Shown: piece by piece, positions 1 to 38,857 of the stretch
Layout: every line of letters starts with the position of its first letter
Position numbering within the stretch: the stretch's first letter is position 1
Assembly (NCBI RefSeq): GCF_000495475.1
Contig: NZ_ASGZ01000062.1
Location: 1 to 38,857 of the forward strand
Length of the DNA: 38,857 nucleotides
Direction: 5' to 3'
From: Candidatus Halobonum tyrrellensis G22
GTDB taxonomy: Archaea > Halobacteriota > Halobacteria > Halobacteriales > Haloferacaceae
The notes under the pieces: model-generated
Seen by the model: the letters and a program-made list of their open reading frames with translations, nothing else
Told to the model about the DNA's origin: nothing
Databases searched by the model: none
Made by a program: the position numbers and the translations under genes

Positions 1-188
1 GCGGCGATCGCGGCGGTCTCCGCCTCGCTCGCGTCGTCGGGGACGGCGAGGCGGAGCCCCGGCCCGACCGCGGGACCGGCGTCGCCGCTCCGCCCACCCG
101 CCCCGCCTCGGTCGCCCGCGGGGTCGTCCGACTCCGCCCCGTCCGCCTCGGTTCCGTCCGGGTCGTCGGCGTCGGTCGCTCGGACCAT
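1..188 (-). CDS. pccX: Acyl/propionyl-CoA carboxylase small subunit, PccX-like (partial)
   Basis: This is the N-terminal part of a small protein that runs off the left edge of the window. The first 40 or so residues are a disordered stretch of Asp, Gly, Pro and Ala. After it comes a segment reading about LRLAVPDDASEAETAAIAAA, which resembles the core of acyl-CoA carboxylase epsilon-type subunits. Its ATG overlaps the pccB stop codon (TGATG), so the two are translationally coupled. In Haloferax mediterranei a small third subunit, PccX, is encoded beside pccB and pccA and is needed for propionyl-CoA carboxylase activity. The family is inferred from the motif and the position next to pccB; the C-terminus is not visible. 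Confidence 0.75.
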   Translation of the reverse strand, partial: MVRATDADDPDGTEADGAESDDPAGDRGGAGGRSGDAGPAVGPGLRLAVPDDASEAETAAIA

Positions 189-1738
189 CAGATCGGGATG
201 TTGCCGTGCTTCTTCTCGGGGAGCGACTCCCGCTTCGAGCGCAGCAGTTCGAGGTCGGCGATCAGCCGCGGGCGCGTCTCCGGCGGTTCGAGGACCGCGT
301 CGACGAACCCCTTGTCGGCGGCGGTGTACGGGTTGGCGAACTCCTCGCGGTACTCCTCGATCAGGCTCTCCCGGCGCGCCTCGGGGTCGTCGGCGGCCTC
401 CAACTCCTCGGAGTAGAGGATGTTGACCGCGCCCTTCGGTCCCATCACGGCGATCTCGGCGGTGGGCCACGCGTAGTTGACGTCGGCGCCGAGGTGTTTC
501 GACGCCATCACGTCGTACGCGCCGCCGTACGCCTTCCGGGTGATGACGGTCAACAGCGGGACCGTCGCCTCCGAGTAGGCGTACAGGAGTTTCGCGCCGT
601 GGCGGATGATCCCGCCGTGTTCCTGGTCGGTGCCGGGCATGAACCCCGGCACGTCGACGAACGTCACGATGGGGACGTTGAACGCGTCACAGAACCGGAC
701 GAACCGGGCGGCCTTCTCCGACGCCTCGATGTCGAGCGTGCCGGCGTTGACGCGCGGCTGGTTGGCGACGATACCGACGCTGTGGCCGTCGAGGCGGCCG
801 AACCCGGTGACGATGTTCTTCGCGAAGTCGGCGTGCGTCTCGAAGAACGACCCCTCGTCGACGACGCTGTCGACGACGTTCGTCGCGTCGTACGGCTTCC
901 GCGGCTCGTCGGGGACGATGCTCGTCAACTCCTCGTCGGCCCGCTCGGGGTCGTCCCACGGCTCGACCCGCGGGGGGTCCTCGACGTTGTTCTGCGGCAG
1001 GTACGACAGCAGCCGGCGCATGTCGTCTAACGCGTCCTCCTCGGTCTCCTCGGCGAAGTGGGCCACCCCCGAGGTGGAGGCGTGCGTCTGTGCGCCGCCC
1101 AACTCCTCGAAGGTGACCTGCTCGCCCGTCACCGTCTCGATCACGTCCGGGCCGGTGATGAACATGTGGCTGGTGTCTTTCACCATGAACGTGAAGTCGG
1201 TGAGCGCGGGCGAGTACACCGCCCCGCCCGCACACGGCCCGAGAATGCCCGACAGTTGCGGGATGACGCCCGACGCCTCGGTGTTGCGCCGGAATATCTC
1301 CGCGAAGCCGGCGAGCGAGCCGACGCCCTCCTGGATGCGCGCGCCCGCGGAGTCGTTGAGACCGACGACGGGCGCGCCCACGTCCATCGCCTTGTCCATC
1401 ACCTTACACACCTTCTCGGCGAACACCTCGCCGAGCGACCCGCCGAAGACGGTGAAGTCGTGTGCGAACACGAACGTCTTCCGGCCGTTCACCTCGCCGT
1501 AGCCCGTGACGACGCCGTCGCCGGGGAGCCGCTGCTCCTCCATGCCGAACTTGTGGGTGTCGTGGGTGCGGAACTGGTCGAACTCGTGGAAGGTGCCGTC
1601 GTCGAGGAAGTAGTCGACCCGCTCGCGTGCGGTCATCTTCCCCTTGTCGTGTTGGCTCTCGATCCGCTCTTCGCCGCCGCCGAGCAGCGCCCGCTCGCGC
1701 CGCTCGCGGAGTTCCTCGATGCGGTCGTCCATGGTCAT
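188..1738 (-). CDS. pccB: Propionyl/acyl-CoA carboxylase carboxyltransferase subunit
   Basis: This is the 516-residue carboxyltransferase (beta) subunit of a biotin-dependent acyl-CoA carboxylase. It moves the carboxyl group from carboxybiotin to propionyl-CoA (or acetyl-CoA), giving methylmalonyl-CoA. Family signatures include [16 protein letters not shown] near residue 35, two crotonase-like halves, Gly-rich acyl-CoA and carboxybiotin pockets ([28 protein letters not shown]) and the C-terminal [26 protein letters not shown] region split over adjacent segments. Length matches the family. I placed the start at the ATG giving [14 protein letters not shown] because homologues begin there. An ATG two codons later is also possible, and the longer open frame upstream is not conserved-looking. 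The start overlaps the stop of a leaderless micro-ORF (ATGA), and the stop overlaps pccX, so translation of the set appears coupled. Confidence 0.95.
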
Positions 1739-1770
1739 CGGGGACCACCCCCGCGCGTGGTCGCGGCCAT
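1735..1770 (-). CDS. Candidate leaderless micro-ORF upstream of pccB (11 aa)
   Basis: ATG at 1770 opens an 11-codon frame ([11 protein letters not shown]) that stops in TGA at 1737-1735, overlapping the pccB ATG as ATGA. A TTTT-core TATA-like element at 1801-1804 lies about 32 nt upstream of this ATG. Transcription would therefore start at or within a few bases of the micro-ORF, and pccB itself would sit well inside the transcript. The frame, overlap and spacing are read from sequence; translation is an inference. The same layout occurs at two other genes in the window. Confidence 0.45.
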
Positions 1771-1800
1771 TCGTTGGGTGTGGTCCGGCGACGCGCTCCA

Positions 1801-1804
1801 AAAG
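1801..1804 (-). promoter_or_regulatory. TATA-like element for pccB
   Basis: CCTTTTGG on the minus strand is the only A/T-rich core between pccB and the upstream gene. It predicts a transcript start near 1775, about 37 nt before the pccB ATG and close to the micro-ORF ATG at 1770. A 14-bp palindrome (CGGGTCGCGACCCG, 1855-1868) lies about 50 bp further upstream and could bind a regulator. The rest of 1805-1949 shows no gene. Confidence 0.45.
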
Positions 1805-1949
1805 GGTTCCGTAACGGACGCCCCGCCGGATCTCGTGACGGTACCGCCACCGCCGGGTCGCGACCCGCCCGCGACCCGCCGGACGCTACCCGAGCGGCGG
1901 ACGACCCGAGCGGCCGTGGCGCCGTGTGGGTCGCGCCGTACGCGCTAGC

Positions 1950-2327
1950 TCACCCCAGGAGGTCGAGTAGCGCGCTCGCCGTCTCGCCCGCCCGCTCGAC
2001 GGTGAGCGTCTCGGCGGTGACGAACACGCCCTCGTCCCCGCTGGTGACGCGGACGAGCGTCCCGTCGGAGAACCGCCGGACCGTGTACTCGTACTCGCCG
2101 AGTTCCGAGTCGGCGTACGCCGTGTTCGCGCGGAACCCGTCGCGCGCCTGCTCGACGAATCCCACCAGATCGGCGTCGGCGTCCAAGTCCGACCGGAGGT
2201 AGACCTGCTCGTGGTCGTCGGGCGTGAAGTAGGTAATGCTCCGCAGGCGGTCGCCGACCGAGGTCCGCGCGACGCGTTCGAACTGGTCGGCCCGGTCGGA
2301 CGAGACGAGAGGTTCGGCAGAGCTCAT
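1950..2327 (-). CDS. Small conserved haloarchaeal protein, function unknown
   Basis: A 125-residue acidic, soluble protein beginning MSSAEPLVSSDRADQFERVA, with an alpha/beta pattern and no membrane segment, signal peptide or metal motif that I recognise. Sequence features include the strand-like stretch LGEYEYTVRRFSDGTLVRVTSGDEGVFVTAE near the end. It looks like one of the short haloarchaeal families without assigned function. The ATG at 2327 was chosen because a TATA-like CTTTTG lies about 28 nt upstream, giving a leaderless mRNA. The longer open frame to 2474 lies upstream of that promoter and has a non-protein-like composition. It is a single gene between the carboxylase locus and the methionine synthase pair. 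Confidence 0.75.
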   Translation of the reverse strand: MSSAEPLVSSDRADQFERVARTSVGDRLRSITYFTPDDHEQVYLRSDLDADADLVGFVEQARDGFRANTAYADSELGEYEYTVRRFSDGTLVRVTSGDEGVFVTAETLTVERAGETASALLDLLG

Positions 2328-2520
2328 GCAGTTTGTTACCACGCTCGGAGGACAAAAGCTTACGGCCGGCGTCGACACGTCGCCGGAGCCGACCGGCGGA
2401 GCGCCCCGACCGGGCGGGCGGCGTCCGGCGGTTCCGGGCGGCCGTCGCGGCTGGTCGGCCCGGCTCCGCGACATCGGACGAGCCGGCGCGCGGTCCGAGC
2501 GGGTCGGTCGGCGCCCCGGC

Positions 2521-3594
2521 TCAGTCGGCGGTCGCGAGCGGGTCGTCGACGTCGATCTCGCCGGCGTCGAGTTCCGCCTCCACCTCGCGGGCGGCCTGAA
2601 CCATGTTCTCGGTCTTGCCGTACGCGATTTCGCGGGGGAGGAGCTTCAGCCCGCAGTCGGGCGAGACGGTCAGCTTCTCCGGCGGGACCACCTTCAGCCC
2701 CTGCCGGATGTTCGCCTTGATCTCCGATACGGGCTCGACCTCGGCGGTGTGGGCGTCGACGACGCCGAGCGCGAGGTCGGGCGCGAACGCGCCGTCGGCG
2801 AACGTCTCGATCTGCTCGTAGTCGCCGTTACACAGTTCCACGTCGAACTCGTCGATCGGGTAGTCGTTGATCTCGGGGTAGATCCGCGAGTAGTCGCCGT
2901 AACAGACGTGGAGACCGATCCGAACGTCCTCGGGGATGTCGGAGACGATCCGGTCGAGACACTCGCCGACGATGGCGTGGTCGTCGGGCGTCGTCGCAAG
3001 CGCGGGTTCGTCGATCTGGACGTAGCGGGCGCCCGCCTCGACCAACTTCTCGACCTCCTCGTTGACCAGGTCCGCGAGCGCGTACGACAGCTCCTCGTCG
3101 GAGTCGTACGCCTCGTTGAACGCCCAGTTGGCCAGCGTGTACGGGCCGGTGATCGGCACCTTCACCGGGCGGCTGGCGACCGCGTCGGTGAACTCGAACT
3201 CGTCGACCAGCCACGGCTCGTCGTACGCCACCTCGTCGACCACCGACGGCTTGTCGAAGTAGTTGTGCCCCCACACCTTGACGGGTCCGTTGAACTCGTA
3301 GCCGTCGATCCGGCCCGCGAAGAACTCCACCATCTCCTCGCGGCGCATCTCGCCGTCGACCACGGTGTCCAACCCAGCCCGCTCGTGTTCGTGGGTGATG
3401 ACGCGGCAGGCGTCGTCGTGCGCCTCCGTCAGGTCGACCGCGTCGAAGTCGGCGTCGTCGTCCTCCGCGAGGTCGGTCGCGCGGTTCAACCACCGCGGCT
3501 TGGGGTACGACCCCACGACGGTCGTGAGCAGGAACGCCTCGGTCGGGTGGTCGTCCGGCCGGAACCCCTCGCGGTTCCCCGGGTTCCGGCTCAC
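2521..3594 (-). CDS. metE: Methionine synthase, MetE C-terminal (catalytic) half
   Basis: This 357-residue protein corresponds to the C-terminal catalytic barrel of cobalamin-independent methionine synthase, which transfers a methyl group to homocysteine. It starts with the family motif TTVVGSYPKPRWL. It keeps the zinc ligand set expected for homocysteine binding: H229 and C231 (HVC), E253, and C314 (PDCGLK). VQIDEPAL at about 192-199 is the substrate-side DEPAL motif. The GTG start overlaps the stop of the upstream half-MetE gene as GTGA, so the two proteins are probably made in equal amounts. A full bacterial MetE is about 750 residues; here the two halves are separate polypeptides. The methyl donor cannot be read from sequence. 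Confidence 0.88.
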   Translation of the reverse strand: MSRNPGNREGFRPDDHPTEAFLLTTVVGSYPKPRWLNRATDLAEDDDADFDAVDLTEAHDDACRVITHEHERAGLDTVVDGEMRREEMVEFFAGRIDGYEFNGPVKVWGHNYFDKPSVVDEVAYDEPWLVDEFEFTDAVASRPVKVPITGPYTLANWAFNEAYDSDEELSYALADLVNEEVEKLVEAGARYVQIDEPALATTPDDHAIVGECLDRIVSDIPEDVRIGLHVCYGDYSRIYPEINDYPIDEFDVELCNGDYEQIETFADGAFAPDLALGVVDAHTAEVEPVSEIKANIRQGLKVVPPEKLTVSPDCGLKLLPREIAYGKTENMVQAAREVEAELDAGEIDVDDPLATAD

Positions 3595-4604
3595 AGTTCC
3601 ACCCCCTCGCTACGGGCGAGGCGAGCGCCCTCGGCGAGCGTCGCGAGTTTCTCGCGGTGGCGGTTCACGGGCAGGTAGAACGGCTCCGTGTTGTGGCTCA
3701 CGTACGTCGTGTCGAACTCGGCGGCGGGCACGCGGTCGTGGACCCACTCCACCCGCTCGGCCACCGTCTCCGGCTCCTCGACCCGGGTGTTCTGGCCGTC
3801 GACCAACCCGAGCCCGATATCGTCTTTCGTGCCGTACTCGTTGATACACTCGAACGTCGCCTCGCGGTCGGCCGTCACGAGGTCGAACCCGATGGCGTCG
3901 ACGCCCGCGTCCATCAGGTGGGCGTACGGCTTCTCCTCGAACGCCTCCCAGTAGGTGTGGACCACCACGTCGGCGTCGGTGGCGGCCGCCACCTCGTCGA
4001 TGGCGTCGCTCGCGCGCTCGTCGCGTCCGTCGCCCGGCGGGTTCGTCACCAGCGACGGCTCCAGCAGGTACAGCGTCTCGTGGGCGGGGAACGCGTCTAT
4101 CTCGCCCGCGAGGAACTCCGCGACCGCCGCGAGGAACTCCGCCTCGTCGCCGTAGTACTCGTCGGTCGCGAGGTTCGCGAGCGTGTACGGACCCGGCAGC
4201 ACCGTCTGGAGCGGGTCGTCGTCGAGCAGTTCGACCGCGTGGTCGAGTTCGACGCCCACGTCGCCCGAGAACGTCAACTCGCCCACGACCCGCGGGTCGC
4301 GGTAGAAGTTGTTGTTGTCGTAGTAGCGGACGATACCGCCCGTCTCGACGTTCTCGTGGACCGTCAGCGGGTGCGCCAGCATGTCGTCCCACCGCGCTTG
4401 CCCCTCGACGACCCTGTCGAGTCCGGCCCCCCGCTGTTCGTCCACCATCTCCTCGCGGGCGCGCCCGTACGCGTCCGTGACTTCGGGTAGCTCGTCGCCC
4501 GAGACGAGGTCGCCCTTCTGGTGGCCCTTCAGGTCCGACAGCTCCGATTTCGCCCAGTCCGGGAGCGGGAACAGCCCCGGGGTCGTGGCGACTACGTCGG
4601 TCAT
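3591..4604 (-). CDS. MetE-like protein, zinc-site-less half of methionine synthase
   Basis: This 337-residue MetE-family barrel is encoded immediately before the catalytic half. It has the family features LPGPYTLANLA near 137 and the LLEPSL strand near 180. The zinc ligands are gone: the HxC motif is HTY at 216-218, and the second cysteine region reads VSHNTEP near 302-308. This fits the N-terminal barrel of full-length MetE, which arose by duplication and lost the metal site; here it is a separate gene. It probably pairs with its neighbour to bind the methyl donor. The ATG at 4604 was chosen because a TATTAT element lies about 28 nt upstream; an in-frame ATG at 4631 lies inside that element and would not be transcribed. 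Confidence 0.85.
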   Translation of the reverse strand: MTDVVATTPGLFPLPDWAKSELSDLKGHQKGDLVSGDELPEVTDAYGRAREEMVDEQRGAGLDRVVEGQARWDDMLAHPLTVHENVETGGIVRYYDNNNFYRDPRVVGELTFSGDVGVELDHAVELLDDDPLQTVLPGPYTLANLATDEYYGDEAEFLAAVAEFLAGEIDAFPAHETLYLLEPSLVTNPPGDGRDERASDAIDEVAAATDADVVVHTYWEAFEEKPYAHLMDAGVDAIGFDLVTADREATFECINEYGTKDDIGLGLVDGQNTRVEEPETVAERVEWVHDRVPAAEFDTTYVSHNTEPFYLPVNRHREKLATLAEGARLARSEGVEL

Positions 4605-4629
4605 CGTCCGCCCTTCGAAATGCCGAGGC

Positions 4630-4635
4630 ATAATA
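4630..4635 (-). promoter_or_regulatory. TATA box of the split methionine synthase operon
   Basis: TATTAT on the minus strand lies about 28 nt upstream of the ATG at 4604, predicting a leaderless transcript and excluding the in-frame ATG at 4631. The A/T-rich stretch continues upstream (4636-4672), unusual for this genome, and may carry a regulator site that I cannot name. Confidence 0.6.
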
Positions 4636-4741
4636 CTTGCTAAAGGATCTTATTCCTCGTGGTTATCAACAGTCGTCGGGTCCCGCGGTCGGCGCGAACC
4701 GAACCCCCCGTCGCCGCGGTCGGCGGGTCGGCCCGCGGCGC

Positions 4742-5422
4742 TCACGCGCCGTCGGACCGGGGCGTCAGCGCGAGCACGGAGAGCGTCTCGTAGGGGTACG
4801 ACTCCTCGGCGACCGTCTCGGCGTCGAACCCCTGCGAGACGGCGTACTCCACCACCTCGGGAAAGCCCGTCAGCGACGACACCAGGAGGAGCACCAGCCC
4901 GTCCGGGCGGAGCGGCCGCGCCGCGTCGTCGAGGAACGGTTCGATCAGGTCGCGGCCCGACTCGCCGCCCGACAGCGCCGCCTCCTGCCAGTCGTCCCAC
5001 TCGTTGTCCGGGTCGGTCGGGAGGTACGGCGGGTTGAAGAGGATCGCATCCAGCGAGTCCGCCGCGAACGGGTCGAGCAGGTCGGCGCGGACCGCCTCCG
5101 CCCCCCGCTCGCGGGCGGCCCGGCAGGCGTGGGGGTTGAGGTCGCTCCCGAGCACGCGGTCGGCGGCGCCCGCCGCGCGGACCCGTTCGGCCACCCACCC
5201 GGAGCCGGTGCCGACTTCGAGCACGACCCCGCGCGCGCGGTCGACCCCGGCCTCCGCGAGCAGTCCCGAGTCCTCCGCGGGGGCGTACACCGGGTCGCCG
5301 AGACCGCGCCGCTCCGCCAGCGCGTCCCGGGTCGACTCGCCGTCGGTCGGGACACCCTCGTCCGCACCGTCCCCGGCTCCGCCCGCTCCGTCGTCGCCCG
5401 CGCCCGCTCCGTCGTCGCTCAC
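4742..5422 (-). CDS. HemK2/MTQ2-type protein N5-glutamine methyltransferase
   Basis: This 226-residue class I SAM-dependent methyltransferase has, in order, a disordered Asp/Gly N-terminus of about 30 residues, the motif VYAPAEDSGLL, the SAM-binding motif LEVGTGSGWVAERV, and the catalytic NPPY motif in LFNPPYLP. NPPY is typical of enzymes methylating glutamine side chains. Archaeal members next to ksgA are thought to modify the GGQ glutamine of release factor aRF1. The GTG start overlaps the stop of the upstream MscS gene as GTGA. It is the last gene of the minus-strand cluster that begins with ribosomal protein L21e. Confidence 0.88.
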   Translation of the reverse strand: MSDDGAGAGDDGAGGAGDGADEGVPTDGESTRDALAERRGLGDPVYAPAEDSGLLAEAGVDRARGVVLEVGTGSGWVAERVRAAGAADRVLGSDLNPHACRAARERGAEAVRADLLDPFAADSLDAILFNPPYLPTDPDNEWDDWQEAALSGGESGRDLIEPFLDDAARPLRPDGLVLLLVSSLTGFPEVVEYAVSQGFDAETVAEESYPYETLSVLALTPRSDGA

Positions 5423-6666
5423 CCGTCGTCACCCCCGTCGCCGTCCGACCCGGCCGCGGCGGCGTCGACCCGGAAGCCGCCGGTCTCCGCGCGGCCGGAG
5501 AGTTCGCGCTGGGGGAACGGGATCTTCACGCCCGCCTCGTCGAACGCCCGCTTCACGTCGGTGATCACGTCGGTGCGCGCCTTCCACATCTTGCGCGCGC
5601 TCGGCGTGTCGATGTAGTAGCGCAGGCGGAGCACCACCGCGGAGTCGCCGAACTCCGAGAGCACGACCTCGGGTTCGGGCTGTTCCAACACCGCGTCGTG
5701 GCCCGCCATCGCCCCCTCGGCGAGGTCGACCGCCTCCTCGATGTCGGTCGCGTAGTCGACGCCCACGTCGAGGTTGAGCCGGAGCCGCCCCGCCCGCGAG
5801 CGGTTGACGATGTCGCTGTCCGTGACCGCGTCGTTGGGGATCATCACGTACTCGTCGTCGAACGTTCGCAGTTGGGTGTTGAAGATGCTGACGTCGCTGA
5901 CGACCCCCTCGCGGTCGTCGATCACGACCCAGTCGCCGAGTTCGAACGGCCGCGAGAACAGCACGACGAACCCCGCGAGCACCGCCCCGAGCGTCTGTCG
6001 CGCCGCCAGTCCCAGCACGATACCGAGGAAGCCCGCGCCCGCCAGCAGGCCGCCGAGGTTGACGGTCCACAGCGACAACACCACCATCAGCGCCAGCGCG
6101 TACACCCCGATCTGGGTGGTGTGGTGGAGGATCTCCCGCTGGTGGTCGGTGATCGTCACCCGGTCGTGTGCCAGCCGTCCGATCGCGCGTTTCGTCAGCC
6201 GCGTCGCCCCGTACGCCCCAGCGAAGACGACGGCCGTGAGCACGACGAGGAGCACGTCGCCCGAGGACACCTCGAACGGCGCGAGGAGGAACTTCACCAC
6301 GCCGAGTCCGCCCCACAGCAGGATCAGGAAGGCGCCGACGGCGGACGCCGTCGCCGCCACCGCGGCCGTCTGGGCCGACTCGACGACCGCCCCGTCGAAC
6401 CGGTCTTTCAGCCGCGGTCCCGCCCGCCGGACGACGACGACAACCGCCACGAGGAGGAGGAGCGCCGCGAGCGTCGCCAGCAGTCGCGACTCGGGGGTCG
6501 GGAACTGCGACCGGACGAACTCCGCGAGCGGCGCCGCCCCGTCGACTAAGTCGGCGCCGCTCACCGTCTCGCCGCCGCCGCCGTCGGTGCCCGGCGCGGG
6601 CGTCGCGACCGTCGTCGTGTCGCCCGTCCCGCTCTGGAGTATCGATATCCCGCCGCCCGCCCCCAT
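5419..6666 (-). CDS. Mechanosensitive channel, MscS family
   Basis: This 415-residue membrane protein has an N-terminal Gly/Thr-rich extracellular segment and about five transmembrane helices. The pore-lining helix and conserved junction follow (GGLLAGAGFLGIVLGLAARQTLGAVLAGFVVLFSRPFELGDWV, split across residues about 205-250). The cytoplasmic beta domain has FNTQLRTFDDEYVMIPND, and the C-terminal domain ends in KIPFPQREL. Such channels open on membrane tension and release osmolytes on hypo-osmotic shock. It starts at the ATG directly abutting the ksgA stop (TAGATG) and overlaps the methyltransferase start, so it is co-transcribed within the ksgA-hemK2 unit. It is one of three MscS-type proteins in the window and the longest. 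Confidence 0.92.
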   Translation of the reverse strand: MGAGGGISILQSGTGDTTTVATPAPGTDGGGGETVSGADLVDGAAPLAEFVRSQFPTPESRLLATLAALLLLVAVVVVVRRAGPRLKDRFDGAVVESAQTAAVAATASAVGAFLILLWGGLGVVKFLLAPFEVSSGDVLLVVLTAVVFAGAYGATRLTKRAIGRLAHDRVTITDHQREILHHTTQIGVYALALMVVLSLWTVNLGGLLAGAGFLGIVLGLAARQTLGAVLAGFVVLFSRPFELGDWVVIDDREGVVSDVSIFNTQLRTFDDEYVMIPNDAVTDSDIVNRSRAGRLRLNLDVGVDYATDIEEAVDLAEGAMAGHDAVLEQPEPEVVLSEFGDSAVVLRLRYYIDTPSARKMWKARTDVITDVKRAFDEAGVKIPFPQRELSGRAETGGFRVDAAAAGSDGDGGDDG

Positions 6667-7533
6667 CTACTGTCCCTCGCCGACCTCGCTCGCCGCCCGG
6701 GCGGTCCCCGCGAGCGCCGCGAACGCCGCCGGCGGGAGGTCGCCCGGCCGCACCGACAGCACGTCCTCGTCGGCCGCGGCGACCACCGCGTCGGGGTCGG
6801 CCAGCCCGGAGATGTGGGCGGTGTTGCGCACGGCGTTCCGCACCGTCTTGCGCCGCTGGGTGAACAGCGCCTTCACGAACCGGAGGAAGAACGCCTCGTC
6901 GTCCACCGCGTACGCCGGGTCTCGGGGCGTACACCGCACGAGCGCGCTGTCGACGCGCGGCTGGGGGTCGAACGCCTCCCGCGGCACCCGCTCGACGAGT
7001 TCCACGTCGGCGTAGTGCTGGGCGCTCACCGACAGCCGGCCGTACTCGGGCGTGCCCGCCTCGGCGACCATCCGCTCGGCGAACTCGACTTGGAACATCA
7101 ACACGAGCGGGCGCTTCAGCGGCAGCAGCCGGAACGCTATCTCCGAGGAGACGCCGTACGGCAGGTTCGACACGCACGCGGTGAAGTCGGGCAACTCGAC
7201 CGACAGCGCGTCGCCCTCGACCACGTCGAGGCGGCCGTCCGCGACCGCGTCTGCGAACTCCTCGCGGAGGAACGCCGCGAGGTCGGGGTCGCGTTCGACC
7301 ACCGTGACGCGGTCCGCCACCGCGAGCAGGCGGTCGGTGAGCGCGCCGGTGCCGCCGCCGACCTCGAGGAGGTGCGAGCGGTCGGCGTCCGCCGGGAGGT
7401 ACTCCGCGACCCGGTCGAGCACCCGGTCGTCGACGAGGAAGTGCTGGTCGCGGTCGGGGTCGCCCCGGACGCCGGCGCGCTCGCGGAGGCGGTCGGGGTC
7501 GCGGCCGCCGGCGTCGGGCGCGGGGTCGGTCAT
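6667..7533 (-). CDS. ksgA: 16S rRNA dimethyladenosine transferase KsgA/Dim1
   Basis: This 288-residue RNA methyltransferase dimethylates the two adjacent adenosines of the 3'-terminal hairpin of 16S rRNA late in small-subunit assembly. Visible motifs are QHFLVDDRVLDRV at the start of the domain, the SAM loop LEVGGGTGALTDRLL, the catalytic NLPYGVSS, and the C-terminal region FVKALFTQRRKTVRNAV that contacts rRNA. A TAAATC/GATTTA element lies 27-30 nt upstream, so the mRNA is probably leaderless. The start is either this ATG or the GTG immediately before it (7536). It heads the ksgA-mscS-hemK2 unit and is preceded by a pair of large inverted repeats. Confidence 0.95.
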   Translation of the reverse strand: MTDPAPDAGGRDPDRLRERAGVRGDPDRDQHFLVDDRVLDRVAEYLPADADRSHLLEVGGGTGALTDRLLAVADRVTVVERDPDLAAFLREEFADAVADGRLDVVEGDALSVELPDFTACVSNLPYGVSSEIAFRLLPLKRPLVLMFQVEFAERMVAEAGTPEYGRLSVSAQHYADVELVERVPREAFDPQPRVDSALVRCTPRDPAYAVDDEAFFLRFVKALFTQRRKTVRNAVRNTAHISGLADPDAVVAAADEDVLSVRPGDLPPAAFAALAGTARAASEVGEGQ

Positions 7534-7587
7534 CACGGCGGCGTTTGCGGTCGGTCCCCCTAAATCCGTCTATCGAGTCGGGGACGG

Positions 7588-7614
7588 CCCGCCCGCCCGG
7601 CGCTCGCGGGCGGG
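7588..7614. repeat. 9-bp inverted repeat between DUF655 gene and ksgA
   Basis: CCCGCCCGC (7588-7596) and GCGGGCGGG (7606-7614) form a perfect stem around a 9-nt loop. It is separated by one base from a longer palindrome. It lies about 22 bp upstream of the ksgA TATA element. It could form part of a terminator for the DUF655 transcript or a protein-binding site. Confidence 0.6.
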
Positions 7615-7615
7615 T

Positions 7616-7649
7616 TTGCGCCGTCACTCCGCGCGGAGTGACGGCGCAA
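7616..7649. repeat. 34-bp perfect palindrome
   Basis: Every base of the left arm (starting TTGCGCCGTCACTCCGC) is matched by the right arm, giving a 34-bp perfect palindrome. As RNA it would form a stem of about 15 bp closed by a CGCG tetraloop. It lies 56 bp beyond the DUF655 stop and about 50 bp upstream of the ksgA TATA element. There is no following U-tract on the minus strand, so a bacterial-type terminator is not indicated. Confidence 0.8.
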
Positions 7650-7705
7650 CGCGCGTCGACACTCCGCGCGCCGACGCTTCCCGCGTCGCCGAACGTGCGG
7701 ACCCG

Positions 7706-8341
7706 TCAGTCGTCGCTCGCGGGCGCGTCCGCGCCGACGAACGTGCGGTACTTCAGGTCGTCGTCGCGGAGTTCCTCCAGGATGCGCTCGACGAGCACCT
7801 CCTTCGGGCGGTGGAGCCCGGAGACCCGCTCTTCGAGGTCCTCGAACGACTCGAACGGGCCGCGCTTCCGCTCGTCCAAGACGTTGTTGCGGAGCTTCTT
7901 GCCGATGCCGGGCAGGAGGTTCAACTGGTGGAGCCGGAGGGTGATCGGCTGGGCGTCGTTGTAGAAGTCGACGAACCGCCGCTCCTCGCGGTCGACCAAC
8001 TCCTCGATGGCGTACTCCAGTTCCTGCGTCGCCCCTCGCGTGAGGTCGTCGTACTCGATGGGGCGGATCCGGTTGATCGTCTCGGGGTTGGTGTCGGGGT
8101 CGACGTCGACGCGGTCGGCGATCCCCACGTCGGCGTCGTCCGCGAAGGTGATCTCGAACAGCCGGAAGTCCTGCTCGCCGACGGCGTAGCCCACCGGCGA
8201 CTTCTTGTACTGCGGGCGGTCGTCGTCCGGCCGGCCGTTCGGGAGGTAGTCCAACAGCACGGCGTACATCACCTCGTCGGCCCCGGTCTCGGCGGCCGCC
8301 TCCGCGGACTCGTCGTCGACGTGCTGCTCGTCGTCGCTCAT
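7706..8341 (-). CDS. DUF655 family protein (OB fold plus helix-hairpin-helix)
   Basis: This 211-residue protein of the archaeal DUF655 family is a putative nucleic-acid-binding protein of unknown function. The N-terminal 20 residues are acidic. An OB-like beta region follows (VMYAVLLDYLPNGRP through YDDLTRGATQELEYAIEELV). The C-terminal helix-hairpin-helix motif LHQLNLLPGIGKKLRNNVLDER lies near residues 138-160. It is a standing member of the archaeal L21e-Rpb4-DUF655-KsgA neighbourhood, which suggests a role in ribosome or RNA metabolism. It has its own TATA-like TTTTTAAG about 30 nt upstream of the ATG, so it can be transcribed independently of rpoF. Confidence 0.9.
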   Translation of the reverse strand: MSDDEQHVDDESAEAAAETGADEVMYAVLLDYLPNGRPDDDRPQYKKSPVGYAVGEQDFRLFEITFADDADVGIADRVDVDPDTNPETINRIRPIEYDDLTRGATQELEYAIEELVDREERRFVDFYNDAQPITLRLHQLNLLPGIGKKLRNNVLDERKRGPFESFEDLEERVSGLHRPKEVLVERILEELRDDDLKYRTFVGADAPASDD

Positions 8342-8445
8342 ACTCTCGGATAGGCCGGGGGACTCCTTAAAAACGAGGTCGGGCGGCGTCGGCGGGTCCG
8401 AACCGGAGCCGTCGCGGCCCGCGCGGACGCGGATCGGCCGCCGGC

Positions 8446-8802
8446 TCAGGCGTACTTGGCGACGACGTCGAGTATCTCGTCGAGTTCCTCGCCCGAGAGC
8501 GCGTACCGCTCTTGGGCGTACACCGAGCGGAGTTCGGTCCGGTCGCGCGGCAGGAGGTCCGCTATCTTGTACGCGGTGGTCTCGTTCACCTTCTCCAACT
8601 CGCGGAGTTCGGCGACCAACTCCAGCGACTCGTCGGCGTCGAGGACGGCGAACCGGTTGACGTGCTCGATGGCGCGCGCGAGTTCGTAGCGGAGTTCGCG
8701 CTCCTCGTCGGCGGCCCGTTCCGCCTCGACTTCGGCGAGGATGTCCTTCGTCTCGGAGACAGTGAGGTACTCCTCGTCGAGCTTCTCTTTGAATATCGTC
8801 AT
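8446..8802 (-). CDS. rpoF: DNA-directed RNA polymerase subunit F (Rpb4)
   Basis: This 118-residue subunit pairs with RpoE' (Rpb7) to form the stalk of archaeal RNA polymerase, which binds nascent RNA and helps open the promoter. It is helical with the typical Rpb4 pattern: EEYLTVSETKDILAEV near residue 10 and the C-terminal HRDC-like helices VNETTAYKIADLLPRDRTELRSVYAQERYALSGEELDEIL, split over adjacent segments. The ATG lies six bases after the L21e stop, so the two form one transcript. Length is normal for the family. Confidence 0.93.
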   Translation of the reverse strand: MTIFKEKLDEEYLTVSETKDILAEVEAERAADEERELRYELARAIEHVNRFAVLDADESLELVAELRELEKVNETTAYKIADLLPRDRTELRSVYAQERYALSGEELDEILDVVAKYA

Positions 8803-8808
8803 CCTCGG

Positions 8809-9120
8809 CTACTCGTCGTCGTCCTGCTGGCTCCGCTGTTCGCGCAGGTGGGCCGGCTTGGCGATGATCGTCTTCGCCTTGCCGCCGTCGTTGATCTCGA
8901 CTTTGAACGCGGTGCCCTGCTTGCCCGTGACGGTGCCCGTGTGGCCGTTGAACCGGGGGTGGAACCGCCCGTCGGGGATCGACGGGTCGAGCGCGAGGTG
9001 AACCTTCTGGCCCTCGTCGAACTCGGCGATCGAGCGCTGGGGCGGCGAAGTGCCGCGGTTTCGGGGGTCGTTCGACAGTTTGCCGCGCGTCCCGTGGAGA
9101 GGTCCGTTCGAACTCGGCAT
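8809..9120 (-). CDS. rpl21e: 50S ribosomal protein L21e
   Basis: This 103-residue ribosomal protein of the eukaryotic/archaeal L21e family starts [20 protein letters not shown]. It contains the conserved SH3-like barrel with [29 protein letters not shown], followed by [23 protein letters not shown], each as separate strands. The ATG at 9120 has a TATA box about 33 nt upstream, leaving a leader of only a few bases. Downstream genes rpoF, the DUF655 gene, ksgA and hemK2 follow in the order seen in many archaea. Confidence 0.96.
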
Positions 9121-9150
9121 GGTAGTTGGGGGTACTTTCGGGGGTCGCCG

Positions 9151-9156
9151 TATAAA
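9151..9156 (-). promoter_or_regulatory. TATA box of rpl21e-rpoF
   Basis: TTTATA on the minus strand, centred about 33 nt upstream of the L21e ATG, is a near-consensus haloarchaeal TATA box. The predicted transcript has a leader of roughly six bases. Confidence 0.7.
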
Positions 9157-9179
9157 TGGTGCGTTCTCGACCGCGCGTG

Positions 9180-9202
9180 CGGCGGGGGGGAACCCCCCGC
9201 CG
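9180..9202. terminator. GC-only stem-loop between the surface protein gene and rpl21e
   Basis: A 10-bp perfect stem (CGGCGGGGGG and CCCCCCGCCG) closes a three-base loop. It lies 196 bp beyond the surface protein stop and just upstream of the L21e promoter. It may insulate the two transcripts, but no T-rich stretch follows on the minus strand, so a terminator role is a guess. I see no gene in the rest of 9160-9397. Confidence 0.3.
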
Positions 9203-9397
9203 GCCGCCCGCGCGACGACGGACCGCACGCGACCCGGACCGGTCCCGGGTCGGCCCGACTCCGAGTCGCGCGGCCCACGAGTCACACCCTCCGCTACGAG
9301 CGACGCGCGCGGCCGAAGAATGCGAACGGGAGCGGCGTCTCGGTGTCGGCAGGTATCGGCCGACGCCGAGCGCGCGCGGGCCGCTCTGGAGTCCCCC

Positions 9398-11737
9398 CTA
9401 CTCGTCGTCCGGGAGCGCCACCGTGACCGTGTGCTCGCCGGGACCGAACGCCTCGGTGGTCGCGTCGAACAGGACCTGTTGGTCCGCCGTCTCGGGGCTG
9501 AAGTCGGCGTCGACCATCGTGTAGCTCGCGAACGTCAGCGTCACGTTCGAACAGCCGTCGGCGACGGTGAACGAGACGCGCGCCGTCGCGCCCTCGCGCC
9601 GAACCTGCCCGGCGTCGACGCACGCGCGGACGGACTCGTCCGGCCAGGCGGTGCCGCGGCCGCTGATGCCGTCGTCGGTGTTGCCGAGCGCCCACCGGAC
9701 CAGCCGGTCCTCCTCGGCGTACAGCCGTTCGCCGAGGTTGTCGATTGGCTGGCCGGCGGCCAAGTCGACCTGGTAGTAGGTCGGCTCGGTGTCTGATACG
9801 ACCGCGTGACCGCCCGAGTCGCCCGAACCGCCGTCGTCGTCGTCCGCGCTGCCGCCGTGTACGACCGTGACGTACGCCTCGTCGTCGACGGCGTCGCCGC
9901 CGGCGTACGGCCGGTCGGCGGCGCCGTCGGAGTCGAGGAAGTCGTACAGTTTGTTGTCGTTCGTGTCGCGGTAGGGGACCGCGACGAGCCGCTGGTCCTC
10001 GCCGAACGACAGCCGGGTGAACTGCCCGCCGGGCACCCGGTACGCCTCCACGCGGACGTTCTCGTGGGTGCCGGGCCGGAGATACTCGGAGACGCCCACG
10101 ATGCTCCCGGGGTCGTCGGCGGCGCCCGAGGGCGTCCGGAGCGCGACGAACCCGCCCGCCGAGAGGTTCACCGAGTCGACGGTGACCGTCCGGCCGTCGG
10201 TGGTCTGGTCGCCGAAGTCGGTGGCCGCGCCGAACGGCCCCGCGAGCGTCGCGTACGCCCGCTCGGTCGTCGGGCCGTCCTCTCCCGCGTACGGGTCGTC
10301 GCCCCCCGCGGCGCCGAGGTCCGGCCGGTCGTTGCCGTTCGTGTCGCGGTAGGCGACGACCGACAGCGACTCCGAGGCCAACAGCGGGTCGTCGAGGGTG
10401 ACGGTGACGTTGCTCACGCCGGCCGCCGGCAGTTCCTCGGAGACGCCCCGGAGGTCGCCGTCGTCGTCGTACACCGCGAGGAAGCCGCCGTACGGGAGCG
10501 ACGCGCCCCCGACGGTGACGGTTCCGCCGCGCGTCGTCTGGTCGGGGACGTACAGCGCCGCCGACCGCTCGGGCACGTCGGGGCCGTAGGCGGTCCGGGC
10601 GACCGCCGACTCGCCCGCCGCCACGGTGCCGAACTCGTAGTACACCAGGCCCGCGCCGTCGCCCTCGTCGCGGGAGGCGTTGTAGAACTCCGCGTCGGGG
10701 TCGGCGTCGTACGCGTACGGCGAGCCGTACGCCGGGTTCCACCGCGTGAACGCGACGCGGGTCGGCGCCGTCCGCGCCGTCGCCACGCCGGCCGGCCCGG
10801 AGGCGCTCGGGTCGTCGCCGACCCGCCAGGCGTCGAGGCTCGCGTTCCCGACGCTCGCGTTCGCCGCGTTCGCGCCGTTCGCACCCCCGACGCCGGGATT
10901 GTCGACGACCGTCTCGGTCGTCACCCGGCTGCCGTTCTGCTGGACGGGGCTGCCGTCGGCCGCGCCGAGCTGGTAGTCGAAGAGGAACCGCGCCCGCACG
11001 TCGTGGTCCCAGCCGTCGGCGTTCTCCACCTCGACGGCGAACCGCGCGCGGGGGCCGTCGAGCGTGACGGTCTGAGTGACGACCACGTCCTCGGGGAGCG
11101 TCCACTCCGTGACGATGCGGTCGCCGTCGACCGTCGGCCGCTGGGTCACGTAGCCGTCCATGTTCCGCGCGCCCAACACCTCCCGGCCGGTGACGTACGT
11201 CCGGTCGTCGACGCGCACGGAGAGGTACGACGACCACGCGTCGCCGCCGCCGTACAGCAGGTCGACCGCGCCGTCGCCGTCGGGCGCGGCGGCCTGGAGC
11301 GTGAACGTGCCGAGACCGCCCCGCGTCGCGGCGTCGTCGTCGACGTACGCGACGAGGTGGGGGTTCGAGACGGCGAGGTCGCCCGTCGGCGCGGGGGTCA
11401 ACGGCGACCCGGCCGTCGAGTTCGCGTCGACGGTCCAGGTCGCGTTCGCGGACCCGTCGCCGGTCGCCGTGTCGTTGCCGTCGGCGGACACCCCTCCGGC
11501 GGCCGACGCCGCCGCGTCGCCCGCGGTCAGCGCCGCCGCACCCGCCTCCGGGCCTCCGGCGACCCCGGAGGCGGCCGTCAGCTCCCCGCTCCCGCCCCCC
11601 GTGGTCGCGGCGGACGCCGCCGCCACCCCTCCGGCGCCGGCCGTCACGAGCACCAGACACCACAGTACCGCGGCGGCCCGCCGCCGCCGGGTCGTCCCCG
11701 CGCCGTTCCCCCCCGCTCCGCGTGAGTCTCCCACCAT
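9398..11737 (-). CDS. Secreted haloarchaeal surface protein with DUF7282-like repeats
   Basis: This 779-residue exported protein has a basic N-terminus (RRRR) and a hydrophobic signal segment [20 protein letters not shown] ending near residue 45. An acidic Ala/Gly/Thr-rich linker follows, then a region with a [15 protein letters not shown] beta pattern. Two related repeats come next, each with [20 protein letters not shown]- or [11 protein letters not shown]-type strands followed by [13 protein letters not shown] or [14 protein letters not shown]. These Asp/Asn-rich loops look like Ca-binding or dockerin-like turns. The repeats resemble the DUF7282 domain of haloarchaeal surface proteins. The C-terminus has no PGF anchor, so the protein is probably secreted or held noncovalently. 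Several NxT/NxS sites could be N-glycosylated. A TTTAAT element lies about 36 nt upstream of the ATG. Confidence 0.82.
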
Positions 11738-11824
11738 CGGCTGAACACTCGTGTCGGCTCGCGAGGGAAGATTAAACGCAGCGCCCCGGTTATCAGTACG
11801 ACGATCGTGGGAGTAAGTAAACGG

Positions 11825-12940
11825 TCAGTAGACTACCTCGCGCACGTCGCTCGCGCCGGCGCGGCGGACGACCGCCCGGACGGGGTCGCGGACGCCCGCA
11901 AGGTTGTTCGAGTCGCCGTCGAGTACCAGCAGGTTCGCCGGGCGGCCCGCCTCGACGACGCCGCAGTCGAGCCCCGCTATCTCGGCGCCGTTGACCGTCG
12001 CCATCCGGAGCACCTCGACGGCGTCCGCCTCGCACAGTTTGGCGGCGAACTCCATCTCGCGGAACATCGACGGGGAGTTGAGCATCACGTTGTCCGTCCC
12101 GAGCGCGACCGTCGTCCGGTCGAGCAACTCCCGGAGCGGCGGCGGGCCGACGTTCGTGACGAGGTTCGACCGCGGGCAGACGACCACCGGCACCCCCGCG
12201 TCGGCGAGTCGGTCGAGGTGGTGCGGCTCGGGGTGGACCATGTGGACCAGGTGGTCCGGGTCGAGGTCCATCGCGGCGTCGACGTCGTGGGGGTCGCGCT
12301 CGCCCGCGTGGATGCCGAACAGTTTGCCTGCTCGCCGGGTCGCCGCCCGCTCGCGCTCGAACTCAGCGTCGCGCGCGCCGCTCGCGCCGAACCCCGCGGC
12401 GGCGTCGTGTTCCATCGCGGCCACCTCCTCGCGGCCGAGCACGACGCTGTCGACGGGGACGCCCCCGCCCGCCTCCTCGATGATGTCGACGCCCTCGACG
12501 CCGCCCTCGCGGAACTCGACGTGGGCGGCGGTCCCCGTCTCGGCCATGTACCGCAGCGACCGCCGGATCGCGTCGACCTTCTCGCGGCGGGGCGTCTCCC
12601 GCAGCAGCCGGTGTTTCAGCCCGTCGGGCGGCGCGACGAGTTCGTCGAGCGACAGCCCGCGGCCCGCCTCCTTGGCGATGGAGTCGGCGACGTGGGTGTG
12701 GGCGTTGACGAACGCCGGCAGCACGACGTCCGTCGAGTCGGTCGAGTCGAGCTCCTCCACCGCCGCGATCTCGCCGTCCTCGACGACGACGCGGCCGGTC
12801 ACCGCCTCGAACGACTCGCCCGCGAGCACCGTCCCCTCGAACGTTCGGGTCCCCTCGCTCGCGTCGGTGAGCGTCACGCCCGCGGTGCCGCCGTCGGTTC
12901 GCGGCCCGCCGTCGCCGCTCGCGTCCCGGTTCCCGCGCAT
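11825..12940 (-). CDS. Amidohydrolase family deaminase/hydrolase (COG0402-like)
   Basis: This 371-residue metal-dependent amidohydrolase has a beta-domain start (GRVVVEDGEIAAVEEL), then AFVNAHTHVADS giving the HxH metal ligands H81 and H83. IHAGE follows (H211, E214), then a further histidine in LVHMVHPEPHH (about 233) and the catalytic Asp in GTDN (D283). The CPRSN motif near 255 and the HAGE pattern resemble cytosine, guanine or S-adenosylhomocysteine/methylthioadenosine deaminases, but the substrate cannot be named. Its ATG directly follows the stop of the upstream HD phosphohydrolase (TAGATG), so the two are one transcript. That pairing suggests a nucleoside released by the HD enzyme as a possible substrate. 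The first 25 residues are disordered. Confidence 0.85.
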   Translation of the reverse strand: MRGNRDASGDGGPRTDGGTAGVTLTDASEGTRTFEGTVLAGESFEAVTGRVVVEDGEIAAVEELDSTDSTDVVLPAFVNAHTHVADSIAKEAGRGLSLDELVAPPDGLKHRLLRETPRREKVDAIRRSLRYMAETGTAAHVEFREGGVEGVDIIEEAGGGVPVDSVVLGREEVAAMEHDAAAGFGASGARDAEFERERAATRRAGKLFGIHAGERDPHDVDAAMDLDPDHLVHMVHPEPHHLDRLADAGVPVVVCPRSNLVTNVGPPPLRELLDRTTVALGTDNVMLNSPSMFREMEFAAKLCEADAVEVLRMATVNGAEIAGLDCGVVEAGRPANLLVLDGDSNNLAGVRDPVRAVVRRAGASDVREVVY

Positions 12941-14176
12941 CTACTCGGCCTCCGTGGTGAACTCGTCGAGCGTGGTGTGCGCGCGCCGCCGCACGTCCGA
13001 CACCAGCGCGCCGTCGATGTCGAGTCCGAGCGCGTCCGCCGCCGCGGTGCCCACCCGCTCGGTGGCCGCGCGGGTGGTGTAGACGCCGAGCCGCCACTGC
13101 TGTCGTTGGGCGGTCCGGAGCGCGGTCACCAGCGGCGACTGGTCCTCCAGTCGTCTGACGTCGCCGTTGACCACCACCTCGGTCGTCGACTCCTTCATCG
13201 ACGGCTCGGCGGGCACGTCGACGATGACCGCCTCGGGGTCGAGTTCGCACGCCTCCGCCACCTCCGTCTCGACGTCGCGAACCTCCTCGTGGTCCAGTTC
13301 GCGGACGCGGTCGGGCACGTCGTCGTACTCGACCCAGACGGCGCGCTTGAACAGGTCGCGCGCGTCGTACCGCTCGGCGAACGCCCCCGTCTCCGGGTTC
13401 GACCGGAGCGCGACCAACAGCGCGGGGTCGTCCATCCGGCGGACGCCCGCGGGGTCGATGTCGGGGGCGTCGAGCAGCCGCTCGGTCGCCCGCCGGAGCA
13501 TCGCCTTGCTGATGCGCGCGACCGGGTGGGTGTAGACGGTCGGGTTCATCAGCGCGCGCGCCACCAGCAGCGACTCGGCGGTCTGGACGTTCCCCTCCGC
13601 GAGCACCAACTCGCCGTCGACGAACGTCAGCTCCCGCACCAGCCGCTCGTGGTCGACGGTGCCGTAGGGGACGCCGGTGTGGTGGGCGTCGCGCACGAGG
13701 TAGTCCATCCGGTCGACGTCGAGTTCCCCCGAGACCAACTGGCCGTACTGGCCGTCGCCGCCGATGAGTCCCGCGACCCGCTCGGGGTCGAGGTCGTGGG
13801 CCGCGAGCACGTCACCCAGCTCCGTCCGCTCGATGAGGCCGCCCACGTCGTCGTGGTACAGCCCCGTCCGGCGGTGGAGCAACTCCTCGACGTTATGGCT
13901 GAACGGCGCGTGGCCCACGTCGTGTAGCAGGGCCGCCGCGCGGACCCGCTCGGCCTGCCGCCCCTCGACGCCGAGGTGGGCGAGCGCGCGGTCGGCGAGG
14001 TAGTAGACTCCCAGCGAGTGTTCGAACCGGGTGTGGTTCGCCGACGGGTAGACGAGTTTCACGGTGCCGAGTTGGGCGACCCGGCGGAGCCGCTGGACGG
14101 GCTTCGTGTCGAGTAAGTCGGCGGCGACGCCCGTCACCTCGATGTGGTCGTGCACCGAGTCCTTGATCGTCGTCAC
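12941..14176 (-). CDS. HD-domain phosphohydrolase, SAMHD1-like (copy 1)
   Basis: This 411-residue HD hydrolase of the SAMHD1/COG1078 type is a candidate dNTP triphosphohydrolase releasing a deoxynucleoside and triphosphate. It begins TTIKDSVHDHIEV, matching the DPVHG-type start of the family. The metal set is H53 (TRFEHSLG), H85-D86 (LLHDVGHAPFSH) and D155 (ELDVDRMDYLVRDAHH). A C-terminal alpha/beta tail has PLVTALRTAQRQQWRLGVYT. The GTG start is set by a GGAGG six bases upstream and overlaps the stop of a leaderless micro-ORF (GTGA). It has a paralogue directly upstream and an amidohydrolase directly downstream. The true substrate (dNTPs or other nucleotides) is not shown by sequence. Confidence 0.88.
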   Translation of the reverse strand: MTTIKDSVHDHIEVTGVAADLLDTKPVQRLRRVAQLGTVKLVYPSANHTRFEHSLGVYYLADRALAHLGVEGRQAERVRAAALLHDVGHAPFSHNVEELLHRRTGLYHDDVGGLIERTELGDVLAAHDLDPERVAGLIGGDGQYGQLVSGELDVDRMDYLVRDAHHTGVPYGTVDHERLVRELTFVDGELVLAEGNVQTAESLLVARALMNPTVYTHPVARISKAMLRRATERLLDAPDIDPAGVRRMDDPALLVALRSNPETGAFAERYDARDLFKRAVWVEYDDVPDRVRELDHEEVRDVETEVAEACELDPEAVIVDVPAEPSMKESTTEVVVNGDVRRLEDQSPLVTALRTAQRQQWRLGVYTTRAATERVGTAAADALGLDIDGALVSDVRRRAHTTLDEFTTEAE

Positions 14177-14232
14177 GGCGGCCCTCCCGCCGCACACCGG
14201 GCGCGGCCGACATCCCAAGCGAACGCTGTCAT
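14173..14232 (-). CDS. Candidate leaderless micro-ORF upstream of HD copy 1 (19 aa)
   Basis: ATG at 14232 opens a 19-codon frame (MTAFAWDVGRARCAAGGPP) whose TGA (14175-14173) overlaps the GTG start of the HD gene as GTGA. The TTTTTA element at 14257-14262 is centred 27 nt upstream of this ATG, the standard distance for a leaderless transcript. The HD gene start lies 56 nt further in. The GGAGG that serves the HD gene is inside the micro-ORF. Translation is inferred, not shown. Confidence 0.5.
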   Translation of the reverse strand: MTAFAWDVGRARCAAGGPP

Positions 14233-14234
14233 GG

Positions 14235-14268
14235 CCGGGAGTTGGCCGTCCCGGGGTAAAAAGTACCC
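14235..14268 (-). promoter_or_regulatory. Promoter of HD copy 1 with nested inverted repeats
   Basis: The TATA core TTTTTA (14262-14257) is framed by the inverted repeat GGGTA and TACCC (14254-14268). A second inverted repeat, CCGGGA and TCCCGG (14235-14254), lies between the TATA element and the predicted start. Symmetric sites at these positions could bind a repressor; no known operator matches. Confidence 0.45.
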
Positions 14269-14328
14269 GCGGCGCGAGGCGGGGCGGACCGCCGGCGGGC
14301 GCGGGCGGCGCCGGGGGGTCGTCCGCGG

Positions 14329-15495
14329 TCAGGCGGTCCGACCCGCGCGGACGCCGAGTACGTCCTCGGCGGCGGCGGCCACCGCGGGCACGCACGCTTC
14401 GGGGGCGTACACGCCCATCCGCCAGCCCGCCCGCTGGGCGGCGCGCAGCCCCGAGACGAGTTCGGAGGCGTCCTCCAGCCGCTGGGGGACGCCGTCGACC
14501 ACCACCCGGCTGCCCGCCTCGGTGAACGTCGGCCGGCCGGGCACGTCGACTATCACCTCGTCGCTCCCGACGCCCGCGCGGTCGGCTATCTCGCGTTCGG
14601 CGTCGCGCTCGTCGGCGTGGTCGAACTCCGCCACGTCCGCGGGCGTGCCCGACAGGTCCGTCCAGACGGCGCGTTTGAACAGGTCGCGGTACTCGATGCG
14701 CCGGCCGAGGTCGGGTACCTCGCGCCTGAGCGCGACCAGCAGGTCGTGGTCAGCCATCCGGCGGAACTCCTCGACCCCCGTTCCGGCGGCGAGCAGGCGC
14801 TCGGAGGCGCGTTCGAGCATCGCGCCCGCGATACGCGAGACGTGGTGACGATAGACGGTCGCGTCCATCAGCGCGCGCGCCACCAGCAGCGACTCGGCGG
14901 TCTGGACGTTCCCCTCCGCGAGCACGAGGTGGCCCTCGCGGTAGTCGAGTTCCCTGACGAGGCGGCCGTGGTCGATGGTGCCGTAGGGGACGCCGGTGTG
15001 GTGGGCGTCGCGCACGAGGTAGTCCATCCGGTCGACGTCGAGTTCCCCCGACACCAACTGGCCGAGTTCGCCCTCGCCGCGGACGATGGCGGCCACGCGG
15101 TCGGGGTCGAGGTCGTGGTCGCGGAGGACGGCGGCGGCGTCCGTACCCTCGAGCAGGTCGCGGATCTCGTCGTGGTGGCGGCCGGTGCGCCGGCGGATGA
15201 CCTCCTCGGTCTGGTGGCCGTACGGGCCGTGGCCCACGTCGTGTAGCAGGGCGGCCGCCCGGAGGTGACGCGCCCGGTCGCCGTCGACGCCGAGGTGGGC
15301 GAGCGCGCGGTCGGCGAGGTGGTACACCCCCAGCGAGTGCTCGAACCGGGTGTGTGAGGCCGACGGGTAGACCAGCCGGACGGTCGACAGCTGCTTGACG
15401 TGACGGAGCCGCTGGACCGCGCGCGTGTCGAGCAAGTCGGCCGCGGCGTCGTCTAGGGTGATGTAGTCGTGGACGCTGTCCTTGATGGCCTTCAT
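14329..15495 (-). CDS. HD-domain phosphohydrolase, SAMHD1-like (copy 2)
   Basis: This 388-residue tandem paralogue of the downstream HD gene has the same order and spacing of motifs. It starts MKAIKDSVHDYITLD, has H53 in TRFEHSLG, H85-D86 in LLHDVGHGPYGH, and DVDRMDYLVRDAHH for the last metal ligand. All metal ligands are kept, so both copies should be active. The insert after the HD motif differs in charge (QTEEVIRRRTGRHHDEI), and the C-terminus is shorter by about 20 residues. Several long DNA blocks are identical to copy 1, consistent with gene conversion. The ATG has a CGTTTCACG element about 35 nt upstream, so a short leader is likely. Its stop is about 100 bp from the copy 1 micro-ORF. 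Confidence 0.88.
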   Translation of the reverse strand: MKAIKDSVHDYITLDDAAADLLDTRAVQRLRHVKQLSTVRLVYPSASHTRFEHSLGVYHLADRALAHLGVDGDRARHLRAAALLHDVGHGPYGHQTEEVIRRRTGRHHDEIRDLLEGTDAAAVLRDHDLDPDRVAAIVRGEGELGQLVSGELDVDRMDYLVRDAHHTGVPYGTIDHGRLVRELDYREGHLVLAEGNVQTAESLLVARALMDATVYRHHVSRIAGAMLERASERLLAAGTGVEEFRRMADHDLLVALRREVPDLGRRIEYRDLFKRAVWTDLSGTPADVAEFDHADERDAEREIADRAGVGSDEVIVDVPGRPTFTEAGSRVVVDGVPQRLEDASELVSGLRAAQRAGWRMGVYAPEACVPAVAAAAEDVLGVRAGRTA

Positions 15496-15688
15496 GCGCG
15501 GACGGGGGTACGTCGGCGGGTCGGCGTGAAACGGTGTCGGTCCGGGCGGGGCGGGCCGCGGTGGTCGCGGCCCGCGTCGGCGGCGCGAGCGACGCACTGT
15601 GCGCGCGGTTCGGGGCGCGGGCCGCGCGGCCGACCCGGGTCGTGACGCCGCGACGAAGGTTTTTGATTCCGCGGCCCCCAGTAGGAGT

Positions 15689-16576
15689 ATGGAGTTCCGT
15701 CGTGATTGGTCCCTCACGCTCCGGATGGCGGGCGTCGTCGTCCTCCTCGCGGCGCTGTACGTCGGGTTCGCCGCCGCGCTCGCGCAGTATTTCGGCGAGG
15801 TCGCGGCCGTCGCCGTCGCCGTCGGCGCGCTGTCGGTCGGACAGTTGCTGTACGGCCACGAGGTCGCGCTCAGGAGCGTGGGCGGCGAGGTGGTCTCGGA
15901 GTCGGAGTACCCCGACCTGCACGCGCGGGTGGGACGGCTCGCCCAGCAGGCGGGGGTACGGAAACCCGACGTCGCGGTCGCCGACGAACCGATGCCCAAC
16001 GCGTTCGCCGCCGGCCGGTCGGAGTCGACCGCCGTGGTCTGCGTCACGACCGGCCTGCTCGATACGGTCGACGGCGCGGAACTCGACGGCGTGCTCGCGC
16101 ACGAACTCGCGCACGTCCAGCACCGCGACGTGGTCGTGATGACGCTCGCGAGCGCGGTGTCGATGGCCGCGTTCTGGGTCGTCCGCTGGGGGTGGATCTT
16201 CGACGACGGCGGCGGTGGCGGCGGCGGCGAGAACGGCCAGCCGCAGTTCCTCGTCGCGTTCGCGGCGTCGCTCGTCGTCTGGGTCGCCTCGTCGCTGGTG
16301 ATCCGCCTGCTGTCGCGGTACCGCGAGTACGCCGCCGACCGCGGCGCGGTCGCGATCACCGGCGAACCCGCGGCGCTGGCGACCGCGCTCGCGGCGATCG
16401 ACGGCCGGATGGAGCGCGTCCCCGACGACGACCTCCGCGAACACGAGGGGACGAGCGCGCTCATGTTCTGCGGCGTCGAGGCGGGGAAGCTCACGCGGTG
16501 GTTCGGGACCCACCCCGCGGTCGACGAGCGGATCGAACGGCTCCGCGCGCTCGAAGCCGAGATGGCGAGCGCCTGA
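15689..16576 (+). CDS. htpX: Membrane zinc metalloprotease, HtpX/M48 family
   Basis: This 295-residue M48 peptidase is expected to degrade misfolded membrane proteins. Two N-terminal transmembrane helices (AGVVVLLAALYVGFAAALA and the EVAAVAVAVGALSVGQLL segment) are followed by the zinc site HELAH (LAHELAHVQHRD). Two more hydrophobic segments lie either side of a glycine run (DDGGGGGGGENG). The glutamate ligand is in YREYAADRGAV. FGTHPAVDERIERLRALE closes the family signature. The ATG at 15689 has GGAG just upstream and a TTTTTG element about 27 nt upstream; the longer open frame from 15599 precedes that promoter. It is transcribed away from the HD genes. Confidence 0.92.
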   Translation: MEFRRDWSLTLRMAGVVVLLAALYVGFAAALAQYFGEVAAVAVAVGALSVGQLLYGHEVALRSVGGEVVSESEYPDLHARVGRLAQQAGVRKPDVAVADEPMPNAFAAGRSESTAVVCVTTGLLDTVDGAELDGVLAHELAHVQHRDVVVMTLASAVSMAAFWVVRWGWIFDDGGGGGGGENGQPQFLVAFAASLVVWVASSLVIRLLSRYREYAADRGAVAITGEPAALATALAAIDGRMERVPDDDLREHEGTSALMFCGVEAGKLTRWFGTHPAVDERIERLRALEAEMASA

Positions 16577-16653
16577 CCGCCACCCCGCCCCACCTCACCC
16601 CGAGCGGACTGCCGGTCCGGTCGACCGGCCGCCCCCCGCGCGGGACGCGCGGC

Positions 16654-17103
16654 TCAGATCGGGACGCCGGATTCGTGGTAGTCGGTGCCGAGGATCACCA
16701 TCGTCTGCGAGCGGTCGAACCCCTCCATGCCGGCGATCCCGCCGAACATCAGTTCCCGGAGCGCGTCGGTGCTCTCGGCGTACACCCGGAGGAGCACGTC
16801 CCACTCGCCGGTCGTGAGGTGGACCTCGCGGACGCCCTCGACGTCGCGGAGGCGCTCGAGCGCCTCCGTCTCGTGGCCCTGTCGAACCCGGAGACCGACG
16901 AACGCCGAGACGCCGTAGCCGAGCGCCGACGGGTCGACCTCCGCGTGGTACCCCGTGAGCACGCCCGCCTCCTCCAGCCGGGACACCCGGTCGTGGACCG
17001 TCGCGCTCGACATGTCGATGCGGCGCGCGATCTCGCTGAACGGGGTGCGCGCGTCCGCCTGGAGGATCCGGAGGATCGCGCGGTCGGTCTCGTCCAGTTC
17101 CAT
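16654..17103 (-). CDS. Lrp/AsnC family transcriptional regulator
   Basis: This 149-residue regulator has an N-terminal winged helix-turn-helix (MELDETDRAILRILQADARTPFSEIARRI with recognition helix SSATVHDRVSRLEEAGVL, split here). A C-terminal RAM/AsnC effector domain follows (VREVHLTTGEWDVLLRVYAESTDALREL). Such proteins bind DNA as octamers and often sense amino acids. It lies 78 bp downstream of the phosphatase gene on the same strand and I see no clear TATA element of its own, so it may be co-transcribed. Its targets cannot be read from the sequence. Confidence 0.9.
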   Translation of the reverse strand: MELDETDRAILRILQADARTPFSEIARRIDMSSATVHDRVSRLEEAGVLTGYHAEVDPSALGYGVSAFVGLRVRQGHETEALERLRDVEGVREVHLTTGEWDVLLRVYAESTDALRELMFGGIAGMEGFDRSQTMVILGTDYHESGVPI

Positions 17104-17181
17104 ACCCCCCCTGCGCGACCCGACCACTTCGTCGTTGCGCCCTCGGTGGACGTTCGATCACCTCCCCGAGACGGCCGCGGG

Positions 17182-17994
17182 TCAGGCGACCCGTTCGGCC
17201 TCGGCGTCGCGCGCCGCCGCGAGCAGGGCGTCGTGGACCGCGGGTTCGCCGTTCGAGGCGACCAGCCCGCGCGAGTCGTGTCGCCACCGGTCGCCGTCGA
17301 GGTCGGTCACCCGCCCGCCGGCCTGCCGGACGAGGTGGACCCCCGCGACCGTGTCCCACGGGTGACAGCGGACGTTCGTGATCGTCCCCTCGATGGCGCC
17401 GTCGGCGACCATCGCGAGCGTCGCCTGCGCGCAGCCGAACCGCCGCATGTCGGCACACCGCTCGACGATCCCCCGGCAGGCGGCGGCGTACTCGTCGCGG
17501 CGGTCGAACCCCCACCAGACGGTCGGGGCGGCGGTCGCGAGTTCGGGGTCGTCCACCCCGCTGACGCTCGCGGGGTCGCCGTCGCGGAACGCGCCGTCGG
17601 CGTCGGACGCGTAGGTGTCGCCGACCGCCGGGAGGTCGACCGCGGCCGCGAGCGGTTCGCCGTCCGCGACGGCCGCGACGGCGGTGGCGAACACCCGGAT
17701 CCCGCGGACGTAGTTGTTCGTCCCGTCGATGGGGTCGACCACCCACGCCGGCCCCTCGTCGGGGACCGTCTTCCGCTCGTCGTCCTCCTCGCCGACGACG
17801 GCGTCGTCGGGGAACGCCTCGCGGAGCGTCTCGACGACGCGCCGCTGGGCGTCCCGGTCGGCCTGCGTGACCACGTCGGTCTCCTCGGTCTTCGTCTCCA
17901 CCGCGAGGTCGGTCCGGAAGCGCTCGCTCGCCACCGCGGCGCCCGCCCGCGCGGCGCGCCGGGCGACCGCGGCGCGACTGGGGTCGTCGTGCAC
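17182..17994 (-). CDS. Inositol monophosphatase / fructose-1,6-bisphosphatase family protein
   Basis: This 270-residue Mg-dependent sugar phosphatase has the family metal motifs in order: VGEEDDE near residue 70, VVDPIDGTNNYVRG near 87-100, and C-terminal HPWDTVAGVHLVRQAGGRVTDLDG. Archaeal members dephosphorylate inositol-1-phosphate and often fructose-1,6-bisphosphate. The GTG start (MHDDPSRAAVARR) is supported by an ATAT element about 30 nt upstream, giving a leaderless mRNA; the longer open frame lies upstream of that promoter. The Lrp regulator follows on the same strand. Confidence 0.87.
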   Translation of the reverse strand: MHDDPSRAAVARRAARAGAAVASERFRTDLAVETKTEETDVVTQADRDAQRRVVETLREAFPDDAVVGEEDDERKTVPDEGPAWVVDPIDGTNNYVRGIRVFATAVAAVADGEPLAAAVDLPAVGDTYASDADGAFRDGDPASVSGVDDPELATAAPTVWWGFDRRDEYAAACRGIVERCADMRRFGCAQATLAMVADGAIEGTITNVRCHPWDTVAGVHLVRQAGGRVTDLDGDRWRHDSRGLVASNGEPAVHDALLAAARDAEAERVA

Positions 17995-18142
17995 GCTCCC
18001 GCTCGACGGTCGGACGCCCCGAATATCCGTCGGTCCGGGCGCTCGGCCGGCGGTCGACGCGCGCTCGCGCGGTTCGGCTCTCGCGGGTGGCCTCCCCCGA
18101 CTCGTGGACGAGACGCGATCGGGTTCACGACCGGATCGTCGG

Positions 18143-18148
18143 TATTTA
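18143..18148 (+). promoter_or_regulatory. TATA box upstream of micro-ORF and 95-aa gene
   Basis: TATTTA is centred about 29 nt before the ATG at 18175. The transcript is predicted to begin with that ATG, not with the gene start at 18210. Confidence 0.55.
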
Positions 18149-18174
18149 GGCGACGCGGCCCGAACTGTTGGGGC

Positions 18175-18213
18175 ATGTACGCGGCAGTACCCAGGGGGGC
18201 GGGTCGGCCGTGA
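18175..18213 (+). CDS. Candidate leaderless micro-ORF (12 aa)
   Basis: ATG at 18175 opens MYAAVPRGAGRP and stops at TGA 18211-18213, which overlaps the GTG of the following gene as GTGA. TATA spacing predicts that the mRNA begins at this ATG. It is the third case of this arrangement in the window. Translation is inferred. Confidence 0.45.
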   Translation: MYAAVPRGAGRP

Positions 18214-18497
18214 GCGACGGCGACTCCGGCGGACGCGCCGACGCCGACGGGGACGTCGACGCCGCGCTCGCGGAACTCGTCGACGACGCCCGCAGTCACG
18301 TCCGCGCGGGCGAGTCGGCCGAACTCGCCGAGACCCTCGACGCGCTGGAGGCGGTCGCACGCGATGAACTCCCGGACGGCGACCGGCGGGACCGCCTGAT
18401 CCACGGCTGTGAACGGGTCGCGGCGCACGTCGACGACGACTACGCCGTCGCCACGGAGTACCTCCGCGCGATGGAGTCGCTACTCGCCGAGGAGTGA
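18210..18497 (+). CDS. Small acidic haloarchaeal helical protein
   Basis: This 95-residue, very acidic protein starts SDGDSGGRADADGD after the GTG and is otherwise predicted helical: AALAELVDDARSHVRAGES, then AETLDALEAVARDELPD, then DDDYAVATEYLRAMESLLAEE. No catalytic motif or membrane segment is visible, and I do not recognise a named function. GTG is the only start codon in this frame downstream of the predicted transcript start. It overlaps the stop of the micro-ORF, so its translation may depend on it. An AGGGGGG stretch about 12 nt upstream could act as a weak ribosome binding site. Confidence 0.7.
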   Translation: MSDGDSGGRADADGDVDAALAELVDDARSHVRAGESAELAETLDALEAVARDELPDGDRRDRLIHGCERVAAHVDDDYAVATEYLRAMESLLAEE

Positions 18498-18634
18498 CCG
18501 CCCCCGCGACCGGCGAGCGACCGGCCCCGGTCGCCGCGCGCGATTCCTGCCGACTCGCCGGCGCTCCCGGCCGCTCGATTAACTCGATTTCGACTCAGAG
18601 TGAATTTATGGGGATGTAGCCGGTACGAGTTGAC

Positions 18635-18886
18635 ATGCACTCCACCGAAGCGGTTCGCCACCTCGAGTACGTCATCAACGCCACCACCACCGACGGCGGA
18701 CGCCGCTGTGCGGCCGGATACCGCCCGGTCTTCGAGCGCGTCGAGACGGACGGCGACGGCGCCGCCGTCTCCGACCTCGCGTCCGCCCTCGGCGCGGAGG
18801 TCCGCGCCGGCTCCCGCCCCTCGCCCGCGGAGGCCGAACGCGCCGCCGACCGCGTGCTCGGCGTCGCCACCGACGGCGGCAAGTAA
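18635..18886 (+). CDS. Small haloarchaeal protein, function unknown
   Basis: This 83-residue protein starts MHSTEAVRHLEYVINATTTD. It has one Cys, in GRRCAAGYRPVFERVETDGDGA, followed by an acidic helix-rich end AEAERAADRVLGVATDGGK. No known domain is recognisable, but the composition and codon use fit a real haloarchaeal gene. A clear TATA box (AATTTATGG, about 18603-18611) lies 28 nt upstream of the ATG, giving a leaderless mRNA. That clean promoter and the A/T-rich upstream stretch are the best evidence that it is expressed. Confidence 0.7.
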   Translation: MHSTEAVRHLEYVINATTTDGGRRCAAGYRPVFERVETDGDGAAVSDLASALGAEVRAGSRPSPAEAERAADRVLGVATDGGK

Positions 18887-18973
18887 CCCGGCGCTCGCTT
18901 CTCGACGCTCGCGGTCGTACCGTCCCCGTTCTCGGCAGTCTCGTCGCCGTCCCTCCACTCGACACCCCGCCGC

Positions 18974-19369
18974 TCACTCGGCCGAGCGGTCCGCCCCCGA
19001 CACCCAGTAGCCGAGCGCGAGCAGGACGGCCCCGGCCGAGGGCCACCCCCACAGCCTCGCGGCGGCGCCCGCCAGCGACTCCGTGCTCCCGCGCGCGCCG
19101 ACCCAGTACAGGTGGAGGAGGAACAGCGCGACGAGGAGGAGGCCGCTCCCGGCGAGTCCGGCCGCGAGCGTCTCCCGGCCCGTCCGCCGCGTGTAGAGGT
19201 ACGCCGCCAGCCCCCCCGCGAGGACGACCACGAGGTACCCCAGGTTCGACGACGACAGCACCGCGAGACAGAACACGAGCGGGACGCCGAACGCCACCAG
19301 CAGCCGACGCCGCTCGGTGTCGACGGAGCCGACGACGAGACGCCTCGCGGACCGAGATGGGGGACTCAC
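18974..19369 (-). CDS. Four-helix membrane protein, function unknown
   Basis: This 131-residue integral membrane protein has a basic N-terminus (SARRLVVGSVDTERRR) and four hydrophobic segments: VAFGVPLVFCLAVLSSS, LGYLVVVLAGGLAAYLY, LAAGLAGSGLLLVALFLLHLYW and WGWPSAGAVLLALGYWV. An Arg-rich loop sits between helices two and three. It starts at GTG; the promoter is not obvious. No family is recognised. It may be a small haloarchaeal membrane protein acting in the envelope. Confidence 0.65.
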   Translation of the reverse strand: MSPPSRSARRLVVGSVDTERRRLLVAFGVPLVFCLAVLSSSNLGYLVVVLAGGLAAYLYTRRTGRETLAAGLAGSGLLLVALFLLHLYWVGARGSTESLAGAAARLWGWPSAGAVLLALGYWVSGADRSAE

Positions 19370-19444
19370 GCGCCGTAGACGGTACCGGCGGTGATGGGTG
19401 TTTCCGTCGTCGGGTCCGCCCGCACACCGCGTCCGGTCGCGTCC

Positions 19445-19460
19445 GGCCGTCCGGACGGCC
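19445..19460. repeat. 16-bp perfect palindrome
   Basis: GGCCGTCCGGACGGCC reads the same on both strands. It lies in the gene-free interval between the membrane protein gene and the tRNA, 37 bp from a second inverted repeat. Confidence 0.6.
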
Positions 19461-19496
19461 CCAGCTCTGGTCGGTGAGGTTCGGAAGTGTTGCGAG

Positions 19497-19539
19497 GGAA
19501 GAGCGCTCCGAGAGCGTCTTCCGCACTGTTACCAGTGCG
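19497..19539 (-). other. Two stacked hairpins downstream of tRNA-Leu
   Basis: Read from the tRNA outward, the first stem is CGCACTG / CAGTGCG with a GTAA loop (19522-19539); it includes the last bases of the tRNA acceptor strand. The second is an 11-bp stem with one bulged base (19497-19522, arms GGAAGACGCTC and GAGCGCTCTTCC, loop TCG). They could mark the 3' trailer or a termination signal of the tRNA transcript. The first could also compete with acceptor-stem folding. Confidence 0.45.
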
Positions 19540-19619
19540 AGGGAAGGGATTTGAACCCTTGGACCTCTACAGGAGCGGATCTTGAGTCCGCCGCCGTTTC
19601 CGAGCTTGGCTACCCTCGC
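19536..19619 (-). tRNA. tRNA-Leu (anticodon CAA)
   Basis: An 84-nt class II tRNA with acceptor stem GCGAGGG / CCCTCGC, discriminator A, a D-arm with GCCAAGCTCGG, and anticodon stem GCGGA / TCCGC. The anticodon loop CTCAAGA gives anticodon CAA, reading the UUG leucine codon. A long variable arm (TCCTGTAGAGG) and a T-arm with GGGTTCAAATCCC complete it. The CCA end is not encoded and no intron is seen. Leucine identity is supported by the long variable arm and A73 discriminator. Confidence 0.96.
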
Positions 19620-19689
19620 ACGGTCCGCTCTTACGCCGGCCCGCGTCGCCGCGGCGCCGGCTCGGCAGTTGGTGTTGAGCGGTCCCCGG

Positions 19690-19696
19690 TATAAAT
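19690..19696 (-). promoter_or_regulatory. TATA box of tRNA-Leu
   Basis: TTTATA on the minus strand lies about 70 nt upstream of the tRNA 5' end, so a 5' leader of roughly 45 nt would be removed by RNase P. Confidence 0.6.
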
Positions 19697-19739
19697 GTGC
19701 ACGGAAGCCGTCCCGCGAGACGGGGGCGTCGCGCCCGCC

Positions 19740-20042
19740 TCACCGACTCCGGCCGCGCCGCCGGCCGCCGCTGCCCGCCTGCCGGAGCGACATGTAGAAG
19801 ATGAGCCCGACCGAGCCGAGTTGGAGTCCGAACTCCGCCTTCGAGGGGGAGCCGTCCCCGCCGAGGAGGAACGACCCGAAACTCGCTCCCGCCAACAGCA
19901 GCGCGCCGAGGTACAGCACCGCCGTCCGCGCCGCCTCGTCGGTCAAGAGGGCCCAGGTCCGCTCGGCGGCGCGCGCCGGGAGCGCGGCGAGCGCCGCGAC
20001 GGTGCGCCGGAGGTACGCCCGGACCGCTGAGATGCGTCCCAC
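19740..20042 (-). CDS. Small membrane protein, function unknown
   Basis: This 100-residue protein has an amphipathic basic N-terminus and two hydrophobic helices (AARTAVLYLGALLLAGASFGSFLLGG and FGLQLGSVGLIFYMSL, the first given in part). It ends in a very basic tail (GSGGRRRGRSR). No known domain is recognised. The GTG at 20042 is supported by a TTTAAG TATA-like element about 28 nt upstream (near 20067-20072), giving a leaderless mRNA. It is followed on the same strand by the tRNA-Leu, which has its own promoter. Confidence 0.65.
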   Translation of the reverse strand: MGRISAVRAYLRRTVAALAALPARAAERTWALLTDEAARTAVLYLGALLLAGASFGSFLLGGDGSPSKAEFGLQLGSVGLIFYMSLRQAGSGGRRRGRSR

Positions 20043-20232
20043 ACGCTCGGCTACGGGGGTAGGGGCTTAAATCTCGCCCGGTCGTTCGCGAACGCGTACC
20101 ACACCCGGTCGTCCTCGTCCCGTCGGCCTCGCTCTCCTGCCTCGTCCATCGGCCTCGTCGTCTCGCCCGGGCCGTTCGCGCGTCCGGGGCGTCGCCGATG
20201 GAGTTACGGGCTCGGACCGACCACGGACGCGC

Positions 20233-20718
20233 ATGGACGACCACACCCGCGACCCGAGCGTCGCGCCGCCGCTCGGCGATCCGACGGGGTGGCGGACCGC
20301 CGAGCGGGTCTGGGAGCACGCCACCCTCCGACGCGCGACCGAACACGGCGTGCGGCTGTTCAACGCCGGCGAGTACCACGAGAGCCACGACTGTTTCGAG
20401 GACGAGTGGTACAACTACGGCAGCGGCACCACCGAGTCGGCGTTCCTCCACGGGATGGTTCAGGTCGCCGCGGGCGCGTACAAACACGTCGACTTCGAGG
20501 ACGACGGCGGGATGCGCTCGCTGTTCGAGACCGCGCTCCAGTACCTCCACGGCGTCCCCGACGACTTCTACGGCGTCGACGTGGCCGACGTGCGCGAACG
20601 GCTGCGGGCCGCGCTCGACGACCCGAGCGCGCTCGACGGCTGGCATATCGCGCTCGACGACCACACCCCCGACGCGTACGAGGCGGACTACGAGTACGTC
20701 GAGGCGCTCGAACACTGA
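20233..20718 (+). CDS. DUF309 family protein
   Basis: This 161-residue helical protein has the DUF309 signature. [18 protein letters not shown] is followed by [15 protein letters not shown], with conserved His, Glu and Trp residues typical of this family (about residues 43-83). The biochemical function of DUF309 is not established; the conserved H/E residues suggest metal or phosphate binding. The ATG is chosen at MDDHTRD. It is the first of four plus-strand genes broken only by one small minus-strand gene, next to an M42 peptidase. Confidence 0.85.
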
Positions 20719-20795
20719 CGCGCCGCCCGGAACTCAAAGCGCCGCTGTCTCACCGCTTTCCGGGCGCTTTTCCTCCGCCGGACGGACCCGGCCGC

Positions 20796-21857
20796 ATGGA
20801 CCACACGCTCGACGGCTCCGGTCTCCTCCGCGACCTCACGGAGGCGCACGGCCCGGTCGGCTACGAGGACGCGGTTCGGGAACTGGCCGTCGCGGAACTC
20901 GACGGCTCGACCGACCGCGTGCGGACCGACGCGATGGGCAACGTCGTCGGCAGTATCGAGGGCCGCTCGGCGCCCGACTTCGAACTGCTTGTCGCCGCCC
21001 ACGTCGACGAGGTGGGGTTCATGATCAGCCACGTCGACGACGACGGGTTCCTCCGTCTCGACGCGCTCGGCGGGTGGAACCCGGAGGTCCTGCGCGCCCA
21101 GCGGGTCCGCGTCCACGCCGACGGGGGCGCCGACCCCGTCGACGGCGTCCTCGGCGCGGTGCCGGCGCACGTCCGCGACGACGACGAACCCCTCTCGGTC
21201 GGGGAACTGGCCGTCGACGTGGGGCTGCCCGCGGAGGCGGCCCGCGACCGGGTCTCCGTCGGCGACCCGGTGACGCTCCGCGCGCCGACCGAGCGGCTGG
21301 GCCGCTGTATCGCCGGGAAGGCGCTCGACGACCGCGCGGGCGTGTGGACGCTCCTCCGGGCGGCCGAGCGGGCCGACCCCGCGGTGACGGTCCACTTCTG
21401 TGCGACCACCCAAGAGGAGGTGGGGCTCCGCGGCGCGCGGGCGCTGGGGGCCGACCTCGACCCCGACCTCGCGCTCGCGGTCGACGGGACGCTCGAACGG
21501 GGCGTGCCCGGCGTCGACGAGGCCGACCGCGTGACGGAACTCGGCGCGGGCGTCGGGGTCAAGCGGAAGGACGCGACGGTGGTGCCGACCCCGACGGTCG
21601 TCGAGTGGCTCGAAACCCTCGCCGCCGACCGCGACATCCCGACGCAGCCGGAGGTGGCGTCGAACATCGGCACCGACACGGGCGCGTTACAGACCGCGGC
21701 GGGCGCGACGCCGGTCGGCGCGCTGTCGGTTCCCGTGCGGTACCACCACTCGCCGGTCGAGACGGCACACGTCCGCGACCTCCGGGCGACGGCGGAGCTC
21801 GTGACCGCGGGGGTCGACGCCGACCCGGCCGACCTGCGCGGCGTCGTCGAGCGCTGA
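20796..21857 (+). CDS. M42 family aminopeptidase (TET-like), first copy
   Basis: This 353-residue M42 metallo-aminopeptidase belongs to a family that forms large tetrahedral TET particles trimming peptides released by the proteasome. The two-metal site is visible at the family spacing: H69-x-D71 (AAHVDEVGFM), D178/D179 (KALDDRAG), catalytic E207 with E208 (TTQEEVGLRGA), D230 (ALAVDG) and H318 (YHHSPVE). Residues 75-165 form the PDZ-like dimerisation insert. The stretch after D230 is TLERGVPGV, unlike the second copy (VTHATDNPDV), so peptide preference may differ. A GCTTTTCC element lies about 26 nt before the ATG. Confidence 0.9.
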   Translation: MDHTLDGSGLLRDLTEAHGPVGYEDAVRELAVAELDGSTDRVRTDAMGNVVGSIEGRSAPDFELLVAAHVDEVGFMISHVDDDGFLRLDALGGWNPEVLRAQRVRVHADGGADPVDGVLGAVPAHVRDDDEPLSVGELAVDVGLPAEAARDRVSVGDPVTLRAPTERLGRCIAGKALDDRAGVWTLLRAAERADPAVTVHFCATTQEEVGLRGARALGADLDPDLALAVDGTLERGVPGVDEADRVTELGAGVGVKRKDATVVPTPTVVEWLETLAADRDIPTQPEVASNIGTDTGALQTAAGATPVGALSVPVRYHHSPVETAHVRDLRATAELVTAGVDADPADLRGVVER

Positions 21858-21991
21858 GGGGTCGAGGGGCGCCGCGGTCGACCGGTCCGCCGACGACCGT
21901 CGCCGGTCGGCCGCGCGTCGCCGCGGTTTCGGTCGCCGTCGGCGTCGCCGGATCGGTCGGCACAAATACGGCCGTATCGGAGTCGGTGTGT

Positions 21992-22801
21992 ATGCGGATC
22001 CACCAGTTGGGCGAGGGCGTCCCCGAAGTCGCGGTCGTCGGCGGCCTCCACGGCGACGAGCCGTGCGGGCCGGCGGCGGTCGAACGCCTCGTCGCGGCCG
22101 ACCCGGACGTCGAGCGGCCGGTGAAGCTGATCGTCGCCAACGAGGAGGCCCTCGAACGCGACGTGCGCTACGTCGACGAGGACCTCAACCGCGCGTTCCC
22201 CGGCGACCCCGACGCCGACACCCACGAGCGCCGACTCGCCTCCCACATCGCCCGCGAGTTGGAGGGGTGTACCACGCTGTCGCTCCACTCGACGCAGTCG
22301 TACGCGGAGCCGTTCGCGCTGTGTGCGACCGTCGACGCGGTCGCACGCGCCGTCGTGCCGTCGCTGCCGACGAACCTGCTCATCGAGACCGACCCGTTCA
22401 CCGAGGGGCGGCTGATCGAACACCCCCACACGCTCGAAGTCGAGTGTGGCCTCCAGGGGAGCGACCGCGCCGCCGAGAACGCCTACTGGCTCTCGCGGGC
22501 GTTCCTCGCGGCGACGGGCGCGCTCGCCGCCCCGGTCGCCGACGACGCCACCCCGTTCGACGTGGACACGACCAGCGAGGTGGGCGTGTTCGAACTGCTC
22601 TCGCCCATCGCCAAACCCGCCGCCGAGACGTACGAGGTGTTCGCGCGCAACTTCGAACGCGTCGAGGCGGGCGAGCGGTTCGCCAGCGCCGACGGCGAGA
22701 CGCTCACCGCGGAGGAGCCGTTCTACCCGGTGTTGATGTCGGCGTACGGCTACGCCGACCTGTTCGGCTACGCGGCCGAGAAGGTCGGGACGCTCGACTA
22801 G
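21992..22801 (+). CDS. Succinylglutamate desuccinylase/aspartoacylase (AstE/AspA) family protein
   Basis: This 269-residue zinc carboxypeptidase-like deacylase cleaves an acyl group from an N-acyl amino acid or related amide. The zinc motif HGDE is in VGGLHGDEPCG (about residues 18-28). DLNRAFPG carries the substrate-binding Asn-Arg, LHSTQSY has the third zinc-ligand histidine, and TLEVECG has the catalytic Glu. The substrate cannot be fixed. Its position between two M42 aminopeptidases suggests salvage of blocked amino acids or peptides, which is an inference. The ATG lies about 27 nt after an AAATAC TATA-like element, so the mRNA is probably leaderless. Confidence 0.87.
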   Translation: MRIHQLGEGVPEVAVVGGLHGDEPCGPAAVERLVAADPDVERPVKLIVANEEALERDVRYVDEDLNRAFPGDPDADTHERRLASHIARELEGCTTLSLHSTQSYAEPFALCATVDAVARAVVPSLPTNLLIETDPFTEGRLIEHPHTLEVECGLQGSDRAAENAYWLSRAFLAATGALAAPVADDATPFDVDTTSEVGVFELLSPIAKPAAETYEVFARNFERVEAGERFASADGETLTAEEPFYPVLMSAYGYADLFGYAAEKVGTLD

Positions 22802-22871
22802 CGGGACGGCGGGACGCCGACCCGAGAGCGGAGCGCCGACCGCACGGACGGGCGCACCGCTCGCGCTCCGC

Positions 22872-23207
22872 TCAGACCCGGTCGTGTGCGTCGTCGCCGC
22901 CGCGGCCCTCGGCCGCGTCGAGGTCGGCCAACTCGGAGACGTCGTCGTCCGAGAACAGTCGCGCGACGACCGTCGCGGCGACCGCCGAGACGACGGCGAG
23001 CGTCGCGGCGGTCAGGAGGGCGCGGCCCACCCCGCCCGACGAGTCGGCGGCGTCCGCGTCCGTTCTCTCCACCTGGTCCGTCCTCTCCGCACCCTCGGCG
23101 TCGGCCGTCGTCGGCCGCCCGCGACCCCGTTCGGGCCGGGCGCACCGCAGGTCGAAGTCGACCGTGTTGTCGTGAACGCGAACGTCGAGGAGCGTGAAGT
23201 CGAACAC
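22872..23207 (-). CDS. Small haloarchaeal protein with one membrane helix
   Basis: About 111 residues. The start FDFTLLDVRVHDNTVDFDL looks like a short beta domain. A disordered Arg/Asp/Thr-rich linker follows, then one transmembrane helix (ALLTAATLAVVSAVAATVVA) and an acidic tail SDDDVSELADLDAAEG. The topology suggests a membrane-anchored small domain. No known family is recognised. The start is uncertain: GTG at 23207 lies about 30 nt after a GATATG element, while GTG at 23225 would add six residues. It is opposed to its plus-strand neighbours. Confidence 0.55.
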   Translation of the reverse strand: MFDFTLLDVRVHDNTVDFDLRCARPERGRGRPTTADAEGAERTDQVERTDADAADSSGGVGRALLTAATLAVVSAVAATVVARLFSDDDVSELADLDAAEGRGGDDAHDRV

Positions 23208-23361
23208 GTCCTGTCGGGACGGCACACGGCGACATATCGTTGGGGGCCGGCGGTCGGTCCCCCGCGGCGTGGACGCGACGCGACCGACGACGGCGGGAGC
23301 GGCGGTCCGCGGACGACCCGGTTCCGGCGGCTTCTTGGCCCGCACGCGGCACCGATCGAGT

Positions 23362-24423
23362 ATGGACGACGACCGACGCGACTTCCTCGAAACGCTGCTC
23401 GAAACGCCGTCGCCGTCGGGGTTCGAGACCGACGGCCAGCGGGTGTGGACCGACTACGTCCGCGGGTTCGCCGACGACGTGACCGTCGACGCGTACGGCA
23501 ACGCGGTCGCGGTCCACGAGGGGAGCGGCGACGATCCGGCGGTCGCGTTCGCGGGGCACGCCGACGAGATCGGGTTCGTCGTGCGCGACATCCTCGACGA
23601 CGGGTTCCTCCGCCTGTCGCGCGTCGGCGGCTCCGACCACACCGTCTCGAAGGGCCAACACGTCACGGTCCACGCCGACGATCCCGTCCGAGGCGTGGTG
23701 GGGCAGACGGCGATCCACCTCCGCGACTCCGAGGACGACGAGTACGAGGAGGTCGCCGAGCAGTTCGTCGACGTCGGCGCCGACAGCGCCGACGAGGCGC
23801 GCGACCTGGTCGAGGTTGGCGACCCGGTGACGTTCTCGACTACGACGTTCGACCTCCACGCGACCCGGATGAGCGCCCGCGGGATGGACAACCGCGTCGG
23901 GACGTGGGCGGCCGCCGAGGGGCTCCGCCGCGCGGTCGAGACCGACGCCGACGCGACGGTGTACGCCGTCTCGACGGTCCAAGAGGAGGTCGGGCTGAAC
24001 GGCGCGCGGATGGTCGGGTTCGACCTCGCGCCCGACGCGGTCGTCGCGGTGGACGTGACTCACGCGACCGACAACCCCGACGTGGAGACGGAGAAGCGCG
24101 GCCCGGTCGAACTCGGTGCGGGGCCGGTCGTCGGGCGGGGGAGCGCGAACCACCCCGCGGTGGTCGACCTCGCGCGGACCGCCGCCGAGGAGGCGGGAGT
24201 GGACTACCAGTTACAGGCCGCCGGCACCCGGACGGGGACCGACGCGGACGCGTTCTCCACGAGTCGCGGCGGGGTCCCCTCGCTCAACGTCGGCGTCCCG
24301 AACCGCTACATGCACACGCCCGTCGAGGTGGTAGACACCGAGGACCTCGTCGCGGTCGCCGACCTCCTCGGGGAGATGGCGGAGCGGGCGGGCGCGTTCG
24401 CGCCGTTCGCGGTCGACGTCTGA
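23362..24423 (+). CDS. M42 family aminopeptidase (TET-like), second copy
   Basis: This 353-residue M42 peptidase, the same length as the copy at 20.8 kb, is closer to the family consensus. Active-site residues are H66-x-D68 (AGHADEIGF), D176 (ARGMDNRVG), E208-E209 (TVQEEVGLNGA), D231 (AVDVTHATDNP) and H318 (YMHTPVEV). The insert between about 75 and 165 is acidic (RDSEDDEYEEV). The family removes N-terminal residues from short peptides in TET complexes. It has its own TATA-like CTTCTTGG about 29 nt upstream of the ATG. The two copies are diverged, so they may differ in substrate choice or form mixed particles. Confidence 0.92.
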   Translation: MDDDRRDFLETLLETPSPSGFETDGQRVWTDYVRGFADDVTVDAYGNAVAVHEGSGDDPAVAFAGHADEIGFVVRDILDDGFLRLSRVGGSDHTVSKGQHVTVHADDPVRGVVGQTAIHLRDSEDDEYEEVAEQFVDVGADSADEARDLVEVGDPVTFSTTTFDLHATRMSARGMDNRVGTWAAAEGLRRAVETDADATVYAVSTVQEEVGLNGARMVGFDLAPDAVVAVDVTHATDNPDVETEKRGPVELGAGPVVGRGSANHPAVVDLARTAAEEAGVDYQLQAAGTRTGTDADAFSTSRGGVPSLNVGVPNRYMHTPVEVVDTEDLVAVADLLGEMAERAGAFAPFAVDV

Positions 24424-24450
24424 GCCGGCCGAACGCGGGTCGAGGCGGCG

Positions 24451-24618
24451 TCAGTAGCCGCCCTGCCACTCGTAGAACCACCACGCCGCGCCGAACAGCA
24501 ACAGCCCCGCGCCGAGCGCGGAGGTCGCGGGTTCGGGGAAGATCAGCAGGAGGAACCCGACGACGATGACCGTCGTCGGGGCGACGTTGTCGTACAGATC
24601 GGCCCACGGTCGTGCCAT
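24451..24618 (-). CDS. Tiny conserved-looking membrane protein (55 aa)
   Basis: The ATG at 24618 opens a 55-residue frame. It begins MARPWADLYDNVAPTTVIVV and continues with a hydrophobic hairpin: one helix through VGFLLLIFPEP and one through ALGAGLLLFGAAWWFYEW, ending QGGY. The aromatic-rich end and good haloarchaeal codon use make it a plausible real gene of two membrane helices. No function is known. It lies between the second M42 gene and trmB, transcribed opposite to the peptidase. Confidence 0.7.
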   Translation of the reverse strand: MARPWADLYDNVAPTTVIVVGFLLLIFPEPATSALGAGLLLFGAAWWFYEWQGGY

Positions 24619-24721
24619 GGCTCGACCGAGACCGCCCGCCGACTTGGGCGTTTCCGTCCGGGCGTCTCCACCCCGCGCCGACGCGGTTCGGATTCGGACC
24701 CGACGCCGCGGACGACCGCGC

Positions 24722-25759
24722 TCAGGCCCGCGTGAGTTCGATCTCCTGGCCCTCGATGTCCTCGAAGGCGGCGACCAGGCCGCCGATCCTCACCCGGCCG
24801 GTCTCGGCGTCGTGGACGGTGAACGACGCCACCTGCTCGGAGGGGTCGTACTCGTAGTCGACGACCGGTCCCTCGACGCGGACGTCGGCCGCCGTCTGGA
24901 CGTCACGCCCGGAGACGACCGCCTCGAACTCGCCGCCGAGGTCGTGGATGTCCTTGACCGCGCGGCGGATCGACGCGTACGTCCGCGGGAACGGCCGGTC
25001 CTCGCCGGTTGCGGATATCTCCTCGGCCGTGCTCCACAGCACCGTCCCGAAGAAGCCCGAGACGAGGAAGCCGAGCGCCGAGCGGTTGAAGATCACGCCG
25101 TAGCGGTCGCGGTCGTCGCGGAGGGCGTCCTGGGTGGCGTACACGGAGTACTCGCCGTCGGCGACCGCGATCACCGGCGTGGTGATGCCGCGCCGCCCCC
25201 GCGCCTCGGTCGACACCGCCTCGTAGTCGAACTCGTCGGGGTCGGGCGCGCGCGAGGCGGGCGTCACCAGCAACACGACCGCGACGCCGTCGTCGACGCG
25301 GGCTTCGAGGCGGTCGCGGAACCGCCGGAGCAGGTCCGGCGTGAGCGACACCGTGATCTCGTAGTCGGCGTTGTCGATCACCTCTTCGAGATACCGGAGG
25401 ATGGTCGACCGCGACTTGACCAGCGACACCGCCTCCGTGTCGCGAGCGGGCGCGGTGTAACGCGCCTCCAACTCGTCGACCATCTCCGAGAGCGACGACC
25501 GGATGTCGCCGAACGCGTCGTTGGGGTCGACCGCGACGATCTTCATCGGGCGCGACTCGCGGAGTTCGACCAGCCCCCGGTCGGCGAGGCTCCGCACCGT
25601 GTCGTACACCCGCGGCTGGGGGATGTCCGTCTCGCCGGCGATCTCGCTGGCCGTGAGTTCGCCGCTCTCCAGGACGGCCAGGTAGGCGTCTATCTCGTAC
25701 TCGCCGAGGTTGAACCGCTCCCCGACCCGTTCCATCGTCGAACGCAGGTCGTCGGCCAT
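24722..25759 (-). CDS. trmB: TrmB family sugar-sensing transcriptional regulator
   Basis: This 345-residue regulator has an N-terminal winged helix ([30 protein letters not shown], with recognition helix [19 protein letters not shown], split here). A linker coiled coil follows, then a large C-terminal TrmB effector domain (about 110-345) that binds sugars in characterised members. In Halobacterium salinarum TrmB controls central carbon and cofactor genes through the motif TACT-N7/8-GAGTA and is relieved by glucose. A perfect copy of that motif lies at this gene's own promoter, predicting autoregulation. The ATG at 25759 is about 30 nt from a TAAATAA TATA element. Confidence 0.9.
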
Positions 25760-25785
25760 ACACCCCTCTCCGCCCCCGGGTACAA

Positions 25786-25793
25786 GTTATTTA
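25786..25793 (-). promoter_or_regulatory. TATA box of trmB
   Basis: AGTAAATAACTT on the minus strand, centred about 31 nt before the trmB ATG, is the best TATA match for this gene and gives a leaderless or near-leaderless mRNA. It overlaps the end of the TrmB operator by two bases. Confidence 0.6.
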
Positions 25794-25807
25794 CTGACAC
25801 CCGAGTA
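25792..25807. promoter_or_regulatory. TrmB operator, TACT-N7-GAGTA
   Basis: TACTGACACCCGAGTA is an exact match to the TrmB consensus described for Halobacterium salinarum. It sits immediately upstream of, and touching, the trmB TATA box, where a bound protein would meet TFB/TBP. Autoregulation by TrmB follows from this position; the sign of regulation is not fixed by sequence. Confidence 0.7.
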
Positions 25808-25853
25808 GCACCGACGTGCGGAAACTCCGTTTCGGAACCGTATCGTACCGGAC

Positions 25854-26675
25854 TTACATGTACATCCGGTCGAGCGGCTGTTCCTCCTCGCGGGCCTCCG
25901 ACAGTCGGTCGGCGAGGTTCTGGTAGTACTGCTGGACCTCCGCGGCGAACGACTCGAGGGGCGCGGTGTCGACGCCCAGCCCGTACACCGACTCGACGGC
26001 GTCGAGCAGTCGGATCGCCGCCTCCACGTCCGGCACCTGCTGGTGGACCGGCGTGACGTAGACGCAGACGCCCATCGACGTGTCCATCCCCCGCGCGACC
26101 AGCGCCGCGTTCGTGCCGTCGAGAAAGCCCGTCCCCATCGGGGCGACCGGCGGTCGCTCGCTTTCGGCGTCGTCCTCCTCGTCGCCGTCGGGGGCGGTCC
26201 CGGACGTTCCGGCGTCGGCCCCGGGGAAGCGCCGCTCGCGGTAGTCGTCGGTGGCGACGTAGAACGCCCGGTGTTCGTTCGGCCCGTGCGGGACCGGAAC
26301 GCCCGACAGCACCGCCACCTCCTCGACGCCCGACTCCTCGGTCCACGCGAGGACGGCCTCGGAGAACGACTCGGCGGTCGAGACGGGGACGAACAGTTCC
26401 CCCACGAGAACGGTCACGTCGAGTTCCGGCCGCGAGTAGAGCCGGGTGGGGTGGCGGGGGCGGCCCTGCTCGAACGGCGTGATGGAGGGGAGCCCGTCGG
26501 TACGGATGTGGCCCGTCTGTTCGAGGTCGAGGTGGTCAACGAGGTAGTCGACCGCCGTCAGCCCCGCCAGGCCGTACTGGGAGAAGCCGGCGAGCACCAC
26601 GTCGCCGGGGTCCGGGTGGCTGTCGACGTGGAAGGTGGCGGTCGGTGCCGCGTCGGCGTCGGTGGGTCGGCTCAT
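25854..26675 (-). CDS. PAC2 family protein (proteasome assembly chaperone-like)
   Basis: This 273-residue PAC2-domain protein has a start (DPGDVVLAGFSQYGLAGLTAVDYLVDHL, residues about 22-50) that fits the family GFPGVGLVG-type loop, and MGTGFLDGTNAALVARGMD near 180 is another family segment. An acidic insertion (PDGDEEDDAESERPP) lies between. The C-terminus ends in EEEQPLDRMYM. PAC2 proteins in eukaryotes help assemble the proteasome; archaeal homologues are less clear. The ATG lies about 28 nt from a CACTAACA element. It is transcribed toward trmB, but an operator and promoter separate the two. Confidence 0.85.
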   Translation of the reverse strand: MSRPTDADAAPTATFHVDSHPDPGDVVLAGFSQYGLAGLTAVDYLVDHLDLEQTGHIRTDGLPSITPFEQGRPRHPTRLYSRPELDVTVLVGELFVPVSTAESFSEAVLAWTEESGVEEVAVLSGVPVPHGPNEHRAFYVATDDYRERRFPGADAGTSGTAPDGDEEDDAESERPPVAPMGTGFLDGTNAALVARGMDTSMGVCVYVTPVHQQVPDVEAAIRLLDAVESVYGLGVDTAPLESFAAEVQQYYQNLADRLSEAREEEQPLDRMYM

Positions 26676-26772
26676 ACCGGCCGTAGGCGCGTCCGGCTGT
26701 TAGTGATACCGGCGAGCCGGGGCGGACCGCCCGAGGACAACGCTTTTTCGCGGCGGTTCCGTCGCCGGAGGT

Positions 26773-27789
26773 GTGCAAGCGACGAACGGGACGGCCGTCC
26801 AGACGAGTCCGCTCGGGGAGGCGCTGCCCGACGCCGTCACGGCGATCCCCGGGTGGCAGGCGATCGCGTTCGTCGTCTTCCTCCTGGTCGGGGGGGTGGT
26901 CTCGACGTACGTCACCCGCCTCCTCGGCCGGCCGATCGCCCGCCGATTCGTGCGCCAGAGCGTCGCCCAGACCATCCTCCGGGCGACACGGATCGGGATC
27001 GTCGTGCTGTTCGCGTTCTCGGGGGCGGGCGCGCTCGGGTTCGAACTCGGCGACCTGGTCCTGTCGGTGACGGTGTTCTCGGCGGTGTTGGGTATCGTCC
27101 TCGCGCCGATCGTCGGCTCGATCGTCAACGGGCTGTTCGTGCTCGCCGACCAGCCGTTCGAGATCGGCGACATGATCCAACTCCCCGACGGCACCGACGG
27201 GTTCGTCGAGGACATCACCCTCCGGTACACCAAGGTGATCACCCTCGACAACACGTTCGCGGTGCTCCCGAACTCGATGATCCGCGAGAACAAGGTGACC
27301 AACTACTCCGCGGAGGACGAACGCACCCGGCTGCGGCTCCCGATCGTCGTCACCTACGAGTCGGACATCCCGCAGGCGCGTCGGCTGATCGAGCGGAGCG
27401 CGGCCTCGTGTGACACCGTCATCGAGGGGGGTCCCGACATCCGGGTCGGGAGCGCGCGCTACCCCGCGAAGCCGACGTGTTACATCGACGAGTACGGCGA
27501 CCACGGCGTGAAGCTCACGCTCCGCTACTGGGCACGCTCGCCGTACAAACTCCTCACGGTCCGCTCGCAGGTCCAGACCGCGGTGTGGGACGTCCTCGAA
27601 GGTGGGGACGCCGCCGTCGAGATAGCGTACCCGCACAGCCACCTCGTGTTCGACGAGACCAGCGGCACCGCGCGGGTCGAAATCGAGGACGGCACCGAAG
27701 CCGATGCCGGGGACGGGGCCGGCGACGCCGACGCGCCGCCGGGCGGACCCGACGGCGCCCCCGGCGGCCTCGCGGGCGACGGCGACTGA
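26773..27789 (+). CDS. Mechanosensitive channel, MscS family (second)
   Basis: This 338-residue MscS-type channel has three transmembrane segments: WQAIAFVVFLLVGGVVSTYV, GIVVLFAFSGAGALGFELG and the pore helix leading into SAVLGIVLAPIVGSIVNGLFVLADQPFEIGDMI (in part). The beta domain has LRYTKVITLDNTFAVLPNS, and the C-terminal domain is followed by a disordered Gly/Asp/Pro tail. The GTG start is supported by a CTTTTTC element about 28 nt upstream. It is oriented away from the PAC2 gene. It differs from the channel at 5.4-6.7 kb in its shorter N-terminus, three instead of about five helices, and the acidic tail. Confidence 0.9.
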   Translation: MQATNGTAVQTSPLGEALPDAVTAIPGWQAIAFVVFLLVGGVVSTYVTRLLGRPIARRFVRQSVAQTILRATRIGIVVLFAFSGAGALGFELGDLVLSVTVFSAVLGIVLAPIVGSIVNGLFVLADQPFEIGDMIQLPDGTDGFVEDITLRYTKVITLDNTFAVLPNSMIRENKVTNYSAEDERTRLRLPIVVTYESDIPQARRLIERSAASCDTVIEGGPDIRVGSARYPAKPTCYIDEYGDHGVKLTLRYWARSPYKLLTVRSQVQTAVWDVLEGGDAAVEIAYPHSHLVFDETSGTARVEIEDGTEADAGDGAGDADAPPGGPDGAPGGLAGDGD

Positions 27790-27898
27790 CCGCCTCCCGC
27801 GCGCCGGCCGACCGGGGCGCCCGCCCGCGCTCCAGTCGGTCCCGCCGGCCGCCGGGTTCCGACGTCGACCACGCCCTCGGAGGCGTCCCGCGCCCGCG

Positions 27899-28105
27899 TT
27901 ACTCGCCGTCTTCGAGTTCGAACGCGACCGTGACTTCCGCCTGGTACTCCCGGCCCTCGACCGACGCGATCTCGACGCTGAGGTCGTCCACTTCGACCCA
28001 CTTCACGTTGTCCAGCGTCTCCTCCGCGCGGTCGACGGCGTCGTCGGTCGCGGCGTCGAAGCTCTCGTCGCTACTGCCGATCAGCGTGATCTTCTTGTAA
28101 ACCAT
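27899..28105 (-). CDS. Dodecin (flavin-binding dodecamer)
   Basis: This 68-residue dodecin forms a hollow 12-mer that stores flavins and protects them from light in haloarchaea. The sequence shows the beta-alpha-beta-beta fold: [22 protein letters not shown], then [19 protein letters not shown] with the flavin-stacking Trp near residue 36, then [15 protein letters not shown]. Length and motif match archaeal dodecins such as that of Halobacterium salinarum. A GGAAAAGAG stretch about 25 nt upstream of the ATG may serve as the TATA region. It is a single gene. Confidence 0.93.
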
Positions 28106-28203
28106 CTACTGCGTCACCGTCCCCCTCTTTTCCGTCTGCCCCCATTAACTCCCCGGCCGGGGTACGAACGCGGCCACCACGACCGCGGGGGCGTCGTCCG
28201 GTC

Positions 28204-28887
28204 TCACTCCCCCGCGTCGCGCCGCCGCGCGCCGTCGAGCCGCCGGGTGAGCGCGCTCGCCACGTCCGTCAGGTGGGCGGTCCCCCACACCGCGGCGACG
28301 ACGCCGCCGACCGTGTTGAACACCAGGTCGAGCATCGTGTCCTCGATGCCGTACTGGGTGAGCACGCTCCCGCCGCCGACCAGCGTCGCCGCCCCCGAGA
28401 CGGCGAACTCGACCACCTCCCAGAGGACGCCGAACGCGAGCACGAACATGAGGATGAACACGAACGTGAACCGCGGCGGGAGCGAGACGGTGTCGGTGTG
28501 CTCTTCGACCGCTCGCACGACGGTGTACCCCGTCGCCGCCACCACCGACGCCGACAGCGCGTGGGTCACGTGGTCGTAGAAGGGGAGCGGACTCCCCTCG
28601 CCGTAGAAGCTCTCGACGAGGCCCGGAACTCCGACGGTCCCGAGCACGTGGAGGAACACCGCCGAACAGACCCACAGCGTGAGTCCGGCGTCCATCGGCA
28701 GGTCGTACTCGCGTTCGAGCGCCGCGGGGGCGAACGTGACGCCGAGCGCGATACACGCGTTGACGATGACGCCCGTGTTCCCCTCGCCGATACCGATGCC
28801 GACGAACACGACGAGCAGGACCTGCATCACCCGGACGGCCTGGCGCTGGCGGCGCGCGGAGAGACCGACCCGGTCGCGGAGTCTCAC
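28204..28887 (-). CDS. Integral membrane protein, DUF2238/YjdF-like
   Basis: This 227-residue protein has about six transmembrane helices. FYDHVTHALSASVVAATGYTVV and FGVLWEVVEFAVSG, followed by TQYGIEDTMLDLVFNTVGG, resemble the conserved His/Glu/Asp residues of the YjdF/DUF2238 membrane family, whose function is unknown. The GTG start overlaps the stop of the upstream membrane protein as GTGA, so the two are coupled. The longer frame extends into that neighbour and was rejected. Confidence 0.72.
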   Translation of the reverse strand: MRLRDRVGLSARRQRQAVRVMQVLLVVFVGIGIGEGNTGVIVNACIALGVTFAPAALEREYDLPMDAGLTLWVCSAVFLHVLGTVGVPGLVESFYGEGSPLPFYDHVTHALSASVVAATGYTVVRAVEEHTDTVSLPPRFTFVFILMFVLAFGVLWEVVEFAVSGAATLVGGGSVLTQYGIEDTMLDLVFNTVGGVVAAVWGTAHLTDVASALTRRLDGARRRDAGE

Positions 28888-29522
28888 GTCCGCCCGACCC
28901 CCTCGGGGATCCGCGCCGCGAGGTCCGTATGGCGGCGGAAGTAGTACTCGAAGAGGAAGCCCGCGGCGACGCCGGCGACGGTCGCGGCGACGAAGTCCCA
29001 CATCAGCGCCGACTCCACGACGGCGTCGGGCCGGCTGTCGAGCAGGAACGTCGTCCCCAGCAGCGTGTCCGACGCGAACCGGAGCACGGCCCACACGCCC
29101 GCGGCCGCCACCGTCGTGATGGTGACGAACACGACGGCGAACGTGTGGTTCATCCGGACCGGCGTGAACACGTCCATCTCGACGGCGACGACGAGCGCGA
29201 TGGCCGCGACGGCGACGTAGGTGGTCACGCGTCCGGTGAACGTCATCCCGTCGACCCGCTGGCCCGCGACGGCGACCCGACCGATCGCCGGCAGCGCCGT
29301 CAACACCAGCACCTCCCACGGGAGCATCGCCGTCGCGTCGCGGAACGCGACCGGCGGCACCAGCGCGACGGCGGCGGCGACGAGGACGAACACCCCCCAG
29401 ACGACCTCGCCGGCGACGATCTCACCCGCCGCTACGGCCACCAGCGACCCGACGACGAGCCAGCCTACCGCCGCGTTCGGACGCCGCTGTTCGACGACGT
29501 CCCGTAGTCCGCTCGACGACAT
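28884..29522 (-). CDS. Integral membrane protein, partner of the DUF2238-like gene
   Basis: This 212-residue protein has about six hydrophobic segments, including GWLVVGSLVAVAAGEIVAGE, VWGVFVLVAAAVALVPPVAF, TTYVAVAAIALVVAVEMDVF and FVAATVAGVAAGFLFEYYFR. MNHTFAVVFVTITTVAAAGVW carries a conserved-looking His. No family is recognised. The ATG lies about 27 nt after a GCTTTTGAC element, so the mRNA is leaderless. Its stop overlaps the GTG of the next membrane gene, suggesting the two products form a complex or act together. Confidence 0.7.
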   Translation of the reverse strand: MSSSGLRDVVEQRRPNAAVGWLVVGSLVAVAAGEIVAGEVVWGVFVLVAAAVALVPPVAFRDATAMLPWEVLVLTALPAIGRVAVAGQRVDGMTFTGRVTTYVAVAAIALVVAVEMDVFTPVRMNHTFAVVFVTITTVAAAGVWAVLRFASDTLLGTTFLLDSRPDAVVESALMWDFVAATVAGVAAGFLFEYYFRRHTDLAARIPEGVGRT

Positions 29523-29644
29523 GGGCTGTTGGTTACGCTGGGGGGTCAAAAGCCGTTCTCTAGACGGACGCCGTGCGAGCGCCCCGAGACGCCGCCTCCG
29601 ACGACGGGACGACGGCCGCTTCGGTCCCGCGGACCGCCGGTCGC

Positions 29645-30628
29645 TCACGCGACGCCCGCGAGGTAGGCGACGGTGTACGCGCCGGCCGCGAGCGTCACCG
29701 CCGCCAGTCCCGTAAACAGCGCCCGCTCGGCGTCCGGCCGCCGGACCTGCCGGGTGCGCACCTGAATCCGCGGCAGGAGACCGACCGCGCCGACCGCGAG
29801 CACGGAGAAGACGAACGGGTACGAGAGGTCGAGCGTCGGCGCCGGGATGACGAGCACGCTCGCGGCGTAGCCCGCGCCGGCGACCGCGCGGAGGTCGACG
29901 CGGGACCGCCACGCTCGCGCGCTCGCGCCCTCGGTCTCGCGCTCGACACCGCGGGCCGCGGCCGCCAGCCGCGACCAGACCAGCGCGGCCGCCCAGACGG
30001 TGGCGAGTTCGACCCCGAACGCCGCGAGCAGGTGGAGCGTCGGGTCGGGGCTGAGCGTGACGCGCTCGGTCACCAGCCGGACCCCGAGCGGGTAGAGCAT
30101 CCGCGGGGGTTCGCCGGTGAACAGGTCGCCGAACGGGTGGGAGGCGAGACCGACGAGCGCGAGGAGGAACGTCGCCCGCGTCGACAGGTCGGTCCGGCGG
30201 GCGACGGCCGACGCGACGGCGAGGGAGGTGACGGCGAACGCGACGACGACGAGTGCGGCGAGCGGGCCGCTCGCCAGATAGCCGACGACGACCAGCGCGC
30301 CGGCGAGCGCCGCCGCCAGCGCCCGCCCGCCGCGGCGGTCGTCGGTCCACGCGGCCGCCGTCAGGGCGACGACCGGCGCGAGCACGAGCGAGTGGGTGAC
30401 CGACCGGTGGACCACGTTGCCGGTCGCCCAGAACGACGCCGCCATCCCGACGGGTGCGTCGCCGACGCTCCCGGCGAGACCGACCAGCGCGTAGCCGATG
30501 TCCACGTCGGGGACGGCGGCGAACCCCGCGGCGACGACGCCGGCCGTCAGCGCGCGCCGAGGGGAGGTGCGCCTGGCCGCCAGCCAGGCGACCGCCGCGA
30601 ACGCGAGGAGCGCGTGGCCGACGAACAT
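29645..30628 (-). CDS. Membrane-bound metal-dependent hydrolase (YdjM/DUF457-like)
   Basis: This 327-residue multi-helix membrane protein has the family metal motifs: FVGHALLAFAAVAWL at the start, AAVPDVDIGYAL near 50, HRSVTHSLVLAPVV near 85 and GLASHPFGDLFTG near 165. These conserved His and Asp residues define the LexA-binding/inner-membrane hydrolase family (DUF457), whose substrate is unknown. The ATG at 30628 was chosen because a CTTATC element lies about 30 nt upstream; the longer open frame upstream is not supported. The C-terminal third has four more helices. Confidence 0.82.
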   Translation of the reverse strand: MFVGHALLAFAAVAWLAARRTSPRRALTAGVVAAGFAAVPDVDIGYALVGLAGSVGDAPVGMAASFWATGNVVHRSVTHSLVLAPVVALTAAAWTDDRRGGRALAAALAGALVVVGYLASGPLAALVVVAFAVTSLAVASAVARRTDLSTRATFLLALVGLASHPFGDLFTGEPPRMLYPLGVRLVTERVTLSPDPTLHLLAAFGVELATVWAAALVWSRLAAAARGVERETEGASARAWRSRVDLRAVAGAGYAASVLVIPAPTLDLSYPFVFSVLAVGAVGLLPRIQVRTRQVRRPDAERALFTGLAAVTLAAGAYTVAYLAGVA

Positions 30629-30725
30629 GACAGTCCGGCTTCGGGGTCGGGAGAGATAAGTGTCCCGTGGGGTCGGTGTCACGGTGGCAGCGAGCACGCC
30701 GCCCGCCTCGGGAGGGGTGCTCTCG

Positions 30726-30788
30726 GCTGATCCGAGTGGTCCGAGCGGTCCGGGCGGCCCGGGTGATCCGAGCAGGTCGAGCGGCTCC
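30726..30788. repeat. Nine-base minisatellite (seven imperfect units)
   Basis: Seven consecutive 9-mers of the type agcggtccg (units such as agtggtccg, agcggtccg, ggcggcccg, ggtgatccg) lie just downstream of the third MscS gene. In plus-strand translation they give a Gly-Pro/Ser rich pattern. On the minus strand, read on past the MscS stop, they give an x-x-Arg pattern. No gene is supported across them. Confidence 0.65.
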
Positions 30789-30802
30789 GGTAGCCCGTGT
30801 GG

Positions 30803-31366
30803 TCACTCCGGCCCGTTCGGCCCCTCCAGCTTCCGCCACTCCTTCTCGATGGCGGCGTTGCCGCGGACCACGGTGTCGCCCTCGACCGACAGCCGTGTCT
30901 TCCGGAGTTCGATGCTCTTCACCTCGCCCGTCGTACCGCCCACGTCGACGGTGTCGCCGGGCATGAAGTCGGGGTCGCGCAGGAGGTACACCCCGGCGAC
31001 GGCGTCGGCGATCACGTTCGACAGCGCGTACGAGACGCCGAGGGCGACGAACCCCGCCGCGGTGCCGAGCGACGCCGCGATGCCGTCGAGTCCCACGATC
31101 GACAGGAACGACAGCCCGACCGCGAACCAGAGGAACACGGAGACGATGGTGGAGACGAACTGGCGGTAGACGGGCGACTCGTCCGGGAGCGCACGCCGGA
31201 GCGTGGCCCGGACCAGCGCCATCACGACCTTCACGACCGCGAACGCCAAGACGAGGAAGACGAGCCCCGCGAGTACGCGCGGCAGCGCGGCCGCGAAGTT
31301 CCGGACGAACCGCCAGAACGACTGGCGGACGATACCGGCCACCGACTGGAGCGGAACTGGCTGCAC
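30803..31366 (-). CDS. Short MscS-like channel protein (third)
   Basis: This 187-residue MscS-family protein has three transmembrane segments (VLAGLVFLVLAFAVVKVVMA, FVSTIVSVFLWFAVGLSFLS and AGFVALGVSYALSNVIADAV). The start of the beta domain follows (PGDTVDVGGTTGEVKSIELRKTRL). There is no large C-terminal cytoplasmic vestibule domain, so it is much shorter than typical MscS (about 280). It ends EKEWRKLEGPNGPE. Such minimal forms may be small channels or regulatory subunits. The GTG start is supported by a TTTTATA box at 31391-31397, about 28 nt upstream. Confidence 0.82.
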   Translation of the reverse strand: MQPVPLQSVAGIVRQSFWRFVRNFAAALPRVLAGLVFLVLAFAVVKVVMALVRATLRRALPDESPVYRQFVSTIVSVFLWFAVGLSFLSIVGLDGIAASLGTAAGFVALGVSYALSNVIADAVAGVYLLRDPDFMPGDTVDVGGTTGEVKSIELRKTRLSVEGDTVVRGNAAIEKEWRKLEGPNGPE

Positions 31367-31426
31367 GCGGGTGGATGATCCCGGGGCGACTATAAAATCG
31401 GCCGCTCGGTCGGCGTCGGGACGGGC

Positions 31427-31648
31427 TTACTCGTCGGCGGGACCGGCGGCGGCCGAGAGGGCGTCCTCGCTCTCGCCCTCCTCACCCTCGCCGCCCTCTT
31501 CGCCTTCTTCCTCGCCGCCCTCCGCACCTTCACCCTCACCCTCGCCGGTCGACCCGCACCCCGCGAGCGCGGCCAGCGAGGTGGTTCCGGCGGCGGCAGC
31601 GGCGGTGCGGAGCAGGTCGCGTCGTCGCGTCGTCACTCGATCGGACAT
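31427..31648 (-). CDS. Tiny Tat-exported lipoprotein with a Gly/Glu mature chain
   Basis: This 73-residue precursor has a twin-arginine signal (TTRRRDLLRTAAAAAGTTSL) and a lipobox ending in LAGC, with the lipidated cysteine at residue 31. The mature part is only about 43 residues and is almost entirely Gly, Glu, Ser and Ala (EGEGEGAEGGEEEGEEGG), with no folded domain. It would be a disordered, strongly negative chain tethered to the outer face of the membrane. A TTAATCC element lies about 27 nt before the ATG, giving a leaderless mRNA. It could be a surface spacer, a cation-binding tail or a decayed remnant of a larger lipoprotein. Confidence 0.65.
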   Translation of the reverse strand: MSDRVTTRRRDLLRTAAAAAGTTSLAALAGCGSTGEGEGEGAEGGEEEGEEGGEGEEGESEDALSAAAGPADE

Positions 31649-31764
31649 ACATTGCCGGACTCGGCCGGCCGGATTAACGGCAGTGGCTGACTACGTACCG
31701 GTCGGCATCGAACACCGACCGACTGTCGGCGAGGAGCCGTCGTCGACTCGCCGTCGTGGCAGCC

Positions 31765-32007
31765 TCACTCGTGGGCCGCGTCCCACTCTTCGGGCTTGCG
31801 GATGTTGCCGCACTCGTTGCACTCGATCCGGCCCATCGAGTCCATCGCGTTGTTCACCGTCTCGCAGTTCCCGCAGAAGTACCCCCACCGGGTCTCGCCC
31901 GCCTCGTCGGCGTAGACGTGGAAGAACGGCGCCTTCTCGCCCCGCTCGCCGTTCGCGCGGTCGACGTAGAGGGCGCCAGCGGGCGTCTCGACGACTTCGA
32001 GTTCCAT
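31765..32007 (-). CDS. Zinc-ribbon protein, DUF5816-like
   Basis: This 80-residue haloarchaeal protein has an N-terminal beta part (ELEVVETPAGALYVDRANG, PFFHVYADEAGETRWGYF). A four-cysteine zinc ribbon follows: CGNC near residue 45 and CNEC near 63. The sequence matches the small DUF5816 haloarchaeal family as I recall it; function is unknown. The ATG lies about 28 nt after CTTTTTC. It is next to the A-type Fe-S protein gene on the same strand, with a separate promoter for each. Confidence 0.78.
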   Translation of the reverse strand: MELEVVETPAGALYVDRANGERGEKAPFFHVYADEAGETRWGYFCGNCETVNNAMDSMGRIECNECGNIRKPEEWDAAHE

Positions 32008-32065
32008 ACGGACGGAAGCCGGCCGGCCCGGAAAAAGCTTCCCGCGACCCCCGGCTCGGGCGAGT

Positions 32066-32434
32066 CTACGTCCGGAACGACTCGCCGCAGCCGCACTCGG
32101 CTTCCACGTTGGGGTTCTCGACGTGGAACCCCTCGGCCTGAAGGCCGCTCTCGTAGTCGAGCGTCGACCCGCCGATGTAGTTGAGCGACGACGGGTCGAC
32201 GAACACCCGGAGCCCGTGCTGTTCGGTCACACGGTCGTCCTCCTCGGGTTCGGTGTCGAACCGCATCCCGTACGAGAGGCCGGCGCAGCCGCCCTGCTGG
32301 ACGAACAGTCGCAGGCCCGCCACGTCGGTGTCAAGCCCCTCGCCGTCGAGGAGCGACACCGCCTCCTCGGCCGCGTCGGGCGTGACCGTCACGGCCGGTC
32401 CCGCCTCCGCCCCGTCGGACGCGTCAGTACTCAT
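32066..32434 (-). CDS. A-type iron-sulfur cluster carrier (IscA/ErpA/HesB family)
   Basis: This 122-residue carrier binds and hands over Fe-S clusters. The three family cysteines are present: one in QQGGCAGLSYGMRF (about residue 50) and two in AECGCGESF near the C-terminus (about 115 and 117). The first 18 residues are an acidic extension. VDPSSLNYIGGSTLDYE is the conserved core strand. Length matches the family. The ATG is preceded by GTTAACC about 28 nt upstream, giving a leaderless mRNA. No other Fe-S assembly genes are in the window. Confidence 0.92.
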   Translation of the reverse strand: MSTDASDGAEAGPAVTVTPDAAEEAVSLLDGEGLDTDVAGLRLFVQQGGCAGLSYGMRFDTEPEEDDRVTEQHGLRVFVDPSSLNYIGGSTLDYESGLQAEGFHVENPNVEAECGCGESFRT

Positions 32435-32508
32435 GGGGGACGATACCGTGCGAACGGGGTTAACTGTGACGCCGCCGGAGGCCGGTCCGCGCGCTCGGTG
32501 CGGGTCGG

Positions 32509-32628
32509 CTACCGCGCGCGGAGCCGGGTCCGCAACTGCACGGCGTTGGTCGCAACGGCCTTCAACCGCTCGTACAGCGGCCGAGCGTCGTGGACGGCGA
32601 GCAGTCGCCCGCCGGGGCCGTCAAGCAC
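32509..32628 (-). other. Possible short or decayed ORF between hisD and the Fe-S carrier gene
   Basis: The 303-bp interval 32435-32737 holds one frame with haloarchaeal codon bias. It ends in TAG at 32509-32511, with the end reading YERLKAVATNAVQLRTRLRA. From the only in-frame GTG (32628) it is 39 residues (VLDGPGGRLLAVHDARPLYE at the front). The protein-like reading continues upstream without a start codon, which suggests a truncated remnant. I recognise no family. It could equally be chance in GC-rich DNA. Confidence 0.25.
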
Positions 32629-32737
32629 CGCCCCGCGGGCGTCCGTGAACGTCGGCCTCGGCCGGCGTTCGACCCGACCGTCCGAGACGGTTCCCGTCGA
32701 CCGCGGCGGACGCGAATGCGCTCCCCGGCCACGACGC

Positions 32738-34081
32738 TCAGGAGTCGTCCGCGTTGGCCCCGTCGCTGTCGGCCGCGTCAGCCTCGTCCGCGTCGCTCTC
32801 GTCGAACCGCGCGCGGACGCTCTCGGCGTGCGCCTCCAGCCCCTCGGCCTCCGCGAGCGTCGTCACGGCGTCCGAGAGGTCGTCCAGCCCCCGCTCGTCG
32901 AGTCGCTGGACCGTCGACGACCGCAGGAAGGTCTCCGTCGAGAGCCCGCCGAACGACTTCGCGGTGCCGTTGGTGGGGAGGACGTGGTTCGGCCCGGACG
33001 CGTAGTCGCCCGCCGCGACCGGCGTGTACGGCCCGAGGAACACGCCCCCCGCGTTCGTCACGCGGTCGAGCAGGTCCTCGTCGCGCGCCGCCTGGATCGA
33101 GAGGTGCTCGGCGGCGTACTCCTCGGCGAACAGGACGGCCTCCGGCATCGACCGCGCGACCAACACGCCCGAGGCGTCGTTCGAGAGTGCCGCCGCGATG
33201 GTGTCGGCGCGCTCCCGGTCGGGCACCCGCTCGTGGAGTTCCGTCACCACCGCCTCCGCCGTCGCCTCGTCGTCGGTGACGGCGACGACGCTCGCGGCGG
33301 CGTCGTGTTCCGCCTGCGCCGCGAGGTCGGCGGCCACCAGCCCGGGGTCGGCGGTGTCGTCGGCGAGCACGAGCAGTTCGCTCGGCCCCGCGAGGAAGTC
33401 AATCTCCGCCGCGCCGCGGACCTCCGCCTTCGCGGCGGTCACCCACTTGTTGCCCGGCCCGACCACCTTCCGGACCGCGTTGACCGTCTCGGTGCCGTAC
33501 GCGAGCGCGGCGATGGCCTGCGCGCCGCCGGCGGCGTACACCCGGTCGGCGCCCGCCTCGTGGATGGCGGCGAGCGTGACGGGGTTCAGTTCCTCGGCCG
33601 GCGGGGTGGCGACGGCGACGTGGTCGACGCCCGCCACGACGGCGGGAACGACGCCCATGACCGCAGAGGAGGGGTACGCCGCGGTGCCGCCGGGGACGTA
33701 CACCCCGGCCCGGTCGATGGGCCGGAACCGCCGGCCGAGCGTCCGCCCCGGCGAGAACTCCCGCTCCCAGTCGTCGGGCAGTTGCGCCTCGTGGAACTCG
33801 CGGACGTTCTCGACGGCGGTTCGGACCGCGGCCAGCGTGTCGTCGTCGACCCGTTCGGCCGCGCGTTCGGCCTCGTCGGTCACGTCGAGGTTGCCCACGT
33901 CGACGCCGTCGAACTCGGCGGCGAACTCCCGGAGGGCGACGTCGCCCTCCTCGCGGACGCGCGCGACGATGTCGCGGACGTCCGACCGGACGGCGTCGAC
34001 GCCCGCGTCGCGCTCGAAGAACGCCCGCCGCTCGTCGGGCGCGAGGTCCGCGACGGCGCGAACGTCGATGTCGAGGTCCAT
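32738..34081 (-). CDS. hisD: Histidinol dehydrogenase
   Basis: This 447-residue NAD-dependent zinc enzyme makes the last two oxidations of histidine synthesis, from L-histidinol to histidine. Signatures include AGVYVPGGTAAYPSSAVMGVVPA (in part, near residue 125), VVGPGNKWVTAAKAEV near 225, and the zinc ligands in QAEHDAAAS. The catalytic pair is in AEHLSI, a further ligand is in AAGDYASGPNHVLPT, and the last histidine is in GLEAHAESVRAR. The C-terminal 20 residues are a disordered Asp/Ala tail. The ATG follows a CTTTTC element by about 25 nt. No other his genes are nearby, as is usual in haloarchaea. The gene is divergent from the flavoprotein gene, with a large inverted repeat between them. 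Confidence 0.96.
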   Translation of the reverse strand: MDLDIDVRAVADLAPDERRAFFERDAGVDAVRSDVRDIVARVREEGDVALREFAAEFDGVDVGNLDVTDEAERAAERVDDDTLAAVRTAVENVREFHEAQLPDDWEREFSPGRTLGRRFRPIDRAGVYVPGGTAAYPSSAVMGVVPAVVAGVDHVAVATPPAEELNPVTLAAIHEAGADRVYAAGGAQAIAALAYGTETVNAVRKVVGPGNKWVTAAKAEVRGAAEIDFLAGPSELLVLADDTADPGLVAADLAAQAEHDAAASVVAVTDDEATAEAVVTELHERVPDRERADTIAAALSNDASGVLVARSMPEAVLFAEEYAAEHLSIQAARDEDLLDRVTNAGGVFLGPYTPVAAGDYASGPNHVLPTNGTAKSFGGLSTETFLRSSTVQRLDERGLDDLSDAVTTLAEAEGLEAHAESVRARFDESDADEADAADSDGANADDS

Positions 34082-34126
34082 ACCCGCCCTCCGGCGGCGC
34101 GCCGAAAAGACGTTCCGATGCCCCGC

Positions 34127-34181
34127 CGCGCCGCACGCTCGGTGGCCCTCCGCCGGCGGGGGACGCCGAGCGTGCGGCGCG
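34127..34181. repeat. Large inverted repeat in the hisD / flavoprotein divergent region
   Basis: Two perfect 16-base arms (CGCGCCGCACGCTCGG at 34127-34142 and its complement at 34166-34181) flank 23 bases. Those bases themselves contain an 8-bp GC stem (CCTCCGCC / GGCGGGGG, one G-T pair). The repeat ends about 17 bp upstream of the hisD TATA region, between two outward-facing promoters. It is therefore not a terminator for either gene. It may be an operator or a structured element. Confidence 0.7.
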
Positions 34182-34287
34182 AGTCACCCGCGCGGACCGC
34201 GCCGGCCCGGCCGGCGGACCCGACCGAGGCTCCCCGACGCCCGCCCGCGAACGAGAGGGTTTTGTTCCCCGACGACCCCCCTCCTCC

Positions 34288-35478
34288 ATGAGCGATTCGC
34301 GCCCGACGGTCGCCGTCCTGGGCGGGGCCGTCGCGGGTCTCGCGGCCGCCGAACACCTCCGGCGGTTCGGCGACGTGACGCTGTTCGAGCGGCAGTCGTA
34401 CGACGACAAGCGGGTCAACTGCGGCGAGGCGGTCAACGACGCCGGCCTGGTGCCGTTCCCGAAGACGCCCGACAACGGGTTTCTCACCCGCGTCGACGGG
34501 TTCGACCTCCGGGTCCACCCCTCGACCGACCGCGACCCCGGGGCCGCACCGCTCGCGTCGCCCCGCCTCGGGGTCGAACGCGGCTACATCACCGACCGAG
34601 ACGTACTCGAACGCCGGTGGGCCGACCGCCTCCGCGACCGGGGGGTCGAGGTACGCGAGGGCGCGAACGTCACGCCCTCGCGCTACCGCGAGGTGGTCGC
34701 AGAGTTCGACCGCGTCGTGGACGCGACCGGTCAGCCCGCGCTGTCGCTGAAGGCGCGCGGCGAGACCGACCGCTACGCGGGCGACATGGTCGCGCTCAAC
34801 GCCGACGTGACCGGCGATTTCTCCGACTACCGCCGCCACCCGCGCATCGTCTTCGAGGGGTACGTCGGCTACGGCTGGGTGTTCCCCAAGTCCGACGGCC
34901 GCGCGAACGTCGGCGTCGGCTGGGCGGGCGACGAGCGACCCGACAACTACCGCGCGGCGCTCGACGCCTTCTGCGACCGCGCGGGCGTCCCCCGGCCAGA
35001 CGGCGGCGCCGTGAACGCCTACACCATCCCCCGCGGGCCGTCGCTCGCGCCCGAACTCGTACGTCCGGAGCCGAACGTCTACCTCGTGGGTGACGCCGCG
35101 GGCATCGCCAACCGCTATCAGGGCGAGGGGATCTGTCAGGCGATCCGGTCGGCGTGGCTGCTCGCCGACTGCCTCGCCGACGGCCGCGGCGACGACTACC
35201 CCGACCGGCTGTACGACGCGATGAAAGACGAGTACCGGCTGGCGACGCTGATGCGCGGCGTCTGGGAGGAGACCGAGGACCCCCGACTGCTCGCGGCCGT
35301 CGCCGCCGCGGTCGACGGGCTGACGGTCGACGACGTGACCCGCCACCCGCGGCGGGTGTACGCCCGCCTCGCGGCGCGGCCGCGCCTGCTCTCGCGGCTG
35401 GCGCGCGTCCCCGGACTCCGGCGGCGCCTCGTCGACGGCTACCGCGACCGCTGGGAGTACGACGGGGTGACACACTGA
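34288..35478 (+). CDS. Geranylgeranyl reductase family FAD-dependent oxidoreductase
   Basis: This 396-residue flavoprotein of the geranylgeranyl reductase family has an N-terminal FAD-binding motif VLGGAVAGLAAAEHL and the conserved cysteine segment KRVNCGEAVNDAG (near 50). It also has the family YGWVFPKSDGRANVGVGW strand (near 190) and the second FAD motif VGDAAGIANRYQGEGICQAI (near 270). Archaeal members saturate the isoprenoid chains of membrane lipids or related prenyl compounds. The substrate here is not fixed, and several paralogues are usual in haloarchaea. The ATG follows GTTTTG by about 26 nt, giving a leaderless mRNA. Confidence 0.85.
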   Translation: MSDSRPTVAVLGGAVAGLAAAEHLRRFGDVTLFERQSYDDKRVNCGEAVNDAGLVPFPKTPDNGFLTRVDGFDLRVHPSTDRDPGAAPLASPRLGVERGYITDRDVLERRWADRLRDRGVEVREGANVTPSRYREVVAEFDRVVDATGQPALSLKARGETDRYAGDMVALNADVTGDFSDYRRHPRIVFEGYVGYGWVFPKSDGRANVGVGWAGDERPDNYRAALDAFCDRAGVPRPDGGAVNAYTIPRGPSLAPELVRPEPNVYLVGDAAGIANRYQGEGICQAIRSAWLLADCLADGRGDDYPDRLYDAMKDEYRLATLMRGVWEETEDPRLLAAVAAAVDGLTVDDVTRHPRRVYARLAARPRLLSRLARVPGLRRRLVDGYRDRWEYDGVTH

Positions 35479-35630
35479 CGCCGATGCCGCCCGTAACTCG
35501 GGCGGTCGGACGCGGCGGCGCCCGAGCGGGTGGGACGCGCGGCGACCGCACCCCGTATCGGTCGGGGGAGGGCTGCACGATCCGAACCTCGACACCACGT
35601 TCTAATACCCCCGCCCCGCTGTCCCCGGGC

Positions 35631-36101
35631 GTGGATCTCCGCTTCGACGGTCCCTCCGGCAGCCTCGGGGTCGCGTTCGCGATACTCGTGGGGCTCGCGG
35701 CGATGGGGTACGGCGCGTACAGCTACACCCAGCAGGCGTCGGCGCTCGACTCCGCGGTCGAGGTGAACGCCAGCGTCACCGACACGGGAGTCGAGGAGTA
35801 CTCCGCGCGGCGCGACACGGACTACGGCCCGGTCGTGACGTTCGAGTACGCCTACGAGGGGGAGACGTACACCTCCTCGAACGTCTACCCCGGGCCGCTC
35901 CCCCGGGAGTTCGACACCCGCGAGGCCGCACGGGAGCAACTCGACGGCTACGAACCCGGCGACGCCGTCACGGCGTACGTCCCGGCCGGCGCCCCCGCGG
36001 ACGCCTACCTCGAACGCGAGCGCAGCAACAAGCCGTTCGTCGTGGTCGGGGTCGGCGCCCTGTTCCTCGCCGGCGGGGTCCGCTCGGCGTTACAGGGGTG
36101 A
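35631..36101 (+). CDS. DUF3592 membrane protein
   Basis: This 156-residue protein has one N-terminal helix (GVAFAILVGLAAMGYGAYSY) and one C-terminal helix (FVVVGVGALFLAGGVRSAL) around an exposed beta domain. VNASVTDTGVEEYS, DYGPVVTFEYAYEGETYTSSNVY and PGDAVTAYVPAGAPADAYLE give the DUF3592 pattern of a soluble domain between two membrane spans. Function unknown. The GTG start is placed 28 nt after TTCTAATACC, which predicts a leaderless mRNA; the longer frame overlaps the previous gene. Confidence 0.78.
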   Translation: MDLRFDGPSGSLGVAFAILVGLAAMGYGAYSYTQQASALDSAVEVNASVTDTGVEEYSARRDTDYGPVVTFEYAYEGETYTSSNVYPGPLPREFDTREAAREQLDGYEPGDAVTAYVPAGAPADAYLERERSNKPFVVVGVGALFLAGGVRSALQG

Positions 36102-36168
36102 CGAGCGGGGAAGCGAACGGGACCCCGGGGACGCGGGCGGGCGGGAGCGTGCCGCCGCTCGCCGCGCG

Positions 36169-36915
36169 TCACACCCCCGTCTCGCCATCCGGGGTCTCGT
36201 CGGTCTCCGGCTCCGCCGCCTCGGGGTCGCTCACGTCCCGCCAGTAGAACTTCGGGCCGAGCAGCGTGTACCCGAGCGCGAGAAACAGCACCGCGAACGC
36301 GAACACCCGCCCGGTCCCGCCGCCGAGCAGCACCGCGAGCGCCTGGACCGCGCCCATCACGAGCGCGTCCTGCGCGTGGAGGTCGGGGTAGCGGACGGGC
36401 GTCACCATCGAGAGCGCGAGCAGGCCCGCGAGCGCGACGGCGGTCGGCGGCGTCGCCACCCCCGCGAGCACGCACGCGGCCAGGATCGTCGCCGCGAGCG
36501 TCGTCTGGACGCCGTGGGTCGTCTTCGCGCCCTCGTCGGTGACGTTGTAGACGCCGAGGCGGACGACCGCCGCGGCGACGAACAGCGCGGGGACGGCGAC
36601 CGCGAGCCAGAAGCGGACCGTTGCCGCCCGCGTCCACTCGGCGGTCGCGACGGCCGTCACCAGCAGCGCGGGCGCGACGCCGAACGACGCCACGTCCGCG
36701 AGCGAGTCGAGGTGCGGGCCGACGGCCGTGCCGCCGTACTTCCGCGCGATCACCCCGTCGAGTCCGTCGGCGATGGCCGCCAGGAGGACGAGTCGCGCCG
36801 CGAGCGCCGGGTCGAACGTCGCGGTGGCCGCGGCGGCGAACCCGATGGCGGCGTTCCCCACGGTGACGGCGTCGGCGACGCCGAGACGCGAGAGGAAGCG
36901 CGGCCGGTTCGACAT
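36169..36915 (-). CDS. pssA: Archaetidylserine synthase, CDP-alcohol phosphatidyltransferase family
   Basis: This 248-residue membrane enzyme joins CDP-archaeol with L-serine to give archaetidylserine. The CDP-alcohol phosphotransferase motif is DGVIARKYGGTAVGPHLDSLAD at about residues 53-74, with the metal-binding Asp residues in DG..AR, D...D order. The spacer before the Gly is one residue shorter than in many bacterial members, as I count it. About six further helices follow, and the C-terminal tail is acidic. In Haloferax volcanii a PssA of this type supports archaeosortase-dependent anchoring of surface proteins. The ATG follows a GTAAAC element by about 26 nt. Confidence 0.85.
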   Translation of the reverse strand: MSNRPRFLSRLGVADAVTVGNAAIGFAAAATATFDPALAARLVLLAAIADGLDGVIARKYGGTAVGPHLDSLADVASFGVAPALLVTAVATAEWTRAATVRFWLAVAVPALFVAAAVVRLGVYNVTDEGAKTTHGVQTTLAATILAACVLAGVATPPTAVALAGLLALSMVTPVRYPDLHAQDALVMGAVQALAVLLGGGTGRVFAFAVLFLALGYTLLGPKFYWRDVSDPEAAEPETDETPDGETGV

Positions 36916-37125
36916 ACCACCACGGTCGGCAACTCCGGGTTTACGTCTTTACATCCGACCCCCGTCTCCGCCCCGGACGAGTGCCCGTCGACGGCGCCGC
37001 CCGCGGTCGGCGGAGCCGGCACGGCCCGCAACGCGGGGGCGGCGCCGCCGTCGCGCCGCTCCCGACGACCCGGATTCGACGCCCGAACCACGCCGCATAA
37101 GCCCCCGCGCGCCCGAGGGTCGCGT

Positions 37126-37536
37126 ATGGACAGACGCCGGTTCCTCGCGGCGGTCGGGACCGCGGCGAGCCTCTCGCTGGCGGGCTGTGGCGGCGCGCTC
37201 GGGAAGGACGACTACGACGTCGGCATGACCGGGACCGCGTTCCGGCCGTACAGCCTCACGGCGAGCGTCGGCGACGAGGTGGTGTGGAAGAACACCTCGA
37301 CGCGCGCACACACCGTCACCGCCGACGCCGACCAGATCCCGGACGGGGCCGACTACTTCGCCTCCGGCGGCTACGACTCCGAGGAGGCCGCCCGCGAGGC
37401 GTGGGACGGCGCGAACGGCGCCATCACCAGCGACGACTACTACCGCCACACGTTCGAGGTGCCGGGCACGTACACCTACCTCTGCATCCCCCACGAACAG
37501 GCCGGCATGGTCGGCACCGTCACCGTCGAGGAGTGA
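37126..37536 (+). CDS. Halocyanin-type blue copper protein, Tat lipoprotein
   Basis: This 136-residue type 1 copper protein acts as an electron carrier on the outer membrane face. A twin-arginine signal (MDRRRFLAAVGTAASLSL) ends in the lipobox LAGC with the lipidated Cys at residue 21. The cupredoxin fold follows: VGMTGTAFRPYSLTASVGDE, then WKNTSTRAHTVTAD with copper ligand H62, then YTYLCIPHEQAGMVG with C120, H123 and M128. All four ligands are present. Halocyanins in haloarchaea pass electrons to terminal oxidases. The ATG follows GCATAAGCC by about 28 nt. Confidence 0.9.
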   Translation: MDRRRFLAAVGTAASLSLAGCGGALGKDDYDVGMTGTAFRPYSLTASVGDEVVWKNTSTRAHTVTADADQIPDGADYFASGGYDSEEAAREAWDGANGAITSDDYYRHTFEVPGTYTYLCIPHEQAGMVGTVTVEE

Positions 37537-37550
37537 ACTGACGCGCCGGC

Positions 37551-37620
37551 ACGCGAGCCGCCGACCCGAGCGCGAGTCCGCCGACACGAACGCGAGCTGC
37601 CGACCCGAGCGCGAGCCCGA
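37551..37620. repeat. Imperfect 19-20 bp tandem repeat downstream of the halocyanin gene
   Basis: Three and a half copies of a unit like gcgagccgccgacccgagc start at about 37551, 37570, 37590 and 37609. The copies differ by single bases. It sits in the intergenic stretch between the convergent halocyanin and S3ae genes; no gene is supported here. Confidence 0.6.
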
Positions 37621-37706
37621 CGGCTCGACGGGCGCGTCGGTCGACCGACTGCTCGCGGAGCGACCGGCCGCAAAAATCGGTCGAGAACTCGGGTCGAGGC
37701 GCGCCG

Positions 37707-38363
37707 TTACTCCTCGGCCGTCTCGTCGTCGACGGCCACGCTCTCCTCGTCGACGTCGACGGACGCCTCCTCCTCGGCGGCGACCTCCTCGGGGTGGGCT
37801 TCGAGGGTGAGCTTCTGCACCTCGACGCGGCGCAGCGGGTACACCTGCTTCGCCTCGCCGTAGATGGCCGACGAGATCCGTCCCTGCACGACCGAGTCGA
37901 CGAGCTGTTCGAACGTCCGCTCGCTCGCAGCCTCCTCGACGATGTCGATCATGATCTGACGGATGGCGTGCTCCTGCGAGCGGTCCGCCTTCTTGGTCGT
38001 GAAGGCGACCGGCTGGACGCGCACGCGGTAGTCGTCGGTCGTCCGCACCGTGATGGCGAGGTCGACCTTCGAGGCGCCGCGCCGCACCAGCGAGCGCAGG
38101 TAGTCGCGCGTGAGTTCGTGCTTGATGAACTCGGTGTACGCCGTGTCCGACCCGACGTCGGTGATCTTGAACTCCAGTTTGGTGTTGTTCTGTCCCTGGT
38201 CGTCGGTGAGGTCGCCGAGCGTCGTCTCGACGGTCCGCCCGACGACCTGGTCCGGTTCCTCAGCGAGGGTCTCACCCAGCTCCGCCCGGTCGAACTGCTC
38301 GGGCGCGAGCACGGTGTACCACCGCTTGTTCTGTCGCTGTCGTGAAACTGATCGTTCGCTCAT
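37707..38363 (-). CDS. rps3ae: 30S ribosomal protein S3ae
   Basis: This 218-residue small-subunit protein of the eukaryotic eS1 family starts MSERSVSRQRQNKRWYTVLAPEQF. It contains the family core GRTVETTLGDLTDDQGQNNTKL and FIKHELTRDYLRSLVRRGASKVD, each as separate segments, and ends in an acidic tail (EEEASVDVDEESVAVDDETAEE split). Length is normal for archaea. Its ATG overlaps the Pcc1 stop as ATGA, so the two are co-translated. The RecJ-like gene fragment upstream would complete the typical archaeal recJ-pcc1-rps3ae order. Confidence 0.96.
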   Translation of the reverse strand: MSERSVSRQRQNKRWYTVLAPEQFDRAELGETLAEEPDQVVGRTVETTLGDLTDDQGQNNTKLEFKITDVGSDTAYTEFIKHELTRDYLRSLVRRGASKVDLAITVRTTDDYRVRVQPVAFTTKKADRSQEHAIRQIMIDIVEEAASERTFEQLVDSVVQGRISSAIYGEAKQVYPLRRVEVQKLTLEAHPEEVAAEEEASVDVDEESVAVDDETAEE

Positions 38364-38788
38364 TGTGTATCGGTGTCCGTGTTCGCATCCGCGTCCGCAT
38401 CCGTTCTCGTCTCCCTGTTCGTCTCCGCGTCGTCCGTCCCCGCGTCGACCGTCCCCGCGTCGTCCGCGGCCGCCGTCGTCTCGCGTGCGCTCGCGACCAC
38501 CTCCTCGGCCACCGCGAGGTTGACGAGGTAGTCGTCGGCCGACGACTGCAGGCCGCCGGTCCGGTCGCGCTCGACCCGCGTGCGGACGGTCGTCCCGTCC
38601 GCCTCGGTGCGGATCTGGGCGGTGTTGTCCGGCCGGAGCGCGGCCGCGACCGTCGCGGCCGCCGCCGGGTCGGCGTGGCGCGTCTCGAACGTCGCCGTCC
38701 GCCGGCGCTCGCCACCGTCGGTCGAGCGTCCGTCGGCGTCGGCGGTCCCGTCCGGGGGTCCGTCGCCGTCCGCGGGCGGCCCGCTCAT
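38360..38788 (-). CDS. pcc1: KEOPS complex subunit Pcc1
   Basis: This 142-residue subunit of the KEOPS complex takes part in making the N6-threonylcarbamoyl adenosine of tRNAs reading ANN codons. The core RTATFETRHADPAAAATVAAALRPDN and QIRTEADGTTVRTRVERD, then SSADDYLVNLAVAEEVV, match the small two-helix, three-strand Pcc1 fold. An N-terminal acidic/Gly stretch and a long acidic tail (residues about 105-142, repeated Asp-Ala-Asp-Thr pattern) extend it beyond the usual length of about 85 residues. It overlaps S3ae by four bases (ATGA) and starts one base after the stop of the upstream gene. Confidence 0.87.
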   Translation of the reverse strand: MSGPPADGDGPPDGTADADGRSTDGGERRRTATFETRHADPAAAATVAAALRPDNTAQIRTEADGTTVRTRVERDRTGGLQSSADDYLVNLAVAEEVVASARETTAAADDAGTVDAGTDDAETNRETRTDADADANTDTDTQ

Positions 38789-38789
38789 C

Positions 38790-38857
38790 TCACAGCGCCT
38801 CCCTGAACGCGCCGACGAACCCCTGAACGTCGTCGGCGAACCGTGCCTCCGCGCGTC
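38790..38857 (-). CDS. C-terminal end of an upstream gene, possibly RecJ-like exonuclease (partial)
   Basis: The window ends inside a gene whose last 22 or so codons are visible, ending FADDVQGFVGAFREAL before the TGA at 38790-38792. In haloarchaea the gene before pcc1 and rps3ae is commonly a RecJ-like DHH phosphoesterase, and a helical end with FREAL fits, but too little is visible to be sure. It is one base from the pcc1 start, so it belongs to the same operon. Confidence 0.45.
   Translation of the reverse strand, partial: RAEARFADDVQGFVGAFREAL

What the first reader, a model, noticed from the sequence alone, without database searches (positions are those of the whole stretch)
14173..14232. 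19-codon leaderless leader peptide before the SAMHD1-like gene, GTGA overlap
The TATA core is exactly 27 nt before the ATG of MTAFAWDVGRARCAAGGPP, whose TGA overlaps the GTG start of the HD phosphohydrolase. The GGAGG of the HD gene lies inside the micro-ORF, so ribosomes could arrive either by reinitiation or directly. The promoter itself carries two nested inverted repeats. This is the best-formed of the three micro-ORF cases.
Basis: partly seen in the sequence, partly recalled or inferred. Interest (0 to 1): 0.6.

Follow-up and report, generated by a model that had tools for sequence, protein, structure and literature searches.

The report
Leaderless micro-ORF coupled to HD gene
In this salt-loving archaeon the messenger RNA of an HD-domain (SAMHD1-like) enzyme gene most likely begins directly with a 19-codon mini-gene whose stop codon overlaps the enzyme's start codon, so that ribosomes probably finish the mini-gene and restart on the enzyme; four related species keep this layout although the mini-peptide itself changes, and nearly all other relatives lack it.

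Summary

Comparison shows what it is. In 203 of 207 distinct ortholog upstreams the TATA-like box lies about 27 nt before the HD start codon itself (ordinary leaderless gene, no micro-ORF). The four exceptions are the window genome and three species of its probable sister genus. There the same promoter sits 27 nt before an upstream ATG that opens an 18-26-codon ORF. The spacings differ (53, 56, 74, 77 nt), but every ORF ends in an RTGA overlap with the HD start. A promoter matrix built from the leaderless orthologs independently picks the upstream ATG in all four. GGAGG (3/4 vs 1/203) and GTG starts (3/4 vs 7/203) are enriched. The peptides are not conserved beyond the first codons.

Best reading: a leaderless ribosome-delivery ORF that feeds HD translation by termination-reinitiation, having replaced the ancestral leaderless start once in this clade. 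Both halves of the mechanism are published (mycobacteria; Haloferax), so this is a new, apparently first archaeal, member of a known kind. Transcript start and translation are inferred, not measured.

The parts
14257..14262 (-). TATA-like box TTTTTA, centre 27.5 nt upstream of the micro-ORF ATG
   Evidence: Sequence. Matrix from 174 leaderless orthologs peaks at this anchor, score 19.5 vs -22.4 at the HD start
14242..14243 (-). AA at -11/-10, the haloarchaeal promoter-proximal WW element
   Evidence: Sequence. A 0.71/0.70 at -11/-10 in orthologs. WW motif described in PMC4983044
14173..14232 (-). micro-ORF MTAFAWDVGRARCAAGGPP*, predicted to be translated from the 5' end of the mRNA
   Evidence: Same architecture with other sequence and length in L010, L120, L127
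14183..14187 (-). GGAGG Shine-Dalgarno-like motif inside the micro-ORF, 6 nt before the HD GTG
   Evidence: 3/4 derived genomes vs 1/203 leaderless orthologs
14173..14176 (-). GTGA: stop codon of the micro-ORF overlapping the start codon of the HD gene (-4 overlap)
   Evidence: RTGA overlap in 4/4 derived genomes
12941..14176 (-). HD-domain phosphohydrolase gene, 411 aa, SAMHD1 superfamily (HD + HD_assoc_2)
   Evidence: Pfam PF01966 and PF19276. PDB relatives 2hek, 2q14, 2o6i, SAMHD1
11825..12940 (-). amidohydrolase-family gene whose ATG directly follows the HD stop codon (0 nt between); probably co-transcribed
14329..15495 (-). tandem paralogous HD gene upstream, 388 aa; its stop is 66 nt before the TATA box

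Best explanation
Transcription starts at or within a base or two of A14232, so the mRNA is leaderless with respect to a 19-codon micro-ORF. A ribosome starts on the 5'-terminal AUG, translates the 19 codons, terminates at UGA 14175-14173 and, held by the GGAGG-anti-SD contact and the GUGA overlap, reinitiates at GUG 14176 to make the HD enzyme (termination-reinitiation). The micro-ORF's job is ribosome delivery; its peptide is not selected for sequence. It arose once, in the ancestor of the window's genus and its sister genus, when about 50-80 nt of new sequence came to lie between the old leaderless start and the HD coding sequence. The old promoter and start AUG stayed in use, and the gene was kept expressible by frame, overlap and SD. 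Shown: sequence anatomy, homologous promoter position, retention in four genomes, clade restriction. Inferred: transcript 5' end, translation of the micro-ORF, coupling, selection.
For: Promoter homology: 203 of 207 distinct ortholog upstreams have an AT-rich box centred about -27 of the HD start; only the window genome and the three g17 genomes do not. The ortholog matrix peaks exactly at the uATG (-56, -77, -74, -53) in these four, scores 19.5-29.9, against -17 to -22 at the HD start. Frame: the spacings are all 2 mod 3, all with RTGA overlap, despite at least three length changes (about (1/3)^3 by chance). GGAGG 3/4 vs 1/203 (p = 1e-5) and GTG HD start 3/4 vs 7/203 (p = 3e-4), as expected if the HD codon is no longer 5'-terminal (rows are phylogenetically related). 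Fourfold-site identity is only 0.56-0.63 (chance 0.45) among the four genomes, so the retention spans large divergence. One origin: window genome + g17 sister, SH-aLRT 81-89 / UFBoot 79-85. Mechanism precedent: strict coupling in 9/9 H. volcanii overlapping pairs and no de novo initiation downstream (PMC6728339); -4 overlap the commonest spacing in H. volcanii (PMC10666635); the last 15 nt of an upstream ORF suffice in E. coli. A second gene (Nramp family) in the window genome and in G136 shows the same change from leaderless to coupled micro-ORF.
Against: No transcript or ribosome data for these organisms. Only four genomes carry it, three from one genus. Because most HD genes begin RTGA, any upstream ATG with spacing 2 mod 3 gives the overlap, so the frame evidence is only about p = 0.04. 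The start-codon neighbourhood in g17 is conserved as DNA without a synonymous pattern (MTRL/MIRF), so ATG retention may partly reflect initiator constraint. One of four (L120) has only GGGGGA instead of GGAGG. Sister grouping has moderate support. A genome-wide scan gives no clear clade enrichment of the arrangement (3, 3, 1, 1 hits per about 400 kb).
Confidence: 0.72

Rival explanations
1. Ordinary 5'-UTR: the leader is untranslated or irrelevant, the ATG at the transcript start is a relic of the old leaderless start, and the HD gene is initiated directly at GTG 14176, with or without GGAGG.
For: GGAGG at 6-8 nt in three of four derived genomes; leadered mRNAs are about 28% of H. volcanii coding transcripts (PMC4983044); overlap frame expected in 1/3 of cases.
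Against: In H. [quoted passage not shown] uATG and RTGA frame are retained in 4/4 genomes at nearly saturated neutral divergence.
Confidence: 0.15
2. Regulatory leader peptide or attenuator: the peptide, its codons or an RNA structure sense a signal and tune HD expression.
For: Position before a nucleotide-metabolism type gene; leaderless uORFs have been proposed as regulators in some bacteria (cysteine-rich uORFs, PMC4633059).
Against: Peptides differ almost completely (MTAFAWDVGRARCAAGGPP, MTRLVPPPASAPLARDGGGDRRGGDR, MTRLAAPSRRGAPRSHGRYPRGDHA, MIRFVAAPTTRSHRRVPA), with no repeated control codon and no structure shared by the four individual folds. No Rfam match.
Confidence: 0.07
3. -1 frameshift fusion: ribosomes slip at the overlap and make an HD protein with an N-terminal extension encoded by the micro-ORF.
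For: The two frames stand in a -1 relation in all four genomes.
Against: No slippery heptamer in any of the four leaders; the extension would not be conserved; the ortholog N-terminus begins at the RTG.
Confidence: 0.02
4. Chance: a promoter with an ATG 27 nt downstream happens to open a short ORF; no function.
For: Similar layouts at control spacings occur about 0.9 times per 436 kb.
Against: The same layout at the same gene in four genomes with different leader lengths, at the homologous promoter position.
Confidence: 0.04

Closest known systems
RTGA-coupled leaderless small ORFs of mycobacteria (Shell et al. 2015, PMC4633059)
   Same: 5'-terminal RTG opens a small ORF (5-50 aa) whose TGA overlaps the RTG of the annotated gene; linkage kept between species while the peptide diverges; SD-like purines in the junction
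   Different: Bacteria, with 5' ends mapped experimentally; there the downstream gene may also be started by SD. Here archaeal, predicted only, and derived from a gene that was leaderless itself
Termination-reinitiation at overlapping gene pairs in Haloferax volcanii (Huber et al. 2019, PMC6728339; 2023, PMC10666635)
   Same: -4 nt ATGA/GTGA overlap, intragenic SD motif, haloarchaeal host
   Different: The published pairs are two full genes; here the upstream partner is 18-26 codons and seems to have no product role
uORFs of 15-31 codons in long 5'-UTRs of H. volcanii (Babski et al. 2016, PMC4983044)
   Same: Small ORFs in the leader of haloarchaeal mRNAs
   Different: Found in 150-250 nt 5'-UTRs, peptides of low isoelectric point; no overlap or coupling described in the text read here. 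Here a 56-nt leader and neutral-to-basic peptides
MIRU elements of mycobacteria (reviewed in PMC12548453)
   Same: Sequence inserted at a start codon, with a short ORF coupled at -4 nt so that expression survives
   Different: MIRUs are repeated mobile elements; the leader here has no second copy in the genome and g17 leaders show no shared insert

Membership tests
Leaderless RTGA-coupled small ORF (Shell et al. 2015) | mRNA 5' end at the RTG of the small ORF | not testable with these tools
   Predicted only: TATA -27.5, AA -11/-10, ortholog matrix peak at the uATG
Leaderless RTGA-coupled small ORF (Shell et al. 2015) | ORF of 5-50 codons | tested here: met
   19 codons; 18-26 in relatives
Leaderless RTGA-coupled small ORF (Shell et al. 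2015) | Stop TGA overlaps RTG start of the next gene | tested here: met
   GTGA 14176-14173; RTGA in 4/4 derived genomes
Leaderless RTGA-coupled small ORF (Shell et al. 2015) | Coupled linkage conserved more than peptide sequence | tested here: met
   Four genomes, different peptides and lengths, same overlap
Termination-reinitiation pair (haloarchaeal) | Overlap or intergenic distance within -8 to +6 nt | tested here: met
   -4 nt
Termination-reinitiation pair (haloarchaeal) | Downstream translation depends on translation of the upstream ORF | not testable with these tools
   Needs a reporter with a premature stop
Attenuator leader peptide | Conserved or repeated control codons and alternative RNA structures | tested here: not met
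   Peptides diverge, no codon run, no shared fold among individual folds, no Rfam match
HD-domain phosphohydrolase (SAMHD1 superfamily) | HD domain (PF01966) with HD-associated region (PF19276) | tested here: met
   E 6.6e-11 and 7.5e-92; PDB 2hek E 7e-44, SAMHD1 E about 1e-22
HD-domain phosphohydrolase (SAMHD1 superfamily) | dNTP triphosphohydrolase activity | not testable with these tools
   Scores far below the NCBIfam dGTPase cut-offs, so substrate unknown

The most novel reading that the evidence does not exclude
In this haloarchaeal clade, leaderless genes are repeatedly converted into leaderless micro-ORF plus reinitiation pairs (HD gene in four genomes, Nramp gene in two), i.e. ribosome-delivery ORFs are a general archaeal solution for genes that lose their 5'-terminal start codon, in organisms where SD cannot start translation de novo.
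Probability: 0.3. Interest if true: 0.65.

Novelty: new member of a known kind. Interest (0 to 1): 0.5.

Why it matters
It appears to be the first archaeal example of a leaderless ORF whose only job is to hand a ribosome to the next gene, and it comes with its evolutionary 'before' state in about 200 relatives. That makes a clean test possible: in haloarchaea, where SD does not start translation de novo, a gene pushed off the 5' end of its mRNA should survive only by coupling. It also warns annotators that such RTG starts are genuine even though they are neither leaderless nor SD-initiated.

Tried and rejected
Mobile-element origin of the extra leader: no second copy in the own genome. Promoter inverted repeats as operator: weak against shuffles and absent in the sister genomes. 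Known RNA element: no Rfam match. -1 frameshift: no slippery site. Conserved peptide: no. Clade-wide abundance of the arrangement: 3, 3, 1, 1 hits in about 400 kb each of the window genome, G136, Halobaculum and Haloferax, too few to claim enrichment. The HD protein tree alone did not resolve the sister group; RpoA1 + AlaS, with or without HD, gave moderate support. The first RpoA1/AlaS tree attempt used wrong-strand ORFs and was discarded.

Full report
What is there. On the minus strand the sequence reads TATA-like TTTTTA (14262-14257), AA at 14243-14242, ATG 14232, 19 codons MTAFAWDVGRARCAAGGPP, and TGA 14175-14173 overlapping GTG 14176-14174 of a 411-aa HD-domain protein. GGAGG (14187-14183) lies 6 nt before the GTG. 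The GTG is the right start of the HD gene: the ortholog N-termini (MTTIKDSVHDHI...) align there. The protein carries PF01966 HD and PF19276 HD_assoc_2 and resembles solved HD phosphohydrolases 2hek, 2q14, 2o6i and SAMHD1, so 'SAMHD1-like' is fair at superfamily level; it falls far below the dGTPase model cut-offs. A tandem paralog lies upstream (14329-15495) and an amidohydrolase-family gene follows directly (11825-12940).

The ancestral state. I collected HD orthologs from named genomes and from the relatives and family genomes of the window's assembly. Among 207 distinct upstream regions, 203 have an AT-rich hexamer (at least 4 of 6 A/T, nearly all 5-6) centred about 27 nt before the HD start codon, that is, an ordinary haloarchaeal leaderless promoter. 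A matrix built from 174 non-redundant ones shows T-rich -30 to -26 and A at -11/-10, matching the TATA and WW elements reported for haloarchaea (PMC4983044).

The derived state. Only four genomes differ: the window's genome and the three held species of genus g17 (L010 = G016, L120 = G136, L127 = G135). In these the matrix, which knows nothing of ATG or frame, peaks exactly at an upstream ATG, 56, 77, 74 and 53 nt before the HD start (scores 19.5, 25.3, 28.8, 29.9; at the HD start -17 to -22). From that ATG runs an ORF of 19, 26, 25 and 18 codons, and each ends with a TGA overlapping the HD RTG. Lengths differ, yet all are 2 mod 3. The peptides are unrelated after the first residues. GGAGG 6-8 nt before the HD start occurs in 3 of 4 against 1 of 203, and the HD start is GTG in 3 of 4 against 7 of 203. 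The latter fits a start codon no longer at the mRNA's 5' end, since leaderless GUG starts are weak (PMC4983044). These tests treat related genomes as independent and so overstate the significance.

Single origin and age. RpoA1 + AlaS trees place the window's genome with g17, apart from Halobaculum and the rest, with SH-aLRT 81-89 and UFBoot 79-85. Fourfold-degenerate sites of the HD gene are only 56-63% identical among these four genomes (chance about 45%), and HD proteins of the window genome and g17 are 79% identical. The layout has thus outlived most neutral sequence memory.

Mechanism. In H. volcanii, 72% of coding transcripts are leaderless (PMC4983044). All nine overlapping or closely spaced pairs tested are strictly coupled, and no de novo initiation occurs at the downstream SD (PMC6728339). 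SD does not drive initiation at 5'-UTRs there (PMC3986360, abstract). The -4 overlap is the commonest spacing (PMC10666635), and 15 nt of an upstream ORF suffice in E. coli. From these I infer: 5'-terminal AUG initiation, 19 codons, termination at UGA, reinitiation at the overlapping GUG helped by GGAGG.

What is known. The same architecture was described from mapped transcripts in mycobacteria: leaderless small ORFs coupled by an RTGA tetramer, overrepresented, with linkage sometimes conserved while peptide sequence is not (PMC4633059). A 2025 review calls this ribosome delivery and cites MIRU insertions that couple at -4 (PMC12548453). No archaeal case surfaced in the held papers. I therefore file it as a new, probably first archaeal, member of a known kind; what is special is the fully documented leaderless ancestor.

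How exceptional within the genome. Scanning about 400 kb each of the window genome, G136, a Halobaculum and a Haloferax genome for TATA at -27 of a micro-ORF with RTGA overlap gave 3, 3, 1 and 1 cases; control spacings gave about 0.9 per scan in the window genome. So a single instance is weak evidence; the conservation carries the case. One of the other hits, an Nramp-family gene (C2:7300; Pfam), shows the same shift: in G136 (L319) it also has TATA, then ATG, an 18-codon ORF, ATGA overlap and GGAGG, whereas in G025 (L318) and G027 (L320) the Nramp gene is plainly leaderless. Two genes hint at a repeated evolutionary route in this clade, not yet proof.

Limits. No RNA, ribosome or protein data exist here for these organisms; the transcription start, translation and coupling are predictions. 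Four genomes from two genera are few, and the frame argument alone is about 1 in 27.

Noticed in passing
L259:7239-7301 (own genome contig C2) and L319 (G136): An Nramp-family transporter gene shows the same layout in both genomes (TATA, about 27 nt, ATG micro-ORF of 21 / 18 codons, ATGA overlap), while orthologs in G025 (L318) and G027 (L320) are plainly leaderless.
   Followed up: partly
L264:528-652 minus strand (own genome, contig C2 near 100531): A third TATA-led small ORF (41 codons) with AGGAGG and an ATGA overlap precedes a 532-aa ORF; the first 177 residues of that ORF have no Pfam match.
   Followed up: no
window 12941-15495 minus strand: Tandem HD paralogs (61% identical) occur in many Haloferacaceae. 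In g17 about 830-1570 bp of other sequence lies between the two matches; the window's pair is separated by only about 150 bp.
   Followed up: partly
window 12940-12943 minus strand: The HD gene's TGA is followed immediately by the ATG of an amidohydrolase-family gene (0 nt spacing), so a second reinitiation step is likely in the same mRNA.
   Followed up: no
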